DNA from: Candidatus Poribacteria bacterium
GTDB lineage: Bacteria; Poribacteria; WGA-4E; WGA-3G
Length of the DNA: 64,000 nt
Assembly (NCBI GenBank): GCA_958295945.1
Contig: OY282386.1
Coordinates: 496,001 to 560,000 of the forward strand
Direction: 5' to 3'
Part shown: positions 1-64,000 of the stretch, piece by piece
Numbering within the stretch: position 1 is the stretch's first letter
How the letters are laid out: each line of letters opens with the position of its first letter
Notes under the pieces: model-generated
Databases searched by the model: none
Seen by the model: only the letters and a program-made list of their open reading frames with translations
What the model was told of the DNA's origin: nothing
Position numbers and translations under genes: made by a program

Positions 1-2
1 TT

Positions 3-812
3 GGTGTCATTGGTGAAGACGGTTTTGGTCAAACACTGTTAAATCGTTTAAATGAAAGTGGTTGTATTACGGATTATATGATTACTACACAAAATTGCGT
101 AACACCGACATATCTGAAACCGATCCACCGTGGCTATGAAAATATAGAAAACGAAGGTGCACGTTTTGATATTGAAAACAGAATGCCGATGTCTGAAAAG
201 GTTGAAAAAGAGATACTAAATGCTTTTTATGAATGTATCCCAAATGTTCATGGCATCATTATTGGGGACCAAATGCCACATGAGAATTACGGGGTTATTA
301 CTGAACATGTCCGTGAAGAGTTGTGTAAGGTTGCTACATCATATCCTGAGAAAATCTTTCTCGCAGACTCACGGAAACGTATAGGAAAATATAGAGACGT
401 AATCATCAAGCCGAATCGTTTTGAAGCACAACGAGCACTTAATCAACATTGGGATGGAAAAACTGTGGACATTAAAACTGCAAAAAACTGTGCGAAAATA
501 CTTGCTAAAAAAACTCAAAACACGTTATATATTACCCTCGGTGAAAGTGGAGTTCTTGTCCATCATAACGACCAACTTACACATATTCCAGGTATAGAAA
601 TAGATGAACAGATAGATCCAGTGGGTGCTGGAGATAGTGTCTCAGCAGGAATAGTATCGACACTTTGTAGTAAGGGCAAAGAGAATGCAGTTGAAGCTGC
701 TTATGTTGGAAACTTGGTTGCATCAATAACAATAACAAAAATTGGAACAACGGGAGTTGCCAATCCAGAGGAGATTCTGGAAAGACATAAAAATCAGAAT
801 GAACGTATTTGA
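3..812 (+). CDS. PfkB/ribokinase-family sugar kinase, 5' end cut by window edge
   Basis: The reading frame is open to the left edge, so the N-terminus is missing; about 269 residues are visible. The product is a PfkB-family kinase, which transfers the ATP gamma-phosphate to a sugar or sugar-like substrate in the cytoplasm. The C-terminal signature DPVGAGDSVSAG carries the catalytic aspartate and the anion-hole GAGD motif (DTVGAGD in most members). An upstream stretch ITLGESGVLV matches the usual 'T.G..G' strand. The visible part resembles the kinase domain of HldE/RfaE-type heptose kinases, but substrate cannot be assigned from sequence. The 3' end overlaps the next gene by 14 nt, suggesting translational coupling. 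Confidence 0.8.
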   Translation, partial: GVIGEDGFGQTLLNRLNESGCITDYMITTQNCVTPTYLKPIHRGYENIENEGARFDIENRMPMSEKVEKEILNAFYECIPNVHGIIIGDQMPHENYGVITEHVREELCKVATSYPEKIFLADSRKRIGKYRDVIIKPNRFEAQRALNQHWDGKTVDIKTAKNCAKILAKKTQNTLYITLGESGVLVHHNDQLTHIPGIEIDEQIDPVGAGDSVSAGIVSTLCSKGKENAVEAAYVGNLVASITITKIGTTGVANPEEILERHKNQNERI

Positions 813-1581
813 AGCTATCATGCAACGCAGAAGTCATCGTGGAGAATACGTGGATCGTCCAATTGATGATACTGACTTGAATCGTATTATTGAGGCAGCA
901 CGTTGGACTCCTTCTCCCTTTAATGTACAACCATGGGAATTACTAATTATCAAGGAATCTAAGGGAAAAGATGTACTCGCAATTATGACTGAAAAAGCCA
1001 TTGTCCAACAGTTCAAAGATTCTCAGTTTTTGGAGGACAATAGTAATTGGATGAGTACAGATGAGAGAGAATGGAAAGAACGTGGAGATGGTGTTCTATT
1101 GACTGACCATGTTACATTACCAAATATGTTACAGAATGCACCCAAAAAACTAACTGGTAGATTTCTAAAAGCATTGTTAAAGAGTGCTAAATCTTTGACA
1201 ATATTAGGACATTTAGGTGCAGGAAAGATGCCAGCAAATGAGATAGCAACACAAGTTCGTGAAGCACCTTTGTTGATATTGATTACTATGAACAGGGATA
1301 GAAAACCACCTGGAGAAGGAGCAAACAGATGGATGTGGTTGAGTATAGGTATGTTGATACAAAATATCCTACTGGCTGCCACATCATTGGGAATTGGTGT
1401 GCAATTTGTCAGTGCTCCATTAGAAAGTGAAACAGATCGAGATAATATCCGCAAACACTTTAATGTTCCTGACAATAATGAAGTTATGACTTTATTAAGA
1501 TTGGGATATATGGATACAGAGAAAGGGGATTCAGTAAGATTGGAAAAGACAGAATTTGTCCATTATGAAGAAATATCTTGA
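799..1581 (+). CDS. Nitroreductase-family flavoprotein
   Basis: A 260-residue nitroreductase-fold protein, expected to bind FMN and use NAD(P)H to reduce a nitro-, quinone- or other electron-poor substrate. The N-terminal RRSHRGEYVDRPI corresponds to the phosphate-binding 'RRS.R.F' motif of the family, and SPFNVQPWELLII follows as the usual flavin-contact segment; the C-terminal LGIGVQFVS and LRLGY stretches are also typical. The frame extends upstream to 742, but the ATG at 799 puts the protein start directly before the conserved FEAIMQRRS segment and overlaps the kinase stop by 14 nt, so I chose it. Substrate is unknown; the overlap with a sugar kinase may only reflect operon packing. Confidence 0.8.
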   Translation: MNVFEAIMQRRSHRGEYVDRPIDDTDLNRIIEAARWTPSPFNVQPWELLIIKESKGKDVLAIMTEKAIVQQFKDSQFLEDNSNWMSTDEREWKERGDGVLLTDHVTLPNMLQNAPKKLTGRFLKALLKSAKSLTILGHLGAGKMPANEIATQVREAPLLILITMNRDRKPPGEGANRWMWLSIGMLIQNILLAATSLGIGVQFVSAPLESETDRDNIRKHFNVPDNNEVMTLLRLGYMDTEKGDSVRLEKTEFVHYEEIS

Positions 1582-1615
1582 TACTGTCTATTATAACCTA
1601 AGTTGCTACCTATTA

Positions 1616-1656
1616 GTTGTAGGAGGGGTTTCTAATCCCAATGGAAATATTGGGAT
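1616..1656. terminator. Hairpin between convergent genes, fused to a dispersed repeat
   Basis: Two convergent genes end here. A perfect 8-bp stem (ATCCCAAT at 1635-1642 with ATTGGGAT at 1649-1656, 6-nt loop) sits directly beside the stop of the minus-strand gene and could stop transcription from both sides. Its left part overlaps one copy of the dispersed intergenic repeat TTGTAGGAGGGGTTTCTAA. There is no long T-run, so terminator function is inferred. Confidence 0.45.
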
Positions 1657-1657
1657 A

Positions 1658-2677
1658 TTATAGATGACTATCATCATATAGTTCATTATTATATGCAAAG
1701 AGTGCTGGTGTTCCTCCTGTATGTAGAAAGATTATAGTATCGTTCTTGTCAAATCTGTTCTGCTTGATATGATCAATTAAACATGCCATTGCCTTAGCAG
1801 TATAGACCGGATCAAGTATAATTCCTTCTGTCCTTGCGACCAATTTGAGAGCTGAGATACATTCTTCTGTGAGGTAACCGTATCCTTCTCCGATATAATC
1901 ATCACTGTTATGTATATCTGTATTCAAAATGTTTATATCAATGTTCAATAGGGACGCAGCTGAATTCGCAGCATTGCTTATACGGTCATATTTACCCTCC
2001 CAATGAATAGGGGCAATTCCGTAAGGTTTTAGTTTCATATCCAGAACTTTCGAACCTAACACCAATCCTGCTTGTGTGCCACCGACTGATGCTGTGTAAA
2101 GATAATCTGCATCAATCCCCTCATGTTCTTGCTGTGCATGTATTTCTGCGATACACCAAGTGAAAGCAACTGCTGCAAGTGCAGTTGAACGTGGTGAAGT
2201 AACGACATAAGGTTTTAAACCTTCTGACTTTAACTTCTCAGCAAGTTCAAGTTTAAATTCTTCTAATTCAGGACCAAAAGGAAGACTAACGATATCTATA
2301 TCAGCACCAAACAGATTGTCCAAAAGAAGATTACCCTGATTAATACTCTTATGATCATGTGCAAGACGGAGATAACAATTTAATCCGAGTTTATTGCAAG
2401 CTGCGGCAGTTTGCCGGCAATGATTAGATTGAGATGCAGCCCCATGAACGATTGAATCAGCACCTTGAGAAACTGCATCTCCAATTGTAAAAGTCAATTG
2501 ACGGACTTTGTTACCACCCATAGCCAAGCCAGAACAATCTTCGCGCTTGATAAAAATACGCGGACCACCAAGTGCTTCGGTTAGACGCGGACACTCCTCA
2601 AGAGGAGTTGGAAAATGTCCTATATCAACTTGAGGGATCTTTGCAATTCTCTGGAGAAGGTCTTGTCGGGTAATCAC
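1658..2677 (-). CDS. D-cysteine desulfhydrase / ACC-deaminase family PLP enzyme
   Basis: A 339-residue fold-type II PLP enzyme. Family members cleave D-cysteine to pyruvate, ammonia and sulfide, or open the ring of 1-aminocyclopropane-1-carboxylate. The N-terminal IGHFPTPLEECPRL and FIKREDCSGLAMGGNKVRQL contain the Schiff-base lysine (GGNKVRQL); SQSNHCRQTAA is the substrate-carboxylate/PLP loop, and FLHTGGTPALF is the C-terminal PLP-phosphate region. Length agrees with bacterial DcyD. D-cysteine desulfhydrase and ACC deaminase are distinguished by a few active-site residues that I cannot settle here, so the gene symbol is left blank. It starts 3 nt after the stop of the GrpE-like gene and is probably co-transcribed with it. 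Confidence 0.85.
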   Translation of the reverse strand: MITRQDLLQRIAKIPQVDIGHFPTPLEECPRLTEALGGPRIFIKREDCSGLAMGGNKVRQLTFTIGDAVSQGADSIVHGAASQSNHCRQTAAACNKLGLNCYLRLAHDHKSINQGNLLLDNLFGADIDIVSLPFGPELEEFKLELAEKLKSEGLKPYVVTSPRSTALAAVAFTWCIAEIHAQQEHEGIDADYLYTASVGGTQAGLVLGSKVLDMKLKPYGIAPIHWEGKYDRISNAANSAASLLNIDINILNTDIHNSDDYIGEGYGYLTEECISALKLVARTEGIILDPVYTAKAMACLIDHIKQNRFDKNDTIIFLHTGGTPALFAYNNELYDDSHL

Positions 2678-2680
2678 ATA

Positions 2681-4228
2681 CTACTCCGCTTGAATCACGA
2701 CAGCATTTTGTACGATACGCTCGCCACCTTTCAATTGCAGACCAGGTGTGACAACTTCCACAATTGTTTCAGGATCAAAATCACTGCTACATACATCTTT
2801 CAGTTCATGTAACTCAGGTGAATACTTCGTTCTACCGGGTTCAATCGGCATTAATTCATAATCTACTAAATCCAGAAACCAACTTAACCTAGACTGCACT
2901 GATTTAAGGGAACTAAAATCTACGACTGCGGGGAATAGCCTATCACGGATAAATTCAAGTAAATACTTCTTGAATGCGGAAACTCTGACTTTTTCTGCAT
3001 GTTTGTGTTCAAGGGTAGACAACTTTTCTGAAAATCGTTGTAGGTAACTATCACAGTCTTTCTGAATACGCTCTAAATCTTGTTCAGATGAGGCACTTCT
3101 ATCTGGAAAAAGTGTGGGAGATGGGGCATTGATACCTCTCGTGTGTTTCAAGGTTTGCTTGAGTTCATTTTCAATTTCCTCAAGAGTTTTAGCAAGTGTC
3201 TCCTTTGTAGAATTTGCTTTCTGAACATCCTTTTTCCATTCACTCATCTCGTTAACCATAAGATTTAGCAGAAGAACAGCAGTCTCTTGTTCATTTAACG
3301 CTTCTATATCCCAAGATTCAAGGGAAATGCCATTACCATTGTTGTAGTCATTCTCCATTTTTTCCAAAACAGAATGAAACTTCTCATGAAGATGTTTGTT
3401 TTGCTCCAAATAGAATTGCTTCTTATTCGCAAATGACAGACCAAATGCTCCAGCCAAATTACCAAAGAATCCTTGTCTTTGCTGATTCGTTGTTGAAAAT
3501 GCGATTGATTGAGTTGGAATAACTGCCGTTTGTTTCTTTGAGGCACTCTTAGGCAGTGATGGCACCTTAATCTTAAACTTTAATTCAGTATTGACATCAG
3601 GGACTTGACTACTGCGTCTATTAGGTTTATGTTTCCCGATTGATGAAATATCTATTTTCACTTGAGATGATGACTGATCTTCTAAATCTTCCTGAGTCTT
3701 ACCATGAGAACCACTTTTAATTTCCGCTGAGTTTTTATTAGGTATTAATAAGGAAGAGTCTGTTTTCTCCTCACCAATATCGTTCTCCTTAGTACCATCT
3801 GCTTTTAAATCGGGTGGAACTTCATCTGTTTCATTCTGTTCTTCATCTTTGGTATGTAAAGGGGTTTGCTGATCCAATTCCTGTTCAGATACGTTAGGAG
3901 GATTCTCCATAATACTCTTCTCCTGTATCTGATTTAATTCTTCTATAATTTTGTCAGTATAAGTTGCAATCGGTTCATGATTATCTACATAAAATGCTAA
4001 TTTGTGCGACTGCATTACCTCAGGTGGAACAACCACGTCTTGTGTTTGTCTTGTCAGCTGAAATGTAGTCCAATTAACACGACCACTTCGTGGTTGTTGC
4101 TGAAACATCACACGAAGTCGTTTGCCTTCTTCTGTCGTATTCAAAACACTCATAACAACGTGTGGTCCATCGTAGATAAAACTAATCTCTATACCTCTAA
4201 AACTTCCCGATACTCTGTTAACTACCAT
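2681..4228 (-). CDS. Protein with coiled coil and GrpE-like C-terminal domain
   Basis: 515 residues. The N-terminal ~85 residues look like a small beta domain (SFRGIEISFIYDGPHVVMSV), followed by a low-complexity, charged linker rich in E, Q, S and K (~100-230), a helical coiled-coil stretch (~270-390), and a C-terminal ~115-residue domain. That last domain reads like the GrpE head: a helix pair (FLDLVDYELMPIEPGRTKYSPELHEL) matches GrpE's 'LLDVLEKEGVEPIE...FDPNLHEA', and ETIVEVVTPGLQLKGGERIV resembles its terminal beta-wing 'V...GY......LRPA'. GrpE is the nucleotide-exchange factor of DnaK. Normal bacterial GrpE is ~200 residues, so this would be a long chimeric relative. The assignment rests on motif resemblance, not a search. 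Likely operon with the downstream PLP enzyme. Confidence 0.5.
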   Translation of the reverse strand: MVVNRVSGSFRGIEISFIYDGPHVVMSVLNTTEEGKRLRVMFQQQPRSGRVNWTTFQLTRQTQDVVVPPEVMQSHKLAFYVDNHEPIATYTDKIIEELNQIQEKSIMENPPNVSEQELDQQTPLHTKDEEQNETDEVPPDLKADGTKENDIGEEKTDSSLLIPNKNSAEIKSGSHGKTQEDLEDQSSSQVKIDISSIGKHKPNRRSSQVPDVNTELKFKIKVPSLPKSASKKQTAVIPTQSIAFSTTNQQRQGFFGNLAGAFGLSFANKKQFYLEQNKHLHEKFHSVLEKMENDYNNGNGISLESWDIEALNEQETAVLLLNLMVNEMSEWKKDVQKANSTKETLAKTLEEIENELKQTLKHTRGINAPSPTLFPDRSASSEQDLERIQKDCDSYLQRFSEKLSTLEHKHAEKVRVSAFKKYLLEFIRDRLFPAVVDFSSLKSVQSRLSWFLDLVDYELMPIEPGRTKYSPELHELKDVCSSDFDPETIVEVVTPGLQLKGGERIVQNAVVIQAE

Positions 4229-4571
4229 CCGAAATTCTCCTTTACAGATTCTGCTTGAGCATATATAAGATATATACTGGTCCTATCTGAGCAAGAACTA
4301 TTTTAAAATCTATGAGGAATACCGAACGGTAATACTAACCTACCCAATTAAGTTTAATTCCGTTCGGAAATCAGTATGTAAACGCTATATGAACGACATC
4401 AAAATGTCAAGCATGTAATTTGTATACACCATAATAACAATGTTCTACGCGAATTAACCATACACTATTCTATTCATTTTAACGTTTACAATTATTACAG
4501 GGTTACATACATGTTATATGTGAATTGTTCTTATGATGTCGGTTTTTGGATATTGTAGGCTGTTGTTATTC
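4229..4571. other. Intergenic region with an inverted repeat
   Basis: 343 bases without a credible gene. It contains an inverted pair, CCGAACGG at 4322-4329 and CCGTTCGG at 4360-4367, separated by 30 nt, and otherwise AT-rich sequence. It should hold the promoter of the minus-strand GrpE-like gene, but no clear -35/-10 pair stands out. Confidence 0.4.
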
Positions 4572-7500
4572 CTACCGTTGAATAACCATTTTTCGCATTG
4601 TTGAGAAAGTATCAGTCGTCAATTTGTAAAAGTAGATCCCACTTGCAACGCTTTCTCCATTAGCATTTTTTCCATTCCAATAAGTAAGATTCTTTCCTGA
4701 CTGCTGAAATCCTAACGATTGATGTAAAAGCAGGTGACCATTTGAATCATAAATTGAGAGAGAGACTTCGCTAGGTTTCGCAAGTGTATAGGGAATCCAA
4801 GTTTCTGGATTGAAGGGATTTGGATAATTCTGTAGTAGTTCGTTTTTTTGTGATAACGATATTTGGGTTGTTTGCTTGTTATCGTTGTTTGCATATTCTT
4901 CTACAGCAAGATTATTGCGAACTGTATTAACACGAAAAATCTTGAGTTGATGTGTATCGGTGACATAAAGAACTGAATCCATAGCAACAATGTCTGTCGG
5001 AGATTGAAATTGTGAATACTGAGCCAGACGAGTCATTGTCCGTGTATCTATAATCTGTAGTTTATCAATATCAAGTAAATATAGATAATCGCCATTTACT
5101 GCAGCTGCCAAAGGTAATTGAGTATCATTAAATTCACTTATTAATGTTAGTTTTTCAGGTTTCGTAGTATCCAACTGAAACACACCATATCGATTGTCCA
5201 ATACAAATAGTCGATTGCTATCTATCACAACATTCGTTGCTGCACCTTCCGTTGGGAATGTAGATAGGTGGCGCGGTAGGTCTGGATCTGTTTTATCAAA
5301 TATCTGAACACCACCTTCAAGTGCTGCGACATAAGCATGAGATTCGTTACTGGTAATTCTGTATGCAGTACCTGTGAACATCCGTTGTGCTACGATACGA
5401 CTTTGATGCGGAATAGTTATGTCTACGACAATAAGAGATTTTGTACATAAATACGCATAATTTTGGATTATTTCAATATCCCATACAGGTTGGTGCGTAG
5501 GAAGATGTCTCAATATTTCACCTGAAACTATATTTATCACAGTCAGTCCTTCATCAGAACCTACATAAGCAAACTGGTTGTGAAGTTTAACACTTAATGC
5601 TCCTTGTTGACCTGGTATAGAACGGATATCGTTGGCTATTTTGCCAGAGATAGGATCTGTTAATTCTGCAATCTTTATCCCACCAGTACCATTTGCTATA
5701 GCAATGGTTGTGTTTTGTCCATCGTTTGTCACATCAAGTGCAAAAACAACACCTTTTGCATTATAGTGGTTTTCCCAAATTGGATTATATGGTTGTGTTA
5801 CGTCTATAGTCTGTATGCCTCCGGTACCATCAGCAATATGTGCGTATGTTTTCTTGTCTTCCACTGAATATCTGAGAGCAACATCTGTTGCATTACCAAT
5901 TGTCGGATGTGATGAAAACACACTTGGTGATTCGGTGTTATCAACATTTACAACAAGTAATCCCGATTGTCTATCAGTTAAATATAGTATTCCTTTAAAG
6001 AAGTTAAGGGCTGTTACAATGCCAGGAGTATTAGCACGAGAAATGACATTTGTCTCAAAATTGTTAGCTATATTTACAACTTGCAGATCACCCGATGCAG
6101 CAAGAACATATCTTCCTAAAATCTGAAAATCTGGAATTAGTAACGGGACAGTGTTTGATATTGTGAATCCACCAAGATTGTCTGGTGTCAAAATGTATAG
6201 TCCCCTTGCATTGTCACTAATATATATATTACCATCATCGTTTGTTGAAACCTTTAAAGGTGTACCAACTGTTTTAAATGACTGCCGGGGCTGCGGATTG
6301 TCGTTCTTTTCCAAATCCTGTTTATCAAAGATTAAGAGACCACGTAAGGCATCAAGCGCATAGAGTTTCTCATTGGCAAAATGTACATCCCTTGCATCAT
6401 GAATGCCTCCCAAAGATTTTACAATACGTGGTGCAGATGGTGGATCAACATCAATCATCAGCACAGCAGATTTGCCATCTGCGACATACACTTTTTTTTC
6501 ATCAAGAGTTAATGCTTGCGCCTGTCCTGGTGTGCCAATTTCTCCGATGAGAACTGGTGAAGGATTCAATGAAAATATCTCCAAACCCCAATCACTGGTA
6601 GCATAAGCCATATTATCCTTAATCATTATCTCATTGTAATTGCTGGAAAGATGTATCTGTGATACTGGATCAAGTTCAATAGATTGATTTGATGGGGTCA
6701 AAGAAAACCCACTGTTTTCGTTCAAATATATCGGTTGTGTATTTCTTTCTGGATGATATGTTTCAGTGAGTGGGAACCAACTTTCAATAGAGTGATCATA
6801 ATTTCGTTTTTGGGTCTGTATTAGTTTTTCAATGTCTATAGTAGTAATTGCGTCATCTTGTTTTGCAGTGTATTGAAAGGTTTGTGGATACTCAGACGTG
6901 ACGACTAAAAGGATTTCACTGCCATGATTTAGGTTGCCTATCTCTATTCTGTTGATTTGTTTACTTTCTTCTCCGTTCTTATCTAATATAGGTAGAACTG
7001 ATTTGATAAGTGGCTGGTTTCTACCGGGAGCAAAATATGAGACATTTGCATATAGAAAAGAATCCTTGTTTGAATTTATGGTCAATTCAAATTCCGTTGG
7101 TAGGTTTCTGAAGAGGATGTATTTTACACCCCAACTATCAATATCTATGTTAGTTGAAGTCGCTGGATACTGAGTCACCTGTGCAGTTCGGTCAGTGACT
7201 CTACGATTTGGCAAATTTTGATAACTTAGGTTCCTTCCGTATTTGGCGTTGTTTAACCAATTTGCAGTTGCCCAATTGAGGAAGATAGAGATTAAATTCT
7301 CACTATCCCGTAAAGATGAATCAACCGCTGGCAATCCGAGTTTATCTTCATCTGCAAGTTTCCGAATAAAATTAATCCCACCATGGTTCTCATATAGATA
7401 AAGTAGAAAAAGAAATGCTGCACCGTAGTATGAATCAGTGGTGTTAGCAGTTGTCAGAGACATACTTGGATCAGCAAGATAACCATCTACAAAGATTGTA

Positions 7501-8219
7501 TGAACATTCCGATAAATTCCCCATTCAATAAATGAGGCTAAACCTTCCTCCAACCAACGTTGGTCTGATGTGCCACCGTTCTGATACCAGTTTATCAAAT
7601 GTGCGAATTCATGTGCAAGACTGCTTGTAAAAGTCCGTCTGCCACGTTGTGTATACTGAAAAATATCCATATAAACAATGTCTCGTCTATTGCTTGTCGG
7701 GTGTGTAGGATGAAGATCCGCAGGAGAAAAATATCCGCCATATTTTTGACCAGACTCATTCATACCGACATCATGGAATAAAATAGTGATTTTGTTGTCA
7801 CGATCTAAACCCGGTTGGGTTTCTGAACCGATCCAGTGGTGGACTTTAGGATATATTTCAGTATCGAAAGTATCTGCGACATCTCTTGCTTGAATGTCTG
7901 TCAACATATCTTGATACTTGTCTTCAACGAAGATATAACAATACTTTCCAACTGCAACACATGTAGCTGCAATTGATGCTTCAGGTATGTGTACAAAAAA
8001 ACGAGTGGTTTGACCAATTTTCGCGGGGGCGGCTGGCAGAGAAAATAGGCTACCGATATTTGTATCACCTATGTTATGATCATGTGTGATATTATTACAT
8101 AGTAACGGAGTACCACATTTCCATGGTTCTGCATTTAACTCCAACACGTGAAAACACAAAAATCCTACGAAAAAGTACAAACAGAATCGCATGTAATAAC
8201 GAAAAAAAAGAGTAGTCAT
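4572..8219 (-). CDS. Secreted metalloprotease-like / LVIVD beta-propeller protein with C-terminal sorting domain
   Basis: A 1215-residue exported protein. Residues ~1-30 form a signal peptide with a hydrophobic core (FCLYFFVGFLCF). Around residue 203 lies HEFAH, a zincin HExxH motif, followed by WLEEGLASFIEWG, which could supply the third zinc ligand (glutamate), so the N-terminal third looks like a gluzincin-type peptidase. Residues ~530-1110 are repeated ~40-residue units of the LVIVD/propeller kind (e.g. AYVGSDEGLTVINIVSG, LFVLDNRYGVFQLD). The final ~80 residues carry NYPNPFNPETWIPYTLA and a GIYFYKL strand, the FlgD-like/type-IX-like sorting domain common in Poribacteria and related phyla. 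It is probably cell-surface or released. Protease activity is inferred from the motif only. Confidence 0.75.
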   Translation of the reverse strand: MTTLFFRYYMRFCLYFFVGFLCFHVLELNAEPWKCGTPLLCNNITHDHNIGDTNIGSLFSLPAAPAKIGQTTRFFVHIPEASIAATCVAVGKYCYIFVEDKYQDMLTDIQARDVADTFDTEIYPKVHHWIGSETQPGLDRDNKITILFHDVGMNESGQKYGGYFSPADLHPTHPTSNRRDIVYMDIFQYTQRGRRTFTSSLAHEFAHLINWYQNGGTSDQRWLEEGLASFIEWGIYRNVHTIFVDGYLADPSMSLTTANTTDSYYGAAFLFLLYLYENHGGINFIRKLADEDKLGLPAVDSSLRDSENLISIFLNWATANWLNNAKYGRNLSYQNLPNRRVTDRTAQVTQYPATSTNIDIDSWGVKYILFRNLPTEFELTINSNKDSFLYANVSYFAPGRNQPLIKSVLPILDKNGEESKQINRIEIGNLNHGSEILLVVTSEYPQTFQYTAKQDDAITTIDIEKLIQTQKRNYDHSIESWFPLTETYHPERNTQPIYLNENSGFSLTPSNQSIELDPVSQIHLSSNYNEIMIKDNMAYATSDWGLEIFSLNPSPVLIGEIGTPGQAQALTLDEKKVYVADGKSAVLMIDVDPPSAPRIVKSLGGIHDARDVHFANEKLYALDALRGLLIFDKQDLEKNDNPQPRQSFKTVGTPLKVSTNDDGNIYISDNARGLYILTPDNLGGFTISNTVPLLIPDFQILGRYVLAASGDLQVVNIANNFETNVISRANTPGIVTALNFFKGILYLTDRQSGLLVVNVDNTESPSVFSSHPTIGNATDVALRYSVEDKKTYAHIADGTGGIQTIDVTQPYNPIWENHYNAKGVVFALDVTNDGQNTTIAIANGTGGIKIAELTDPISGKIANDIRSIPGQQGALSVKLHNQFAYVGSDEGLTVINIVSGEILRHLPTHQPVWDIEIIQNYAYLCTKSLIVVDITIPHQSRIVAQRMFTGTAYRITSNESHAYVAALEGGVQIFDKTDPDLPRHLSTFPTEGAATNVVIDSNRLFVLDNRYGVFQLDTTKPEKLTLISEFNDTQLPLAAAVNGDYLYLLDIDKLQIIDTRTMTRLAQYSQFQSPTDIVAMDSVLYVTDTHQLKIFRVNTVRNNLAVEEYANNDNKQTTQISLSQKNELLQNYPNPFNPETWIPYTLAKPSEVSLSIYDSNGHLLLHQSLGFQQSGKNLTYWNGKNANGESVASGIYFYKLTTDTFSTMRKMVIQR

Positions 8220-8315
8220 TGTTAACTACCTACAGAAATTGTTGATGACACATTATAGTTTTTTATCTATAATTGTACAAAATTAAGACGAATATACAAT
8301 CTCTATCTTTGAAAA

Positions 8316-8735
8316 ATGAAACCATTTGAATACATAGAACATACAGCAGATGCGGGGATGCTTGTAAGAGGTGATTCACTACACTCTCTTTTTACTAATG
8401 CAGCTCAAGGATTATTTGAAATGATAGCTGTTGTTGATTCAATTGATGAAACTTCTGCAATAGATATTCAACTTGAATCAGAATCGGTTGAAATGCTTTT
8501 AGTGACATGGTTAGATGAATTGGTTTTTAAACATGAGACTGAAGAGATGTTCTTTAAGAGAGTTAAGATTTCAACAATCAATCCTACAGAATTAGTTGCT
8601 AAGGTGTATGGTGAACCAACAGATTTTAGCAAACATATCGTATATACTGAGGTTAAAGCCGTAACATATCATCAATTATATGCCGTTCAAAACACTGATG
8701 GTGATTGGGAAGCTCAAGTCATCTTTGATCTATAG
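8316..8735 (+). CDS. Archease family protein
   Basis: A complete 139-residue archease. In characterised systems archease is the cofactor that speeds guanylylation and multiple turnover of the RtcB RNA ligase in tRNA splicing or RNA repair. The N-terminal YIEHTADAGMLVRGDSL contains the family's conserved HTADxG motif with the metal-binding aspartate, and the C-terminal DWEAQVIFDL supplies the terminal acidic metal site ('A.VIFDI' in most archeases). Length is typical. No rtcB gene is visible in the window, so its partner must be elsewhere. It is transcribed divergently from the large secreted protein, with a 96-nt shared upstream region. Confidence 0.9.
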   Translation: MKPFEYIEHTADAGMLVRGDSLHSLFTNAAQGLFEMIAVVDSIDETSAIDIQLESESVEMLLVTWLDELVFKHETEEMFFKRVKISTINPTELVAKVYGEPTDFSKHIVYTEVKAVTYHQLYAVQNTDGDWEAQVIFDL

Positions 8736-8743
8736 TAACCCAA

Positions 8744-8790
8744 TTTGCTACCTTTGACTTGTTGAAGGGTTTATAACCTCGATTTTTGAC
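8744..8790. repeat. Copy of dispersed intergenic repeat
   Basis: TTGCTACCTTTGACTTGTTG followed by AAGGGTTTATAACCTCGATTTTT resembles the copy at 1602-1642 (TTGCTACCTATTAGTTGTAGGAGGGGTTTCTAA...). Other copies of the core 'GGAGGGGTTTCTAACCCCGATTT' lie near 19140, 19190, 19380, 22471 and 58953. The core is a short palindrome. Confidence 0.55.
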
Positions 8791-8827
8791 AATTAGCATT
8801 AAAATTCGGTGTTTCAATGTCTTCTCT

Positions 8828-10471
8828 CTATTCTTCAGTAATTTGGATTAATTGATTCACATTTCTGCCTTTGAGCGTAGTTACAGTCCCACTTTGCCAG
8901 GTCACCTCGATCTCTTCTACTATCGTATCGTTCTTTAAACCAAATATGGTAGTTAACTCACTTTGAGAACAATAACTTGATCCACTTTTTACAGTCTTTG
9001 TCTGTGTACCAATCGCAGATTTGATTCGGATTTTTGCACCAATTCCATTGCGATTGCTTTTCTTTCCAATCAGTTCTATTTTTATCCAATTATTACGATT
9101 TCCGCCATCATTACGAAATAAATGTGCTGCACCGTTTGATGTAGTGACAAGTATGTCAAGGTCTCCATCGTTATCAATATCTGCATAAGCAGCCCCTCGT
9201 CCAACGACAGGTTTACCTAAATCATTGCCAACTTTGTCCAAAACATCTGCGAACTTACCACCTGTTAAGTTACGAAATAGATGCGGGGGTTGTGCATAAG
9301 TGACTTCACTCTGAACACTGTTTATATCTGTTTCAACATGTCCGTTTGCTGTAAATATATCAACATAACCATCAAGGTCAAAATCAAAGAAAAAGCAACC
9401 GAACGTTAGCGTCAATAGACTTGAATGACCAATTTGTGCTACGGGCGCGTCGTCTACGAAAAAACCATCATCGTTGTGATAGAGATTTAACATTTCGTTG
9501 GAAAAATTACCTATGATCAGACTTTCTCTACCAATACGATCATAGTCAGCTGCATCAACACCCATGGCACCCGTTGCAACACCACTTTCATTATATGCAA
9601 CTGCTGCCAACATACCTACTTCAATGAACGTTCCATCCCCATTATTCTGATATAACTTATTGGGTTGTGTATCGTTGGCTTCAAAAATGTCGGGGAGACC
9701 ATCTTGATTGTAATCAAGAATACATACACCTAAAGATTTGCTGAATGGATCGCTAATCCCAGCTTGACGGGATACATCAACAAATGTGCCATTTCCCCGG
9801 TTGCGAAAGAGTTTACTTGCCTGACCTTTGTAAGATTCGGGTGTACAATAGGATTTGTTCTTCCCATCTAATGTACAGAAAAGGTCTGTCTCAATTGTCC
9901 ATTCAACGTAATTTGCTACATAGATATCAAGATGTCCATCCTGATTGTAATCAACCCATGCACAACTTGTACCAAAACCCGGGTTAATAATACCTGCTTT
10001 TTCAGTCACATCCAGAAATGTACCATCTCCTCTGTTTTTGAAGAGTCTATCTGAGTTGAGACAACTCAGGTAAATGTCATTATTTCCATCGTTATCGTAA
10101 TCAGCAACTGCGACACCCATACCGTACATCAATTTATTCAAACCAGAAGAAGTCGTAACATCTGTGAAAGTTCCGTCCTGGTTATTCTTATAGAGTGCAG
10201 GGGTTTGCGATTTACCTGTTTTCTGATTCTCCCAATCCATTCCATTTACAAGGAAAATGTCCTGCCATCCATCATTATTATAATCAATAAAGGCACATCC
10301 GGATCCCATTGTTTCTGGCAGATATTTTTTACCGAATGCACCATTATTGTGGATGAAAGTAATCCCTGCTTCTCTGGTGATATCTGTGAATTGTGGCAGT
10401 TGTTCTGCTTGAATATCCACTGTCAAGAGAAAGAAATAAACAAATAAAGAAAATGTCAGAATAAGCTTCAT
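8828..10471 (-). CDS. Secreted FG-GAP/VCBS repeat protein with ASPIC/UnbV domain (CRTAC1-like)
   Basis: 547 residues if the ATG at 10471 is used; that start puts MKLILTFSLFVYFFLL, a clear signal peptide, at the N-terminus, whereas the longer frame to 10555 adds 28 residues with no signal-like character. The body is a chain of FG-GAP/VCBS calcium-binding blades (repeated DYDNDGNNDIYLS, DYNQDGHLDIYVA, DFDLDGYVDIFTA, DIDNDGDLDILVT), each beginning 'F.DVT...G' , forming an integrin-like beta-propeller. The last ~90 residues (NWIKIELIGKKSNRNGIGAKI ... EIEVTWQSGTVTTL) are an ASPIC/UnbV domain. Such proteins are exported and common in Planctomycetes, Acidobacteria and Poribacteria; their ligand is unknown. 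Confidence 0.88.
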   Translation of the reverse strand: MKLILTFSLFVYFFLLTVDIQAEQLPQFTDITREAGITFIHNNGAFGKKYLPETMGSGCAFIDYNNDGWQDIFLVNGMDWENQKTGKSQTPALYKNNQDGTFTDVTTSSGLNKLMYGMGVAVADYDNDGNNDIYLSCLNSDRLFKNRGDGTFLDVTEKAGIINPGFGTSCAWVDYNQDGHLDIYVANYVEWTIETDLFCTLDGKNKSYCTPESYKGQASKLFRNRGNGTFVDVSRQAGISDPFSKSLGVCILDYNQDGLPDIFEANDTQPNKLYQNNGDGTFIEVGMLAAVAYNESGVATGAMGVDAADYDRIGRESLIIGNFSNEMLNLYHNDDGFFVDDAPVAQIGHSSLLTLTFGCFFFDFDLDGYVDIFTANGHVETDINSVQSEVTYAQPPHLFRNLTGGKFADVLDKVGNDLGKPVVGRGAAYADIDNDGDLDILVTTSNGAAHLFRNDGGNRNNWIKIELIGKKSNRNGIGAKIRIKSAIGTQTKTVKSGSSYCSQSELTTIFGLKNDTIVEEIEVTWQSGTVTTLKGRNVNQLIQITEE

Positions 10472-10592
10472 TGCTGAAGTAATATACGAATTGACATATA
10501 CATCAACTCGGTATTTGACAGGAATAGAATTGCAGATTATAATTCCTTTTTCCATTTCTTACCAGTATGCAAGTGAGTATTTATTCATTCAC

Positions 10593-11294
10593 TTACTTCA
10601 TTTTAAGTTTTCCCCACGTAGTTGTGAGTTTATCTTTCGGTGCAACATCAAACGGTTTTCCAGGACCACCATCTGGTATATTATCACCTATAATTTCAAC
10701 ATTATCAAACCTGGAGCGCGAACCGCCTATAACAAAACCTGCTTGTCCACCACTTAATGGTGCAGGGTCCACCGCTTTAAACACTGTGTCGTCAATATGA
10801 AATTCAAGTGTCCCATCTTCATTTACAATTGCCTTAAGATCATACCAGACTCCCTTTTCAACAACGAAATTGAATACTACTGATCCACCTCCAGGCACAC
10901 CTTTAATGATCCTTGCAGTATTGTGTATATAATCAACCATAAACACATACCGACTATCTTCATCACCTCTATCGTGCAAAGTCAACCCAAATGAGGATTG
11001 ATCTTCTTTATCCTCTTCCAACATGGCACGGCAGGATACACTATAGAATTCCCATTCTATGTCACCAGTAAGCCATAAACTCCAAAAACCTTCAATGAAT
11101 ATTTCCCCAACTGCTTCACCATCATTGATCCACCATTTTTCTAACTGTTTATCTTCATTATATACTTCCCACTCATTTGTTTTATTATCTTCAAAATCGT
11201 CACGCCACGTTCCTGCAAATACTGATGAAATTAGAAAAATTGATAATCCTAACAGAATGAGAGAAATTTTTGAGCGAATACCAATTTTCATCAT
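10593..11294 (-). CDS. Secreted concanavalin-like / 3-keto-disaccharide-hydrolase-like domain protein
   Basis: 233 residues with an N-terminal signal peptide (SKISLILLGLSIFLISSVFA) followed by a single ~190-residue jelly-roll-like domain: GTWRDDFEDN at its start, FGLTLHDRGDEDSRYVFMVDY in the middle, and GGQAGFVIGGSRSRFDNVEI near its end. This order is that of DUF1080/LamG-type laminin-G-like carbohydrate-associated domains. No catalytic residues can be assigned, and the protein may simply bind glycans. A purine-rich AAAGGA precedes the start; a second ATG follows directly, so the exact start is uncertain by one codon. It lies upstream of and in the same direction as the FG-GAP gene. Confidence 0.65.
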   Translation of the reverse strand: MMKIGIRSKISLILLGLSIFLISSVFAGTWRDDFEDNKTNEWEVYNEDKQLEKWWINDGEAVGEIFIEGFWSLWLTGDIEWEFYSVSCRAMLEEDKEDQSSFGLTLHDRGDEDSRYVFMVDYIHNTARIIKGVPGGGSVVFNFVVEKGVWYDLKAIVNEDGTLEFHIDDTVFKAVDPAPLSGGQAGFVIGGSRSRFDNVEIIGDNIPDGGPGKPFDVAPKDKLTTTWGKLKMK

Positions 11295-11308
11295 TTTTTT
11301 CCTTTATC

Positions 11309-11852
11309 AATCTTAGGTGTCAAAACCCCGTTGCTTTAGCTCGGGGATGTAGACACCGCTCCTGTATTGTGTCAAGGAAAAGCCTTGACTTTGTTCAATA
11401 AATGTGGTATTCTGTTCCTATCAACTGGATAGGAGAGCAATCACCTACGTTCTGTAGGTGTCCTATCCAATCCGATTGCTCGGACAGAGTTGATGTTGAT
11501 AACCTCAACAATACCACATTCGGTTGTGTTCATTGCAAGTTGTGATCCTTGCCAGTCGTTTGTGATGAGTTCTGCATTCGCTATATAGGATTGTGTAGGT
11601 GTTCCCTCCACAACTGCGAAATAAACAGAACGCAAAACTAAAGTATCTGGGTCGCTCAGTGGGGCTTCATAAGGACCCTGTTAGTCGTGTCTTGGCGGGC
11701 ACCCACACAGTTGCTGTGCAGGTCAACTTGACTTAAAATCAAGTGAGTATGCTATAAGCATATAAAAGATGCCCACACTTTCAAAAAACGGAGGGTGTCC
11801 GTGAGAAAGTGACCTAAAGGAAACCCCATCCTTTAGGTTGGGGAGCCGTCAT
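11309..11852 (-). mobile_element. Decayed IS200/IS605-like element (TnpB-type remnant, MITE-like)
   Basis: This ~540-bp block has ends typical of IS200/IS605-group elements: on the minus strand one end reads CCCCGAGCTAAAGCAACGGG followed by GTTTTGACA, and the other end contains the hairpin CCCCA-TCCTTTAGGT-TGGGG (11824-11843) followed by AGCCGTCA. Inside is a minus-strand frame (11441-11635, 64 codons, ending AIGLDRTPTERR) that could be the last part of a TnpB; no full TnpB or Y1 transposase TnpA is present. An inner hairpin ACTTGA...TCAAGT lies near 11730-11748. The element ends one base before the stop codon of the helicase gene. Exact boundaries and strand are uncertain because both ends have similar hairpins. 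Confidence 0.5.
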
Positions 11853-14800
11853 TTAATCTACAATGCAGTTATCTTGTATATTTGAATATTGACAAAAACT
11901 ACAATGTGAAAGGTTCTTTTCAAAGCTTTCCTGCTGCATTGAATTAATTATTGTCGTCCACTTCTCTGAAATTTCCTGAAAATCAGTATCATTATAACAT
12001 ACTGTATGATACTCATTCAAAGAAGTATTGAAACAATGGACTGAAATACTTTGTTGTTCAGGATAGGATTTATGTAGTATCTGACAGATAAGTTCCATTT
12101 CAGGTTCATAATTTCTGCCTTCAAACTGTTTATTTGTAGTAAAAATGACTCCATTCCAATTACCAGATTGGTCTTTGAATATTCTGTCAATTCTACATGA
12201 GATTAACTGTCCACACATATTCGCGTGTATAGAACGATATTTTTCTGAATTAGTTGACCTATGTATTATTTCTGCTAATTCAGATCCTTGATAGTTCATT
12301 ATGTGTTCCATAATCCGTTCTCTTTGCTCAGCAGTCAGTGTTTCACTATTCGTATCAGGATAACTCTCAAATGCGCGGTCTATCATACTGTCAAGGTAGT
12401 GTCTATCTTGTCGATCATTAGAACGTAAAAGAACATTACGTACAACATATTCTAATGTCTCATCATTTCTATCAGATTGTAATTTATCAAACGAAGGTAT
12501 TCGTAATATATGTTCTAATTGGTATCGTAATGGACATCTGGCATAATTGGCAAGTTCAATAACAGAATAGGATTTTCCGATGAACTCTTGTTGTAATGTC
12601 AGTGTTGGTAATTTGGGAAACTCTACGTCGTCTTCATCATGAGAGAGTTGTTCAGGAAGTGAAGTTACATCAATTTTATGAATAATTGGTATATTCAGTT
12701 GGACACGATTTCGTATTATGGGTTGATTAGAATACTCAACAACATCCACTTCTAAGTTGACACTTTCATCATCATTATTTATTTCAAGATGTTCAAACAA
12801 CCAATTCAATAAATCGCCTATTTTACCGTAATGATTGAGTGCCCCAGAAAGCACAAGCCGATCTCTTGCTCGTGTGGCAGCGACATAAAACAATCTCTTC
12901 TTTTCTGCTTCATCTTTATCCTTAGCACGCGTCTTCATCATATCTACAATTTCAGGTTCAGATTTTGTATAATCCTCATCAGGTTTAAGAGGACTAAAAC
13001 CGATACCAATCTTTTCATCAATAAATGGTTCAGATGATGAACGGCCACGACGATGAAGGCATGGGAGTATTACAACTGGAAATTCTTTCCCTTTTGATGA
13101 ATGGACTGTCATAATTTCCACTGATCCACTTGTATTTTCTATCGGTGCTTGTCCTTCACGGGGTTCATCAGTGATTAACATGTCTAAAAAAGATATGAAA
13201 TCAGTAAGAGTCTGACTGTTTTCATCACTATCAAATTGTCTTGCAAGGTCTAATAGTTTCTGATAATTTGCAAACCTTTGCTGTCCTTGATGACCTAAAT
13301 TTAATGTTCCAATTAATCCTGTTTCATCGACAACATTTTGTATCAATTGATTCACTGGCATACGGTGTGCATATTGAATCTGATTCTCAATTATCTCAAT
13401 TGCTTTTTGTAATTGTACAGAAGAAGTCTCAAAACATTTTGCCTTCTCCCAGAAACTTTTACCACTTTGAATTGAGATTTCATACAACTCTGTATCAGAA
13501 ATACCAAATGCCGGACCGCGTAATGTACCTACAAGTGAGGTATGATTGTTATCTGGTTTATTAAGAAAATTAAGGTAGTTCCAGATATCATAGATTTCTT
13601 GTCGTTGATAGAAGCCGACACCACCAGTGGTTAGATATGGTATACTTGCAGAAATTAAAGCCTCTTCAAGGTCAGGAAGATGTGTTCTACTACGGATCAA
13701 AATTGCAATGTTCTCATACTTTATGCCATCCGCAACCAAAGTATTTATGTAATGTGCTATAAGTCTATATTCGCTAACTGGTTCATCACCCTTATTCCCC
13801 ATCAAGATTTCTACAGAACCATCTTCGTTGTCCGTACGTGCTTTAGTCAATGCATCAAATGGCACATCGTATTCAGTCTGTGTGCCATCATCCATCAAAC
13901 TTTTAAAAAAGTGATTGACAAATCCTACAGGTTTCCGCAGTGAACGGAAGTTCTCTTTGAGTTCAATATTTTCTCCACCGTTTTCTTCAATAATCGTTCT
14001 TGTTTTATCAAAGATACGCACATCAGCACCACGAAATCCGAAAATGCTCTGTTTCGGATCGCCAACGATAAATAAATTTGCATCTTGAAGTTGATTTGTC
14101 AACAACATAACCAATTCATATTGCACCTCATTTGTATCTTGATATTCATCGATCATGAAGTATTTATGTCGATCTACCAATCTTTTTCGGATGTTCTCAT
14201 TATGTTTTAATAAATCTCGTGTCATCAACTGTAGATCGGTGAAGTCAAGTTTGCCTTGTGCAAGCTTGGTATTTTGGTAGTCGTTTTTGACACTTTTATA
14301 TAGGGTAAACAGATGTTTCGTAGTTTCCAACATAAATAGATCATCTGTTTCTGTATCTTCACTATCAAGTTGTGGAGCAGATTTTATCTTTGTTGCAACC
14401 GATACTAAATTATCAATTTCCTCTTGAAGTTCAGACACATCTACACGACTGCCTAAAAAATCCCTTTTTGCGATTTTATTTTCTGAAGTGGTAATCAAAG
14501 GTGCAATCTCATTCAACAAGTTCCGAACGTCAGGTGAACGTGGATTTCTATCTGATAACATTTCTAATTTTGATCTTAAAATCTCAACTTCGGTGGAGTT
14601 TTTGCCTGTTGCTATCTGCAACACAGAAAACAGTGATTGAAGAAATTCATCAATATCAGTTTCAGAAGGTAACCCCTCAAGAAACGCATCTTTCCACTCT
14701 GTAGGTAATTCACCATTACTGCTACCTGCATAAATACTGCCTAAGAGTGGATCAACTATATCCCGTTTTTCTATCAGAGTTGAGAAAAGATCAAATAATT

Positions 14801-15284
14801 GTGAGCGATTGCCATATCTTTGGAGTGAATTTCGTAAAGCTTCGTAATGTGGATGACTTGGATTAGTGGCAATCTCTCTCAGGTTTTCCTGTATAGTTTG
14901 ATTGAGAAGAAGTTTCTGATCAATACCCTGAACGATACTGAAGTTTGCAGGGACTCCTGCTTGAAAAGGAAATTCTCTGAGTATATTTCCACAAAAGGAG
15001 TGGATTGTTGATATTGGAGCAGCATTCATCTGCTCAATATGTCTTTTCCGTATCTCTGCATTCTGTGGTTTATTTAATTCCTTAATAATTTTGTCTTTCA
15101 TTTCAGCAGCTGCTTTGTCAGTAAAAGTAATAGCAACCACCTGATCCGGACTGACATTTTCTTGTTTAAGTATCTTAAGATAACGATCCACTAAAACGGT
15201 GGTCTTACCAGATCCTGCCCCCGCAGTTACGCAAATGTGTCGATCTATATCTAATGCACTTTGTTGATTCGGTGTTAGGTCCAT
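11853..15284 (-). CDS. UvrD/RecB-like helicase-nuclease, AddA-type
   Basis: 1143 residues, the size of AddA, the helicase subunit of the AddAB double-strand-break resection enzyme. Superfamily 1A motifs are complete: GAGSGKTTVLVDRYL (Walker A), FTDKAAAEM (Ia), FMIDEYQDTNEVQ (II), GDPKQSIFGFRGAD (III), TVHSSKGKEFPVVILP (V) and YVAATRARDRLVLSGA (VI). The C-terminal ~200 residues resemble the RecB-like nuclease region, with ARCPLRYQL and HCSFCQYSNIQDNC giving four cysteines that could hold an Fe-S cluster. The nuclease core keeps the IDR aspartate but reads FTTNKQ where active members have 'iiDyKT', so nuclease activity may be lost. No addB is visible nearby. The gene ends at the decayed IS element. 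Confidence 0.85.
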   Translation of the reverse strand: MDLTPNQQSALDIDRHICVTAGAGSGKTTVLVDRYLKILKQENVSPDQVVAITFTDKAAAEMKDKIIKELNKPQNAEIRKRHIEQMNAAPISTIHSFCGNILREFPFQAGVPANFSIVQGIDQKLLLNQTIQENLREIATNPSHPHYEALRNSLQRYGNRSQLFDLFSTLIEKRDIVDPLLGSIYAGSSNGELPTEWKDAFLEGLPSETDIDEFLQSLFSVLQIATGKNSTEVEILRSKLEMLSDRNPRSPDVRNLLNEIAPLITTSENKIAKRDFLGSRVDVSELQEEIDNLVSVATKIKSAPQLDSEDTETDDLFMLETTKHLFTLYKSVKNDYQNTKLAQGKLDFTDLQLMTRDLLKHNENIRKRLVDRHKYFMIDEYQDTNEVQYELVMLLTNQLQDANLFIVGDPKQSIFGFRGADVRIFDKTRTIIEENGGENIELKENFRSLRKPVGFVNHFFKSLMDDGTQTEYDVPFDALTKARTDNEDGSVEILMGNKGDEPVSEYRLIAHYINTLVADGIKYENIAILIRSRTHLPDLEEALISASIPYLTTGGVGFYQRQEIYDIWNYLNFLNKPDNNHTSLVGTLRGPAFGISDTELYEISIQSGKSFWEKAKCFETSSVQLQKAIEIIENQIQYAHRMPVNQLIQNVVDETGLIGTLNLGHQGQQRFANYQKLLDLARQFDSDENSQTLTDFISFLDMLITDEPREGQAPIENTSGSVEIMTVHSSKGKEFPVVILPCLHRRGRSSSEPFIDEKIGIGFSPLKPDEDYTKSEPEIVDMMKTRAKDKDEAEKKRLFYVAATRARDRLVLSGALNHYGKIGDLLNWLFEHLEINNDDESVNLEVDVVEYSNQPIIRNRVQLNIPIIHKIDVTSLPEQLSHDEDDVEFPKLPTLTLQQEFIGKSYSVIELANYARCPLRYQLEHILRIPSFDKLQSDRNDETLEYVVRNVLLRSNDRQDRHYLDSMIDRAFESYPDTNSETLTAEQRERIMEHIMNYQGSELAEIIHRSTNSEKYRSIHANMCGQLISCRIDRIFKDQSGNWNGVIFTTNKQFEGRNYEPEMELICQILHKSYPEQQSISVHCFNTSLNEYHTVCYNDTDFQEISEKWTTIINSMQQESFEKNLSHCSFCQYSNIQDNCIVD

Positions 15285-15323
15285 TGATTGATTTTTCGCA
15301 GTTGTGACTTAATTTGTATGCTT

Positions 15324-16394
15324 CTAATTCATTGGTAATGGAACAACGGATTCTGGAGATATTGATATACTAACGGATTCTCCCTGTTTAACGGGATCTG
15401 TCCCAGGGTTATGTATAATTGCTTTTAGTTTCAGTATATCTCCTATCCTCAGTTCATATTCTTCAGTTCTTCCCAGATATGTGATAGAACCAACTGTGGC
15501 GGTTAGTTGGTTTAAACCAGTATTTCCATTGATATGAATGGTCTCTGGACGAATAGAACAACTGACTTCCTGTCCAGGTGTCAAATTGTGGTGAATGCTT
15601 TCTGTATGGAGGACACCAACTTCAGTTTCAATTGTCGCTTTACCATCTGTGATATCTTTGATATTACCAGATATAAAGTTCGTTTCGCCAACAAAACTTG
15701 CCACAAAAGAATCAGCAGGATGTTGATAGATTTCACGGGGTGTACCGACTTGTATAAAGACACCATCTTTCATGATTGCCATGCGGTCTGCCATAGAAAT
15801 TGCTTCTACTTGATCGTGGGTTACATAGATTGTAGTGATTTTCGTTCTACGGTGAATTTCTTTGATCTCTTCGCGTAAGTTTTGACGTAGTGCAGCATCT
15901 AAATTACTTAAAGGTTCATCAAGCAGTAATACACTCGGTTCAATAACCATTGCACGTGCTAATGCTATACGTTGTTGTTGTCCACCTGATAATGTATTAA
16001 CCGGTCTGTCTCTAAATTCAGACATTTCCACCATTTCAAGCACTGTCCCTATTCTTTCATTCCGAATCGGTTTTTCAAGTTTGCGAAGCTGCAGTCCATA
16101 TTCAATATTTTCACCAACTGTCATGTGAGGCCACAGCGCATAATTTTGAAATACCATACCTGTATTACGTTGATGGGGTGGCACATTGATCATATCCAAA
16201 TCGTCAAACATAAGTCGCCCCACATCAGGACGATAGAACCCAGCAATCACACGGAGAAGTGTTGATTTCCCACAACCCGAAGGTCCCAATAGAAAAAATA
16301 GTTCACCCGACTCAATCGTCAAAGAAACATCATTAACTGCATAAGTCGTCCCAAATGCTTTTGTAATATGGTTTAACGCTACACAAACTGACAT
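15324..16394 (-). CDS. ABC transporter ATPase, PotA/FbpC/UgpC-like with TOBE domain
   Basis: 356 residues. The ATPase domain shows GPSGCGKSTLLR (Walker A), the Q-loop FQNYALWPHMTV, LSGGQQQRIALARAMV (signature), VLLLDEPLSNLDAALR (Walker B/D-loop) and THDQVEAI (switch His). The C-terminal ~110 residues (GETNFISGNI ... SCSIRPETIHI) are the TOBE_2 substrate/regulatory domain found in importers of iron(III), polyamines, sulfate or sugars. It would energise uptake from the inner face of the membrane. No permease is adjacent; a matching kind of binding lipoprotein lies 3.6 kb away on the other strand, so pairing with it is only a guess. Confidence 0.9.
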   Translation of the reverse strand: MSVCVALNHITKAFGTTYAVNDVSLTIESGELFFLLGPSGCGKSTLLRVIAGFYRPDVGRLMFDDLDMINVPPHQRNTGMVFQNYALWPHMTVGENIEYGLQLRKLEKPIRNERIGTVLEMVEMSEFRDRPVNTLSGGQQQRIALARAMVIEPSVLLLDEPLSNLDAALRQNLREEIKEIHRRTKITTIYVTHDQVEAISMADRMAIMKDGVFIQVGTPREIYQHPADSFVASFVGETNFISGNIKDITDGKATIETEVGVLHTESIHHNLTPGQEVSCSIRPETIHINGNTGLNQLTATVGSITYLGRTEEYELRIGDILKLKAIIHNPGTDPVKQGESVSISISPESVVPLPMN

Positions 16395-16486
16395 AGAAGT
16401 GGCACCTAATTAACGTGAGTTCGATATAAAGGTTAGAAAAACCGATACAATATATCACATTTATCACAGATTTGATGACGGGCATG

Positions 16487-16646
16487 TTCTTGCACTCCAG
16501 TGGAGTGCTATGTCTATAGAAAATCCAAACACAAAGTTCTTGCACTCCAGCGGAGTGCTATGTGTGATAATCTCACATACCGCTCCGCTGGAGCGGAAAC
16601 ACTGGTTCGGATGGATACTATAAACATATTGCTCCGCTGGAGCAAA
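16487..16646. repeat. Cluster of four short palindromic repeats
   Basis: The region 16395-16781 has no gene but holds four hairpin-forming units: two direct copies of TTCTTGCACTCCAGYGGAGT (16487 and 16537) and two units built on CTCCGCTGGAG (16582-16597 and 16631-16643). The base pairs flanking the CTCC/GGAG core change together: A-T in the first two, G-C followed by C-G in the third, and G-C followed by T-A in the fourth. That compensatory pattern suggests the folded form matters. There is no CRISPR-like regular spacing and no cas gene. Confidence 0.7.
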
Positions 16647-16781
16647 GAAGGTGTTTTGGGTTATGTTGGAACTGCTTTTGTTCAATTGAATTCCCCTGAT
16701 GAACCAATCTCTTATATTCGAACTCACGTTAATTACTTTTTCTTTATTCCTACAAAATGTATCCCACTTTACAGTATATTT

Positions 16782-17594
16782 TTATTCAATAACATCCTTT
16801 ACACAACGAAAACCGATTGTACTACCTGAGGTGAGATGGTACCATCTATCAGCAACACGCAAATCTTCACTGCTACCGCCCCATCCACCTCCTCGCAAGA
16901 TACGAAAGTTCTCATTATCTGGTGCAGATTCTCTTCCATATTTAGGATTATTTTTTGATGACACAGAATAGAACTCTGCACTGTATTCGTCAAAGCACCA
17001 TTCCCAAACATTACCTGCCATATCATATAGACCAAACCCATTTGGTGAAAAACTACCGACAGGAGATGTCCATCTCCAAATATCTACACCTTCTTCACCA
17101 CCATAATTCGCATCGTTATGTGTAATTGTATCACCAGAAGGAAACTTTTTTCTAATCAAATGACCACGTGCAGCATACTCCCATTCTGCTTCAGTAGGAA
17201 GACGTTTATTTGCCCATTTCGCATAAGTCATCGCATCAACCCACTTAATATTTACGACGGGGTTATCTGGTTGATTGAACTTCTCGTCGTGCCATAGTGG
17301 AGGTGGTGGATAGTTTGTTGCCATAACAAACTGTTGGTATTTTGCATTGGTAACCTCAAAAATATCAATATAGAATGCATCAATATACACTTCGTGCACA
17401 GGTAATTCATCGGCATCCCCTAAATGTTCATCAGGATTTCCCATTAAAAATGTGCCAGATGGAATTAACTGCATCTCCGCATTATCAATTTGTGAAACTA
17501 TTCTTTCATCTAATTCCTTTGATACATCGGTAACTTGAGCACTATCCATACAAGCGCATAACAGAGTAAATGAAATTATATAAACATACTTCAT
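16782..17594 (-). CDS. Formylglycine-generating-enzyme-like (SUMF1) lipoprotein, lacks catalytic cysteines
   Basis: 270 residues from the ATG at 17594, which gives a lipoprotein signal (YIISFTLLCAC, lipobox LCAC); the frame runs open further upstream into selA, which I regard as non-coding. The domain is the SUMF1/FGE-sulfatase fold: IPSGTFLMGNPDEH at the start, RLPTEAEWEYAARG, YDMAGNVWEWCFDEY and LRGGGWGG...GFRCVKD at the end. True formylglycine-generating enzymes carry two cysteines in the 'RGGSWLC....C' stretch; here that segment reads RGGGWGGSSEDLRVADRW with none, so it should not oxidise sulfatase cysteines. Lies 10 nt after selA and is probably in the same transcript. More likely an exported binding or accessory protein. 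Confidence 0.8.
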   Translation of the reverse strand: MKYVYIISFTLLCACMDSAQVTDVSKELDERIVSQIDNAEMQLIPSGTFLMGNPDEHLGDADELPVHEVYIDAFYIDIFEVTNAKYQQFVMATNYPPPPLWHDEKFNQPDNPVVNIKWVDAMTYAKWANKRLPTEAEWEYAARGHLIRKKFPSGDTITHNDANYGGEEGVDIWRWTSPVGSFSPNGFGLYDMAGNVWEWCFDEYSAEFYSVSSKNNPKYGRESAPDNENFRILRGGGWGGSSEDLRVADRWYHLTSGSTIGFRCVKDVIE

Positions 17595-17604
17595 TTTATC
17601 TTCG

Positions 17605-19044
17605 TTAAACATTTTCAATATCTGATGCAACACCTGCTGCAGTTTGAAGCAAATCTTGTTGTTCAGACTCATATAGTGTCCGAAGATCAAACATCAACTG
17701 ATCATTTTCAATACGACCGATGATCGGAACTTTTCCTTGTCTAAAGAGTTCGGATAGTTTTGATACCGATATGGTAATGGGTGTTAGGGCAACTGCGATA
17801 CTCGGTAACGTCTCAACAGGCAGCGATCCACTGCCAATCTCAGACTGAGTTTCACGGACATCAATTGACATATTGTTTTGGAAGATATTCATGAGTTTGT
17901 CTCCTAACTGTTGTGCTGTATTTTGTAACTCATCTATTGTGCGAGTGTATCGTTGAAGCATTGGAAGATGATTTTCAATTGTGTCTTGATTAAGATATGT
18001 TTGCAATGTTGCAGCAAGTGCTGCTATAGTCAGTTTATCCACTCTAAGCGCACGCATTAGAGGATTCTTTCTAATCTGATGTACCCATTGTGCTTTACCA
18101 GCAATAATCCCTGCTTGTGGACCACCAAGTAACTTGTCTCCACTAAATGTAACTATGTCAACGCCACTTTCTATTCTATCAGCGACAACCGGTTCCTTAG
18201 GCAGTCCATATTGAGATAGGTCAATCAACGCGCCACTCCCTAAATCCTCCATAGTTGGAATGCCGCGTTCTGCACCGAGTTCGGTCAATTCTTCCATCTC
18301 TGGTGTTGATGTAAAACCAACAATCTTATAATTACTTGGATGCACCTTTAATAGTAGAGCAGTATTTTCGTTGATAGCTTCAGCATAATCACGCAGATGC
18401 GTTCGATTTGTAGTACCTACCTCTTTCAAAATGGCACCACTTGCTGACATAACGTCAGGGATACGAAATGCCCCACCAATCTCAATTAACTCTCCGCGCG
18501 AAACAATTACTTCTCTATCTTTGGCAACTGTCTGTAAGGCAATTAATACAGCAGCAGCATTGTTGTTAACAACAGTTGATGCTTCACATCCGGTCAGTTG
18601 CTGTAGAAGTGGTTCTGTTATTCTATCGCGGTGTCCACGTTTGCCAGTCTCAAGGTCATATTCAAGATTGACATAATTCTGCGCTGCGTTTTGTAAACTA
18701 TCACACGCAGATTGCGATAGCAATGCACGACCAAGATTTGTATGTGTTACAGTACCTGTTGCATTAATGACGGGGCGTAGTGGAGAACGTGTAGTTACTT
18801 CAATTTCATTCAATGCCATTGACGCGTAAACAGATATGGAAGGGAGTTGATGAATAATCTCACCGCTTAAGATTTGCTCTCGGACAGAAGACACAACTGA
18901 TCTTAATGCATTCGTAACAAGAGTTCGTGAATAGGAAGAAAGCAACTCCTGCATCTCTGGTAACAGCAAGAGTTTCTCTATAGAAGGAAGGTCTCGGAGT
19001 AAGTTTTTATCGTTATTTTTCTCTGTCGTCAACGTATTACCCAA
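17605..19044 (-). CDS. selA: L-seryl-tRNA(Sec) selenium transferase
   Basis: 479 residues, matching bacterial SelA. The PLP enzyme converts Ser-tRNA(Sec) to Sec-tRNA(Sec) using selenophosphate. The N-terminal segment (LRDLPSIEKLLL) is the tRNA-contacting domain; NATGTVTHTNLGRALLS, the strand 'GCEASTVVNNNAAAVLIAL', and SGDKLLGGPQAGII with the Schiff-base lysine are family hallmarks; the C-terminal IIGRIENDQLMFDLRTL is also typical ('P.I.GRI....L..D.RTL'). SelA implies that the organism decodes UGA as selenocysteine, yet neither selB, selD nor a tRNA(Sec) gene is visible in the window. The stop is 10 nt before the FGE-like lipoprotein. Confidence 0.93.
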   Translation of the reverse strand: MGNTLTTEKNNDKNLLRDLPSIEKLLLLPEMQELLSSYSRTLVTNALRSVVSSVREQILSGEIIHQLPSISVYASMALNEIEVTTRSPLRPVINATGTVTHTNLGRALLSQSACDSLQNAAQNYVNLEYDLETGKRGHRDRITEPLLQQLTGCEASTVVNNNAAAVLIALQTVAKDREVIVSRGELIEIGGAFRIPDVMSASGAILKEVGTTNRTHLRDYAEAINENTALLLKVHPSNYKIVGFTSTPEMEELTELGAERGIPTMEDLGSGALIDLSQYGLPKEPVVADRIESGVDIVTFSGDKLLGGPQAGIIAGKAQWVHQIRKNPLMRALRVDKLTIAALAATLQTYLNQDTIENHLPMLQRYTRTIDELQNTAQQLGDKLMNIFQNNMSIDVRETQSEIGSGSLPVETLPSIAVALTPITISVSKLSELFRQGKVPIIGRIENDQLMFDLRTLYESEQQDLLQTAAGVASDIENV

Positions 19045-19835
19045 AAATGTGAAAGATGAATTCCATATCTCAGTCTTCTTATGTTGTTCATTTTATCAGA
19101 TAAATTATCAGTTGTCAACTAAAGTGTATGGATTCTCCTTTGTAGGAGGGGTTTCTAACCCCGATTTCTTAATGAATAGGAACAACTCTTGTTGGAGGGT
19201 TTTTAAACACCAATGAATGCTGTATATAAACTCGGATTCTACTGGAAAAATCCTGGTTCAAAAAAAAGAAACAACAAAATCCCAATACATTTCACACCCA
19301 AATACATGGGCACCACATCAAAAAACTCTACAATTGCAATCCAACACCAACTATAATAACCCAAGGGGACACCTATCAGTTGTAGGAGGGGGTTCTAACC
19401 CTGATTTTTTAATGCAAAAATGACATACGGCAAAAAAATGTAAGACACCACAAACCAGTCTAAAAACTGTCCAAAATATGAACAAATTAGAGAATAAAAT
19501 ACCCAATTTACTTGTTTTTTCAAAATTCTGTCAAAACAAAAACTTATCTGAACCTATACTATAACAATAACCAAAGCACTACGTTGAAAAAAACCAAAAA
19601 CAAGTAAACATTAAATTGTTGGATGTCCTCCCTTTATTGAAGCGATTTCTATACGAGACATAGACAACGTTTGTATTTGGTGTTGATTTGGATCAATCCG
19701 TAAACTCTGATATATTGAAACAGAATATTGACCATTGAACACCAGCGTGTTGTGCAATATTCTTTGACATACTATTCCATAATATGTTATCATCTTCACA
19801 ACTTCGCACGTAAAGTTCTATAGAAGGAATTACAG
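19045..19835. repeat. Intergenic region with three copies of the dispersed GGAGGGGTTTCTAACC repeat
   Basis: 791 bases with no convincing gene. Three copies of the dispersed palindromic repeat are present: 19140-19172 (TTGTAGGAGGGGTTTCTAAC then CCCGATTTC), 19188-19211 (TTGTTGGAGGGTTTTTAAAC, degenerate) and 19378-19408 (AGTTGTAGGAGGGGGTTCTA then ACCCTGATTT). The stretch 19420-19610 is very AT-rich without visible structure. Short frames here lack start signals and family resemblance. Confidence 0.6.
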
Positions 19836-19976
19836 ATGAAACAGAAGAGACACCCTCGTTCATTATTCAATGCCAAGCAGCGAAAATCAATGATTGTATG
19901 GTATCTAATTCTACTCATTGGTATATTGGTTTTGGCTTGGAAAATGAATGATATAATTTCACTTTTCGGTGTATAA
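19836..19976 (+). CDS. Small single-span membrane protein (46 residues)
   Basis: A short frame starting with ATG, preceded by AGAAGGAATTACAG (AGAAGGA, 7-nt spacing), a good ribosome-binding site. The peptide has a basic N-terminus (MKQKRHPRSLFNAKQRK) and one hydrophobic helix (MIVWYLILLIGILVLAW), so it would sit in the inner membrane with the N-terminus inside. I do not recognise a family. It lies 50 nt upstream of the solute-binding lipoprotein in the same direction and could be co-transcribed. Coding status rests on the ribosome-binding site and amphipathic layout only. Confidence 0.45.
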   Translation: MKQKRHPRSLFNAKQRKSMIVWYLILLIGILVLAWKMNDIISLFGV

Positions 19977-20026
19977 GACAATCCCTTTTAAATAATCTAC
20001 ATCCATTGATAGGAGTATTGACAAGA

Positions 20027-21391
20027 ATGTCCAATTTTAAATCATTTCGGTTCAACTATCTCATAACATGCGGATTGCTGTTATGTCTAACGGTAATTTG
20101 GAATTGCCAATCGACAGAACAGACTCAGGATCAACTCATAATCATTTCACCCCATCCAGAAAGTATTGAGACTGAATTTGGAAGCAATTTTGAAAAGTGG
20201 TATGAGGAACAGACTGGGAGACCTGTCAAGACTGATTGGCGTGATGTCGGTGGAACATCTTCTAATTATCGTTTTATCGCAGACGAGTACAAACGTAAAC
20301 CTGATGGAATTGGCATTGATATCTTCTTTGGTGGTGGCACTGACAGTTACCTGCGTTTAGCAGAAATGGATTTACTTACACCATACAAATTACCCGATGA
20401 ACAACTCAAGCAGATACCACAATCATATCATGGGATACCTGTCTACGATCCACAGTATAGGTGGTATGGTGCAGCCTTATCAAGTTTTGGTATTATGTAT
20501 AATGACCAGTTACGCAAGATTGAGAAGCTGCCGGAAGTGAAAAAATGGGAGGATTTGGGTAATCCCGCATTGATAAATCAGATTGGTGCCGCGGATCCAA
20601 GAGAAAGCGGTAGCGCACACATGATGTATGAAATTATATTACAAACACATGGATGGGATAATGGGTTTGCTCTCCTTACAAAATTGGGCGGTAATGTAAA
20701 AAAGTTTTCAGCAGGATCAAACGTTATTCCAAGAGATGTTGGGGCAGGTCAAGTTCTCTATGGGTTGGCAATAGACTTTTATGCATATAGTCAAATTGCT
20801 GCATTAGGAACAGAAACAATAAAGTATGTATTGCCATCCGATGGAACGGTGGTCAATCCAGATTCAATTGCAATACTGAAAGGTGCTCCGAACATATCTG
20901 TAGCGAAAAAATTCGTTGAGTTTGTTTTATCAGACCAAGCACAAAAATTGTGGATGTTAAGTGATGGTGATGAAGAAGGACCAAAATGGGAGGGAGGTCT
21001 TAATCGTGCAAGCGTCCTTCCTAAACTATACGAAGAATTGGAGGGTCGCTATGTTGTGTTGAATCCTTTTGCTTTGGAATCATCTCCATTTCCTTATGAG
21101 GCAGAAAAAGGCAGCACACGTTGGGACATTGTTAACGACCTATTTGGTATCCTCATCATAGACTCCCACACTGACCTTGTTGATGCTTGGAAAGCAATCG
21201 CGAATTCTAAAGATACTGAAAAACAGACTCTCGCAATTACTGAATTAGTTAAAATGCCGATTACGGAAGATGAAGCGATGAAAATGGCTGATTCAGAATG
21301 GAAAGATCAGGTCTATCGGAATGAGAAGATCAAAGAGTGGGGACAATTCGCACAACAGAAATATCAGAAAGCCAAAGAATTAGCGGAGTAA
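20027..21391 (+). CDS. ABC transporter extracellular solute-binding protein
   Basis: 454 residues from ATG 20027 (AGGAG 11 nt upstream); a TTG at 20006 would add seven residues but has no better signal. The N-terminus is a signal peptide (YLITCGLLLCLTVIWNCQS) ending in a cysteine, so it may be lipidated, though the lipobox is atypical. The mature part begins LIIISPHPESIETEFGSNFEKWYEEQTG and contains GIDIFFGGGTDSYLRLAEMDLL and PDSIAILKGAPNISVAKKFVEFVLS, the layout of type 2 periplasmic binding proteins of the iron(III)/AfuA-like group (SBP_bac_6/8). Ligand cannot be told from sequence. The nearest ABC ATPase (15324-16394) is on the opposite strand; no permease is visible. Confidence 0.85.
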   Translation: MSNFKSFRFNYLITCGLLLCLTVIWNCQSTEQTQDQLIIISPHPESIETEFGSNFEKWYEEQTGRPVKTDWRDVGGTSSNYRFIADEYKRKPDGIGIDIFFGGGTDSYLRLAEMDLLTPYKLPDEQLKQIPQSYHGIPVYDPQYRWYGAALSSFGIMYNDQLRKIEKLPEVKKWEDLGNPALINQIGAADPRESGSAHMMYEIILQTHGWDNGFALLTKLGGNVKKFSAGSNVIPRDVGAGQVLYGLAIDFYAYSQIAALGTETIKYVLPSDGTVVNPDSIAILKGAPNISVAKKFVEFVLSDQAQKLWMLSDGDEEGPKWEGGLNRASVLPKLYEELEGRYVVLNPFALESSPFPYEAEKGSTRWDIVNDLFGILIIDSHTDLVDAWKAIANSKDTEKQTLAITELVKMPITEDEAMKMADSEWKDQVYRNEKIKEWGQFAQQKYQKAKELAE

Positions 21392-21417
21392 TTAATACTT
21401 CGTCTGGTAGTGTTAAG

Positions 21418-22257
21418 ATGGAAATTGAGAAACCTAAAGAAAAATATGACCAGTTGATTTCAGATGGTTATTGTGTCGTTGAGAATGTTCTGGAAGATGA
21501 CATGATGATCAGATTACGTTCAGTTACAGATACTCTGTTGGATGCTCAGACAGAGGAACAACTGGCCGCAACGCGATCATCTGGGAGTATGATTAGTATT
21601 TATATGCACTCATTGTTTTCAGAATTAGTCGTCTACACACGGGCACTACTTGCATTGGATGCATTAGGTTTCCTACGACCAAAATTCTCATCAGGATATG
21701 TTATTAGCAAACCACCGAAGAGTCCGCCCCTATTTTGGCATCAGGATTGGTGGGGTTGGAACGATCCTTGTAGTTACACAGCACTGCCTCAACAACTTTT
21801 TCTCATGTATTACTTGGTTGATACAACACCCTATAACGGATGTCTGCGTGTGATTAAAAGTTCACACCTAAAAAAACATCCACTTCATGATATTTTACCA
21901 AATGCACACGGTGCGGATCTACAACGGGTAGAAAATCCAGACCATCCTGCTTTTCAACACTATCCAGGAGAAATTGACATTGCTGTCAATGCTGGTGATC
22001 TTGTTATCGGTGATTCTCGATTGCTTCATGCATCACACAGCAATCAATCGGAAGAACGACGTACAGTGATTACATTATGGTACCATCCGTTTTTTGCATT
22101 ACTACCAGAAGCAATGCAAGCTCATATTGGTAGAATGCGGCAGAAATTACATTGGTCGGAGGAAGACTGGAACAGAATAGCAGAACTCAACCCAAATTAC
22201 CAAGGTGACATTGAACCGATGAAATGGAACAGAACACCTGGTCCTGAACTAAAATAG
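21418..22257 (+). CDS. Phytanoyl-CoA dioxygenase (PhyH) family oxygenase
   Basis: 279 residues from ATG 21418; the open frame to 21337 overlaps the previous gene and adds residues unlike the family. PhyH enzymes are Fe(II)/2-oxoglutarate oxygenases that hydroxylate small molecules. The double-stranded beta-helix metal triad is visible: WHQDWWGWND gives His and Asp of HxD, and LLHASHSNQSEERRTVITLW gives the distal His followed by the 2-oxoglutarate-binding Arg. The N-terminus (YDQLISDGYCVVENVLEDDMM) is typical ('F..dGyvvv.nvL'). It starts 26 nt after the binding-protein stop. It is only distantly like the tandem pair at 22.5-24.1 kb. Substrate unknown. Confidence 0.88.
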   Translation: MEIEKPKEKYDQLISDGYCVVENVLEDDMMIRLRSVTDTLLDAQTEEQLAATRSSGSMISIYMHSLFSELVVYTRALLALDALGFLRPKFSSGYVISKPPKSPPLFWHQDWWGWNDPCSYTALPQQLFLMYYLVDTTPYNGCLRVIKSSHLKKHPLHDILPNAHGADLQRVENPDHPAFQHYPGEIDIAVNAGDLVIGDSRLLHASHSNQSEERRTVITLWYHPFFALLPEAMQAHIGRMRQKLHWSEEDWNRIAELNPNYQGDIEPMKWNRTPGPELK

Positions 22258-22296
22258 ATTTAAATGATATTGTCAGAATTGGATTGTAATTTCATA

Positions 22297-22437
22297 TTAT
22301 AGTAAAAAGCAAAATTATTTACACACTACGGTAGGTTCGGTTTCCTAACCGAAAACCGGTGTTTGTTCAGTCTCATAGATGTGGTTAGGAAACCGCATTA
22401 CCGGTGAGTGTACACATATTTTTATATTTCACTATAA
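22297..22437. repeat. MITE-like inverted-repeat element
   Basis: 141 bp bounded by imperfect ~31-bp inverted ends: the left end starts TTATAGTAAAAAGCAAAATT and the reverse complement of the right end starts TTATAGTGAAATATAAAAAT; both continue to ...CAC(A)CT followed by CGGTA. Inside are GGTTCGGTTTCCTAACCGAA and GGTTAGGAAACCGC, themselves palindromic. No coding capacity. Fragments of the same end (TTATAGTAAA) recur at ~30814 and ~51909. A simple repeat copy (TTGGAGGTTTCTAACCCCAA) follows at 22471-22490. Confidence 0.6.
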
Positions 22438-22542
22438 CTATAAGAATCAATCTAAGGATACATCTTCATATTGGAGGTTTCTAACCCCAATTATATACGT
22501 TAACATAGACATAAGACAGCATGAGTAATTCAGGAGATTAAT

Positions 22543-23301
22543 ATGTCCATTCGTCCTATTTTTCATGACTACACTTTTGGTGCTGAAGAACGTAAAGTTC
22601 TTGACAGAGATGGTCATTTTGTGTTACCGGGACTGTTAACAGATGACGCACAAGAACAATTGACAGAATCGTTGTCTCTGATTCAATCGCTAATACCTAA
22701 TAGTAAGGAAGGACATGAACCCAACCGATTTTCTGCCGAATATGATAGCTACCTTGAGAGTGTAATTGCACACCCGCAGATGTTGGAACTCGCACGAAAA
22801 GTACTTGGTGACGATATCCGATATGACCACTGCGTTAGCCTTAACCGACACGGTGGTAATGGTGGTATTGGCTGGCATAGCCATGGATATTCAGATGACG
22901 ACCCGAACTACGGTTTTGTTCGCATCTTCTTCTATGTCAATGGATTTGAAGTAGATGATGGTGGTTTGAAAGCAGTACCTGGAAGTCATCTTTACCGGGA
23001 TGGAAGAATTCATGGTGGAACAGATGAAGCATTGCGAGAAGGTTGGTTAGCTGGAAAAATCCATAAAGAGACAGGTGAACCATTAGACGTTCAGGCTTTA
23101 TCAGTCCCACCAGGAACAGTCATCTTAATGTGGACACACGCAGCCCATGCCGTAACGCCAAGAAAACAGGAGAGTGATACACGGTGGACAGTCGTATATG
23201 CCTATCGCAACCCCGGAAAGCCTTCTCATGCCCGTTGGATTACACCAGAATTTGAACAGAAGCCAATTCCCGGAACAGAAGGGTTAATGTCTCTTTATTA
23301 A
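22543..23301 (+). CDS. PhyH-family dioxygenase, first of a tandem pair
   Basis: 252 residues with ATG preceded by CAGGAGATTAAT. It begins FHDYTFGAEERKVLDRDGHFVLPGLL, the usual PhyH N-terminus. Candidate metal ligands are in GWHSHGYSDDDPNYG; the classical HxD is not obvious, because HSH and the run of aspartates could supply the ligands. The distal segment MWTHAAHAVTPRKQESDTRWTVVYAY provides His and Arg. VDDGGLKAVPGSHLYRD is the conserved strand after the metal site. The next gene, 21 nt on, is a close paralogue. Substrate unknown; the following sulfatase gene hints at catabolism of a host or algal compound, but this is only context. Confidence 0.85.
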   Translation: MSIRPIFHDYTFGAEERKVLDRDGHFVLPGLLTDDAQEQLTESLSLIQSLIPNSKEGHEPNRFSAEYDSYLESVIAHPQMLELARKVLGDDIRYDHCVSLNRHGGNGGIGWHSHGYSDDDPNYGFVRIFFYVNGFEVDDGGLKAVPGSHLYRDGRIHGGTDEALREGWLAGKIHKETGEPLDVQALSVPPGTVILMWTHAAHAVTPRKQESDTRWTVVYAYRNPGKPSHARWITPEFEQKPIPGTEGLMSLY

Positions 23302-23322
23302 TGTAGTTGTTAGAGGTCTTTC

Positions 23323-24081
23323 ATGTCACCTAAACCAATTTTTCATGATTATACATTCGGAGATCAAGAACGAAAGGAATTAGATCATGATGGTCATTAT
23401 GTACTACCTAAACTTCTTACTTCCAGTGCTCAGGAACGATTGACAGAAGCGTTAACTCGGATTGAATCACTCAGCCCAAGTGGTAAAAAAGGGTATGAAC
23501 CGAACAGATTTGCAGCAGAGTATGATACTTATCTCGAAAACCTTATTCCGCATCCACAAATGCTCAAACTTGCGCGCCAAGTACTTGGCGAAGAGGTCCG
23601 TTATGATCATTGCGTCAGTCTCAATCGTCCAGGCGGCAATAATGGCATCGGATGGCATAGCCATAGTTATTCGGAGGATGACCCTCGCTACGGTTATGTG
23701 CGTATATTCTTCTATGTCAACGGATTTGAAGCGGATGATGGTGGCTTGAAGGCAGTGCCTGGAAGTCATCTTTACCGCGATCCTAAAATACAGGCGGCAA
23801 CAGATGAAGCCTTACAAGATGGTTGGTTGGGAGGGAAAACGCACCTTCAGACGGGTGAACCTTTGAAGGTCAAGACATTGTCAGTGCCACCGGGAACAGT
23901 CGTCCTGATGTGGACACATGCAGCACATGCAGTAACACCAAGAAAACAAGGTAGTGACACCAGGTGGACAGTTGTTTATGGATATTATAAACCAGGTAAA
24001 AACCCGGGTAAAAGATGGATTTCACCTGAATTTGAACGAAAACAGTTCCCCGGAGAGGAAAATTTAATGTCACCATATTGA
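23323..24081 (+). CDS. PhyH-family dioxygenase, second of a tandem pair
   Basis: 252 residues, exactly the same length as the preceding gene and colinear with it throughout (FHDYTFGDQERKELDHDGHYVLPKLL; GWHSHSYSEDDPRYGYVRIFFYVNGF; MWTHAAHAVTPRKQGSDTRWTVVYGY). By eye most positions are identical, so the two arose by duplication. Both keep the residues expected for Fe(II) and 2-oxoglutarate binding, so neither copy looks dead; differences concentrate in the segments ~45-60, ~150-175 and the C-terminus, which could change substrate choice. Weak ribosome site (AGAGGTCTTTC). Likely co-transcribed with the first copy. Confidence 0.85.
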   Translation: MSPKPIFHDYTFGDQERKELDHDGHYVLPKLLTSSAQERLTEALTRIESLSPSGKKGYEPNRFAAEYDTYLENLIPHPQMLKLARQVLGEEVRYDHCVSLNRPGGNNGIGWHSHSYSEDDPRYGYVRIFFYVNGFEADDGGLKAVPGSHLYRDPKIQAATDEALQDGWLGGKTHLQTGEPLKVKTLSVPPGTVVLMWTHAAHAVTPRKQGSDTRWTVVYGYYKPGKNPGKRWISPEFERKQFPGEENLMSPY

Positions 24082-24151
24082 TGCAATAAATAAGCTTCAA
24101 TAATAATAACATTTTCGTGTTAATTTCTTAAACATATTCTTGGCTACTATT

Positions 24152-25570
24152 ATGGCACAAAACAAACCACATATTTTATTACTCATCAACGATGAACACA
24201 GACCCGATATATTGCCAATAGAAGGTGACACGGCTATCCGAACACCCACACTTTCTCGTTTTATGGATGAAGGTATTTACTTTCGCAATGCCTACACACC
24301 TTCACCTGTTTGTGTACCCGCACGACAGAGTTTTCTCTCTGGACTTTATCCACGGAATAGTGGGTGTCTAAACTTCGGTGACCCAATGCCGACAGAGGTG
24401 AGAACTATTCCTGGACATCTTGGTAATTACGGATATTATACATGTTGTGCTGGGAAAATGCATTTTGTGGGAACTGATGTCATGCACGGATGGCATGAAC
24501 GAATTGGTCGTGATATTATCGGAAACAATGGCTATCCCTATCCGGCAGTCAAAAATGAACATACTGCACAAATTGAACGTGAACCCGGAACAGGAATGAA
24601 ACGAGATAAGTGCGCTCAAGAGATACGTGATGCGCAACCAGGTATAGGACATTGGATGCTACACGATCAATATAATGTGGATGGCGCATTGCTTTTCCTT
24701 GAAGAGTATTTTGTCAACGCATCTTATGACCGACCCATAGCAGCACCGTTGTGTCTCGCTGTCAGTCTCATTGCTCCCCATTATCCTTATCAATGTCCAC
24801 TTGACCTATTCAACTATTACATGCAACGTGTTGAACCGATTATTGAAGAACCCAATGAAAAGTTTGATTATGCTGACTTTTTCAGAGTTAAAGTTGGTAA
24901 GGATGTTACTTACCGTCAGGCACACCGCGCAACTGCGGCATACTACGGTATGATTGAGTGGATGGATGCACAGTTCGGTAGAGTAGTTGAGAAAATGGAA
25001 CACCTAAATGTTCTTGATGACTTCATCGTCGTCTTTCTATCTGACCACGGTGAAATGCTCGGAACAAAAGGACTTTGGGAGAAACAGAGCTACTTTGAAC
25101 CTTCCGTCCGAGTCCCGTTGTCAATTTGGTATCCAAAGAAATTTGGACTTTCCCCAAAGATTATTGATGAAAATGTATCATTAGTTGATCTCTTTCCAAC
25201 ACTTTGTGATTTAGCTGAAATCCCCGCATCTGATGAACTTGATGGATCATCACTTGTTCCTTTGATTGAAGGACATGCACCAGATTGGAATGATACTGTT
25301 TATAGTGAACTCTGGCGGGCACAGAACGGTCCATCTGTCATGGTCAAAGAAGGTGATATGAAGTATTTCCGCTTTGACAAGAATAAGGGATGGCAAGACC
25401 AACTTTTTGACCTTGCCAACGATCCCAGTGAGTGTAACAATCTGATTGACAATCCCAATTATGCAGAAATTCTTTCAAAGCTTCGTGCAAAATTGGATTC
25501 CTTACCACCCCCTCGAAAAAAGGATAATAAGAACACTTTCATTGATTCGCATCAACCCTTTTCAAAATAA
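24152..25570 (+). CDS. Sulfatase, type I (CxPxR)
   Basis: 472 residues from ATG 24152 (a TTG at 24140 would add four residues). The alkaline-phosphatase-fold features are all present: ILLLINDEHRPD (metal-binding aspartate near the N-terminus), SPVCVPARQSFLSG with Cys54 of the CxPxR motif that must be converted to formylglycine, GKMHF and the distal VVFLSDHGEMLG metal site, plus the C-terminal strand DGSSLVPLIEG. It would hydrolyse a sulfate ester; no signal peptide is visible, so it is predicted cytoplasmic. Maturation needs a formylglycine enzyme or anSME; the SUMF1-like gene at 16.8 kb lacks the cysteines for this job. Such sulfatases are abundant in Poribacteria/Planctomycetes. Confidence 0.9.
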   Translation: MAQNKPHILLLINDEHRPDILPIEGDTAIRTPTLSRFMDEGIYFRNAYTPSPVCVPARQSFLSGLYPRNSGCLNFGDPMPTEVRTIPGHLGNYGYYTCCAGKMHFVGTDVMHGWHERIGRDIIGNNGYPYPAVKNEHTAQIEREPGTGMKRDKCAQEIRDAQPGIGHWMLHDQYNVDGALLFLEEYFVNASYDRPIAAPLCLAVSLIAPHYPYQCPLDLFNYYMQRVEPIIEEPNEKFDYADFFRVKVGKDVTYRQAHRATAAYYGMIEWMDAQFGRVVEKMEHLNVLDDFIVVFLSDHGEMLGTKGLWEKQSYFEPSVRVPLSIWYPKKFGLSPKIIDENVSLVDLFPTLCDLAEIPASDELDGSSLVPLIEGHAPDWNDTVYSELWRAQNGPSVMVKEGDMKYFRFDKNKGWQDQLFDLANDPSECNNLIDNPNYAEILSKLRAKLDSLPPPRKKDNKNTFIDSHQPFSK

Positions 25571-25598
25571 TCTATGCCTATTTTAGTCAATTGCTGTC

Positions 25599-27017
25599 TT
25601 AATATAGATCATGCAGATCAATGAGTATAACTCCGTTATCGGATGCTCTCTGTTTCAGTGAATCAGTAAAACCAGATGCCGAAAACAAGATATATTTTGG
25701 TCTCTCTTTAAAGTGTTCAGGAAGTAAATCAACTTTTTCTATGAGTTTGTTGAGGGCATTTTCACCGACTGGACTTTTCCACCACTTACACTCACCAAAC
25801 CAGTTGCTATTATCTAAATTTTCGGTCATTAAATCTATCTCAAGATTTGATCCCCAATATGCCCCAACCCGTGTTGGCGCAATTCCTATCTTTTCCTTCC
25901 AATGGAGTTCAACATATTGGCGACAAACATCTTCAAAGATTTCTCCCATATATTGGGACAGATTAGGGGCAATCATCCGGTTGTATACCAAATCTGAATT
26001 TCCAGATTCTATAAGACTACGAAAAGGTAAGACAAATCTATGCCAAAATTTTACATAGTTGTCTGCTATTTTATACAGTCCTTTTTTACTTCTATCTGGT
26101 GCACGTTCAGTCAACGGAACAACCCGTTTTACCAAACCTAATTCTCGCAGAACACTCACGTATTTATTCGCACTTGTCGTGTTAAGTCCAACTCTTTGCG
26201 ATATTTCGTTTAATCTGGTCATACCTCCTGCAATCGCTTGTAAGATACTTGCATAAGTTCTTGGTTCTCTGAGTTCTGTTCGTAACAGAAAATTAACCTC
26301 ATCAAATAGATACCCTTGAGGTGTGAGTAACTCATTTATCATGTTCTGCTCTATAGATTGATTATATTCTTCACGTAAATGTTCTGAATTTTCCAATGTA
26401 AAACGATTCAGATATGAGGGAACTCCTCCGAGCATACCAAATATCAATGCTTTCTCACGAGAGGAAAACTCTGGATAAAATCTTCCACTCTCTCGGTAGG
26501 ATAAAGGTTGCAACTTAAGTTGACCGGTTCGTCTACCATATAAAGGAGAACGTTCAGCTAATACCTCACGTTCCATGAAGCTAACGTGTGAGCCACATAG
26601 AATCAAGAATAAATTACTATCCTTGCCATGTAAATCCCAAAATCTTTGCACCAATGAAGGTAGCGCGGAATTATCTTCACACAGATATTGGAATTCATCC
26701 AGGACTACGACTAATGGTTCTTCCTCAGCTTTTTGAGCAAAATAAACAAGAACAGATTCCCAATTGTTAAATGTCATATTCTGTAACGATGGGTCTTCTA
26801 TTACATGCAAAGCAACTTCTAATATTTGATTGAGATGATCACGTTCTTTCAACTGACTCGCAAGAAAATAGATACTGCGTTTGTCTTTACAAAATTGCTT
26901 CAGAAGTTCCGTTTTGCCAATTCTTCGTCTTCCATACAACACAAAGAATTCTGCTCCTTCAGCACGATACCTATGTTCTAAATTGTTGAGTTCTTGTTCT
27001 CTGTTTATAAACATCAC
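25599..27017 (-). CDS. AAA ATPase of the ATPase_2/DUF234 family
   Basis: 472 residues. The N-terminal half is an archaeal-type ATPase (ATPase_2): FINREQELNNLEHRYR, Walker A YGRRRIGKTELLKQF, Walker B LVVVLDEFQYL, sensor LILCGSHVSFME. A winged helix follows (LNEISQRVGLNTTSANKYVSVLRELGLVKR), and the C-terminal ~150 residues are DUF234, with EIDLMTENLDNSNWFGECKWW resembling a PD-(D/E)xK nuclease core. Such proteins are common in archaea and scattered in bacteria; role unproven, often listed near mobile or defence genes. A strong palindrome lies 36 nt upstream and may be its operator. Confidence 0.85.
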   Translation of the reverse strand: MMFINREQELNNLEHRYRAEGAEFFVLYGRRRIGKTELLKQFCKDKRSIYFLASQLKERDHLNQILEVALHVIEDPSLQNMTFNNWESVLVYFAQKAEEEPLVVVLDEFQYLCEDNSALPSLVQRFWDLHGKDSNLFLILCGSHVSFMEREVLAERSPLYGRRTGQLKLQPLSYRESGRFYPEFSSREKALIFGMLGGVPSYLNRFTLENSEHLREEYNQSIEQNMINELLTPQGYLFDEVNFLLRTELREPRTYASILQAIAGGMTRLNEISQRVGLNTTSANKYVSVLRELGLVKRVVPLTERAPDRSKKGLYKIADNYVKFWHRFVLPFRSLIESGNSDLVYNRMIAPNLSQYMGEIFEDVCRQYVELHWKEKIGIAPTRVGAYWGSNLEIDLMTENLDNSNWFGECKWWKSPVGENALNKLIEKVDLLPEHFKERPKYILFSASGFTDSLKQRASDNGVILIDLHDLY

Positions 27018-27024
27018 CCTATCC

Positions 27025-27074
27025 TTCTTTCTTGAAAGAATATACTTTAGAATATTATACTTTAAAGTATAATA
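27025..27074 (-). promoter_or_regulatory. Perfect palindrome upstream of the DUF234 ATPase
   Basis: 27053-27074 is a perfect 22-bp palindrome (half-site TATTATACTTT), with a second near-palindrome TTCTTTCTTGAAAGAA at 27025-27040 and a direct repeat TATACTTTA (27041 and 27055). The cluster lies just upstream of the minus-strand ATPase start and is a good candidate operator for autoregulation by its winged-helix domain. Confidence 0.5.
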
Positions 27075-27207
27075 TTAATCAAGCAAAAATATTACGTATA
27101 ATATGATTTGCACATATAAGTATTTTATGGTAAATTACTTGACATAGAAATTCATCGGTTAATATGGTCATTATTTTAACTAATTTCTGAGGAGGAGATA
27201 TTCCAAA

Positions 27208-30200
27208 ATGTTTTGGAAATACCAAAAATCAAAGATATTTTCGTCAATACAATTATTCAAAGGTCTCGTTGGATTGTTTGTAATCTTGATGTTGCTAACA
27301 CAGTTGACCCAGTTCACTGAAGCTAAGAAACTCCAATTTGATCGTGATATTCGTCCTATTTTATCTGACAAATGTTATGCATGCCACGGTCCCGATCCAG
27401 CAGTACGGCAAGCAAATCTACGCCTTGATGTTAAGGAAGGGGCTTTTTCTGAACCAAATGGTTACCCCATAATTGTACCAGGTAAACCTGAAGAAAGCGA
27501 ATTGGTTCTGAGAATAACTCATGAAGACATAGATAGACGAATGCCTCCACAGAACTCAAATCGTCAACCAACACAAGAACAGATAGATACATTAATACAG
27601 TGGATTGCAGAAGGTGCGGAATGGGAGGAACATTGGGCATATATTCCGCCGAAACGGGTTGAACTTCCAGAAATAGAAAATCCTGATTGGGTCAAAAATC
27701 CGATTGATCAGTTTATATTATCTAAATTGAACGCAGAAGGACTTGAACCAACTGGAGAAGCAGATAAACGCACACTCATTCGTCGTTTGCATTCTGATTT
27801 AACAGGGTTACTACCTACTCCTGATGAGGTAGATCAGTTCATAAGAGATGAAAGTCCAGATACTTATGAAAATCTCATTAACCGTTTGTTATCTAAACCC
27901 CAGTTCGGTGAACGGATGGCTATCTACTGGCTTGATCTAGTCCGATATGCAGACACAAGTGGTTATCATTCCGATGAAAATGTAAGCGTATGGCCTTACC
28001 GTGATTATGTGATAAAAGCATTCAACGACAATATGCCTTTTAACCAATTTACAATAGAAAATCTGGCAGGGGATCTACTACCAAATGCAACTCCTGAACA
28101 AAAAGTAGCATCTGGATATAATAGGCTAATTCAAACAACTGCTGAGGGGGGTGCACAGGCGAAAGAATATCTCACAATCTATGCTGCTGACAGAGTACGC
28201 ACAACAGCATCTGTTTGGTTAGGGGCAACACTCGGTTGTGCTCAATGCCACGATCATAAATTTGATCCTTTTACAGCTAAAGATTTTTACAGTTTCGCTG
28301 CCTTCTTCGCAGATATTGAGGGGCCCGGAGTATATAGAGGTGGAAGCAAATGGGACCCTGTGGTAATGTTACCGTCTCAAGAGCAACAGGATGAATTAGA
28401 TCAGATTGACGATGAATTAGTAAGGTTGCGAAAAGTCTTTAAGTTGTCATCTCCAGGTTTAAAGGCAGAGCAGACTCAGTGGGAGGAAGAGATACGTTCA
28501 CTTCTCACTTCAACAGAACCTGCAGATTTCGCTTGGGTTGATGATGCACAGTCAAATGGAGGAAGAACTGAAGGCACATGGAAATTTGTTAATAAAACTG
28601 AAGCACCTGTTTTCAGTAAAGAAAAGTCACGAATACAAACTGCTGCACCAGATCAACTTGTTCAACATTCATTCCACAATGCAAATCGGAAGGTAACACT
28701 TGCAGAAGGTGATATTCTGTATGCTTATGTGTGGTTAGATCCTGGAAACACACCTCAAACAATTATGCTTCAATGGAACGATGGTAGTTGGGACCACCGT
28801 GCATTCTGGGGAGAAGACAAAATAGTATATGGAGACATTGGAAGTGATACACCAGCGCATAAACCCATGGGTGAGCTGCCAGAATTGGGAAAATGGGTAC
28901 GTCTTGAAGTTGATCCGGAATTAGTCGGTTTGAAAGCAGGAAGCGTCCTGAATGGATTGGCATTCACACAATTTGGTGGTACTGCCTATTGGGATGTCGC
29001 TGGTATTGAAACGACAGTCGGTGTAGTGACAAGGAATTCTCATGACGGTGCTGTTATTAATGCAATTCAAGTTGATCCGTTTGTCCGAACAACAAACCAA
29101 AGAAAACTGATTGAAGATTACTACCGTCAAATAGCTCCTGCACTTGACGGTATTCGTATACAGATTTCGGATTTAGAAAAACATCGAAATGAGATCAGAT
29201 CAAAAAGTCCATTTTCACTTACAACTGTTTCAGTACAGCCTCGAACAACCCGAATACTTCCGAGAGGCAATTGGTTGGACGATTCTAGTGAAATTGTTGA
29301 TCCGATGGTACCAGAATTTATGGGCGATTTCAATATAAAGAATCGTCGTCCGACACGACTTGATCTCGCAAATTGGGTTGTGTCAAGGAATAATCCTTTG
29401 ACAGCACGTGCTTTTGTCAATCGTCTTTGGGCACTTTACTTTGGCACAGGTATCTCTCGCGTGCTTGATGACCTTGGGGCACAAGGTGAACCGCCAGTCC
29501 ATGCAGAACTCCTTGATTGGTTGGCAGTTGAGTTTATGGAGAATGGATGGAATATTAAGCATATAGTGAAACTGATAGTTTCTTCAAATGCATATCGACA
29601 GTCCTCAAAACCCAATGAGGTACTGCGAGAAATAGACCCATATAATCGTCTTATTGCACGACAATCGCGCTGGAGACTTGATGCGGAAATCGTTCGTGAC
29701 AACGCATTATTGCTAAGTGGACTTCTTGTTTCCAAAATTGGCGGTCCAAGTGTTAGACCTTATCAACCCGTAGGATACTATTCTAACCTTAACTTCCCAA
29801 AACGAAGATATGTTCATGACAAAGGGGAAAGTCAGTATCGTCGCGGACTTTATACGCATTGGCAGCGAACCTTCTTACATCCGAGTATGATGGCATTTGA
29901 CGCACCAAGTAGGCAGGAGTGTACAGCTGAAAGGTCAACATCTAACACTCCAATGCAGGCACTAACATTGTTAAATGATCCGACTTATGTTGAGGCAGCA
30001 CGTGTTCTCGCGGCACGTATAATACGAGAAGGTGGCGGTACTCCTACAGAACGAATCAATTGGGCATATCGACACGCTCTATCAAGGCTACCACAACCGA
30101 AAGAGCTTGAGATTATGACGCAGTTATTTGAGAAACATAAAAGCGAATATACCGAAAATCCAGACGTTGCAAACACATTAGCTGCCATAGGTGAAGCTCC

Positions 30201-30294
30201 CGCAACGCAAGGTGTTGAACAAATCGAATTGGCATCATGGACATCTATCGCACGTGTGATTCTGAATCTACATGAAACGATTACGAGATATTAG
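27208..30294 (+). CDS. Secreted PSCyt1-DUF1549-DUF1553 protein
   Basis: 1028 residues with a strong ribosome site (GAGGAGGAG) and an N-terminal signal anchor (LVGLFVILMLLTQLTQ). Domain order: a cytochrome-c-like PSCyt1 domain with CYACHGPD haem-binding motif (~residues 50-130, KKLQFDRDIRPILSDKCYACHG ... RMPP), DUF1549/PSCyt2 (~160-370, including GCAQCHDHKFDP, a second CxxCH), a middle ~300-residue beta insert resembling a lectin-like domain, and DUF1553/PSD1 (~720-1010, PTRLDLANWVVSRNNPLTARAFVNR ... RQECTAERSTSNTPMQALTLLND). These proteins are hallmark exported proteins of Planctomycetes and Poribacteria, usually paired with DUF1501; function not established. Confidence 0.9.
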   Translation: MFWKYQKSKIFSSIQLFKGLVGLFVILMLLTQLTQFTEAKKLQFDRDIRPILSDKCYACHGPDPAVRQANLRLDVKEGAFSEPNGYPIIVPGKPEESELVLRITHEDIDRRMPPQNSNRQPTQEQIDTLIQWIAEGAEWEEHWAYIPPKRVELPEIENPDWVKNPIDQFILSKLNAEGLEPTGEADKRTLIRRLHSDLTGLLPTPDEVDQFIRDESPDTYENLINRLLSKPQFGERMAIYWLDLVRYADTSGYHSDENVSVWPYRDYVIKAFNDNMPFNQFTIENLAGDLLPNATPEQKVASGYNRLIQTTAEGGAQAKEYLTIYAADRVRTTASVWLGATLGCAQCHDHKFDPFTAKDFYSFAAFFADIEGPGVYRGGSKWDPVVMLPSQEQQDELDQIDDELVRLRKVFKLSSPGLKAEQTQWEEEIRSLLTSTEPADFAWVDDAQSNGGRTEGTWKFVNKTEAPVFSKEKSRIQTAAPDQLVQHSFHNANRKVTLAEGDILYAYVWLDPGNTPQTIMLQWNDGSWDHRAFWGEDKIVYGDIGSDTPAHKPMGELPELGKWVRLEVDPELVGLKAGSVLNGLAFTQFGGTAYWDVAGIETTVGVVTRNSHDGAVINAIQVDPFVRTTNQRKLIEDYYRQIAPALDGIRIQISDLEKHRNEIRSKSPFSLTTVSVQPRTTRILPRGNWLDDSSEIVDPMVPEFMGDFNIKNRRPTRLDLANWVVSRNNPLTARAFVNRLWALYFGTGISRVLDDLGAQGEPPVHAELLDWLAVEFMENGWNIKHIVKLIVSSNAYRQSSKPNEVLREIDPYNRLIARQSRWRLDAEIVRDNALLLSGLLVSKIGGPSVRPYQPVGYYSNLNFPKRRYVHDKGESQYRRGLYTHWQRTFLHPSMMAFDAPSRQECTAERSTSNTPMQALTLLNDPTYVEAARVLAARIIREGGGTPTERINWAYRHALSRLPQPKELEIMTQLFEKHKSEYTENPDVANTLAAIGEAPATQGVEQIELASWTSIARVILNLHETITRY

Positions 30295-30326
30295 ATAGAA
30301 TATCGAAGGAATTACAATCTGGTACT

Positions 30327-30626
30327 ATGAAAAGAGGATTCTTTCAACGGGCACTAAATTTTAAATCATGTCTATTTCGACTAACTCTGGTCATTTCAAT
30401 TATATTATCCACATTACTAGGCAGAGGAGCTGCCCGTTTAGCGGATCAAAGTTATTCTGGCTGGTTCCACTTTTTGACAACTTTATTTGACGGTGGTTCT
30501 ATTCATTATATAAGTGATTTCCAATTAGGCAATTTTCTTGCAGTTTTTATTGGAACTTTTTCAATCATCTGGATGATCTACTTAACCCTTTATTGGATTG
30601 CTATTGGATTTAAATCAAGAGAATAA
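30327..30626 (+). CDS. Small two-span membrane protein
   Basis: 99 residues: basic N-terminus (MKRGFFQRALNFKSC), a first hydrophobic helix (LFRLTLVISIILSTLL), an ~40-residue loop, and a second helix (FLAVFIGTFSIIWMIYLTLYWIAI). I do not recognise a family. It begins 32 nt after the PSCyt1/DUF1553 gene in the same direction, so it may be co-expressed with it. The AAGGA upstream lies 14 nt from the ATG, longer than ideal. Confidence 0.55.
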   Translation: MKRGFFQRALNFKSCLFRLTLVISIILSTLLGRGAARLADQSYSGWFHFLTTLFDGGSIHYISDFQLGNFLAVFIGTFSIIWMIYLTLYWIAIGFKSRE

Positions 30627-30895
30627 ACAATGTATGTCTAAGAATAACAAATTATACTTATTACCCTCTATCAAACTATAATACCTAAAAGCAGATTCTT
30701 TGAGAGTAATTCTCATTAATTTATTGAATCTTCAGTCTCATAGAGACGGGATTTCTACAGAATATGTCATAGAGTCACTCTCTAGAACCTTAATGATGAT
30801 ATGTTTATAGCATTATAGTAAATAACTGTGAAGACCAACAAAGCATAATGTTGTCAGGCAAAGTCGTTACTATAATTTATCTGAAGGAAATTATC

Positions 30896-31258
30896 ATGAA
30901 ATCAAATTCCTTAACATTACCCATTAACTTGGAACAAATTGCCATATTAATTAAAGGTATGCCCCCACAACAACGGAAGAAATTAGTTGCAATGGTACCA
31001 GAATTGGCAATTGATGCACTTATGCAAGAAGAGTCAAAAGATGAAGTTAGTCAAATTATACAAGAATTAAAAGAAGAACTAATTGAAATAGTTGGTGAAA
31101 AACAATTATCCAAAGAAACTTTCTTAGGTGGTTTTACACTTGTTGAATACTTGAAGTTATCTGAAGAAGAACGGAATAATCTCTGGGATCAATGGAGTAG
31201 GTTGCAGATTACTGATCTTGAGGAAATTAAGGTTCATTCGGATGCGTTACCTGCTTGA
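30896..31258 (+). CDS. Small acidic protein, candidate antitoxin of a PIN-like pair
   Basis: 120 residues from ATG 30896, which follows CTGAAGGAAATTATC; a longer frame from 30848 lacks a ribosome site. The protein is helical and acidic (EESKDEVSQIIQELKEELIEIV; LKLSEEERNNLWDQWSRLQITDLEEIKV), with an early segment LPINLEQIAILIKGMPPQQRKKLV. The ending 'EERN.LWD.W' is the kind of tail seen in small antitoxins. It overlaps the downstream PIN-like gene by 17 nt, the typical arrangement of a type II toxin-antitoxin operon with the antitoxin first. No DNA-binding domain is obvious. Family not recognised. Confidence 0.6.
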   Translation: MKSNSLTLPINLEQIAILIKGMPPQQRKKLVAMVPELAIDALMQEESKDEVSQIIQELKEELIEIVGEKQLSKETFLGGFTLVEYLKLSEEERNNLWDQWSRLQITDLEEIKVHSDALPA

Positions 31259-31781
31259 TAAAGTAACTGCAAGACGCATATTGGAAGGAATGTTAAAACT
31301 TGTAGAAAACAAGTGTATTACTGCTGCGGAAACATCTGCACTATACTTTTACCGCAAATCTATTTTTAATGGGATTGAGTTATATATCCTTCCACAAACA
31401 AATAAAGTACTATATCGTTTAGCACACCTTTCGCGTTATACAGAGATAATTCATCGCTTCAATACGGAAACCCAAGTGTTGTATCCTGCTCAATACTATA
31501 AACGGTGGAAAAGACGTATGCAAGAATATGGGTTTACTAATGAGGATTCTGAAGTGCTTGCCATAGCAACATTTGGAACGACTCAAAACAAGGATATCTT
31601 GGGTATGCATGGAGTGGTAACATTTGATAGACCGATGATTAATCAATGGAAAACAAAACATGTTGTAATTAAACAGCGACTGTTTGATATGCAGCGTAAT
31701 CTCATTTCACCATATTGTGCGGTTGCATTACCAATTGTAGAACTTCCTGATTTTTTCGCAAATTTGATTATAGGAAACTAA
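31242..31781 (+). CDS. PIN-like domain protein, candidate toxin
   Basis: 179 residues from ATG 31242, inside the upstream gene (17-nt overlap). It begins MRYLLDKVTARRILEGMLKL, the place where PIN ribonucleases have 'YLLDTNV', with the first acidic residue conserved but K replacing T. Later EDSEVLAIATFGT and GVVTFDRPMINQW correspond to the middle acidic helix and the 'VVT.D..L' strand of PIN domains. PIN toxins cleave RNA with Mg2+. It is about 40 residues longer than a minimal VapC. With the acidic upstream partner this looks like a toxin-antitoxin-type module lying between the DUF1549/1553 gene and its usual DUF1501 partner. Confidence 0.6.
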   Translation: MRYLLDKVTARRILEGMLKLVENKCITAAETSALYFYRKSIFNGIELYILPQTNKVLYRLAHLSRYTEIIHRFNTETQVLYPAQYYKRWKRRMQEYGFTNEDSEVLAIATFGTTQNKDILGMHGVVTFDRPMINQWKTKHVVIKQRLFDMQRNLISPYCAVALPIVELPDFFANLIIGN

Positions 31782-31899
31782 AATCAAAATATATATTTTT
31801 ACTGATGGATAGTATTTAAGTAGGTTGCTGATAATAAGCAAAATCAGGTTCAATCCAAATCTCATTATATTCCATAGTTAAGTTTAAGGAGATTTTAAG

Positions 31900-33339
31900 A
31901 TGTACAATAATATTTCTGAAGAAACCAAACTACGTCTCACAAGACGCACATTTTTAGGCAAAACAGTACGTGGTGTCGGGTCAGTTGCACTTGCTTCTCT
32001 ACTCACACCGTCGTTGGTTGATGCAGCCCCAAAGATTGAACGATGGCAAGGAATCATTACTGAACCACATGTGCAACCAAAAGCAAAATGTGTGATACAT
32101 CTTTGCATGGCTGGAGGACCTTCACATTTAGAGACATTAGACTATAAACCGAAACTTGCAGAAATGCACGGTAAACCGATGCCGCAATCCTACACAAAGG
32201 GACAACCGATTGCGCAGCTGCAAGGTCAAGCAAATGCGTTGAAATGTCTCGGTCCGACACACGAATTTCAAAATTTTGGTGATTCTGGACAGGTGATGAG
32301 TTCTGCATTTCCTCACATTGGCAGCCTTGCAGACGATATATGCATTGTGCGTTCTTTGCGCACAGAACAGATAAATCATGACCCCGCACACACTTTCATG
32401 AACACAGGTACTGCAATTTCAGGTAGACCGAGTATGGGGTCGTGGTTGTTATATGGTCTCGGTAGTGAGAATGAGAACCTCCCTGGCTTTGTTGTTCTTA
32501 TTTCCTCTGGTGGAGGACAAGACCAACCGATCGCAACGCGCCAGTGGCACAGCGGATTTCTACCCGGACAATTCCAAGGCGTTCAGTTCAATTCAAAAGG
32601 TGATCCTGTTCACTATGTCTCAAATCCTGATGGCGTATCTAAAGACCAGCAAAAGGATGTTGTCGGCGCAGTTCAAAGTTTGAACAGCATTCTTGATGAA
32701 ACAGTTGATGATCCAACGATCGCTACACGTATCAATCAATATGAGATGGCATTCCGTATGCAGACAAGTGTGCCTGAATTAACCGATATATCTAAAGAAC
32801 CACAGGAAATCCTTGATATGTATGGAGCAAAACCCGGGGATGGTTCGTATGCATCAAACTGTTTACTTGCACGTAGATTAGCTGAACGGGGAGTGCGTTT
32901 TATTCAACTTTATCATAGAGGATGGGATCATCACGGTGGCATTCAAAACGCAATAAAAACAACTGCTGGGTATGTTGATAAAGCAACTGCAGCTCTCGTC
33001 AATGACTTGAAACAACGAGGAATGTTGGATGAAACCTTGGTTATATGGGGTGGAGAGTTTGGAAGAACTCCGATGGCACAAGGTAGTGGTCGTGACCACC
33101 ACATTAAAGGATTCTCAATGTGGATGGCTGGCGGTGGTGTTCAAGGTGGAATTAGCTACGGTAATACTGACGAACTCGGTTACAATGCTGTTGAAAAGAT
33201 CGTACATGTTCACGACTTCCACGCAACAATGCTACACCTATTAGGCATAGACCATGAAAAACTGACCTATAGGTTCCAAGGTAGAGACTTCCGACTGACA
33301 GATGTACACGGACATGTTGTCAAAGACATTTTAGTATAG
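31900..33339 (+). CDS. DUF1501 family secreted protein (Tat substrate)
   Basis: 479 residues after a good ribosome site (AAGGAG). The N-terminus TRRTFLGKTVRGVGSVALASLL is a twin-arginine signal, so the protein is exported folded. Family landmarks: KCVIHLCMAGGPSHLETLDYKPKL (alkaline-phosphatase-like core start), SAFPHIGSLADDICIVRSL, HTFMNTGTAISGRPSMGSWLLYGLGSENENLPGF and LVIWGGEFGRTPMAQGSGRDHH followed by FSMWMAGGGVQGG. DUF1501 proteins nearly always accompany PSCyt1/DUF1549/DUF1553 proteins and the two probably act together outside the cytoplasm. Here they are 1.6 kb apart, separated by the membrane protein and PIN-like pair. Confidence 0.92.
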   Translation: MYNNISEETKLRLTRRTFLGKTVRGVGSVALASLLTPSLVDAAPKIERWQGIITEPHVQPKAKCVIHLCMAGGPSHLETLDYKPKLAEMHGKPMPQSYTKGQPIAQLQGQANALKCLGPTHEFQNFGDSGQVMSSAFPHIGSLADDICIVRSLRTEQINHDPAHTFMNTGTAISGRPSMGSWLLYGLGSENENLPGFVVLISSGGGQDQPIATRQWHSGFLPGQFQGVQFNSKGDPVHYVSNPDGVSKDQQKDVVGAVQSLNSILDETVDDPTIATRINQYEMAFRMQTSVPELTDISKEPQEILDMYGAKPGDGSYASNCLLARRLAERGVRFIQLYHRGWDHHGGIQNAIKTTAGYVDKATAALVNDLKQRGMLDETLVIWGGEFGRTPMAQGSGRDHHIKGFSMWMAGGGVQGGISYGNTDELGYNAVEKIVHVHDFHATMLHLLGIDHEKLTYRFQGRDFRLTDVHGHVVKDILV

Positions 33340-33375
33340 AATACTTGACATTACCGTCAGTGTAAGATTTCCAAT

Positions 33376-33657
33376 ATGAAGAATAGGACGCTTCAACTTA
33401 AATTCTATACGAAGTCGGATTGTCCACTTTGCGATGAGGCAAAAATAATACTGAAGAACATTCAAGCGAAATTACCGTTCATTACTGTTGAGGAAATTGA
33501 CATTACGAAGAATCTTGGACTGTTTTCAAAATATAAACTGCTAATTCCAGTACTTGAAATGAATGGGAAGCAACTAAGCATGCACCGGATTAAGTCAAGT
33601 CAACTGATTTGGCAGTTAAGATGGTACCGTTTGCGTTGTTACTTTAATAATAAGTGA
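33376..33657 (+). CDS. Glutaredoxin-like (thioredoxin-fold) protein, CPLC motif
   Basis: 93 residues. LKFYTKSDCPLCDEAKIILKNI carries a CPxC redox motif at the start of helix 1 as in glutaredoxin-like DUF836 proteins, followed by VEEIDITKNLGLFSKYKLLIPVLEMNGKQL with the cis-proline (IPVLEMNG) that packs against the active site. The size and order match the family; the C-terminal tail IKSSQLIWQLRWYR is also typical. Probably a cytoplasmic thiol-disulfide oxidoreductase. Its stop overlaps the GTG of the Nudix pseudogene (GTGA), so the two were translationally coupled. Confidence 0.85.
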   Translation: MKNRTLQLKFYTKSDCPLCDEAKIILKNIQAKLPFITVEEIDITKNLGLFSKYKLLIPVLEMNGKQLSMHRIKSSQLIWQLRWYRLRCYFNNK

Positions 33658-34118
33658 GGGAGGATTATTTGAATCCTCCCAAACACATTGTAGCAGTCTC
33701 AGGATTGATAAGCCATCCGAACGGACAAGTCCTACTTATACGAAGTTCACGTCGCGGATGGGAGTTTCCGGGCGGTCAAGTTGAAGAAGGAGAATACCTA
33801 ATAGAAGCTTTGAAACGTGAAATAAAGGAAGAATCAGGTGTCACTGCCTCTATCAGTTCTTTGGTAGGTGTTTATTCAAATATCCGACCTCCATCTAAAG
33901 TAATGTTTGGTTTCTTAGGTGGTTATGTCAGTGGTGAACTTACGACAAGTGATGAAAGTATTGAGACAAATTAGGTAGATCGAGATTCAATTCTCAATAG
34001 AGTTACCAATCTGATCGTTCTCGGTCGCATCAAAGATATGCTTGATTTCAATGGACAGATTATTTATCGTGTATATACAACCAACCCATACAAGATTTAT
34101 CAACAATTTTATCTATAA
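33654..34118 (+). pseudogene. Nudix hydrolase broken by an in-frame TAG
   Basis: The frame encodes a Nudix hydrolase with HPNGQVLLIRSSRRGWEFPGG and the Nudix box GGQVEEGEYLIEALKREIKEESG, metal-binding glutamates intact. At 33972-33974 the frame hits TAG right after DESIETN, but the same frame continues VDRDSILNRV...YRVYTTNPYKIYQQFYL to a TAA at 34116. Nudix proteins normally have a tryptophan ('e..Wv....') at this place, so TGG to TAG (one G-to-A change) is the simplest reading. Without the last ~47 residues the fold would be incomplete. The start may be GTG 33654 (overlapping the previous stop) or TTG 33669, which has GGGAGGA 5 nt upstream. The gene ends 17 nt before an insertion sequence. 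Confidence 0.75.
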
Positions 34119-34134
34119 AATCAGTAGTTTGTAA

Positions 34135-35589
34135 CAATACCTTCGCCAATTATCCTGGGTTAAGATTGGGTTGTGTGTGATGAATAGCACCGATTGAACC
34201 CAGATGTTCAGTGATTTGCTGAATAACAATTGGTTCAGGTTTTTGCGGAAGCATTTTTAATGTTTCATGCACATATTTCAGCCCTCGGTAGCGCGATTTG
34301 AGATCTAATACACTATATTCGGGATTCTGACATCTGTCCTTTTCCATGAGTTTCGCACTGACATGGATCATAAACATTGATAGATTTGCTGCAGTGTTCA
34401 CGGGTTCTTTGTTGACATTCATAGCATCTTGCAATCCCCAATATTGTTTCGCATCCCGGAAGTTGAACTCGATTTGGAAACGAAGGGAATAATAGTCAAT
34501 CATCTTTTCTGCGTCTAATGCTAAATCAGAACTAAACAATAGGATGTGTGATTGCTTTTTTGTTTTCAAGTTTGTCTTGAGGAGGCAAACGACGTTTAGA
34601 AGTTCTGGGAACTTTTGGTTTCGCAGGTGTCCTTGATAGATGTCGGTTCTGATATTTCCATCGGTTTGGATAGAGATGCGATATTTCGGATCAATCTGTT
34701 GTGGGTTGAACCTTTCCCCGTAGAGCCGTGGGCGTCCGGGGCCTTCTTTTTCGTCTGTCGGTTGCCAAAACAGTGCGGCATCCGAGCGAAGTTTTGAGAT
34801 GAGATGGAGATCACATTGTCTTGTCATTTGTCCTCCGTTATTATGTCCAAAATATCCATCAAGCACTAAATACCGGAGTTGGATCGCACCTCCGACTTTT
34901 GACAGTAGCGTTTTGATCATAATTTGAAGTTGTTTCAAAACACCGATAATCACGACATCGGTTTTATCTCGGTTTTTGCTCCCTTTTGGGCGTCCACGCG
35001 GGCGTTTCAAGGGGTCCTTTGGGGTAGCATCTTGTTTGGCAGCTGAAGTCGATGATGTGTCATCTCGGACGATTTGTTCTATAGCCATTGGATAAGAACG
35101 CCGTTCATTGACACTCACTAAGGACACGGCTAAGAATGACAAACTTGGGATCGCTTTGCCATGTGTTGAAGAAAAGAAACGGTCTAAACCAAAAGTCTTT
35201 GAACCCGTTTTGGGCTTGATTGTTTCGTCTCCTACGATGATATATTCGCTTTCACGATCAAGCAGGTGTGTGCGAAAAAACACCCAGAAGAGGGTCGGCC
35301 AAGGCAGCACCGTGTTGAAAAAGCGTTGAAGTGTGCGGTAGCTACCGCCTTTTGATGTCCAACGAGAGATATTTAACATGGTGACCCGTCCTGTCATCGC
35401 AAGCACTGCGAGGACAACACATGATAATTGGCGTCCTGTCGTTGCAGATATATGTGGTGCAAAAACTGCAAAAAGTGCTATAATTACTTGCATGGGCAAT
35501 TGTCCTTTCAAAGTTATTTTATTAATATATTTGCATAACTTTAGGACATTTGCCCAATTTATTCAACAATTTTTTTGGCGAAGGTATTG
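34135..35589 (-). mobile_element. DDE insertion sequence (IS4/IS701-like), 1455 bp
   Basis: The element is bounded by perfect 15-bp inverted repeats, CAATACCTTCGCCAA at 34135-34149 and its reverse complement at 35575-35589. It contains one transposase gene on the minus strand. No direct target duplication is visible at either side, and the sequence to the right is the 3' part of an antitoxin-like gene whose 5' part is absent from the left side, so the insertion was probably accompanied by a deletion or later rearrangement. Confidence 0.75.
34150..35511 (-). CDS. DDE transposase, IS4/IS701-like
   Basis: 453 residues, full length. The DDE catalytic triad can be traced: YIIVGDETIKPKTG (first Asp), LRYLVLDGYFGHNNG (second Asp) and YYSLRFQIEFNFRDAKQYWGL (the 'Y..R..IE..FR..K' signature containing the glutamate). 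A basic linker rich in proline (DPLKRPRGRPKGSKNRDKTD) sits between the first two acids, a common feature of this group. The frame is intact, so the element may still be mobile. The start ATG lies close to the right end of the IS. Confidence 0.88.
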   Translation of the reverse strand: MKGQLPMQVIIALFAVFAPHISATTGRQLSCVVLAVLAMTGRVTMLNISRWTSKGGSYRTLQRFFNTVLPWPTLFWVFFRTHLLDRESEYIIVGDETIKPKTGSKTFGLDRFFSSTHGKAIPSLSFLAVSLVSVNERRSYPMAIEQIVRDDTSSTSAAKQDATPKDPLKRPRGRPKGSKNRDKTDVVIIGVLKQLQIMIKTLLSKVGGAIQLRYLVLDGYFGHNNGGQMTRQCDLHLISKLRSDAALFWQPTDEKEGPGRPRLYGERFNPQQIDPKYRISIQTDGNIRTDIYQGHLRNQKFPELLNVVCLLKTNLKTKKQSHILLFSSDLALDAEKMIDYYSLRFQIEFNFRDAKQYWGLQDAMNVNKEPVNTAANLSMFMIHVSAKLMEKDRCQNPEYSVLDLKSRYRGLKYVHETLKMLPQKPEPIVIQQITEHLGSIGAIHHTQPNLNPG

Positions 35590-35733
35590 GAAGAACAGGA
35601 TTTTATTGCTACTATAATTCTGGAAGGACTTGAGGATGAACGGCGATGGGAAAAATCTTTTGCCGAATCACAAGATCAACTCGCTCAACTTGCTGAAAAA
35701 GTGCGTGCTGATATTAAGGCTGGTCGTGTTTAA
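35587..35733 (+). pseudogene. 3' remnant of a small antitoxin-like gene cut by the IS
   Basis: Directly at the right end of the insertion sequence a frame reads VLEEQDFIATIILEGLEDERRWEKSF then AESQDQLAQLAEKVRADIKAGRV and stops at TAA 35731-35733. The tail 'SQD.L..LAEKV..D..AGR' is characteristic of small antitoxin-like proteins in toxin-antitoxin operons. No start codon or 5' half exists; the IS removed it. The intact downstream gene begins 19 nt later behind its own ribosome site. Confidence 0.5.
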
Positions 35734-35752
35734 AAAATAGAAGGAGGCATAC

Positions 35753-36730
35753 ATGATGTATGATTTCAGTGATTTAAAACAAATTCCATTAAGTGAAATA
35801 TGGAAACATGAAGCTAACGATTTCACACCGTGGCTGGCAGAAAATATTCATAAATTGGGAGATGCACTCAAACTTGATTTAGAACTCATAGACACAGAAG
35901 CATCAGTAGGTGATTTTTCCTTGGATCTGTTAGCTCAAGTTAAAGGAAGATCAATAATAGTTATAATCGAAAACCAGTTCAATCAAACTGATCACGATCA
36001 TCTTGGAAAGCTACTTACTTATGCCGCAGGCTATGATGCCTCAATAATTGTTTGGATTTCGGAGACAATTAGAGATGAACACCGTCAAGCATTAGAATGG
36101 CTAAATCAAAGAACGGATACTGAGACGCAGTTTTTTGGTATTGTGCTGGAGATTGTGAAAATTGATGATTCAAAGCCAGCACTTAATTTCAAATTAGTTG
36201 TGTTTCCTAACGAGTGGCAAAAGTCTAAAAGACAAGAATCATCAACGAACCGATCAGCAAGAGGTGAAAAATATAGAACTTATTATCAGGTACTTATTGA
36301 TGAACTTGTGAAGCAAAATTTTACCCGTCCACGTACACCTTCATCACAAAACTGGTTCAACTTTTCATCAGGGATCAATGGGGTTGCGTATGGAGTCCAG
36401 TTCCCACGAGGAAACAAGATTCTTGCATATATAAATATCACTAAGGAACTCGGTGAAAATAGAATAGCGATATTTAATGCCTTAGAAGCGCGGAAGGAAG
36501 AAATTACAGCCAAGTTTCAAAACTCACTTGAATGGAACCGCGATCAAGAGGTGTCACTTTCAGCAATTGCTATCTCTCGCGACGGAACAATTGAATCTTC
36601 AGAGGATGAATTAAAGGAGATTAGAAAATGGCATATACAGAATCTTTTAAAGCTAAAAGAAGTATTCCAACCAGAAATTGAGCGCGCATTGGAAACACTT
36701 ATTTCCAGCGAACAGGAAGATTCTGTCTAA
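35753..36730 (+). CDS. DUF4268 protein with PD-(D/E)xK-like N-terminal domain
   Basis: 325 residues; start ATG 35753 has a very strong ribosome site (AGAAGGAGG, 6-nt spacing). The N-terminal ~160 residues contain VGDFSLDLLAQVKGRSIIVIIENQFNQTDHDHLGKLLTYAAGYDA, where D-L and the E-x-Q replace the D...ExK of restriction-like nucleases, the usual form in this family. The C-terminal ~140 residues (DUF4268) include QNWFNFSSGINGVAYGVQFPRGNKILAYINI. Function unproven; nuclease-like fold and IS/TA surroundings hint at defence or mobile-element biology. Confidence 0.75.
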   Translation: MMYDFSDLKQIPLSEIWKHEANDFTPWLAENIHKLGDALKLDLELIDTEASVGDFSLDLLAQVKGRSIIVIIENQFNQTDHDHLGKLLTYAAGYDASIIVWISETIRDEHRQALEWLNQRTDTETQFFGIVLEIVKIDDSKPALNFKLVVFPNEWQKSKRQESSTNRSARGEKYRTYYQVLIDELVKQNFTRPRTPSSQNWFNFSSGINGVAYGVQFPRGNKILAYINITKELGENRIAIFNALEARKEEITAKFQNSLEWNRDQEVSLSAIAISRDGTIESSEDELKEIRKWHIQNLLKLKEVFQPEIERALETLISSEQEDSV

Positions 36731-36779
36731 GAAAAATTAGGTTGTAAAACCGCAATACTGTCTATCAACAAGCAAAACC

Positions 36780-36995
36780 ATGAAACAACAAAGCGTAAAA
36801 ATCAGAGTCAACCCTATCATCACTGCTGATGCGTTATTCGACTTCTATGAACGAAACAATATTTGCGAAGTTGGGTTCGGCAAGGAAGTGGCTGCACGAA
36901 TACTGGCACACACACATATCATCGTTGCTGCTTATGAGGGGGCAGAACTGAACGAGGCATTGAGGTTAATGTTAGAAAGCGAGGGATTGCAATGA
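36780..36995 (+). CDS. Truncated GNAT-like protein (71 residues)
   Basis: The sequence ITADALFDFYERNNICEVGFGKEVAARILAHTHIIVAAYEGAEL resembles the N-terminal third of GNAT acetyltransferases, in which a strand ending 'VAAYEG.ELVG.A' normally continues into the acetyl-CoA-binding fold. Here it breaks off after AEL into NEALRLMLESEGLQ and stops, so the acetyl-CoA site is missing. Either an internal deletion made a remnant or it is a small unrelated protein. The stop overlaps the next start (ATGA), so the frame is apparently still translated or only recently lost. Confidence 0.45.
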   Translation: MKQQSVKIRVNPIITADALFDFYERNNICEVGFGKEVAARILAHTHIIVAAYEGAELNEALRLMLESEGLQ

Positions 36996-37195
36996 CGAAA
37001 TACGAATATAAAACTATCAGAATTGATCAGAAGGGATGGGGACTTTACAAGTCCAGAAAAATACCTGACCTTGAAAACACACTTAATCAGGAAGGAAAAG
37101 AGGGATGGCGACTTTGTGAGATTGTTTTGCCATCTGCTGCCTTCGGGGAATCAGACGCTGTGATCGTTATTTTTGAAAGAGAGTTGGTAGAATAA
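36992..37195 (+). CDS. DUF4177 domain protein
   Basis: 67 residues: MTKYEYKTIRIDQKGWGLYKSRKI then LENTLNQEGKEGWRLCEIVLPS and AVIVIFERE. This is the complete DUF4177 layout ('YEYK.v......G......LE..LN..G.eGWeLv......G.....ifKR'). These small proteins have a compact beta-alpha-beta fold and no known activity. ATGA overlap with the upstream frame implies translational coupling. Confidence 0.75.
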   Translation: MTKYEYKTIRIDQKGWGLYKSRKIPDLENTLNQEGKEGWRLCEIVLPSAAFGESDAVIVIFERELVE

Positions 37196-37270
37196 CCAGA
37201 TAAGCAATTGCAGAAGCTTTGGCGTTTGCAAACATAACACATTAAAATGAAAGTGAAGGAGATATGAACA

Positions 37271-38437
37271 ATGGACAATTTACCACAATTCCCAGTAACC
37301 GTCGTTGGAAGTATGCCACGATCAAGGACGGTATCACGTGCGTTACGGAACAAAAATAAAGGGAACATTACAGATAACGAATTCAACGCTATAGCAGACA
37401 ATGCTGTAATTGATAGCCTAAAATTGCAAGAAGATAACGGTGTAGATATCGTCAGCGATGGAGAACAACGGCGTGACAACTTCTATTCTTTCATCACTGA
37501 ATGCATTGACGGCATTCGATTGATGACACTTGCAGAAATGCTTGACTATGTTGAAGATAAAGCTGCTTTTGAACAACTGCTGAATGCATTAGATGTTCCT
37601 GCCTTTGCTTTAAAAAATCCCGTGGTTGATGGAAAACTAAAACGGACATCCCCACTTGTCCTAAGTGACTTCCTATTCCTAAAAGAACATACCGATAAAC
37701 CTATCAAAGTCACTCTCCCAGGTCCCTACCTATTAACCAGATCCATGTGGGTCAAGAAACTCTCCTACGATTTCTATCCAGAAAAAGAGTCCCTTGGTGA
37801 CGATGTTGTTGATGTACTTCAACAAGAATTACAAGATTTACAAAATGCAGGCTGTGAATTTGTGCAATTTGATGAACCTGTCCTTACCGAAGTTGCATTT
37901 ACTGGTCCGCATGAAACACATTCATTTATGTGTGCTGCATTATCAGAGAAAAGCAGTCCAGAAGAAGAATTGAACTTCGCTGTAGAACTAATCAATCGTG
38001 CCGTTGAAGGTATAGATGGACAAATGAAAACTGCCCTACACGTTTGTAGAGGAAACTGGAGCCAACAGGAAGATGTCTTACTCCGCGGTTCTTACGATCT
38101 ACTAATTCCATATTTTAGTAAGATGAATATTAATCAGTTTGTGTTAGAATATGCTACAGAACGAGCAGGTAGTATAGATGTTCTCAGTGAACTTCCTGAA
38201 GACAAAGAGATCGGACTGGGAGTAGTTGATCCGCGTACAATTGAAGTGGAATCTGTGGATTTTGTGTTGGAAAAAGTCAGATCACTCTTAAAACATCGGA
38301 AACCAGAACAGGTTTTTCTGAATCCAGATTGTGGATTTGGCACATTTGCAGATCGACCAGTAAATACTACGGACATCGCGACTCAGAAACTTCAAGTAAT
38401 ACATGAAGCAGCAGAGATTCTAAGAACAGAAATATAA
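37271..38437 (+). CDS. Cobalamin-independent methionine synthase-like methyltransferase (MetE C-terminal type)
   Basis: 388 residues, i.e. only the catalytic barrel of MetE without the N-terminal half, as in archaeal and many bacterial core-MetE proteins. Start motif FPVTVVGSMPRS matches 'p.t.vGS.pR'; zinc ligands are likely His in ALHVCRGN and Cys in LNPDCGFG, and CEFVQFDEPVLT is the family's substrate strand. It would transfer a methyl group to a thiol such as homocysteine; the methyl donor is not defined for short forms. Good ribosome site (AAGGAG). No other methionine gene is nearby. Confidence 0.85.
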   Translation: MDNLPQFPVTVVGSMPRSRTVSRALRNKNKGNITDNEFNAIADNAVIDSLKLQEDNGVDIVSDGEQRRDNFYSFITECIDGIRLMTLAEMLDYVEDKAAFEQLLNALDVPAFALKNPVVDGKLKRTSPLVLSDFLFLKEHTDKPIKVTLPGPYLLTRSMWVKKLSYDFYPEKESLGDDVVDVLQQELQDLQNAGCEFVQFDEPVLTEVAFTGPHETHSFMCAALSEKSSPEEELNFAVELINRAVEGIDGQMKTALHVCRGNWSQQEDVLLRGSYDLLIPYFSKMNINQFVLEYATERAGSIDVLSELPEDKEIGLGVVDPRTIEVESVDFVLEKVRSLLKHRKPEQVFLNPDCGFGTFADRPVNTTDIATQKLQVIHEAAEILRTEI

Positions 38438-38513
38438 GCATTATCATATATTATCTCTATCTTAATCAGTGAGCAGCTTATCTATAGGAATTGAAGCTAC
38501 AAAATATCCTTGC

Positions 38514-38542
38514 TTGTATTTCATTTGTCTATTTGCTATAAT
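38514..38542 (+). promoter_or_regulatory. Sigma-70-like promoter for the DUF4432 gene
   Basis: TTGTAT (38514-38519), exactly 17 nt, then a perfect TATAAT (38537-38542). The expected transcription start (~38549) is about 58 nt before the TTG start codon of the next gene. Confidence 0.5.
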
Positions 38543-38606
38543 GCCATCACTTGAAAACAATAAAAGTGAGAAATAACAAACAAGCATTGTAAAGGAGACT
38601 GATAAC

Positions 38607-39695
38607 TTGATACATCTTTTTGGAAGAGATTATGATAGAATGCAGCTGCTTCACCACTTGGGGGACATTTCGCAAGTGGCAGAGGCAAAGGTTTATCAAC
38701 TAAATGATGGGAATGAAAAAGGCACAGACGCTATCGGTTTTAGAACCGGTTCTGGATTGAATTTCACTGTTCTACCGAATAGAGGTATGGACATATCTTT
38801 TGCAGATTTTAATGGCATCCCATTATGTTGGCGTTCAGGAACTGGAGATGTTGCAGCAACACATTATGAATCCCAGGGAGTAGGATGGTTACGCGGATTT
38901 TATGGTGGTCTATTAACAACATGTGGTATGACACAAGCAGGTGCACCTAACAAAGATGGAGAAGATGAACTCGGATTACACGGAAGAATATCACATATTC
39001 CAGCAAAAAATGTTTGGGTAGATACACGATGGGAAGGCAATCGTTATATATTGTGGGCACAAGGGAAAGTAACAGAAACAACTGCATTAGGAGAACATTT
39101 GTGTCGTACGCGTCGAATATGGACAGAATTAGGTTCGAAAAAAATTCACATTGAGGACATTGTTGAAAATCTTGGTTACAAAGAATGTCCGTTAATGTAT
39201 CTCTTCCATATTAATGCAGGTTTTCCAATTCTTGCAGACAGATGCGAACTTATTGCACCAACCTCACAGGTAACACCACAAGATGAACACGCCAAGAAAA
39301 ACCTTACAAATTATAACTACGGGGAACCACCCACTGTAGACTTCCAAGAACAGATTTACTACCATGAAATGGAACCGGATGTTGATAATCATATTCGTGT
39401 TGCTCTTGTAAACCGTTCTTTTAACGAGGATCAAGGAATAGGTATAGCCGTCCGATACCACAAAACACAATTTCCTCACTTTGTGCAATGGAAAATGTGT
39501 GGACAAGGTGCTTATGTGATGGGGTTAGAACCATCAAACTGTAGAGTTGAGGGCAGAGCATCTGAACGTGAACGTGGTTCACTCCAGCATATTGAACCAG
39601 GTGGACGACGTCATTATGAAGTGGAAATAAGCGTATTGACTTCCAAAGACGAGATCAACAGAATTCAAGAAAAAATCTCAAATTCAACGAATTAA
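38607..39695 (+). CDS. DUF4432 family protein (aldose-1-epimerase-like)
   Basis: 362 residues. I accept the TTG start because AAAGGAG lies 9 nt upstream and the product begins at the family's normal point. DUF4432 proteins have the galactose-mutarotase beta-sandwich: LNFTVLPNRGMDISFADFNGIPLCW, GGLLTTCGMTQAG, ELGLHGRISHIPA, PLMYLFHINAGFPIL and QWKMCGQGAYVMGLEPSN (with His, Glu and Arg positions typical of sugar binding). It probably acts on a sugar or sugar acid in the cytoplasm. No signal peptide. Followed 37 nt later by a secreted-protein gene. Confidence 0.85.
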   Translation: MIHLFGRDYDRMQLLHHLGDISQVAEAKVYQLNDGNEKGTDAIGFRTGSGLNFTVLPNRGMDISFADFNGIPLCWRSGTGDVAATHYESQGVGWLRGFYGGLLTTCGMTQAGAPNKDGEDELGLHGRISHIPAKNVWVDTRWEGNRYILWAQGKVTETTALGEHLCRTRRIWTELGSKKIHIEDIVENLGYKECPLMYLFHINAGFPILADRCELIAPTSQVTPQDEHAKKNLTNYNYGEPPTVDFQEQIYYHEMEPDVDNHIRVALVNRSFNEDQGIGIAVRYHKTQFPHFVQWKMCGQGAYVMGLEPSNCRVEGRASERERGSLQHIEPGGRRHYEVEISVLTSKDEINRIQEKISNSTN

Positions 39696-39732
39696 TGTTG
39701 TTAATTAATGATCAGCAAGAATAGGAGAATCC

Positions 39733-41742
39733 ATGAAAAAGAATTTACAATTACTCAGTGTCATATTAGTGTTTATGACATTTTTTGTTAATGTCGGATA
39801 CGTAATTGAAGGCATATCAGAACCACAAACAAATTTTGAATTTCTGAATGAGCAATACTCAAAGGGAACATACACATATTTTGCTCTTAATGCAGAACTT
39901 AATGAATCAGAACATGCTCAAGTAGCAAATCAAAAAGATCTTTCACCTTCACCTGATTCGAAAACAGAAACTGAAGAATTAACGGCAGTAATACCAAAAG
40001 AAAGCGTCTTACATCTAATTCCAAATTCTGCAATGGGAGTAATCTATTGTCCAAGTCTATTGCAATTAGATGACAGCATTAATAATGTTGTTGCAGAACT
40101 TGTGCCACCAGCTGGTCAAAATACAGAATTTCTTGCCAAATTCTTAGCAAGTACTTTTGATGCAGGTTTTGAGAGTTTAGTGGAATTAGAAGATATCGGT
40201 TTGGATTTAGATAGTGATTTCGCCGTTTTCCTTACAAGTTTTGAACCTGAAGGCATTGGTGCAATAGTCCATTTAAGGGATCCAGACATAATTAAAGAGG
40301 CAATAGACACTGAGGTTGAGGATAGTGAACCTGTTGAATATAATGGTACTACCTATTGGAGTTCAGATGAAGGCAGTTATGTAATCTTTGATGATATCCT
40401 TATATATGCACAATTTCCTGAGGTATGTGAGAATGTAATTGATATAAGAAATGGGAAATTAATGTCAATTACCCAGAATATGGATTACACTTCATACTTA
40501 GCTACTATCATTAAAGGAACTGAACATGTAGCAGCTTATTTCGACCTACAAACTGTCATAGAACCATTTATTGAGGGGTTTCGAGAAGAATTCCAAGAAG
40601 TAAAAGATAGTATACAGAGCGATCCCGATTCTGCTGCGGTTGTGCCATTCATTGATGGTATGTCTGAATGGATTGTGGGATTTTTATCGGAGTTAAATTC
40701 AGTTAGTGTTTCACTCCAGATTGAAAATACCGATGTGATGCTCTCGCAGAATCTACATTTCAAAAAAGATGGAAAAATCGAACAAGCTTTGAATAAACTT
40801 GAACCAGATGATTTATCTCTCATCAATGATTTGCCAAATGAGGCATTTGCTTGTGGTGGATTAAATATAGATCTTGGAATTCTATTTGAAATGAATAAAC
40901 ACTTGCTTAATGCCATTTCAACTAGTGGATTGGATGATAGTAATGAAGACTTCACTGAAATAATTGACCATCTCAAAACGATATTTCAGGATATTTTAGA
41001 GTTCAAAGAAACCTTTACAAACGAAATGAGTTTCTCAACGAACTACAATGAGAGTTTACTTCCAGATTATTTATTCATTATGGCTCTTAAAGATGAACAG
41101 AAACTCAAGACGTATATGAATGATAGTTTTTTAACTCAGATTGAGAAAATTGTTAAATTACTTCAAGAGAATATTGAAGATGTTCCACAACTGAGTATGT
41201 TCAATGAACTTCATTATGGCAATTCTATAGTTCACAATGAAGTTGAGATCAAGACCATTGTCTTCCCAAATTTCGGAGATGCTTTTATTGATGTTGAGCC
41301 AAATGCTGCAATGCTTATGCCACAAGAGTGGCAATGGTCTTATGCATTTTCCGACAAACGCTTTTATTTCGGCATTGGTGGACCACAACAGATACAGGCT
41401 GCACTCGACAGTAAGGCAAAAATTGGTGAGAGTTTAGCTGAAAACATAAGCTTTCAGAATCTAATTGAGAAGTTAGGTGCTGACAATAATATCCTTTATG
41501 GATTCTCACCCATTACAGTGGCAAACAGTGTAATGGCTCTGATGTCAGAAATGAATCCAGATATAGCTGCAGGGATGCAGATGTTCACTGGTATTTTAGC
41601 AGGTGTTGATGAGAACTATAGTATTGGTTTTTCTGCAAGAGTTCAAGATGGTGGTATTGGTGCAAAGTTAGTTATAACACTTGGTGACTTCAAACAACTG
41701 ATTAATACAATTATAATGTTTTCTGGTATGGATATGCAATAA
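39733..41742 (+). CDS. Secreted protein of unknown function (DUF3352-like)
   Basis: 669 residues after a good ribosome site (TAGGAG). The N-terminal segment LQLLSVILVFMTFFVNVGYV is a signal peptide; a serine/glutamate-rich linker follows (~45-90), then a long domain beginning PKESVLHLIPNSAMGVIYCPSLLQLDDSI. The alternation of 'P.... .......L.......' strands with acidic surface stretches, and its end (GFSARVQDGGIGAKLVITL), resemble DUF3352-type exported proteins common in Planctomycetes-like genomes, but I cannot confirm this. No catalytic motif is visible. Strongly acidic overall, as expected for a marine extracellular protein. Confidence 0.55.
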   Translation: MKKNLQLLSVILVFMTFFVNVGYVIEGISEPQTNFEFLNEQYSKGTYTYFALNAELNESEHAQVANQKDLSPSPDSKTETEELTAVIPKESVLHLIPNSAMGVIYCPSLLQLDDSINNVVAELVPPAGQNTEFLAKFLASTFDAGFESLVELEDIGLDLDSDFAVFLTSFEPEGIGAIVHLRDPDIIKEAIDTEVEDSEPVEYNGTTYWSSDEGSYVIFDDILIYAQFPEVCENVIDIRNGKLMSITQNMDYTSYLATIIKGTEHVAAYFDLQTVIEPFIEGFREEFQEVKDSIQSDPDSAAVVPFIDGMSEWIVGFLSELNSVSVSLQIENTDVMLSQNLHFKKDGKIEQALNKLEPDDLSLINDLPNEAFACGGLNIDLGILFEMNKHLLNAISTSGLDDSNEDFTEIIDHLKTIFQDILEFKETFTNEMSFSTNYNESLLPDYLFIMALKDEQKLKTYMNDSFLTQIEKIVKLLQENIEDVPQLSMFNELHYGNSIVHNEVEIKTIVFPNFGDAFIDVEPNAAMLMPQEWQWSYAFSDKRFYFGIGGPQQIQAALDSKAKIGESLAENISFQNLIEKLGADNNILYGFSPITVANSVMALMSEMNPDIAAGMQMFTGILAGVDENYSIGFSARVQDGGIGAKLVITLGDFKQLINTIIMFSGMDMQ

Positions 41743-41872
41743 TGAGTTATATCAACTGGAAATTCTAATCTATTGAGGGGCATGAACGAAACACTAAATC
41801 AATTTTCATGTTCATTAAGTTTGTGTGATAATATATCTGTCTGGATATTAATCACTATTAAAGGGAGGAAAA

Positions 41873-43186
41873 ATGCACATTCATTATAAGTTAAGGAACT
41901 TTAATTGTTTTGGCAGAATCAGGTATGTAAATACCTTTTGTATAGTTGTTTTGATCTTATTATCAACTTCTTATAGCTCTGTTGCTGATACAACTGAAAA
42001 TGGAGAGATAATGGTTGCGGAGGAAGTTCAGAAGAAAAGTCCTATCAAAATTGGTGGGGCAATGCGTGTCAACTACGCTTATGGAGCTTATGGGACTGAT
42101 GAGGATCCACATCCGCGTGGAGAAAAGATCGGGGATGTTGACCTGGAAATCTTCCGGCTGAATGCAGATTTTGACTATCATAACATTATAAGTAGGATTG
42201 AATACCGATGGTATAATGACTACAGCATGATACACACGGCTTGGTTAGGCTATAATATCGGTGATTTAGGCACAGTCAAAGCAGGTATTGTTCGAGTACC
42301 GTTCGGCCCCACTGCTTACGGTATTTCTACGAGTTGGTTTTTTGACCAGCATTTTTATGTCGGACTTGCAGACGATCCCGATTTGGGTATAACTTGGAAT
42401 GGCAAATTTGACAAGTTGTCGCTGGATGTTGGTTTTTTCCTGACGAGTGAACCGCAGACGGTTGGGGGCAGTCTTAACAGTTCACGGTATGGATATGATA
42501 TTGTCAAATGGGAAGAGCATGCTGATGCGGAAGGAAAAGTTGAATGGGGAGCAGGAGAAAACGGATATGATGAACAGGACCAAATTAACCTGCGTGCAAT
42601 CTACGCTCTTGCGGAGGTTGCTGAGGTAGGTGCTTCTCTACAATACGGCATGTTGAATGGAACAAATGTTGGCGATGATGATAGTGGTACCTATTATGCG
42701 CTTTCTGCACACATGAAGCATACTGTCACAGACTTCACCCTTTATTCCCAATTCTCTTATTACACACATAGTATCGCTGAAGAAACACCCTGGGGAACAG
42801 GTGACCTTATTCCGATGGGTGCCTACGATTTTGCGTGGCCTGTCGCATCCGAGGGGTTAATTCCGGGCCTATCACTACGATATGGTGGTATAGATACGAC
42901 AGCGATCTCTTGGATAGACAGCGTTACACCTTATGTTGAATGGAGCACTATCTTCAAAACTGTGGAGAACTATAACCCAAGCACACTTGTAACTGTGGGA
43001 GCGAGTTGGACATTGTTAGAAACACTGTATGTCTATAGTGATTTTGCCTTGACTGATGGGAACTTTTTTGTCGGTAATACAGAAGATGACTATAACAATA
43101 TCCTTACAGGTGTAAATCACGTTGGTGCTAACGGCAATAACCAGTGGCACTGGCGGGTTAATTTCAACTTCGGCTATTATTTCTAA
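41873..43186 (+). CDS. Outer-membrane porin-like beta-barrel protein
   Basis: 437 residues; AAGGGAGG precedes the ATG. The signal peptide is long (RYVNTFCIVVLILLSTSYSSVA). After KKSPIKIGGAMRVNYAYGAY the chain alternates aromatic-ended beta strands (DVDLEIFRLNADFDYHNIISRIEYRWYND; DLGTVKAGIVRVPFGP; YYALSAHMKHTVTDFTLYSQFSYYTHS) and ends with aromatic phenylalanine/tyrosine residues (WRVNFNFGYYF), the C-terminal signature of outer-membrane barrels. Phosphate-selective porin O/P-like barrels are the closest resemblance. This supports a Gram-negative envelope. A hairpin (43203-43216) ends the unit. Confidence 0.8.
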   Translation: MHIHYKLRNFNCFGRIRYVNTFCIVVLILLSTSYSSVADTTENGEIMVAEEVQKKSPIKIGGAMRVNYAYGAYGTDEDPHPRGEKIGDVDLEIFRLNADFDYHNIISRIEYRWYNDYSMIHTAWLGYNIGDLGTVKAGIVRVPFGPTAYGISTSWFFDQHFYVGLADDPDLGITWNGKFDKLSLDVGFFLTSEPQTVGGSLNSSRYGYDIVKWEEHADAEGKVEWGAGENGYDEQDQINLRAIYALAEVAEVGASLQYGMLNGTNVGDDDSGTYYALSAHMKHTVTDFTLYSQFSYYTHSIAEETPWGTGDLIPMGAYDFAWPVASEGLIPGLSLRYGGIDTTAISWIDSVTPYVEWSTIFKTVENYNPSTLVTVGASWTLLETLYVYSDFALTDGNFFVGNTEDDYNNILTGVNHVGANGNNQWHWRVNFNFGYYF

Positions 43187-43202
43187 TTGGCTTATCCATC
43201 CT

Positions 43203-43220
43203 AAGGCGGACGCCTTTGTT
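43203..43220 (+). terminator. Short hairpin after the porin gene
   Basis: AAGGCG (43203-43208), GA loop, CGCCTT (43211-43216) then TGTT. A 6-bp GC-rich stem 17 nt past the porin stop; weak terminator or dispersed palindrome. Confidence 0.35.
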
Positions 43221-43254
43221 AGCGCGTTCCCCTCTCTAAAAGGAGAACTATGAA

Positions 43255-44796
43255 ATGAACGAAGAAGCAAAACAACCTCAGAACAATACTAAGATATTTG
43301 GGTTGACACCGGTATTCCTCGTTTCCGCAATCACCATCGTCATTTTTGTTATCGGGACCCTCGTGTTTCGGGAAGGAGCAACAAACCTCTTCGGGGCTAC
43401 CCGAAAATGGTTGACCACGAACTTCGACTGGTGGTTTATGGACATCGTTAACCTCATCGTAATATTCTGTCTCTTTCTGATTGTTTCCCCGCTTGGCAGG
43501 GTGCGCATCGGCGGACGTGAGGCTGTCCCCGAATACTCCAACCTCACTTGGTTCGCCATGCTCTTTGCGGCTGGCATCGGTATCGGTCTCTTGTTTTTCG
43601 GTGTTTTGGAACCCGTTCAACACTTCATGAGCCCGCCCCTCGGCGGTGAAGCGAAAACCGACGCAGCCATGGGTATCGCAGCGACGACTTTTCATTGGGG
43701 CATACACGGCTGGGCAATCTACGGAGTTGTCGGACTTGCCCTTGCATTCTTTGCCTACAACCGGGGACTCCCGCTCACTATCCGCTCCGCGTTCTACCCG
43801 TTGCTCGGTGATCGCATTTGGGGCTGGCCGGGCCATGTCATTGATACGCTCGCTGTCTTCGCCAGTTTGTTCGGACTTGCCACCTCGCTCGGCTTAGGCG
43901 CAAAGCAGGTGACCGCCGGGCTCAACTATCTGTTTGAGATTCCTAATACCAATACCACCATGGTCGTGTTGATCGTCTTAATAACCGCTGCCGCACTCAT
44001 CTCCGTGTTGACAGGACTGAATGTCGGTATCAAACGCCTCAGCCAGTTCAACGTGATCCTCGCGTTTTTGCTTCTGCTCTTCATCATCGTTGTTGGACCA
44101 AAAATCGCAATCTTCAAAGGCATATTTACTGGCCTGGGTGCCTATATCTCCAAGGTAAGGCCTCTCAGTAACTGGGTCGCCCGGGATGATACAGGATTTC
44201 TGCATGGATGGACAACGTTCTATTGGGCATGGTGGATCGCATGGGCACCCTTTGTCGGAACGTTTATCGCCCGAATTTCAAAGGGACGCACGGTTCGCCA
44301 GTTCATCATCGGTGTGCTACTTTTACCAACGCTGTTGTGTTTAATCTGGTTTAGTGCCTTTGGCGGCACTGCCATAGACCAGTTCGTGAGTGATGGTTAC
44401 ACGGGTGTAACAGAAACCGTTGAAGCATATAAGCCAGAACTCTCACTGTTCAAAATGCTTGACAAATTGCCGATGACGACATTAGTGTCCTCTCTTGCAA
44501 TGCTGCTGACGATCATCTTTTTCGTTACCTCGTCCGACTCCGGTTCCCTTGTCATTGATACTATCACGGCAGGCGGGAAGTTTGACGCACCGGTATCTCA
44601 CCGAGTGTTCTGGTGTTCGGCTGAGGGGGCTGTTGCCATCGTGTTGTTACTTGGCGGGGGACTGAGCTCCTTGCAGGCAGCCTCCCTCGCGACAGGATTC
44701 CCATTTGCACTTGTGTTATTAGGGATGGGGGCTTGTATCTTGGTTGGTCTAATCCAAGAAAGACGTGAAAATCTGAAACTGGAGTTGGATGATTGA
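43255..44796 (+). CDS. BCCT family transporter (betaine/choline/carnitine)
   Basis: 513 residues, twelve hydrophobic helices. The BCCT signature is clear: FYWAWWIAWAPFVGTFIARISKGRT, preceded by GHVIDTLAVFASLFGLATSLGLG and followed by FFVTSSDSGSLVIDTITAGGK. Members import compatible solutes such as glycine betaine, choline or related trimethylamines by sodium or proton symport or exchange, which suits a marine organism. The C-terminus is short, lacking the long osmosensing tail of BetP. Base composition differs from its neighbours: 43741-43800 is 36/60 G+C, whereas 40021-40080 in the secreted-protein gene is 22/60, so recent horizontal gain is plausible. AAGGAG lies 9 nt upstream. Confidence 0.92.
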   Translation: MNEEAKQPQNNTKIFGLTPVFLVSAITIVIFVIGTLVFREGATNLFGATRKWLTTNFDWWFMDIVNLIVIFCLFLIVSPLGRVRIGGREAVPEYSNLTWFAMLFAAGIGIGLLFFGVLEPVQHFMSPPLGGEAKTDAAMGIAATTFHWGIHGWAIYGVVGLALAFFAYNRGLPLTIRSAFYPLLGDRIWGWPGHVIDTLAVFASLFGLATSLGLGAKQVTAGLNYLFEIPNTNTTMVVLIVLITAAALISVLTGLNVGIKRLSQFNVILAFLLLLFIIVVGPKIAIFKGIFTGLGAYISKVRPLSNWVARDDTGFLHGWTTFYWAWWIAWAPFVGTFIARISKGRTVRQFIIGVLLLPTLLCLIWFSAFGGTAIDQFVSDGYTGVTETVEAYKPELSLFKMLDKLPMTTLVSSLAMLLTIIFFVTSSDSGSLVIDTITAGGKFDAPVSHRVFWCSAEGAVAIVLLLGGGLSSLQAASLATGFPFALVLLGMGACILVGLIQERRENLKLELDD

Positions 44797-45260
44797 AGGT
44801 CAAGATTTTGATGTGTAGGAGTACATATAAATCTGTTGATCGTCCATTGACTCCATTTATGGCAGTGGAGCTCATATTAGAACTTTTATCAGGTCAGACT
44901 GTTGAAAACAGGAATTGTCTGATTTGGTTGTTCTAACACATCTTGCACGTGCTGTGGATCCTGTTCGGTTTAAACAGGATCCTACAACACGTGCATTAAC
45001 ATTGTTGATGCAATTGGATCAGGCAGAAAATCCAATCCGAGTTGTTTGGACAATGTTATAATTGAGTATTATATGGATTTAAACCGGTGTTGGAAATACC
45101 TTCAACAAGTGGGATCACGAATTGGTGGCAACTTAGGCTAGAATAGCATACTTCAAGTTTTACCTCACTATTTATATGTAAAAACCATAAGAATACGTGA
45201 ATTATAGTTGTACTCAGCAAACCAATAGAATTGAATACCTATTTAATAACAAGAGCAATC
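44797..45260. other. Intergenic region with a long hairpin at 44945-44994
   Basis: 464 bases without a convincing gene. 44945-44994 folds into a ~21-bp stem: GCACGTGCTGTGGATCCTGT pairs with GGATCCTACAACACGTGC on the far side (one mismatch, one bulge, 8-nt loop). No T-run follows, so it is not a standard terminator; an RNA element or IS-associated palindrome is possible. The rest contains only short, interrupted frames. Confidence 0.55.
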
Positions 45261-45654
45261 TTATACTTCTGTTACGCTTTCATATAATTCAGGTAACACA
45301 TCAGACTTAATTCTAAATTTCGTTCCGTGATTATGACCAGTTCTTGCATCAAAATCTATGCGCAAAAACCCCTTTCCAATGTTATCAATGAATTTATCTG
45401 GACTGAACTTTTGCAGTACATAGATTTCTTTATAATGAAAATGCTCGATTTTCTCTATCCGTTTTACATCAGCCTTCACATAAAAACAATTTGGAAGTTT
45501 CGTCCCAGCTTTGTGAGTTAAATCATCAAATCCCCAATATGGTTTTGGCGAAAGTTCTTGCAGGTTTATTCTCTGATTTACTGAAGCTAACCAATCTGTA
45601 TGCTTTGAAGAGACAGAATCTGCATCAAAAGAGACTTCTAGTAGACTGTCCACA

Positions 45655-46326
45655 CTAAAATTGTGGGTATAAGCGTTTCAATCGGATGCGAGCATCATCC
45701 GTTGTCCATTGCCAGTCTACTTGCTTCGCTTCACCATTTCGTCTTTTTTCCCAAGCTTGTGTCTCTCGTCGTAGTGTTTCTATATCAGGGATGCGACGAC
45801 CTAAACATTGTCGTGTTAGCACGCTAAGTTCTATCTCAGCAATATTCAACCAACTTCCATGTTTGGGCGTATACACGATTTCTAAACGAGCACATAAACG
45901 GCGTGCTTCCGCTGCTGGAAACGCTTTATACAAGGATGAAACTTTATGTGTATTCAGATTATCACAAACTAAAATCACTCGTTTTGCTTTCGGATACACC
46001 TCGTCTAATAGCACCTTTACCTCTTGTGCCCAATCCACCGCAGTCCGACGCTCACGCACAGACACGCCTCTCCACCCCGTTAGTGCTTCTGTGAATATGA
46101 AAAGTTGTGCTGTGCCATTGCGTCTATATTCATTATCTACACGCTTGATTTGACCCGGTTTGAGGGGGCACGGCTCGCGAATATCATCCCTCAACGTTAC
46201 AGGTTGTTCATCCATATTCACAACCGGCACATCTGTGTCTAAAGGTTTCTGATAGAGATCAAGCACTTCTTCCATTGCTGCGACAAACTCAGCATTTTCG
46301 GTGGGTGGGATTACCCATTGTTCCAC
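45655..46326 (-). CDS. IS630 transposase OrfB (DDE catalytic part)
   Basis: 223 residues if read from GTG 46326, but most likely made as a -1 frameshift fusion with OrfA. The DDE triad is intact: VVNMDEQPVTL (first Asp), RVILVCDNLNTHKV (second Asp, 'DN...H') and YTPKHGSWLNIAEIELSVL (glutamate, 'HgSWLN..E'). The C-terminus VDWQWTTDDARIRLKRLYP is also typical ('..W.FT..DAR.KL...YP'). Because all catalytic residues and both frames are preserved, the element may still be active. Confidence 0.85.
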   Translation of the reverse strand: MEQWVIPPTENAEFVAAMEEVLDLYQKPLDTDVPVVNMDEQPVTLRDDIREPCPLKPGQIKRVDNEYRRNGTAQLFIFTEALTGWRGVSVRERRTAVDWAQEVKVLLDEVYPKAKRVILVCDNLNTHKVSSLYKAFPAAEARRLCARLEIVYTPKHGSWLNIAEIELSVLTRQCLGRRIPDIETLRRETQAWEKRRNGEAKQVDWQWTTDDARIRLKRLYPQF

Positions 46327-46337
46327 CAGGTGTGGCT

Positions 46338-46781
46338 TTAGTTCGTTTTTTTTAGCGTCTGGCGCACTGTTTCAGAACAAATACTCTCAACGATTTCAAG
46401 CTTCACGAATTCCGAAGCAAGAAGACGAAGGGACCACCTGCTATAGCCTTCAGGCGGTTCGCTACAACTCAACGCAATCAGACGCGCTTCTGCTTCACCA
46501 TCCAACTTTCGAGGACACGGAGGTGTTTTGCGGTGCACTCGATCCAACGCTCCCGATAAACCCTTTTCTACAAAACGATGCCGCACATTGTAAACCGTCT
46601 GCTCATGACACGAGTAAGCTTCAGCTATCTGCTTATCAGTCCAGCGAGGACCATTTACATCGGATTTCAATAAGATGTGTGCATGCCTGATCTTATACGC
46701 TTTATTTTCTCCTTTACTTATATACTTGTTTAGTTCTTCACGCTCAATATCAGTTAATTCAACTATATATTTCTTTTTCAA
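46338..46781 (-). CDS. IS630 transposase OrfA (helix-turn-helix part)
   Basis: 147 residues from TTG 46781 (AAGGA upstream), giving the usual start KKKYIVELTDIEREELNKYI. It carries the N-terminal DNA-binding domains: KIRHAHILLKSDVNGPRWTDKQIAEAYSCHEQTVYNVRHRFVEKG and the second helix-turn-helix ending SICSETVRQTLKKTN. The frame ends just past an A8 run (T8 at 46346-46353 on the plus strand). A -1 slip there continues KKNELKPHLVEQWVIPP into the catalytic frame, producing a fused transposase, as known for several IS630 members. Confidence 0.8.
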   Translation of the reverse strand: MKKKYIVELTDIEREELNKYISKGENKAYKIRHAHILLKSDVNGPRWTDKQIAEAYSCHEQTVYNVRHRFVEKGLSGALDRVHRKTPPCPRKLDGEAEARLIALSCSEPPEGYSRWSLRLLASEFVKLEIVESICSETVRQTLKKTN

Positions 46782-48116
46782 GAGACTATTCCTTAAAGAA
46801 GTATTTAGGGACATTCTAAAAGAAATACGTCTGTTTGGCAAGTTTTATTGAAGAATATACCTATAATTTTAGTGTAGACACTCCACTAGTTTTCTTTCGA
46901 GACTATTAAGTTCAATACCAAATCCTCTATCTGTTCTCTCCAAGATATTTATAGTCTGACGGAAACTCATCTCATTAAGTGGATGTTTCTTACCAGCCTC
47001 TTTGTGTTTCCAACCATACAATGGTAGAAGCATCTGAGAAACTATTTTTGATCCGCGGGGTGATGGTTCAAAATGAAATAATGTCGTCAACGATGATGTC
47101 TTCATTCGCTGTGTTTTTAGTTCCCACTCAGCAGCATTTGGTATTGGAAGATTATTTTCCTCAATACCTAAAAGATCTTCTAATGTGTGACCAATTCCAC
47201 CAGAACTACCGGGCCTTACACTCTGAATCCAGCCCTGATCCCTTATTGATTTCAAATCTCCTATTAAACTCAACTTAGAAAATAGCAGCATTTTCCTCTC
47301 CTTAAATGATTGCTTTGTTTTTCTAATCAACAATAAAGTATTGAATTCTAGATAATGTTTTAAATATGTGGTGGACGCCAAAAATCAAGTAAGTATTCAA
47401 AAGTTACTCCCATTGTAATATAATTACTTGGCCATCCAAAAATACCAACCCTGTTTACTATATTCGTCCGATCCCAAATGATTGTGTTTCTCAATTCATA
47501 TCCACGTCTTCGGAATTCATCAATTATGGAAACATGTAATGTAATTCTTGTGTTGTCCAACCATATATCTGGTATGTTTATCACACAATGTGCTTTCGGT
47601 TTTAATTTGGGAAGTAATTTTTCGAATATATTCCCCATTGCTGTTGTGTAACAATTCATATCCAATATACCTAAATCTCTTGGGTCTTGTGAATACTGTT
47701 CGATTTTATCAAACTGATCATTCTTTCGGTCTCGTCTTGATTTATTTTTTCTAGATCGATTTAATAAGTTTGCATAGGGAGGCGAGGTAAAGATCAGCGA
47801 AAGAGATTCATCTGAGAAATACTTCTCAATATTCTGAGCATCATCTTGTATTGCAAGTTGATGTGTAGTGTTAAAGATATTTTGTGTTTTTAATCTATCC
47901 AGACAGACTTGTAAATATTCGGTCTTTAAGTCAAAACCAGCTGCATTTCTATTTGTATCGTTTGCTGCAATAAGAGTTGTACCACTTCCAACGAATGGGT
48001 CTAACACCAATTCTCCTTCATGTGTAAATAACTCAATCACTTTGCGGGCTAAGGATATTGGGAATGTTGCAGGATGAACTTTTTTATCTCGTATATCTCT
48101 ACCTTCATAATTAAAT

Positions 48117-49247
48117 GAGGGGTGTGCATAATTGAATTTAGTCAGGATATAGGTTAGACTCTTTTAAAAATACAACCTAAAAGGAGTATTAACCATGAGT
48201 TATCCTGACCAAAGATATTATATCACATTTTTCTCTAAACGCTACAAAGATTTTGAAAAGTCTATCAACGCCAATCAATCCAAACCGAAAGGAAGACCTA
48301 AAGTGCATCCTGATAGTTCACTGATTATCTTCTTTGCGATTATGCTGATGAAAGGCATAAATCAGTTTAGAGCACAGCACACTTTTCTTTGTGAACATCC
48401 AGCCTGGGTAAAAAAACTCAAGTTCAAAAGCATTCCGGATCGGACAACTTTATCCCGTCGCTATAAACAACTTGCCCCCAGGATTGAGCAGTTCGTTGAC
48501 TATCTCGGTGACTTAGGTGTCGCATTAGACACCGATACGCCTCGAGATGTTGTCTTTGTTGACAAAAGCCTCTATAAAGCAGAAGGCAGTGTGTGGCATC
48601 AAAAAGACCGAAAAGAAAATCACATTCCCGAAGGTTTGCGCAACCTTGATACCGATGCAAGTTGGTCAACAAGCAAGTATCGTGGATGGGTTTATGGCTA
48701 TGGACTGCATCTGACAACAACAGCGAAAGGTTTTCCGATGTTCGCAAATGTTTGGACCGCTTCTGTAAGCGAAAAAACAGGACTTGATCAAAGGACTGAC
48801 GCACTGCTATCGAGAAATATCCAATATGTCGTTGCGGATGCTGGCTATACCGACTTTACTCGCACTCAGACACTTGCAAAAGATGGACTTTTCCTTTTGA
48901 CACCAATAACAGGTGCTAAAGCTACTGAAAAGGTAGCTTATCTAAAAGCGATTGAAACATCACCGCAGCTTGAAACTTATCAAAAACAACGCAAAACTGC
49001 GATTGAACCGGTTTTCAATCTGTTGACCGATCTGACAGGAACAAAGAACAATCAGAAACAACTGCCAATATCTCGTCTTGAAAATGTGAGAACCTTTCTG
49101 ATGTTGGCAATCGTCTTGCTACAAATAGCAATGTTGGTCAACTCAATATGGAACAGACCTCACAGAGAGGTATCAAGAATGAAAACATTATTTCAATAAA
49201 CGGAGTGAAAAGGACTATTTTGTTATCAATATTTATGCACACCCCTC
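48117..49247 (+). mobile_element. Insertion sequence with 15-bp inverted repeats and 8-bp target duplication, 1131 bp
   Basis: Ends: GAGGGGTGTGCATAA at 48117-48131 and its reverse complement at 49233-49247. Immediately outside, AATTAAAT occurs at 48109-48116 and again at 49248-49255, a perfect 8-bp target duplication, so the insertion is intact and probably recent. One transposase gene is inside. The IS4/IS5 superfamily fits the transposase; 8 bp fits some IS4 and ISH1-type members. Confidence 0.88.
48195..49199 (+). CDS. DDE transposase, IS4/IS5 superfamily
   Basis: 334 residues, nearly filling the element; AAAGGAGT precedes the ATG. N-terminal part FEKSINANQSKPKGRPKVHPDSSL and SIPDRTTLSRRYKQLAP are DNA-binding. 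Catalytic residues: RDVVFVDKSLYKAEG (first Asp), YVVADAGYTDFTR (second Asp) and KQRKTAIEPVFNLLTDLTG (glutamate, with the spaced R/K of the 'R..iE..F' signature). The frame is complete, so the IS is potentially active. Confidence 0.85.
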   Translation: MSYPDQRYYITFFSKRYKDFEKSINANQSKPKGRPKVHPDSSLIIFFAIMLMKGINQFRAQHTFLCEHPAWVKKLKFKSIPDRTTLSRRYKQLAPRIEQFVDYLGDLGVALDTDTPRDVVFVDKSLYKAEGSVWHQKDRKENHIPEGLRNLDTDASWSTSKYRGWVYGYGLHLTTTAKGFPMFANVWTASVSEKTGLDQRTDALLSRNIQYVVADAGYTDFTRTQTLAKDGLFLLTPITGAKATEKVAYLKAIETSPQLETYQKQRKTAIEPVFNLLTDLTGTKNNQKQLPISRLENVRTFLMLAIVLLQIAMLVNSIWNRPHREVSRMKTLFQ

Positions 49248-49468
49248 AATTAAATTGCCATACTCCAATTTGACACTTCAACCATTCTTTTGCAGTGATG
49301 CAGCTTAAATGATTGGGTTTACACGAACATAGTCTCCTTTGGTTGAATGGTAATTCATGCCTATACAAGTCTGAATTTTCATTTATTATTTTATGTAATA
49401 CAGATTCAGATCTGTTTGTTTCACAATTTCCTTTTTCTGACATAATGTCTCCAAATTAATATTTAAAA

Positions 49469-50917
49469 TTATTTAGTTCTTTTTAGGTAATATTTTAAAT
49501 GTTTCAATGCAGTTCCATTATCTATTACTGCCTTTGTCCGTTTGAGTGCTTCATGTGGATCAGGACAGATACCTAATAGGTAATCTACCATTGCAGTGTT
49601 GAGAAGGATTCTATCGTAGATTTGCCCCTTTTCACCAGACAATGCTGCTATACCTGCGTTTGCATAAGCTTCCGCCGAAACTTCTTCCGGTCGTGGATTG
49701 ATATTATAATCAAATCCATAAATCTTCGGATCAATATCCAAAGCAAAGTCTTCGCGTTTTCCATTTTTGTGTCGAAATCCTTGTGAATAGTTGACTGCCA
49801 TTCTCTCTGGTGAAGAGGGTTTTCCAAGCCTCAGTGCGTAATGACTGGTGCCTTCTTCACCTTTTATTGCCACTGCTGCATGAAATCCTCTTTCTCCTGC
49901 CATTTGTAGCAACGGTTTTTCATAACCGATATGATAATATCCAAGAACCATGTAATTCTTCTGACGTGCTGAAAAGAATTGTTGTGCCTTTTCTGTAGCT
50001 GCCCACGGTGGACGTTTCATAATATGCACGCGTAACTCCCGCAAACTATAAGCACCTGATGAATACTCACGTTGACTGACATATCCGAATCCTATTGATT
50101 TGTCTGTGATCAACGATGCAGTCTGTTCTAATGACAAATCCGTTTTTGCTCCAAGTGCTTGTAGAATTGACTCCTCAGTTATACCATTCTTTGGTGGCAT
50201 CAAGTCTACACTATGTAAGAGAGATGGTTCGCCTAAGGCTGCACGAACTGCTGCTACAAATAGTGTTGGACGAAAATAACGGGTTGCTCCGTCATACGGT
50301 TGTCCAAAATGTGTAAGACTATCTACATCAATCGGACAGACTTTTTCTGGGGCATAGAATGCATCAAGATATCCACGGACTTCTTCATACGTTTCTCGAT
50401 TCATGCGTTGACCAATAAGTGCAGCAGCTTTGAGTGCAGGTTTCACATCATCAGAAAGAATTGCCTCACACATCTGTCGGGTTTCGGCATAACTTAGGTG
50501 CTTTACTCTTAATATCTTTTCCAATGCAGTAACAACTATGGCTTCGTTCTGATTTCTTGGGATATATCCATTATCTGGATTAATTAGAAATTGTATCTCT
50601 TGGGGAAGAACTGGTAACAATGTTGGCTGATATTTCTGAAATGCTGCTTTCTCAGCAGGAGACCATTGCGTTGCTTCAGGAAAAAACTTGCGTATTGTCA
50701 TCGCCACGAAAAACGCACCCATTTGTGCTTCTGAAACAGTCTCCTTTTCCTGTAACTTTCCATTTAAAGACATCAATATAGTTTCAAGGACGGCAACAGG
50801 ATGTGGTCCATCGTTTGCCTTCTTACCTAACGGACGGGTTTGGTGTGGTCCTGTGCAAACCCTTGCTTGTGCTTCAAGTACTTCTTCGTTTGGTCCGGGA
50901 TATTGTGGTGTATACAT
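49469..50917 (-). CDS. TrpD/YbiB-like phosphoribosyltransferase-fold protein
   Basis: 482 residues. Parts resemble the anthranilate phosphoribosyltransferase (TrpD) family and its nucleic-acid-binding relatives (TrpD2/YbiB): the helical N-terminal segment AVLETILMSLNGKLQEKETVSEAQMGAFFVAMTIRKFF, the central PYDGATRYFRPTLFVAAVRAALGEPSLLHSVDLMPPKNGITEESIL (in TrpD 'K.G.R..S...GsaD..EALG'), and the tail YANAGIAALSGEKGQIYDRILLNTAMVDYLLG (TrpD 'N..A.l.....a.d...Gi..A...l'). The canonical PRPP glycine-rich loop is not evident, so enzymatic activity in tryptophan synthesis is doubtful. It is ~140 residues longer than TrpD. No other trp gene is nearby. Confidence 0.65.
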   Translation of the reverse strand: MYTPQYPGPNEEVLEAQARVCTGPHQTRPLGKKANDGPHPVAVLETILMSLNGKLQEKETVSEAQMGAFFVAMTIRKFFPEATQWSPAEKAAFQKYQPTLLPVLPQEIQFLINPDNGYIPRNQNEAIVVTALEKILRVKHLSYAETRQMCEAILSDDVKPALKAAALIGQRMNRETYEEVRGYLDAFYAPEKVCPIDVDSLTHFGQPYDGATRYFRPTLFVAAVRAALGEPSLLHSVDLMPPKNGITEESILQALGAKTDLSLEQTASLITDKSIGFGYVSQREYSSGAYSLRELRVHIMKRPPWAATEKAQQFFSARQKNYMVLGYYHIGYEKPLLQMAGERGFHAAVAIKGEEGTSHYALRLGKPSSPERMAVNYSQGFRHKNGKREDFALDIDPKIYGFDYNINPRPEEVSAEAYANAGIAALSGEKGQIYDRILLNTAMVDYLLGICPDPHEALKRTKAVIDNGTALKHLKYYLKRTK

Positions 50918-50998
50918 TATTTTTCCTCTGTTTTACTTATCTGATTTATCTAATATACCACATGAACTGAAATTTAGTCAAATCTGTATCAGAACTGA

Positions 50999-51121
50999 GT
51001 GTGTAAAGTTTTTGTCACCGTAGACGCCAATTCAAGTGAAAAACCTGTAAGGCAACGGGCGGGCACAGAGACCCGCCCCTACAATTCATGGTGAGAAGTT
51101 AGTGACAAAATCTTTACACAC
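50999..51121. repeat. MITE-like element with 20-bp inverted ends
   Basis: 123 bp bounded by GTGTGTAAAGTTTTTGTCAC and an inverted copy differing at one base (51102-51121). The interior holds CGGGCGGGCACAGAGACCCG, a second palindrome. No target duplication is seen. The first ~48 bases recur at 51930-51978. The element has no coding capacity. Confidence 0.7.
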
Positions 51122-51147
51122 CCGTATAGTTGCATATAGGCATTCAA

Positions 51148-51249
51148 TTAATGGAATTCTTCTTTGAATGCGTCGACGATGGCTGAAATGGTCAAGAATC
51201 TTGCGAAACATTTAACAGCGAATTCTTTATGTCTTTCTTCAAATATCAT
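51148..51249 (-). CDS. Small protein, possibly truncated DUF2280-like HTH
   Basis: 33 residues (IFEERHKEFAVKCFARFLTI...EEFH) starting at ATG 51249 behind TGTGGAGGAAAATTACA, a strong ribosome site. The pattern 'RHKEFAVKC.ARF......VDAFKEEF' resembles the first helix-turn-helix of DUF2280/terminase-small-subunit-like proteins, which normally continue for over 100 residues; here it stops after EEFH, so it may be the 5' stump of a longer gene, cut near the MITE at 50999-51121. The same frame is open to 51648, but nothing upstream of the ribosome site looks like protein. Confidence 0.4.
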   Translation of the reverse strand: MIFEERHKEFAVKCFARFLTISAIVDAFKEEFH

Positions 51250-51266
51250 TGTAATTTTCCTCCACA

Positions 51267-51314
51267 ACGACGTACAATTGACGTACACTAGTATGTACAA
51301 CTGTACGTTGTTTT
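51267..51314 (-). promoter_or_regulatory. GTACA-rich imperfect palindrome upstream of the small HTH-like gene
   Basis: Around a CTAG centre (51289-51292) the sequence forms a ~40-bp imperfect palindrome made of GTACA/TGTAC units (CGTACAATTGACGTACAC ... TATGTACAACTGTACG). It sits 18 nt upstream of the start codon and looks like a multi-site operator. Confidence 0.45.
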
Positions 51315-51649
51315 CGTTGTTGATAACGTTGTCTACATAAGGGTTAAGAAAGGTTTTTTCAAAAATAAAAATTTTTTTTAATTGTACGTCATCCAGATTC
51401 AGTTTCGGTGTGTAAGAAATCGGAGATGGAAACCTTCCCCGCATAATCTGGTATGATAATTCAATAGTTAAGAATATCATTTCCAAAATGTCATGAGGTG
51501 CACTTAATTGCGCGTCTATGACCAGTTTAGTTTCTGATCTGCCACAATTTTGAGCTGTCACTCTATGGAATGACGTGAACATTTGCTGGACAATCTCTGC
51601 GACATGTTTAACCTGATCTGTATACATATTTGATAACCTACATTTCAAA

Positions 51650-52347
51650 ACTATTTATGTGACACACATTATAACGTAAGTAACTAACATACGTCAAGTA
51701 AAAAAGGAATATATTTGGCATATTTTCACTCTTTTGTGTATTTTCTTAGAACAATTGTATATATTTCTCTGGATGTTGCATTTTTGAGCATTTGGTTATC
51801 CTGAATTGATGTGTTTCAGTTGTTTCAGAATTACCGATTGTCGTAGATTGCGAGGATTACACGGATGGGAGTTTGGAAAGGTACGTTCCATTCCAAAAGA
51901 TTCAATTTATAGTAAAGCTTACAACGAGGGTGTGTAAAGTTTTTGTCACCGTAGATGTCAATTCAAGTGAAAAACCAGTAATCTATGATTACCATTCGTA
52001 GGCGCGCTTACAAAGCGCGCCTACGGTGGGATGGTGGAAAGCGCGCTTACGGTGTGATGGTGGAAAGCGCGCTTACAAAGCGCGCCTACGGTGGGATGCT
52101 GGTGGGTAATCGCGGTTAGAAACCGCTCTAATAATGGAAGAGCGCGCTTACAAAGCACCAAATCAAGAAATCAACGGTATGAACGCCTTTTGGCGTTCCC
52201 CGGGTATGAATGCCTTTTGGCATTCCCCGCCTACCGGGTTTGAGAAAATAAGAATTGCCCATTCAATAAAATAGTCTTCAAACGTATCTTGAATACAATT
52301 CTATTCCTCTGTATAATGAAATCAAAGAATAGCATTGGTGTTATACT
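51650..52347. repeat. Repeat-rich intergenic region
   Basis: About 700 bases with no credible gene. 51930-51978 repeats the left part of the element at 50999. 51998-52024 is a palindrome with a 12-bp perfect stem (GTAGGCGCGCTT, loop ACA), and shorter GCGCGC-centred copies follow at ~52040, 52058-52089 and 52141-52156. 52181-52198 (GAACGCC-TTTT-GGCGTTC) and 52208-52225 (GAATGCC-TTTT-GGCATTC) are two tandem 7-bp hairpins differing by a compensatory C-G to T-A pair. The region precedes the phosphopantothenate synthetase gene. Confidence 0.75.
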
Positions 52348-53091
52348 ATGAGCGATGTGCCAAAGTCCCATCCGCGTTATATTTCTCTCGCATTACGAGA
52401 TAAAATTGTGGAAGGTGTAGAATTAGGAATTACATCTATCCATGGTCTTATTGCCCATGGGCGCGGAGAAGCTTATGACTATCTATTGTCTGAGCAAACA
52501 CTCACATTTGCGAAAACCTCAATCCGCGCTGCAGCAGCCATGCTATGTTTAGCAGAACATCCTGTGATCTCTGTGAATGGAAATGTTGCTGCTTTAGTGC
52601 CAGATGATCTTGTCGTATTGGCAAATTTATTGAATGCTCCATTAGAAGTCAACATATTTCATACTGAATCTGGTCGTGAGGAAAAAATCAAACAACATCT
52701 ACTAAACCACGGTGCTGAACAAGTGTTTATGCCAACCACTGAAGCAGAACTCTTTTATATCGACTCCAACCGAAAATATGTACATCCGGATGGGATATTC
52801 ACCGCAGATGTCGTTTTCGTTCCACTTGAAGATGGTGATCGCTGTCAAGCACTACGGAAGATGGGAAAAAATGTAATAACAATTGACCTAAATCCAATGT
52901 CAAGAACTGCCCAGACTGCAAGTATAACAATAGTAGACAATGTAATCCGAGCATTACCACTGCTATGTGAAGAAATTCAAAGAACACCAACAAATCATGA
53001 AATGCAATCTGTCCTAAACCAATATCAAAACGACACAATTTTGTCTGAAGCATTACGACACATCCGCAGAGGTGCTAATGACGAATGGTAA
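52348..53091 (+). CDS. 4-phosphopantoate--beta-alanine ligase, archaeal-type phosphopantothenate synthetase
   Basis: 247 residues, colinear with archaeal phosphopantothenate synthetase (DUF137, PPS): VPKSHPRYISLALRDKIVEGVELG at the start, GLIAHGRGEAYDYLLSEQT, VISVNGNVAALVPDDLVVLANLL, ADVVFVPLEDGDRCQALRKMGKNVITIDLNPMSRTA and ITIVDNVIRALPLL. In archaea this ATP-dependent enzyme joins 4-phosphopantoate with beta-alanine, replacing bacterial PanC/PanK in coenzyme A synthesis. Its presence in a bacterial genome is unusual and implies a partner pantoate kinase, which is not visible here. It overlaps the next gene by 14 nt, suggesting co-translation. Confidence 0.88.
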   Translation: MSDVPKSHPRYISLALRDKIVEGVELGITSIHGLIAHGRGEAYDYLLSEQTLTFAKTSIRAAAAMLCLAEHPVISVNGNVAALVPDDLVVLANLLNAPLEVNIFHTESGREEKIKQHLLNHGAEQVFMPTTEAELFYIDSNRKYVHPDGIFTADVVFVPLEDGDRCQALRKMGKNVITIDLNPMSRTAQTASITIVDNVIRALPLLCEEIQRTPTNHEMQSVLNQYQNDTILSEALRHIRRGANDEW

Positions 53092-54997
53092 AGAGCACCG
53101 AGTTAAGCCACATATCCTACTAATCGGCTTAGTCCTTGTTGCATTCAATAGTTACTGGTGTCTGATGGGGACAGAAGTGTGGCACTCCACACAGTTGACT
53201 ATTGCATCACTGTTCTTCAATGCTGTTTTCACCCTCCTTGTTTTTGTCCTTCTAAACCTGTTATTTCAACGTTTCTTACCGAGTTTCGCAATGTCACAAG
53301 CTGATCTACAAACGATATATGTCATGGTAGTGATGGTGACAACGCTCAGTGGACATACGATGATGGGTTATCTCATTCCTGTTCTTGCACATACTTTCCA
53401 ATTTGCTACTCCCGAAAATGAATGGCTATCCCTCTTTGGCAATAACATACCAGATTGGATTGCAGTCAAGAATCCAAAAATCCTGGATGGATTCTATAAT
53501 GGAGATTCTTCCTTATATAATCCCGCAGTTTTCAATGCATGGATAACGCCAGTACTCGCTTGGTCAAGTTTTGTTATAGCATTATGGCTGACCCTGTTAG
53601 CAGTAACAATCTTTCTTCGAAAGCAGTGGACAGAAAATGAACGTTTGAACTATCCCATTGTACAACTCCCATTAGCACTAACCAGCAACCCAAAAAGATT
53701 TTTCAAGTCACCTTGGATGTGGTTGGGATTCGCAATTGCAGGCAGTGTGGAATTATTGAACGGATTGAGTTTTCTCTTTCCAGAAATACCCTCTCTTCCA
53801 ATAAGGAATAAACACCTCGGACAATTCACATCAAAACCGTGGAGTGCGATGGGTCCTATTAACATTTCATTGTATCCATTCAGCATAGGTTTGATGTTCT
53901 TTACCCCACTCGATCTTTCGTTTTCTTGTTGGTTCTTTTGGGTTCTCACCCGTATTCAACTAATAGTAACGGATATGTTCGGTGCGCGAAACATCTATAA
54001 TTTGGAACAGCAGACAGGTGCATGGATTGCATTTGGATGTATCCCTTTATGGATGGGTAGACGGCATTATGGACGAATTATCCGCAAAGTATTCGGTATT
54101 ACGCAACCTCAAGGTCTATCACCACCAGATGATTCTGGTGAACCAATGCGCTACAGGACTGCAGCAATACTCTTTGCCGTTGGGATACTGTTTCTGTTCT
54201 TCTTCTGTTTTCAAATGGGGATGGCACTCTGGGCAATTGGTCTGTTTTTCATACTATACTTCCCAATGATATTGGGTATTACTCGTATCCGTGCTGAAAT
54301 TGGTCCACCACTGCATCAGCTTATCCTTGTTGATCCGGCAAGGACAATGGTATTGGGGTTAGGAACACGTCGTTTAGGTTTGGGAAATCTAACAGGATTG
54401 ACATTTCTGTATCCTTTTGTACGTTGTTTTCGCGCACATCCAACACCAAGTGAATTAGAGGCATTTCGACTGGCAGAACACAGTCAAATCGGATACCGTC
54501 AACTACTCATCGGCATGATACTTGCAATCGTCTTCGGCATTTTGATAACGTTCTGGGCATATCTCCATGTATTATACGATATGGGAGCTGGAAGCAAGGC
54601 ACGCGGTTGGATCGTTTATATGGGTTGGGAGACATTCAATCGGTTACAGACTTGGCTTGTCAGTCCACGTGAGACAGCAGTGCCAGAACTTAGTGTTATC
54701 GGTAGCAGCTTCATATTTACGATTTTCCTAATGGTGATGAAGATTAAGTTCTTGTGGTGGCCTCTTCATCCCGGTGGTTATGTGTTAGTCAGTGGCACAG
54801 GGATGGGACGATTGTGGTTTCCAATCTTTCTCAGTTGGTTAGCAAAAGCAACGGTCTTGAAGATAGGAGGAGTCAAACTATATCGGCAAGCAGTTCCATT
54901 CTTTTTAGGGTTGATTTTAGGTGATTATACGCTTGGGTGCGTTTGGAGTCTCATTGGGTTGGTGATGAAAATGCCAACTTATATTGTTTGGCATTGA
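53078..54997 (+). CDS. Large polytopic membrane protein (DUF6785/DUF6784-like)
   Basis: 639 residues from ATG 53078 (AGAGGTG 3 nt upstream), overlapping the PPS gene by 14 nt. About twelve hydrophobic helices (ILLIGLVLVAFNSYWCLMG; FFNAVFTLLVFVLLNLLF; VLAWSSFVIALWLTLLAVTIFL; AILFAVGILFLFFFCF; ...). The conserved loops ENERLNYPIVQLPLAL, TRIRAEIGPPLHQLI and WPLHPGGYVLVSGTGMGRLWFPIFLSW are typical of the DUF6785/6784 family, which resembles oligopeptide-transporter-like proteins and is frequent in Planctomycetes and Poribacteria. Substrate unknown; tight coupling to a CoA-pathway enzyme raises the possibility of a precursor transporter, which is inference only. Confidence 0.75.
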   Translation: MTNGKEHRVKPHILLIGLVLVAFNSYWCLMGTEVWHSTQLTIASLFFNAVFTLLVFVLLNLLFQRFLPSFAMSQADLQTIYVMVVMVTTLSGHTMMGYLIPVLAHTFQFATPENEWLSLFGNNIPDWIAVKNPKILDGFYNGDSSLYNPAVFNAWITPVLAWSSFVIALWLTLLAVTIFLRKQWTENERLNYPIVQLPLALTSNPKRFFKSPWMWLGFAIAGSVELLNGLSFLFPEIPSLPIRNKHLGQFTSKPWSAMGPINISLYPFSIGLMFFTPLDLSFSCWFFWVLTRIQLIVTDMFGARNIYNLEQQTGAWIAFGCIPLWMGRRHYGRIIRKVFGITQPQGLSPPDDSGEPMRYRTAAILFAVGILFLFFFCFQMGMALWAIGLFFILYFPMILGITRIRAEIGPPLHQLILVDPARTMVLGLGTRRLGLGNLTGLTFLYPFVRCFRAHPTPSELEAFRLAEHSQIGYRQLLIGMILAIVFGILITFWAYLHVLYDMGAGSKARGWIVYMGWETFNRLQTWLVSPRETAVPELSVIGSSFIFTIFLMVMKIKFLWWPLHPGGYVLVSGTGMGRLWFPIFLSWLAKATVLKIGGVKLYRQAVPFFLGLILGDYTLGCVWSLIGLVMKMPTYIVWH

Positions 54998-55078
54998 TAT
55001 ATTGGTCTTGGTTTCAATAATATTTGTTGAATTCAGTAGCTGCCTCTTCAATTACTTCATGAATTATTCTGTGGTTCT

Positions 55079-55677
55079 TTAATCATCCTCTATTTCAAAT
55101 ACAATACCATTCTTTTTCTTTTCGTAATAGATGATCTTCACTTCTATAGTTTCAGATAAAAAAGGTTTTGTTTCATAAGTACTAGGTTTTATGGAATATG
55201 CATACTCACCTACGTAACCGTCAATACCTTGTGATTCTTCAAAAGGTTTTGCTAAACGGTAGTCACTACCTTTTATTTCAGATATTTTTCTAAGAATTGC
55301 CTCCTGAAATCTTAAACCTGTATATGTCTTGATAAGAACCAGATCTTCTACCTATGCTTTAACCATAGTTCTATCAACTTTGTCAATTGCATCTGTGAGT
55401 TTCTCTAACATTGCTCTAATTTATCTGTTGCCTCATCAATTGCATTAGGATATTTTTCTTGATACCATATTACCCATTCCTCAAATGTATGTCCTGGAAA
55501 TTCCTGAATGAGATCAGTCATTTGGCCAACAAACTTTGGTCGTGTTGCTTGTGAATTTTGGTTTGCAAGATTCATGATTTGGGTTGTGTATTTTGGAAAT
55601 TCGTAAGATGGGGATTTAATAACATATTCTTGTATCTCAGCATTGCTCAGTTTAATTTTCAATTTTAATTCTCCCAC
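55079..55677 (-). pseudogene. MjaI-like restriction endonuclease with frameshift and in-frame TAG
   Basis: Starting at GTG 55677 the frame reads GELKLKIKLSNAEIQEY ... FEEWVIWYQEKYPNAIDEATD and stops early; in the next frame the homologous protein continues MLEKLTDAIDKVDRTMVKA, hits TAG at 55352-55354, then VEDLVLIKTYTGLRFQEAIL, GSDYRLAKPFEESQGIDGYVG and EVKIIYYEKKKNGIVFEIEDD before TAA at 55079. One missing A near 55421 (DK-IRAMLEK) and a TGG-to-TAG change (MVKA-W-VEDL) explain both breaks. The reconstructed ~200-residue protein resembles MjaI-family endonucleases (CTAG-cutting in the archaeal type member). Its partner methyltransferase, 12 nt upstream, is intact. Confidence 0.72.
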
Positions 55678-55689
55678 AATTTAAAGCCA

Positions 55690-56829
55690 TTATACAGCGA
55701 ATATATCATGTCCGATTGGCATCTTGGAAGATTCCAATTTCTTATCTGTAATGGGTATAAATATTTGATCAATATCATACGTATCTGGTTCCAATGAATA
55801 TATGACTTCAACGGAATTGTCTTCAAGGACCTCAACATTTTTCAACGTATTCAGCAATATATCCTTTTCTTGACTTGTCATCACAGGGAAATTATAATAT
55901 TTATTCATATATTTCAACGGTTTTGAGTTTTGAATTCGGTTTTTTACAAATTCAAAATGGTTGTCAACTCTGTCATGTATATAATTATTTGAAAATTGAA
56001 GAATACCCCATATTACTGAATTAATTGTACTTTGAAATCTCTCATCAATTTCAATACCAATACTATTTCGTGCGGATGTCATTGCCGCAGCAGTTGTCGT
56101 TCCTGTACCTAAAAACGGATCAAGTATTACATCACCTTTAACAGCATACATGTTAATCAGTCTATAGGGTAATTCAAAAGGATATGCTCCACTTCTCAGT
56201 CTTGAGTTAACGTTGGCAAGTTTCTGACCAGTTCCCTTGACATCCATCCAGACATCTGAATACCAGATGTTCCTTTCTTCCCAAAACAACGCACTTCCCC
56301 GTCTATTTTCCTTTTCAATGTCTGTACTAAATACCCGTTTCTGACCCTTTCTTACTATGAGTATATATTCATGTTCCAATGTAACATACGCCCCAGCTGG
56401 CAGCATACCTGATCCCATAAATTTGTTTGGTGCATTAGTGTGTTTTCGCCATAGTATATCAGGAAGTACAGAAAATCCAATATCCAATAGGTGTGTTAAT
56501 ATGCGCGCATGGTTTGGATACAATTTGAAATTATTGTTTAGAGTTCTTGTAGCATCTCCAATGTTAATACAAGCAAACCTTCCAGTTTTTAATACTCTAA
56601 AAACTTCATTCCATACTGCATCAAGTATTTCGTGCATTAAGGAAAAAGCCAACATTCCATCACCGTATTCTAATGCGTTCCCTATCTCAGGATTCTGAGT
56701 ACAGTACATTTCATCCCACATATCTATCATAGGATAGGGTGGTGAAGTCACTACCAGATCGACACTGTTTGATGGAATTTGCTTCAAATCTTGAGAATCT
56801 TGATAAATGATCTTATGTGATGTTTTCAT
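55690..56829 (-). CDS. DNA methyltransferase (N4-C/N6-A), beta-class, now orphan
   Basis: 379 residues. Motif IV (LVVTSPPYPMIDMWDEMY) comes before motif I (VILDPFLGTGTTTAAA), the beta-class order, with GRFACINIGDATR and LEHEYILIVRKG as intermediate strands. It would methylate an amino group of cytosine or adenine in a defined site using S-adenosylmethionine. The broken endonuclease remnant immediately downstream (12 nt gap) shows it came from a type II restriction-modification operon; MjaI-like enzymes recognise CTAG, so that site is a guess for the specificity. The intact frame suggests selection for methylation after restriction was lost. Confidence 0.85.
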   Translation of the reverse strand: MKTSHKIIYQDSQDLKQIPSNSVDLVVTSPPYPMIDMWDEMYCTQNPEIGNALEYGDGMLAFSLMHEILDAVWNEVFRVLKTGRFACINIGDATRTLNNNFKLYPNHARILTHLLDIGFSVLPDILWRKHTNAPNKFMGSGMLPAGAYVTLEHEYILIVRKGQKRVFSTDIEKENRRGSALFWEERNIWYSDVWMDVKGTGQKLANVNSRLRSGAYPFELPYRLINMYAVKGDVILDPFLGTGTTTAAAMTSARNSIGIEIDERFQSTINSVIWGILQFSNNYIHDRVDNHFEFVKNRIQNSKPLKYMNKYYNFPVMTSQEKDILLNTLKNVEVLEDNSVEVIYSLEPDTYDIDQIFIPITDKKLESSKMPIGHDIFAV

Positions 56830-57080
56830 AATGTAAAAATTCCTAATTTATAGACCAATCATTCTTCTTTCAATATTACGAGTGTTTCAAATAAATGATA
56901 ACACAATATAGTTCTACCTTCAATGTTATTCTTATTCTGCCAGAACCAATTTATCATTATTTGCTTGGATTAAGCAATGAAGTCTTCATAAAATAGATTA
57001 CTATCAATACTTCACGTCCGTTAAGTCTAAAGATGACATAAATGAATGATCCTAATTGTTCAATTTTCAGACTTTTTCAA

Positions 57081-57281
57081 TTATTCGTTCCCAATAGAGA
57101 ACCGACAGTAGTGTTTTTCAAGGTATCCATTTGATCTCGCTGGATATTTTGAAACATCTGTACCAATTCCGGTGAGGAATCAATTACGTCAGAAAAATGC
57201 TGTGTCAGATCTTCATCAACACATGTAATCAGAGAGTCAAGTGTTATCGTGTCTAATGCGCGTGCTGGCAGAAACCCTTGA
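57081..57281 (-). pseudogene. C-terminal remnant of an unknown gene
   Basis: A minus-strand frame reads ARALDTITLDSLITCVDEDLTQHFSDVIDSSPELVQMFQNIQRD then QMDTLKNTTVGSLLGTNN and stops at 57081. It has no start and begins after a stop codon, next to another gene fragment facing it. Family not recognised. The stretch 56830-57080 shows no gene. Confidence 0.3.
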
Positions 57282-57287
57282 ACTTAG

Positions 57288-57456
57288 CACTTTCATTCTT
57301 TGAAGAGGACTATGCAGAGGACAAGTTTGCTGGCATCCTATTATTGCAGCTATATCTATACAATGGGTTTGACTACCAAATATTGCTCACAAGGTTTGAA
57401 TCCATATTTGAGAATGGACTTATATACGATTGGAGTGTTTGTGATTGGTTTTGAAG
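57288..57456 (+). pseudogene. AlkD-like DNA alkylation repair protein fragment
   Basis: Plus-strand residues LALSFFEEDYAEDKFAGILLLQ, LLTRFESIFENGLIYDWSVC and DWF match the HEAT-repeat DNA glycosylase family AlkD ('..FFe..yAEDKfAGILLiQ...', '..DWNTCDWFC'). Only ~55 residues are present; the rest ends exactly at the left end of the IS3 element and is not found on its other side. A repair-gene relic. Confidence 0.6.
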
Positions 57457-57490
57457 TGCCATCGATTTTTTAGACCATAATTTCGTAAAG

Positions 57491-58330
57491 TTAAGACAAG
57501 TTTTTTTGTTCAAATTCAATAGGAGTTAAATAACCTAATGCCGAATGAGGTCGTTTCTGGTTGGACACTTGTTCAATAAAATGTCCAATGCAAGCATTAG
57601 CATCTGCAATATCATCATAGTCATTCAAGTAGATTTCTGCCTCTTTGAGAGTTCGGATAAACCGTTCCACATAACCGTTCTCCCAAGGTCGGCCTCTATG
57701 AGCTAACGAAATCCCAATCCCATGATCAGTGAGAGTAGAAATATAGGCTTCTGATAAATACTGAACTCCCTGATCACTATGATGGATCTCTGGAACGTTT
57801 TCTCGTCCTGCTTGCTGTAAGGGTCTCAATGTTAGAGGTTGTGTCAAATGCCGACTCAGTTGCCACCCTCTTATTATTCGAGTAAACACATCAAGGAGAA
57901 CTGAAACATAGACAAAGTTTCCTTTGAACCGAACATAGGTGACATCCGCAACCCAGACCTGATTGTGCCGACAAATGTCAAGGTTATCAAGTCTATTGAC
58001 CCATTGACATTTACCATCAACGGATTTCGTGGTTTGACAAGAGCGTTTGAAAGAAACCAACAGATTAGCTGATTTCATCAATCGTGCGACGCGTCGGTAT
58101 CCAACGGTGTATCCCATACGTAACAGTTCCTCTGTGATACGTCTATAACCATATCTTGGATAACGGGTAGATAACATTTCTATCTCCTGTTGGAGTTGTG
58201 CTTCGCAAGGATCCTTTTTGGGTTCATAATAGAGACTACTTCTATTGAAACCGAGTGTCCCGCAAATCTGTCGCATTGAGTAATCGGTTCGCAAAGTTTG
58301 GACAATCCTTCGTTTTTCAGCAAGGGTCAA
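57491..58330 (-). CDS. IS3 transposase OrfB (DDE integrase domain)
   Basis: 279 residues; its ATG overlaps the OrfA stop (ATGA). HTH_21 segment (RYPRYGYRRITEELLRMGYTVGYRRVARLMKSANL), then the rve catalytic core: VWVADVTYVRFKGNFVYVSVLLDVFTR (first Asp), EIHHSDQGVQYLSEAYISTLTDHGI (second Asp) and ENGYVERFIRTLKEAEIY (glutamate), ending RPHSALGYLTPIEFEQ. All catalytic residues are present, so the IS could be active. Confidence 0.9.
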   Translation of the reverse strand: MTLAEKRRIVQTLRTDYSMRQICGTLGFNRSSLYYEPKKDPCEAQLQQEIEMLSTRYPRYGYRRITEELLRMGYTVGYRRVARLMKSANLLVSFKRSCQTTKSVDGKCQWVNRLDNLDICRHNQVWVADVTYVRFKGNFVYVSVLLDVFTRIIRGWQLSRHLTQPLTLRPLQQAGRENVPEIHHSDQGVQYLSEAYISTLTDHGIGISLAHRGRPWENGYVERFIRTLKEAEIYLNDYDDIADANACIGHFIEQVSNQKRPHSALGYLTPIEFEQKNLS

Positions 58331-58617
58331 CTCAGCAAGGTTGAGACTTTTTTTTGGATATCCAATTCCAAGGTCAATCTACCAACAAGTTGTTCAAGTT
58401 GAGTGATCCGTTGTTGAGACGCTTGGGTCTGTTTATCATTAGTTTCAAAGAGGGTGGTTTCCGCATTTTCAAGAAGTTGGCGTTTCCACTTTGAGAGTTG
58501 AACATCGCTGATGTTATGTTTTCGACATAGTTCCGCTTGTGAACTTTCACCACACAGTGCCTCAAGGACAACTTCAGCTTTAAATTCTGGGGTGAATCTT
58601 CTTCGTTTGGTCTCCAC
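58327..58617 (-). CDS. IS3 transposase OrfA
   Basis: 96 residues: KRRRFTPEFKAEVVLEALCG and QAELCRKHNISDVQLSKWKRQLLENA form the helix-turn-helix, followed by a leucine-zipper helix (RITQLEQLVGRLTLELDIQKK). The frame contains an A8 run (T8 at 58348-58355 on the plus strand): a -1 slip there reads QKKSLNLAELTLAEKRRIV straight into OrfB, giving the OrfAB transposase; without it OrfA ends after KKVSTLLS. This programmed frameshift is the standard IS3 strategy. Confidence 0.88.
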   Translation of the reverse strand: METKRRRFTPEFKAEVVLEALCGESSQAELCRKHNISDVQLSKWKRQLLENAETTLFETNDKQTQASQQRITQLEQLVGRLTLELDIQKKVSTLLS

Positions 58618-58692
58618 CGGATTTCTCCTTTCAGTTAGATTGTAATTATATCATAATCTTGTCTAAGGTAGTGGTCTAAATTTCCGATGGCA

Positions 58693-58776
58693 GTACAGTC
58701 GTTTTCCTTTATTGTTGCGTGGGGCTGGAACTTCTGCTAACATATCAAGTAAGTGGCAAGACGATTTTCTTGTCAT
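58693..58776 (-). pseudogene. N-terminal stump of an ISAs1-family transposase
   Basis: Starting at ATG 58776 behind a GAGGTG ribosome site: CHLLDMLAEVPAPRNNKGKR, the conserved ISAs1 transposase start ('LLD.LAEIPDPR...G.RH'). It ends after 28 residues at the IS3 element; the rest of the transposase is absent from the window. Confidence 0.6.
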
Positions 58777-58922
58777 GATTCACCTCAAAAGTTAGTATGT
58801 TTTAAGGTGAAGTCCAGCAGATATAGTGGGAGAAATCACACTATATCTGTTCCTTAGAATAATGAACCTTTGTGAAAAATAACACAAGAAAAACGTAAAA
58901 CTAAATAACCCTATATCAAATC

Positions 58923-59083
58923 CAGAGGCATTCAATTGTCGATATTCTCTATCGTTGGAGGGTTTCCAACCCCGATTTAACAACAAAATCAGTCGTCCTC
59001 GCGCAATTCATGCACTTATTTTATCCTTTGGAAATGTTTTATTTCACTTTAGGATAAGAAAACTCGACAATTGAATGCCTCTG
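58923..59083. repeat. 161-bp MITE with perfect 20-bp inverted repeats and 10-bp target duplication
   Basis: CAGAGGCATTCAATTGTCGA at 58923-58942 and its exact reverse complement at 59064-59083. ATATCAAATC occurs directly outside at both ends (58913-58922 and 59084-59093), a perfect 10-bp target duplication. Inside is a copy of the dispersed palindrome (GTTGGAGGGTTTCCAACCCC, 58954-58973). No coding capacity, so it must be mobilised in trans. The -35 element of the methyltransferase promoter begins two bases after the right duplication. Confidence 0.88.
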
Positions 59084-59094
59084 ATATCAAATCA

Positions 59095-59123
59095 TTGCAA
59101 CAGGACATCAAGTGTGATATAAT
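59095..59123 (+). promoter_or_regulatory. Sigma-70-like promoter for the methyltransferase
   Basis: TTGCAA (59095-59100), 17 nt, TATAAT (59118-59123); the ATG follows ~33 nt later. The -35 abuts the MITE target duplication. Confidence 0.5.
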
Positions 59124-59155
59124 TCAATAAATGAAGTTTTGATTACCAGAGTTGA

Positions 59156-60451
59156 ATGATGGTTAACGTCACTGACATTATCAATGAATTTGGTGAATGT
59201 TTAGTTAGGGTTGATGGAGAAATACCTGTTGACCTTCCTGCCAAAGAGGGAGACAGGTTTCTTTTTATTAGCAACGATCAAAGTTATCTAACACACGGTT
59301 TACACAAATATCCAGCCAAATTTTTCCCAGAACTACCTCGTTGGTTGATTAAACGCTATTCACAAGAACACGACCAAATCCTGGATCCGTTTACCGGTAG
59401 TGGTACTACAAATGTTGAGGCATTACTCTCTAACCGTAACTCTGTAGGGATTGATGTGGATCCATTTTCACGTTTTCTTTCAAAAGTGAAGGTCACCCCT
59501 TTAGATGAAAAGGAACTCAAGGCAGCACAGAAATGTCTATTGGAGTCAATCATCATTTACGATCCCTCACAGGTATCCTATTCTGAAATACCCAACTTTC
59601 CATATAGAGACAATTGGTTTAATAAAGAGATACTCGTTGAGTTGACCTATCTGCGGAAACAGATTCAACTGTTAAATACTTGCGAAGAGATTAAAGAGTT
59701 TTTCAAAGTGTGTTTATCATCCATAATCCGTTCTGTTTCAAATGCTGATGACAATTGTACTCGGACTGTTATAAGAAAGAAATTGAATAAATTGGTAAAA
59801 CCGTCCGATGCTCTCAATAGGTTTGCAAAAACAGTTCTTGCTAAAGTTCCAAAAATGACAGAATTTTCACAAAACTATCCACATGATATTTCAGTTGATT
59901 TTCCAGAAGATATGGATGCAAGGAATATAAAATATGATCAAGAACACTTTGACCTTGCGGTAACCTCCCCACCTTATGTCAATGCAGTTGACTATCCAAG
60001 AACACATCAGTTAGAGATGTATTGGCTTGGATTTGCCCAGGATTCATTAACTGACCTAAAGAAGCAAAACGTTGGCACAGAGAGTGTTTCGTCTCAATAC
60101 TATAATAAAAGACATGAAATTGGTGTTCCAGATGCTGACAAAGTTTTAGCAAGTATCTTTGAAGTTGACCCAAGACGTGCATACATTGCATACAAATACC
60201 TTGACGATATGAGACAAAACCTTTCTGAAGTTTACAATGTCTTGCGAAAAGATGGGAGATACATTGTAGTTGTAGGGAATAATCGTATACGCGGACATCT
60301 TTTTGAGAATTGGAAGTATCTCATGCCAATAGCAGAAGAGACAGGTTTTGAAGTAGAAACTTATTTCGGTTCGGAGATTATCAAACATTTCATTAAGGTG
60401 CCGAGAGAAGAGCGGATCAATACAGACTGGATATTAGTTTTGAAGAAATAA
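59156..60451 (+). CDS. DNA methyltransferase (N4-C/N6-A), third restriction-modification locus
   Basis: 431 residues. SYLTHGLHKYPAKFFPELPRWL then motif I ILDPFTGSGTTNVEALLSNRNSVGIDVDPF, and late motif IV DLAVTSPPYVNAVDYPRTHQLEMYWLGF; the catalytic TSPPY follows motif I after a long inserted recognition region (~residues 120-260). C-terminal strands DGRYIVVVGNNRIRGHLFENW are typical. It modifies an exocyclic amino group in a specific sequence, unknown here. The endonuclease 17 nt downstream carries a stop codon, so this methyltransferase probably acts alone. Two ATG codons are adjacent at the start. Confidence 0.85.
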   Translation: MMVNVTDIINEFGECLVRVDGEIPVDLPAKEGDRFLFISNDQSYLTHGLHKYPAKFFPELPRWLIKRYSQEHDQILDPFTGSGTTNVEALLSNRNSVGIDVDPFSRFLSKVKVTPLDEKELKAAQKCLLESIIIYDPSQVSYSEIPNFPYRDNWFNKEILVELTYLRKQIQLLNTCEEIKEFFKVCLSSIIRSVSNADDNCTRTVIRKKLNKLVKPSDALNRFAKTVLAKVPKMTEFSQNYPHDISVDFPEDMDARNIKYDQEHFDLAVTSPPYVNAVDYPRTHQLEMYWLGFAQDSLTDLKKQNVGTESVSSQYYNKRHEIGVPDADKVLASIFEVDPRRAYIAYKYLDDMRQNLSEVYNVLRKDGRYIVVVGNNRIRGHLFENWKYLMPIAEETGFEVETYFGSEIIKHFIKVPREERINTDWILVLKK

Positions 60452-60468
60452 ATGGAATGAGGAATAAC

Positions 60469-60966
60469 ATGGTAAACACACAGGATAGAGGAAGACAAGC
60501 ATCTGTAGATGGTTTTGCTCATGAGCACATTGTTGTAGGAATTCTAATGAAGAAATATCAGAACGTGTGATTAGTTGATTTACCATTGTCACCTTACGAT
60601 ATCATTATCGTCCGAAAGGATGTAGATGATAATGAAGACATAATTAGAGCACAAGTCAAAACAGCAAAAAAAGCAGTTAATTTTACAGGAGGATCGAGAG
60701 GGGGTGTTGACAGAGAATCTAAATCGGACGTAAAAAAATATATACAATCCACTGCAACCTCAGATGTTGTTATTGGTATACATCCCATTGATGATAGAAC
60801 CTATGAACTTTACTTCGTTCCTACGATTCTCGTAGAACACCTAAATCAAAAGAGTATTTCTATTAACAGAATTTCGGATTTGAAAGAGAATTACTTTATA
60901 TTGGAAAACTGCAAAGATGAAAAATTAATTATTCAAAAGTGTTCAGAATATAGTATTCTTACATAG
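60469..60966 (+). pseudogene. Restriction-endonuclease-like gene interrupted by in-frame TGA
   Basis: The frame starts at ATG 60469 behind GAGGAA, 17 nt after the methyltransferase stop: VNTQDRGRQASVDGFAHEHI then VVGILMKKYQNV, TGA at 60568-60570, LVDLPLSPYDIIIVRKDVDDN and EDIIRAQVKTAKKAVNF, continuing to TAG at 60964-60966. The pattern PYD ... RAQVKTAKK is a PD-(D/E)xK nuclease core (D, Q-x-K variant), fitting the partner endonuclease. A TGG or TCA codon changed to TGA would explain the stop. Translation from the TGA onward lacks a ribosome site. I did not find a convincing selenocysteine signal. Confidence 0.72.
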
Positions 60967-61052
60967 ATTTATCCTCGCAAGACACTTTAGATCACCCTCA
61001 CCAATAAGACAAGTATTTTGAAGTTTTATATTCGTATTTATCTATTCATGTA

Positions 61053-61081
61053 TTGACACATTCACTGGAATGCAATAGAAT
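61053..61081 (+). promoter_or_regulatory. Sigma-70 promoter for acetyl-CoA synthetase
   Basis: Perfect TTGACA (61053-61058), 17-nt spacer, TAGAAT (61076-61081). The start codon is ~58 nt downstream of the -10 and preceded by TAGGAGAC. Confidence 0.65.
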
Positions 61082-61139
61082 AGTATCAAGATTTAGGCAA
61101 TATAGTGGAACTTAGACACTGTTTAATAGGAGACAATAG

Positions 61140-63083
61140 ATGGCTAATAATATATTTCCACCGAATGAGACTAAATATCCTATCGGTGATGCACACGTCA
61201 ACAGTTTGGAAGCGTACCAGGAACGTTATGCTGAATCAATTAAAGACCCAGAGGGGTTTTGGGCAAAAATTGCTGAACGGTTGACGTGGTTTGAAAAATG
61301 GGAGACTGTTCGTGATTACGATTTTGTAAAAGCAAAGATAAAATGGTTTGAAGGCGGAACACTCAATGCATGTTATAACTGCCTTGATAGACATGTGGAA
61401 TCAGGACATGGTGATGAGAGCGCAATTATATGGGAAGGCAATGACCCATCTGAAGATAAGACCTACAGTTTTAATGAACTCCTTGTTGAAGTCAAAAAGT
61501 TTGCCAACGTGTTGAAAGGACAAGGTATTGAAAAAGGGGACCGTGTCTGTATCTATTTACAAATGGTGCCTGAATTAGCAGTCGCAATGTTGGCCTGTGC
61601 AAGAATTGGGGCTGTACATTCCATTGTATTTGGCGCATTTTCTGCTGAAGCATTAAGAGATCGGATCAACGATTCCGCTTGTAAGTTATTGATTACACAA
61701 GATACTGCCATGCGAGGTGCACGCAGCGATATTCCAATGAAAGCGAATGCTGATGCAGCTGTGGTAGATTGTCCATCTATTGAAAAAACGGTGGTAGTCA
61801 AACGGACGGGGGACGAAGTAGATTTTGATGAAAAGCGCGATATTTGGTGGCATGAAGCAATGGAAACAGCCAGCTCTGAATGTGAAGCAGAAGTAATGGA
61901 TGCAGAGGATCCACTTTTCATCCTTTATACGTCAGGTTCTACTGGGAAACCGAAAGGTGTATTACATACGACGGGTGGTTATCTGGTTTATACTTCATAC
62001 ACACATGAGCAGACGTTTGACTACCACAAAGGAGATGTCTATTGGTGTACGGCAGATATCGGTTGGATTACTGGACATTCATATATTATATATGGCCCCC
62101 TCGCGAATCGTGCAATTACCGTTATGTTTGAAGGCGTGCCGAACTATCCAGATTATGGACGGTTTTGGCAAGTTGTTGAAAAACACGATATAAATCTCTT
62201 TTATACAGCACCGACAGCCTTACGTGCTTTGATGAAAGAAGGCGATACGTGGGTGGACAAATATGACAGGTCAACGCTCAGATTGTTGGGAACTGTGGGT
62301 GAACCGATTAAAGAACCTGAATGGTTGTGGTATTACAATATCGTCGGAGAAGAACGTTGTCCGATTGTTGATACTTGGTGGCAAACAGAAACTGGTGGTA
62401 TTTTGATTACGCCGTTACCCGCTGCTACGCCACTGAAACCCGGTTCTGCCACATATCCATTCTTCGGAATTGAACCTGTGATCTTGGATGAAGAAGGCAA
62501 GGCAGTGGAAGGTAATCCTGCGACAGGTTATCTCTGTATTAAAGCCGCATGGCCAGGTATTATGCGTACAGTATATGGAGACCATGAACGGTTCCTTGAT
62601 GTCTATTTTCGTAGATTTCCCGGCTACTATATGACAGGTGATGGCGTTTTGCGAGATGAGGATGGATATTACTGGATTACAGGTCGTGTGGACGATGTGC
62701 TTAATGTCTCAGGTCATAGGTTAGGCACTGCGGAGGTAGAAGGTGCGATCGGACAACATGATGCTGTTGCTGAGGCGGCAGTGGTCGGATATCCGCACGA
62801 CATTAAGGGGCAAGGAATCTATGCGTATGTCACACTGATGACAGGAGAATCTGCATCTGAAGATGTGGAGACAGGGATAAAACAAGCAGTAAGACAACAT
62901 ATCGGTCCTATTGCAACACCTGATAAAATCCAGTTCACACCTGCATTGCCGAAAACACGTTCAGGTAAGATCATGCGGCGTATTCTCCGAAAAATTGCAG
63001 AAGGTGATGTTTCTGATCTCGGTGATACGTCAACCCTTGCTGATCCAACTGTCGTTGAAGCATTGGTTGAAGGTAGACTGTAA
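61140..63083 (+). CDS. acsA: Acetyl-coenzyme A synthetase
   Basis: 647 residues, the usual length. It activates acetate to acetyl-AMP and then acetyl-CoA. Landmarks: N-terminal cap [28 protein letters not shown]-type segment [19 protein letters not shown], the P-loop-like [81 protein letters not shown] and the C-terminal [20 protein letters not shown], whose lysine is acetylated and thus inactivated in many bacteria. Single-gene unit with its own promoter and a following hairpin. Confidence 0.96.
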
Positions 63084-63118
63084 ATCAGTGTAATATTTAC
63101 ACGATAGTATGAATCTAT

Positions 63119-63144
63119 TTGGGTAGGTGTTTATACCTACCCAA
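63119..63144. terminator. Perfect 10-bp hairpin after acsA
   Basis: TTGGGTAGGT (63119-63128), 6-nt loop, ACCTACCCAA (63135-63144), 35 nt past the acsA stop. It is followed by TTCT rather than a long T-run, so a terminator is likely but not certain; it resembles the dispersed palindromes elsewhere. Confidence 0.5.
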
Positions 63145-63165
63145 TTCTATGAAAGAGGAACATAA

Positions 63166-63660
63166 GTGGCATCAGCACAAAAAATCGTAGATGCGTTGAA
63201 AAAACAGAAGATTACTCATGCAATTGGTGTGCCAGATAACGGCAGTGCGCGAATTTATGAGTTGTTGCGCGAAGACACAAAGATTGAAGTGATTACGGTA
63301 ACGCGTGAGGGAGAGGCGTTTGCTATTGCTGCTGGTTTATATATCGGTGGTAAGAAACCTGTGATAATTATTCAAAATACAGGCTTTCTTGAATCTGGTG
63401 ATGCATTTCGCGGCACTGTATTCAATATGCAAATTCCTATTGTTGTCCTCATTGGATACCGTGGTTATCATAATCGGGATGAAGATGGTAAATGGGTAGA
63501 TTCTGTTACTAGTTTCCTTGAACCGACTCTCAAAGCATGGAATCTTCCGTATCAAAAGTTGGAAATGGATGACGATTTAGATAGTATTGAGTGGGCTTAT
63601 GTTAAGACGAAAGAAACATCTTTACCTGCTGCTGTACTACTGATTGGGCATGCGAAATGA
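63166..63660 (+). CDS. Sulfopyruvate/phosphonopyruvate decarboxylase-like TPP-binding (PYR) subunit
   Basis: 164 residues from GTG 63166 (GAAAGAGGAAC upstream). The fold is a thiamine-diphosphate PYR domain: KIVDALKKQKITHAIGVPDNG, EVITVTREGEAFAIAAGLYIGG (the glutamate that activates the cofactor), PVIIIQNTGFLESGDAF and IPIVVLIGYRGYHNRDE. It matches the alpha subunit of sulfopyruvate decarboxylase (ComD), made as a separate small polypeptide; the PP-domain (ComE-type) partner is not present here, since the following gene is moeA. Substrate therefore uncertain; related aminoethylphosphonate or other 2-oxoacid decarboxylases are possible. Confidence 0.8.
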   Translation: MASAQKIVDALKKQKITHAIGVPDNGSARIYELLREDTKIEVITVTREGEAFAIAAGLYIGGKKPVIIIQNTGFLESGDAFRGTVFNMQIPIVVLIGYRGYHNRDEDGKWVDSVTSFLEPTLKAWNLPYQKLEMDDDLDSIEWAYVKTKETSLPAAVLLIGHAK

Positions 63661-63694
63661 AACATCATACCATATAAGAACTGGAGCAAATTAG

Positions 63695-64000
63695 ATGCTA
63701 AGTGTTGAAGAAGCAAGAGAACAGATGTTAGAGACGATCCCTGTCTTACCAACAGAAAAGCGGGGGATATTAGAATGTGTGAACTATGTTCTCGCAGAAG
63801 AATTGAAGTCTACAGAGAATATTCCACCATTTGACAACTCCGCTATGGACGGTTTTGCAGTTCGGGCAACAGACGTGAAAGACACGTCCGAAGACAATCC
63901 AATTGTGCTATCAGTTGTTGAGACAATTGCTGCTGGGTATGCACCATCTAAACAGGTTACTTCTGGAGAAGCAGCGCGGATTATGACAGGTGCTATGATG
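63695..64000 (+). CDS. moeA: Molybdopterin molybdenumtransferase, 3' end cut by window edge
   Basis: The first 102 codons: LSVEEAREQMLETIPVLPTE, LECVNYVLAEELKSTENIPPFDN then SAMDGFAVRATD, and SGEAARIMTGAMM. The PPFDNSAMDGFAVR and G.A.RIMTGA motifs are diagnostic of MoeA, which inserts molybdate into molybdopterin-AMP. Start ATG 63695 is preceded by CTGGAGCAAATTAG. The frame is open at the right edge of the window. Confidence 0.93.
   Translation, partial: MLSVEEAREQMLETIPVLPTEKRGILECVNYVLAEELKSTENIPPFDNSAMDGFAVRATDVKDTSEDNPIVLSVVETIAAGYAPSKQVTSGEAARIMTGAMM

What the first reader, a model, noticed from the sequence alone, without database searches (positions are those of the whole stretch)
11309..11852. 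Non-autonomous IS200/IS605-like element that may retain a guide-RNA region
Both hairpin ends typical of the family remain while nearly all TnpB coding sequence is gone; only a short C-terminal-like frame is left. In TnpB systems the 3' end of the gene plus the right end encodes the omega RNA, so a deletion derivative could still produce a guide for a TnpB elsewhere. Its stop-proximal insertion beside the helicase gene is unusual.
Basis: inference. Interest (0 to 1): 0.5.

Follow-up and report, generated by a model that had tools for sequence, protein, structure and literature searches.

The report
TnpB-less transposon encoding guide RNA
A small jumping-DNA element in an uncultured bacterium has lost its protein gene but still carries the blueprint of the guide RNA that steers the DNA-cutting enzyme of a larger relative, so it probably borrows that enzyme to keep its place in the genome.

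Summary
The finding is real. Window 11308-11851 is a 544-bp IS200/IS605-family miniature element in a Candidatus Poribacteria genome, with 13 full-length copies (83-99% identical), each preceded by TTAT and without a conserved reading frame. A covariance model built only from 16 tnpB 3' ends finds it as the one strong hit in the 64-kb window (E=2.5e-9) and also hits the other 12 copies: it carries a diverged omega-RNA (guide-RNA scaffold), closest to one TnpB lineage. This genome has one intact gene of that lineage (L023), also behind TTAT. A promoter-like TTGACT-17-TATTCT would start a ~430-nt RNA. Of 91 proposed base pairs in 16 sequences, 35 show two-sided changes. Its 5' part also stands before many tnpB genes here: a self-matching kissing loop, and a strand that can pair with either of two copies near the tnpB start. 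Two literature searches aimed at such a leader listed nothing on it. Most likely the element makes a solo guide RNA used by TnpB in trans for its own retention. Homology is shown; expression, TnpB binding and cleavage are inferred. No transposase with matching ends was found, and the right end differs from tnpB's.

The parts
11304..11307 (+). TTAT, target motif and presumed TAM
   Evidence: Precedes the left end in 13 of 13 copies (alignment); also before the L023 tnpB element.
11308..11851 (+). the whole non-autonomous IS200/IS605-family element, 544 bp
   Evidence: 13 full-length copies in G000, boundaries from the alignment and an unoccupied site in one relative.
11316..11357 (+). left-end hairpin (GGTGTC..CCCCG..CTTTAG..CGGGG..GACACC)
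   Evidence: Shared at 83-93% with the left ends of tnpB elements L016/L041 and L023/L040.
11385..11413 (+). sigma-70-like promoter TTGACT-17-TATTCT with TG before the second hexamer
   Evidence: Pattern scan (2 found in the region, 1.5 expected, so weak alone); recognisable boxes at 17-nt spacing in the 13 copies with base changes in the boxes and a variable spacer (alignment; 8 of the 13 checked by pattern).
11420..11510 (+). 5' leader domain: stem S (11420-11426) with copy 1 (11488-11494), copy 2 (11495-11501), kissing loop AGCAAT (11436-11441) with ATTGCT (11475-11480)
   Evidence: Covariation; same architecture in front of tnpB genes with permutation tests.
11511..11640 (+). middle structured domain of unknown origin (helices within 11569-11631)
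   Evidence: Covarying helices 7-9; not detectably tnpB coding sequence.
11634..11800 (+). omega-RNA scaffold homologous to the 3' end of L023-type tnpB
   Evidence: Covariance model R1, built from tnpB 3' ends only: E=2.5e-9 over the 64-kb window.
11777..11810 (+). extra covarying hairpin between scaffold and right end, not seen in the tnpB 3' ends
   Evidence: Helix 15; compare the 20 tnpB 3' ends.
11824..11851 (+). right-end hairpin and terminus GAGCCGTCA
11852..11867 (+). inferred 16-nt guide (host DNA after the right end)
   Evidence: Inference from ISDra2, where the last 16 nt of the RNA match flanking DNA (PMC8612924 passages).

Best explanation
The element is a tnpB-less member of an IS200/IS605 family that kept left end, promoter, 5' leader, omega-RNA and right end. 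It is transcribed from its own promoter into a roughly 430-nt RNA that runs through the right end into host DNA; the last ~16 nt are the guide. A TnpB made elsewhere (in this genome the single intact L023 gene) binds the omega-RNA part, uses the flank as guide and TTAT as TAM, and cuts copies of the locus that lack the element, so that repair restores it. The element keeps the retention benefit without encoding the nuclease. Shown: ends, copies, TTAT, loss of coding, omega-RNA homology, covariation, promoter-like boxes, partner gene. Inferred: transcription, TnpB loading, cleavage, retention.
For: 13 full-length copies, TTAT before 13 of 13. Model R1, from 16 tnpB 3' ends and no miniature element, hits the window element at E=2.5e-9, next best 0.07, and the 12 other copies at E<=5.4e-7. 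Partner L023 has a similar left end and TTAT, has Pfam OrfB_IS605 and Cas12f1-like TNB domains and, by eye, acidic residues at RuvC positions, with a glutamate six residues before the first CxxC as in 'Ealt' TnpBs (sequence; passage of PMC10711439). 91-pair structure: 94.3% of cells paired, 35 pairs with two-sided changes against 18.5+-2.5 in shuffles. No conserved frame. Other solo elements exist: in the single-contig genome G043, 9 of 10 omega-RNA hits are not beside an L023-type tnpB; of the 8 of these 9 that I read, 6 have left end-leader-omega-RNA-right end.
Against: No RNA data. The extra hairpin (11777-11810) and the different right end lie between scaffold and guide and could block TnpB loading. 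R1 scores are modest: 41-54 bits for this element against 152.5 for L023 itself, and some tnpB loci of other families reach 17-35 bits, so the RNA has diverged. No TnpA with matching ends in G000: the one good Y1 protein (L009) lies among CGCTCCGCTGGAGCG palindromes, as a REP-type transposase would. G002, G009 and G032 carry the element without an L023-type tnpB at E<=1e-40 (drafts of 94-95% completeness; in G009 a strong R1 hit at a contig start suggests one cut off by assembly) and G002 has no PF01797 match. G-U against A-C counts (40 against 28 cells) barely favour the + strand as the folded one, and in the omega-RNA part A-C exceeds G-U, 14 to 6.
Confidence: 0.7

Rival explanations
1. Ordinary miniature element: the omega-RNA and leader are passive leftovers of an internal deletion; only the ends matter, for a transposase acting in trans.
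For: No expression data; this view needs no partner TnpB; some relatives have the element without a detected partner.
Against: Two-sided compensatory changes through the interior, recognisable promoter boxes, and the omega-RNA still found in all 13 copies down to 83% identity. Leftovers would be expected to decay.
Confidence: 0.17
2. The RNA is mainly a decoy or regulator of tnpB: its leader competes with the tnpB mRNA leader for the same regulator, and guiding is secondary or lost.
For: The leader architecture of tnpB mRNAs is kept with covarying stems although there is no ORF to regulate; the altered guide-proximal region might impair guiding.
Against: The kissing loop of the elements (AGCAAT/ATTGCT) differs from that of the partner L023 (TTTCA/TGAAA), so direct RNA-RNA competition is not expected; the omega-RNA scaffold is conserved too. 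Solo elements L148 and L152 of G043 did not show the kissing loop.
Confidence: 0.08
3. The interior structure is selected as single-stranded DNA, for excision or circle formation by TnpA, not as RNA.
For: IS605 elements move as single strands (PMC8612924 passages); the G-U over A-C bias is weak.
Against: The part matched by R1 is the tnpB 3' end, which in ISDra2 gives the guide RNA (PMC8612924 passages); TnpA is known to need the ends only (recalled). The same leader precedes tnpB start codons.
Confidence: 0.05

Closest known systems
TnpB omega-RNA/reRNA of IS200/IS605 (ISDra2 type)
   Same: Scaffold at the tnpB 3' end plus right end, guide from the right flank, short TAM equal to the insertion target (PMC8612924 passages).
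   Different: No tnpB in the element; promoter-like sequence ~220 nt upstream of the scaffold; two further structured domains 5' of it and one extra hairpin 3' of it.
Standalone (trans) omega-RNAs reported for IscB, and PATE-type miniature IS605 elements
   Same: Guide RNA without its nuclease gene; miniature element with IS605 ends.
   Different: Recalled only; the papers I looked for are not held. Here the RNA belongs to a TnpB, and the element is a repeat family with covarying extra domains.
Solo omega-RNA elements of G043 (Poribacteria, another family)
   Same: Left end, leader, L023-lineage omega-RNA, right end, no complete tnpB.
   Different: Leader joined almost directly to the omega-RNA (L148 keeps a short 5' piece of tnpB between them); no middle domain; probably a separate origin.
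IStrons (IS605 plus group I intron; recalled)
   Same: IS605 ends around a structured RNA.
   Different: No group I intron match and no Rfam family over its gathering score.

Membership tests
IS200/IS605 family | subterminal imperfect hairpins at both ends | tested here: met
   Sequence and 13-copy alignment; left end shared with tnpB elements.
IS200/IS605 family | insertion 3' of a short fixed target without target duplication | tested here: met
   TTAT before 13 of 13; an unoccupied site in one relative is consistent, boundary uncertain by 1-2 bases because of divergence.
IS200/IS605 family | Y1 transposase acting on these ends | tested here: inconclusive
   One good Y1 protein in G000, with other palindromes around it; relatives have further PF01797 proteins, ends not matched (three regions read).
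TnpB omega-RNA | sequence and structure homology to tnpB-linked omega-RNAs | tested here: met
   R1 built from tnpB 3' ends only: E=2.5e-9 in the window.
TnpB omega-RNA | RNA found bound to TnpB, guide from right flank | not testable with these tools
   No RNA or protein data.
TnpB omega-RNA | right end directly after the scaffold as in the tnpB elements | tested here: not met
   Extra hairpin 11777-11810 and terminus GAGCCGTCA instead of GAGTATGTCA.
MITE / non-autonomous element | repeated short element without protein-coding capacity, ends of an autonomous element | tested here: met
   13 copies, no shared frame in 16 sequences, left end of tnpB elements. The autonomous (TnpA-bearing) parent was not identified.
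HEARO / IscB omega-RNA | Rfam HEARO match | tested here: not met
   HEARO is not among the 8 chance-level matches up to E=10. An IscB partner was not searched for.
IStron | group I intron inside IS605 ends | tested here: not met
   No intron family among the matches.

The most novel reading that the evidence does not exclude
The element makes a composite RNA that I did not find described: a translational-switch leader copied from tnpB mRNA joined to an omega-RNA. On tnpB mRNAs the leader is a bistable switch (strand S pairs with copy 1 or with copy 2 near the start codon, locked by a kissing loop that varies between elements but stays self-matching). Miniature elements carry the locked form and act as hyperparasites that both use TnpB as a borrowed nuclease and escape or disturb its dosage control.
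Probability: 0.25. Interest if true: 0.8.

Novelty: new variant of a known kind. Interest (0 to 1): 0.6.

Why it matters
TnpB is regarded as the ancestor of Cas12. If deletion derivatives become solo guide-RNA elements that share one nuclease, that resembles a step toward separate guide loci and a common effector, the arrangement that CRISPR systems have. One genome with 13 candidate guides and a single TnpB of the best-matching lineage makes the trans-use question directly testable. The tnpB leader, with a kissing loop and two competing strands near the start codon, offers a testable mechanism for limiting a double-strand-cutting enzyme.

Tried and rejected
Rejected: (1) that the middle domain (11511-11640) is a remnant of tnpB N-terminal codons; it looked similar by eye, but an nhmmer profile of 7 tnpB 5' coding regions gave no match there (best in the window E=0.35 elsewhere). 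(2) A small conserved protein: open frames differ among the 16 copies. (3) A known Rfam RNA: 8 matches up to E=10 in 11200-11950, none near its gathering score and none HEARO or intron; HgcC touches the right-end region at E=2.6, and at 0.27 (L034) and 0.47 (L017), below its gathering score. (4) L009 as the family's transposase: its flanks carry other palindromes. (5) A second, exact copy of TTAT plus this element's flank in the genome as a present target: none. (6) Strand choice from G-U against A-C: not decisive. (7) An exact 20-base pattern scan of genome contigs for the RNA core found nothing (the tool says near records may be left out).

Limits of the leader tests: loop segments were cut by hand at homologous positions with the structure in view. 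Of the 31 upstream stretches printed (two of them loci used under other names), 15 relatives' leaders were used; the rest, for example L081-L083, L085, L087, L088, L091, L097, L100, L101, L105-L107 and L138, showed no leader that I recognised, follow another gene such as tnpA, or did not reach far enough. 21 of 29 leaders entered the kissing test (dropped as near duplicates: L017, L018, L090 and five further miniature elements). L011, L016 and L093 reach only 4 bases. L037, L039, L148 and L152 gave runs of 5, 4, 4 and 4 without convincing kissing and were not; L079 lacks the first hairpin. In one search, 21 of 27 leaders were used; L014, L016 and L076 lack two copies, every run of 5 or more counts as a copy, and those of L018 are not at the expected place. 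The structure was drawn from W with the other copies in view, which favours it, also against control (b). The promoter pattern was not found in L048.

Rows left out elsewhere: one search used 73 of the 97 R1 rows (G042, G044, G045, G046 not typed) and 17 tnpB rows; its 'unlinked' class includes contig-edge cases such as L162, which does have tnpB codons upstream, so I rely on G000 and G043 only. In one search, L065 (cut by a contig end) scored only E=0.0049 and L066 6.7.

Full report
What is there. The window lies in a single-contig genome of 5.34 Mb; the 42 homologues of the neighbouring helicase that a scan returned all carry Poribacteria titles. Position 11308-11851 is one of 13 full-length copies among 20 DNA matches in the genome. 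Aligned with flanks, the copies share sequence from just after TTAT to GTCA, and TTAT is present in 13 of 13. In one relative (G016; the named record JAJECK010000061.1 shows the same sequence) the two neighbouring genes are adjacent: helicase stop, a short spacer with a ribosome-binding site, next start. The element sits in that spacer, antisense to both genes, next to the helicase stop codon and leaving AAAGGA in front of the next start. The 'unusual stop-proximal' position is therefore ordinary.

Relation to tnpB. The genome has 14 PF01385 rows, two of them pieces of one broken gene. The left end of the element is shared with several tnpB elements and with other miniature elements. A DNA search in 59 genomes pulled out, at E=4.3e-4, the 3' end of a tnpB 74% identical to L023. 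I then took the 3' ends of L023-type tnpB loci (20 printed, a few from broken or partial genes), aligned 16 of the 20 and built covariance model R1 from them alone. Over the 64-kb window R1 has one strong hit, 11634-11800 on the + strand, E=2.5e-9; the next, 0.07, are the end hairpins themselves. Over 41 loci the 12 other copies in this genome hit at E<=5.4e-7, and relatives' copies L045-L048, L063 and L064 at 1e-9 to 4e-5; L065 (cut off) reaches 0.005 and L066 6.7. tnpB loci L011-L013, L015 and L018-L021 give nothing better than 0.18, L016 0.07, while L014, L017 and L022 hit at 1e-5 to 2.4e-4, as do the other miniature elements L037-L039 at 5e-4 to 5e-5. In bits: L023 152.5, this element's copies in G000 41-51, other families up to 35. 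So the omega-RNA is nearest to the L023 lineage but has diverged. Of 35 genomes searched with R1, 21 have hits; of the 16 in G000, 1 is beside the intact L023 tnpB, 13 are this element, 1 is L043 and 1 is the broken tnpB L022.

The partner. L023 is open over 434 codons, with OrfB_IS605 and Cas12f1-like TNB domains, and is the only match in G000 at E<=1e-40. Its best-scoring solved chains are an AI-designed RNA-guided nuclease, Cas12f and TnpB-type transposase proteins. The usual RuvC-II glutamate seems absent (IVIGDL), but a glutamate lies six residues before the first CxxC, the 'Ealt' arrangement described in passages of PMC10711439. Catalysis is thus plausible, not shown.

The RNA. The 13 copies keep recognisable -35 and -10 boxes at 17-nt spacing, with base changes (alignment; 8 of 13 checked by pattern); the scan alone is not significant. 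From ~11420 the RNA has three parts. On 16 sequences the 91-pair model (with one pseudoknot) has 94.3% of cells paired (shuffles 86.8+-0.4), 35 pairs with changes on both sides (18.5+-2.5) and a covariation score of 0.245 (0.114+-0.007); further pair types are less clear (56 against 50.5+-2.6; 15 of 500 shuffles reach it); slid versions score at most 0.073. Examples: GTTCTG/CAGAAC against AAGTTTG/CAAACTT, and ATGC/GCAT against CTCC/GGAG. Helix 1 is the weakest, 76.8% of cells paired. There is no conserved reading frame.

The leader. In front of many tnpB genes, of several families, I see the same design: strand S, hairpin 1, hairpin 2, then two direct copies complementary to S, the second at or shortly before the tnpB start (for example L023 ACATTGCT..AGCAATGT..AGCAATGT-ATATC, where the second holds the ATG). 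The side of hairpin 1 and the loop of hairpin 2 match each other in each element but differ between elements (TTTCA/TGAAA, TTCTA/TAGAA, TGCCA/TGGCA, CAACCAAG/CTTGGTTG, CGTCAA/TTGACG and others). For 21 of 29 leaders, chosen as non-redundant, the own-pair runs sum to 129 (18 of 21 at least 5 bases; 6.7% of swapped pairs); the largest of 20,000 permutations is 98. For S against its copies the own total is 330 nt, the largest of 20,000 permutations 234, and 18 of 21 leaders have at least two runs (25% of swapped pairs do). Not every tnpB locus examined has this leader (see Tried and rejected). The miniature element keeps S, both copies and the kissing loop (AGCAAT/ATTGCT), although it has no start codon to control; there copy 2 pairs with a third strand. 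That these pairings control translation is inference from position.

How it most likely works. By analogy with ISDra2, whose RNA comes from the right end with 16 nt of flank as guide and whose TAM equals the insertion target (PMC8612924 passages), and with the view that an omega-RNA directs TnpB to element-free versions of its locus (PMC10278001 passages), the element's RNA would direct L023 TnpB to TTAT followed by the host flank, restoring the element after loss. No exact uninterrupted site exists elsewhere in this genome for the window copy. Against an easy reading: the extra hairpin and altered right end, the modest R1 scores, the lack of a matching TnpA, and relatives G002, G009 and G032 with the element but no detected partner gene, though G009 has a strong R1 hit at a contig start.

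Generality. G009, G014, G002 and G032 carry the same element. In G043, a single-contig genome of another family, 1 of 10 R1 hits is beside an L023-type tnpB. Of the nine others I read eight: six are left end-leader-omega-RNA-right end (one, L148, with a short 5' piece of tnpB) and two have tnpB remnants (L147, L153). Solo omega-RNA elements thus probably arose at least twice.

Literature. Passages, not whole texts, of PMC9956272, PMC12558985, PMC10711439, PMC10278001 and PMC8612924 were read. Standalone omega-RNAs for IscB and PATE elements are recalled; the papers I looked up are not held. So 'not described' means only that these searches did not show it.

Verdict. A new variant of a known kind: a TnpB-less IS605 element with a long, covarying RNA that contains an omega-RNA. 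Interest 0.6, chiefly for the solo-guide arrangement and for the tnpB leader found on the way.

Noticed in passing
5' leaders of tnpB: L011, L012, L014-L018, L023, L052-L103 (part), L137: Bistable kissing-loop leader in front of tnpB genes of several families, with the second complementary copy at or near the start codon.
   Followed up: partly
L037, L039 (G000:C1:1389638-1389744, 4265875-4265981): Other miniature elements with the same left end that carry GGCACGAGAGACGGAAGCAGGAA, found also at the 3' end of the L011-L014 TnpB family; a second class of solo guide elements.
   Followed up: partly
L043 (G000:C1:1211504 region): A miniature element with a different ~600-nt interior whose 3' part also hits R1 (E=5.3e-7).
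   Followed up: no
L042 (G000:C1:656694 region): A left end alone whose outer arms form a long palindrome (TTATCCATTTCATTCGGTGTC ... GACACCGAATGAAATGGATAA).
   Followed up: no
L009 (G000:C1:1609796-1610140): Y1 transposase of 168 aa among repeated CGCTCCGCTGGAGCG palindromes; looks like a REP-type transposase. PF01797 proteins occur in 49 of 59 genomes searched.
   Followed up: partly
L034:1247-1369, L017:2090-2181: Sub-threshold matches to Rfam HgcC at the right end of the element and of a tnpB; HgcC might share a right-end fold.
   Followed up: no
G043:C1 (L148-L152, L154): Solo omega-RNA elements in a single-contig genome of another Poribacteria family.
   Followed up: partly

Follow-up and report, generated by a model that had tools for sequence, protein, structure and literature searches.

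Immediately upstream of a DNA methyltransferase gene in a Candidatus Poribacteria genome lies a short sequence with inverted ends. It raises the question of what kind of element this is, which transposase could have moved it, and how it came to carry a palindrome that is also dispersed elsewhere in the genome. The window (the whole stretch of DNA that was analysed, 64,000 nt) corresponds to C1:496001–560000 of a 5.34-Mb, single-contig genome; positions given without the prefix C1 are those of the window.

A MITE and its parent insertion sequence

The element (nt 58923–59083, plus strand) is 161 bp long and non-coding, being free of overlap with any ORF of at least 80 aa. Its terminal inverted repeats (TIRs), CAGAGGCATTCAATTGTCGA, are perfect over 20 bp (58923–58942 on the plus strand and 59064–59083 on the minus strand) and agree at 84% over 31 nt; such a match was seen in none of 100 shuffles, so that chance is excluded for these ends. 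Directly outside them is a 10-bp target site duplication (TSD), ATATCAAATC, with its left copy at nt 58913–58922 and its right copy at nt 59084–59093. The earlier note, made from the sequence of the window, had described a MITE of this size with these ends and this duplication, and the description holds. The whole element has a far more stable fold than shuffled sequences (z = −8.2), mainly owing to the TIRs, and an intrinsic terminator or terminator-like site was looked for within it and not found.

A genome search for the ends, as the earlier note had proposed, returned a parent IS with its transposase as well as two further copies of the MITE, C1:2991739–2991900 (96%) and C1:4654452–4654613 (92%). 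The absence of both other copies and an IS with matching ends had been named in advance as the outcome that would speak against a MITE, and this outcome did not occur. No TSD was seen at the two sister copies, and a clean insertion is shown by one copy only in this genome. The parent IS occurs at C1:138513, 375872 and 2268809, in copies of 1329–1346 bp whose terminal 20–24 nt are identical to those of the MITE. It encodes a single transposase of 397 aa; the proteins of the copies are about 99% identical, and two copies have open frames of 421–425 codons. Every named record with a gene for a related transposase is from Candidatus Poribacteria. Duplications of 10 bp flank the copy at C1:375872 (ACTAGATCCA) and a shortened form of the IS at C1:2402124 (TGTGCGAAAT), and a comparison of TSD lengths gave 10 bp for the MITE, the IS copies and relatives alike.

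The length of the duplication had led the earlier note to an IS4-superfamily origin. IS4 elements have duplications in a range that includes 10 bp, and the parent transposase does match the Pfam family DDE_Tnp_1. However, it scores 207.7 bits against the ISAs1 equivalog model NF033564 (cut-off 70) and 23.7 bits against the IS4 model, under the cut-off of 115, and its N-terminal part contains a DDE_Tnp_1_assoc domain. On the evidence of family models, the proposal that the element is an IS4-family MITE is refuted, and we consider it extremely improbable. The single DDE transposase with DDE_Tnp_1_assoc, the ends beginning with CAG and the 10-bp TSD are those of the ISAs1 family (relatives of the H-repeat); unlike members of that family, the MITE has no gene and has only about 24 bp per end in common with the IS. 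Ends that match those of an IS, an ISAs1 transposase within that IS, duplications of equal length, a lack of coding capacity and three copies in the genome together place the element among ISAs1 MITEs.

Deletion derivatives of the parent IS exist at C1:397028 (631 bp) and C1:2402124 (715 bp), and at C1:3728510 these ends enclose an element of 283 bp, the flanks of which, ACAATGACGA and ACAAAGACGA, are alike except for a single base. The MITE was also considered as a derivative of this kind, which was rejected, as nothing visible is shared with the interior of the IS past about 24 bp at each end.

The explanation that we favour, with a probability of about 0.9, is that the element is a non-autonomous ISAs1-type MITE with a REP as cargo, mobilised by the transposase of the parent IS. 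The ISAs1-family transposase of the 1329-bp IS would recognise the shared ends and move the MITE in trans, and each insertion would produce a 10-bp target duplication. The interior is not what remains of a deleted IS but DNA of other origin, which has a GTNG-type REP hairpin 31 bp in from the left end. That REP, deriving from the RAYT/REP system of the phylum, would ride as cargo inside ISAs1-type ends.

Two further observations concern the parent IS. In the oppositely oriented copies C1:138513–139841 and C1:2268809–2270154, the 10-bp TSDs ACTAAAGTAC and CCGTTTGTGC have changed partners, so that each copy has one of either sequence. This indicates that the intervening 2.13 Mb was inverted by recombination between the two copies, or that the assembly is misjoined; GC skew gave too weak a signal to serve as a check on the inversion. 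Inward of the left end and ahead of the start of the transposase, at about bases 47–78 of the IS (C1:138559–138590 in this genome, G000), there is a perfect 14-bp hairpin, AAGATATAGCATGA/TCATGCTATATCTT, possibly a guard against read-through expression; an IS of a second ISAs1 subtype carries a similar hairpin.

The inner palindrome and its dispersed copies

The palindrome within the element was found where the earlier note had placed it: GTTGGAGGGTTTCCAACCCC, nt 58954–58973, starting at base 32 of the element. It lies within a REP-like hairpin, GTTGGAGGGTTTCCAACCCCGATTT (nt 58954–58978, plus strand), which has a GTNG head, a hairpin and a CGATT tail. Between the conserved 18-nt TIR core and this hairpin is a variable spacer of 13 nt (nt 58941–58953, plus strand), the first two bases of which still match the 20-bp TIR in this copy.

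REPs and REPINs linked to RAYT genes have a GT(A/G/T)GGAG head, a hairpin and a CGA tail (PMC2817692, PMC3116915). Hairpins of the same plan, with a short loop between the stems, flank RAYT genes in relatives of the present organism (loci L159, L160, L162, L165 and L173), and the plan of the Pseudomonas fluorescens SBW25 REP, GTGGGAGGGGGCTTGCCCCCGAT (PMC2817692), matches that of GTGGGAGGGGTTTCCAACCCCGAC, which adjoins a Poribacteria RAYT in genome G018. Two of these loci, L159 and L160, contain long regular arrays of REPs, mostly 62–79 bp apart, beside the RAYT genes. The stems are supported by covariation, with a score of 0.53 versus 0.17 for shuffled alignments (0/500). Across 60 distinct sequences, 90.8% of stem positions are paired, a percentage that is inflated by the removal by hand of most unpaired chance rows from the alignment (A1), but the contrast with controls in which the partners were slid by one column is large (48%); the same alignment has 61 double-change cells against 13.5 when shuffled. 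Judged by its sequence, with the GTNG head, hairpin, CGA tail and stem covariation and with REPs of the same type beside the RAYTs of relatives, the inner palindrome is a GTNG-type REP, foreign to the IS and of the kind found around RAYT genes in the phylum.

Compared with most others, the REP of the window MITE has a short stem, and it folds best as an alternative GTTGGA/TCCAAC hairpin. Those of the sister copies read GTGGGAGGAGTTTCCAACCCC and GTGAGAGGAGTTTTCAACCCC, and the REPs of all three copies look decayed. A REPIN has two inverted REPs; the window MITE has a single one, and pairs are found in related elements (L102, L103 and L114; type B, below). The same genome has a RAYT-like gene at C1:2314248, which scores 67.8 bits, below the cut-off of 80, and within about 2 kb of which (L161) no REPs were detected. 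A Y1 transposase at C1:1609796 was considered as the RAYT and rejected, as it looks like an IS200-type TnpA.

The earlier note had also seen in the palindrome a hint that many of its intergenic copies are relics of related MITEs. Within the 64-kb window, the only copy at up to 3 mismatches is the one inside the MITE, with weaker relatives at nt 1617, 19140 and 19380. A census of evenly spaced stretches amounting to 1.54 Mb of this genome gave 74 strict REPs, none of which had an ISAs1 end at the right distance, and 16 of the 74 were bounded by inverted repeats of other kinds, 15 bp or longer, compared with 8 of 600 random places. The proposal fared better in G007, a relative with 350 occurrences of the REP at up to 2 mismatches. 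Here an ISAs1-type end stands at the fixed distance in 17 of the 30 REPs looked at (the first by contig order and not a random sample, with paired REPs of one element counted separately), and others have further inverted ends. A relic at C1:2910786 in the present genome that retains part of an ISAs1-type end also fits the proposal. Against it stand the sampled REPs of this genome, and REPs that flank RAYTs and bear other TIRs or none, and we think it improbable that most of the dispersed palindromes derive from decayed ISAs1 MITEs; the hint holds in part. REPs form a family in their own right, and miniature transposons of more than one kind often carry them.

Several of the sampled REPs belong to a second MITE family with other ends, the elements of which (14 paired in the sampled loci) are mostly 143–155 bp in length, with TIRs close to AACCTAAGTTGCCACCTA and a 5-bp TSD. 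Many of its copies have a GTTG-type REP, which is always at offset 24 where the motif is intact, and one longer, GTAG-type copy has the REP at 34. Three stretches of the window (nt 1588–1638, 8730–8780 and 19351–19401) are repeat-related to this family.

Fixed spacing of REPs and ends in the genus

Of 194 genomes searched, 11, including this one, have a match. A gapped pattern for paired TIR cores detected 49 elements in 6 of the 18 genomes of the genus, 34 of them in G007. Two designs were recognised: type A, of about 160–200 bp with one REP as in the window, and the REPIN-like type B, of about 130 bp and arranged as TIR, 13 nt, REP, spacer, inverted REP, 13 nt, TIR. The fetched loci provided 39 candidate miniature elements, two of which are false pairs from L113. 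A TSD of 9–10 bp flanks 20 of the 39, while any duplication was seen in just 2 of 780 control placements, and a strict REP filter recognised a pair of REPs in 10 candidates and a single REP in 18; the 11 in which it recognised none include some with decayed REPs. In G007, the genome richest in these elements, only a fragment of an ISAs1 transposase was found (60 bits, internal stops), and the helper transposase there is either lost or was missed in the assembly. A whole family of elements of about 120–200 bp, in which the REP is either single or paired in inverted orientation, would have spread through the genus in the way proposed for the window copy.

The geometry of these elements is constant. 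Of 48 ends that were scored, 46 have the first base of the REP at offset 31 (base 32) and the other two have it at offset 30, and the spacer measures 13 nt in 37 of 38 units. Sequence identity is 92% in the TIR, 44% in the spacer, 78% in the REP and 31% in the DNA beyond, and the spacers fall into five types that are mutually no more than 50% identical.

The fixed distance could mean that the REP does work at the end of the element and has been kept by selection in the miniature elements. It might, for example, be a hairpin or a site for a host factor, placed some three helical turns inward of the tip, or it might protect the element against read-through. The maintenance of offset and spacer length while the spacer sequences diverge is in keeping with this, as is the single fixed offset of the second MITE family. 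The REP is absent from the full-length parent IS, however, and is therefore not needed for transposition of the autonomous element. Old copies (L101, L109 and L121) retain their TIRs while the REP decays, the window copy has no terminator-like site, and a constant length is also explained by shared descent, with few indels expected in 13 nt. A function of this kind is a tentative suggestion. The alternative is that REPs move independently, as in RAYT/REPIN systems, and entered ISAs1-type miniature elements, the constant spacing reflecting the shared ancestry of a few founders. REPs are abundant outside such elements, as seen in the 74 of the census, in an inverted pair without a TIR near C1:366023–366090 and in the arrays beside the RAYTs of relatives. 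If capture happened often, only coincidence would make the distance come out exactly the same each time, at either end of the element and across more than one family of TIRs. We judge the case for independent REPs to be evenly balanced, and lean towards cargo from few founders over a working part.

Small mobile DNAs of the MITE and REP kinds are as a rule dealt with apart from one another, the transposases being of the DDE type for the former and tyrosine HUH enzymes for the latter. In its size, TIRs and lack of coding capacity, the window MITE resembles those of the NEMIS/Correia, RUP, Nezha and ERIC groups, which are 70–300 bp long with TIRs of 15–30 bp and no coding capacity (PMC3733652), but here the ends are of ISAs1 type and a REP or inverted REP pair follows at a fixed distance behind the TIR. 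Type B elements share their two inverted REPs with REPINs, from which they and the window copy, with its single REP, differ in being framed by DDE-type TIRs and 10-bp TSDs. There is also a parallel with the TIRtrons and the REP-plus-stem-loop composites of Pseudomonas (PMC3733652), in which REP units are likewise joined to unrelated inverted repeats; their TIRs flank RAYT genes, whereas those described here are the TIRs of an ISAs1 IS. Poribacteria are not mentioned in that survey of GTAG repeats, and no title or passage on ISAs1 MITEs or on REPs nested in bacterial MITEs was found in a search of open-licence papers.

The element itself is an ordinary, new member of the ISAs1 MITEs. The unusual point is that REP hairpins are so regularly joined to ends of the DDE type. 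It is conceivable, though rather less than probable, that the REP/REPIN is a standard module of the miniature transposons of the phylum, combined at a fixed distance from the tip with unrelated IS ends (ISAs1, the family with 5-bp TSDs and at least one more) and able to be spread by IS transposases and perhaps RAYTs. Elements with this dual signature, many copies and fixed geometry offer a handle on how REPs spread without a matching RAYT, and on whether the end of a transposon benefits from having a REP.

The methyltransferase locus

The MITE landed just upstream of the methyltransferase promoter and beside an older remnant of an ISAs1-type IS. This remnant (nt 58698–58912, minus strand) is the truncated 5' end of the second ISAs1 subtype, with the end CAGGGTTATTTAGTTTTA and the transposase start MTRKSSCHLLDMLAEVPAPRNNKGKR, and it abuts the target site of the MITE; it adjoins in turn the ORFs of an IS3-family transposase (96 and 279 aa; nt 57491–58617, minus strand). 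The sequence TAAAACTRAATAACCCT upstream of the MITE was considered as a conserved flank of the promoter and rejected, as it is the end of the second ISAs1 subtype.

The promoter is of the sigma-70 type (TTGCAA-17-TATAAT, nt 59095–59123, plus strand) and precedes the methyltransferase gene (nt 59156–60451, plus strand; N6_N4_Mtase, PADLOC MTase_II), the product of which resembles type II enzymes. An intergenic insertion beside this promoter, as described in the earlier note, is supported, but the distance to the −35 box given there as two bases is one base from the right TSD copy, the end of the MITE itself being 11 bp upstream of the box at nt 59095. Counterparts of the promoter are present in L127, L128, L130 and L136, none of which has this MITE at that place; the promoter is ancestral and intact and was not created by the insertion. 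The effect of the MITE on the gene is probably small, and the locus as a whole seems little changed by it. In two other species, elements with subtype-2 ends lie 17 bp upstream of the orthologous promoter (L127:1147–1414, 268 bp, with an 8-bp duplication, GATGCTTT; L128:903–1415, 513 bp), and the region upstream of the promoter is thus a repeated landing site.

The methyltransferase had been called an orphan, which is doubtful, since several relatives have a partner gene downstream of it. The ORF behind the methyltransferase (nt 60586–60966, plus strand) is 73–79% identical to ORFs that seven relatives have after the methyltransferase orthologue. It has a PD-(D/E)xK-like motif (YD...QVK) that in six relatives is part of a longer open frame; here the gene is shortened, an in-frame stop cutting off the N-terminal part. 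The term orphan is true at most of the present state of this strain. Two further methyltransferase genes are found in the window (nt 46869–48040 and 55405–56829), and each adjoins an ORF that matches restriction endonucleases, of the MvaI/BcnI type (170 aa) and the MjaI type (a 90-aa fragment), respectively.
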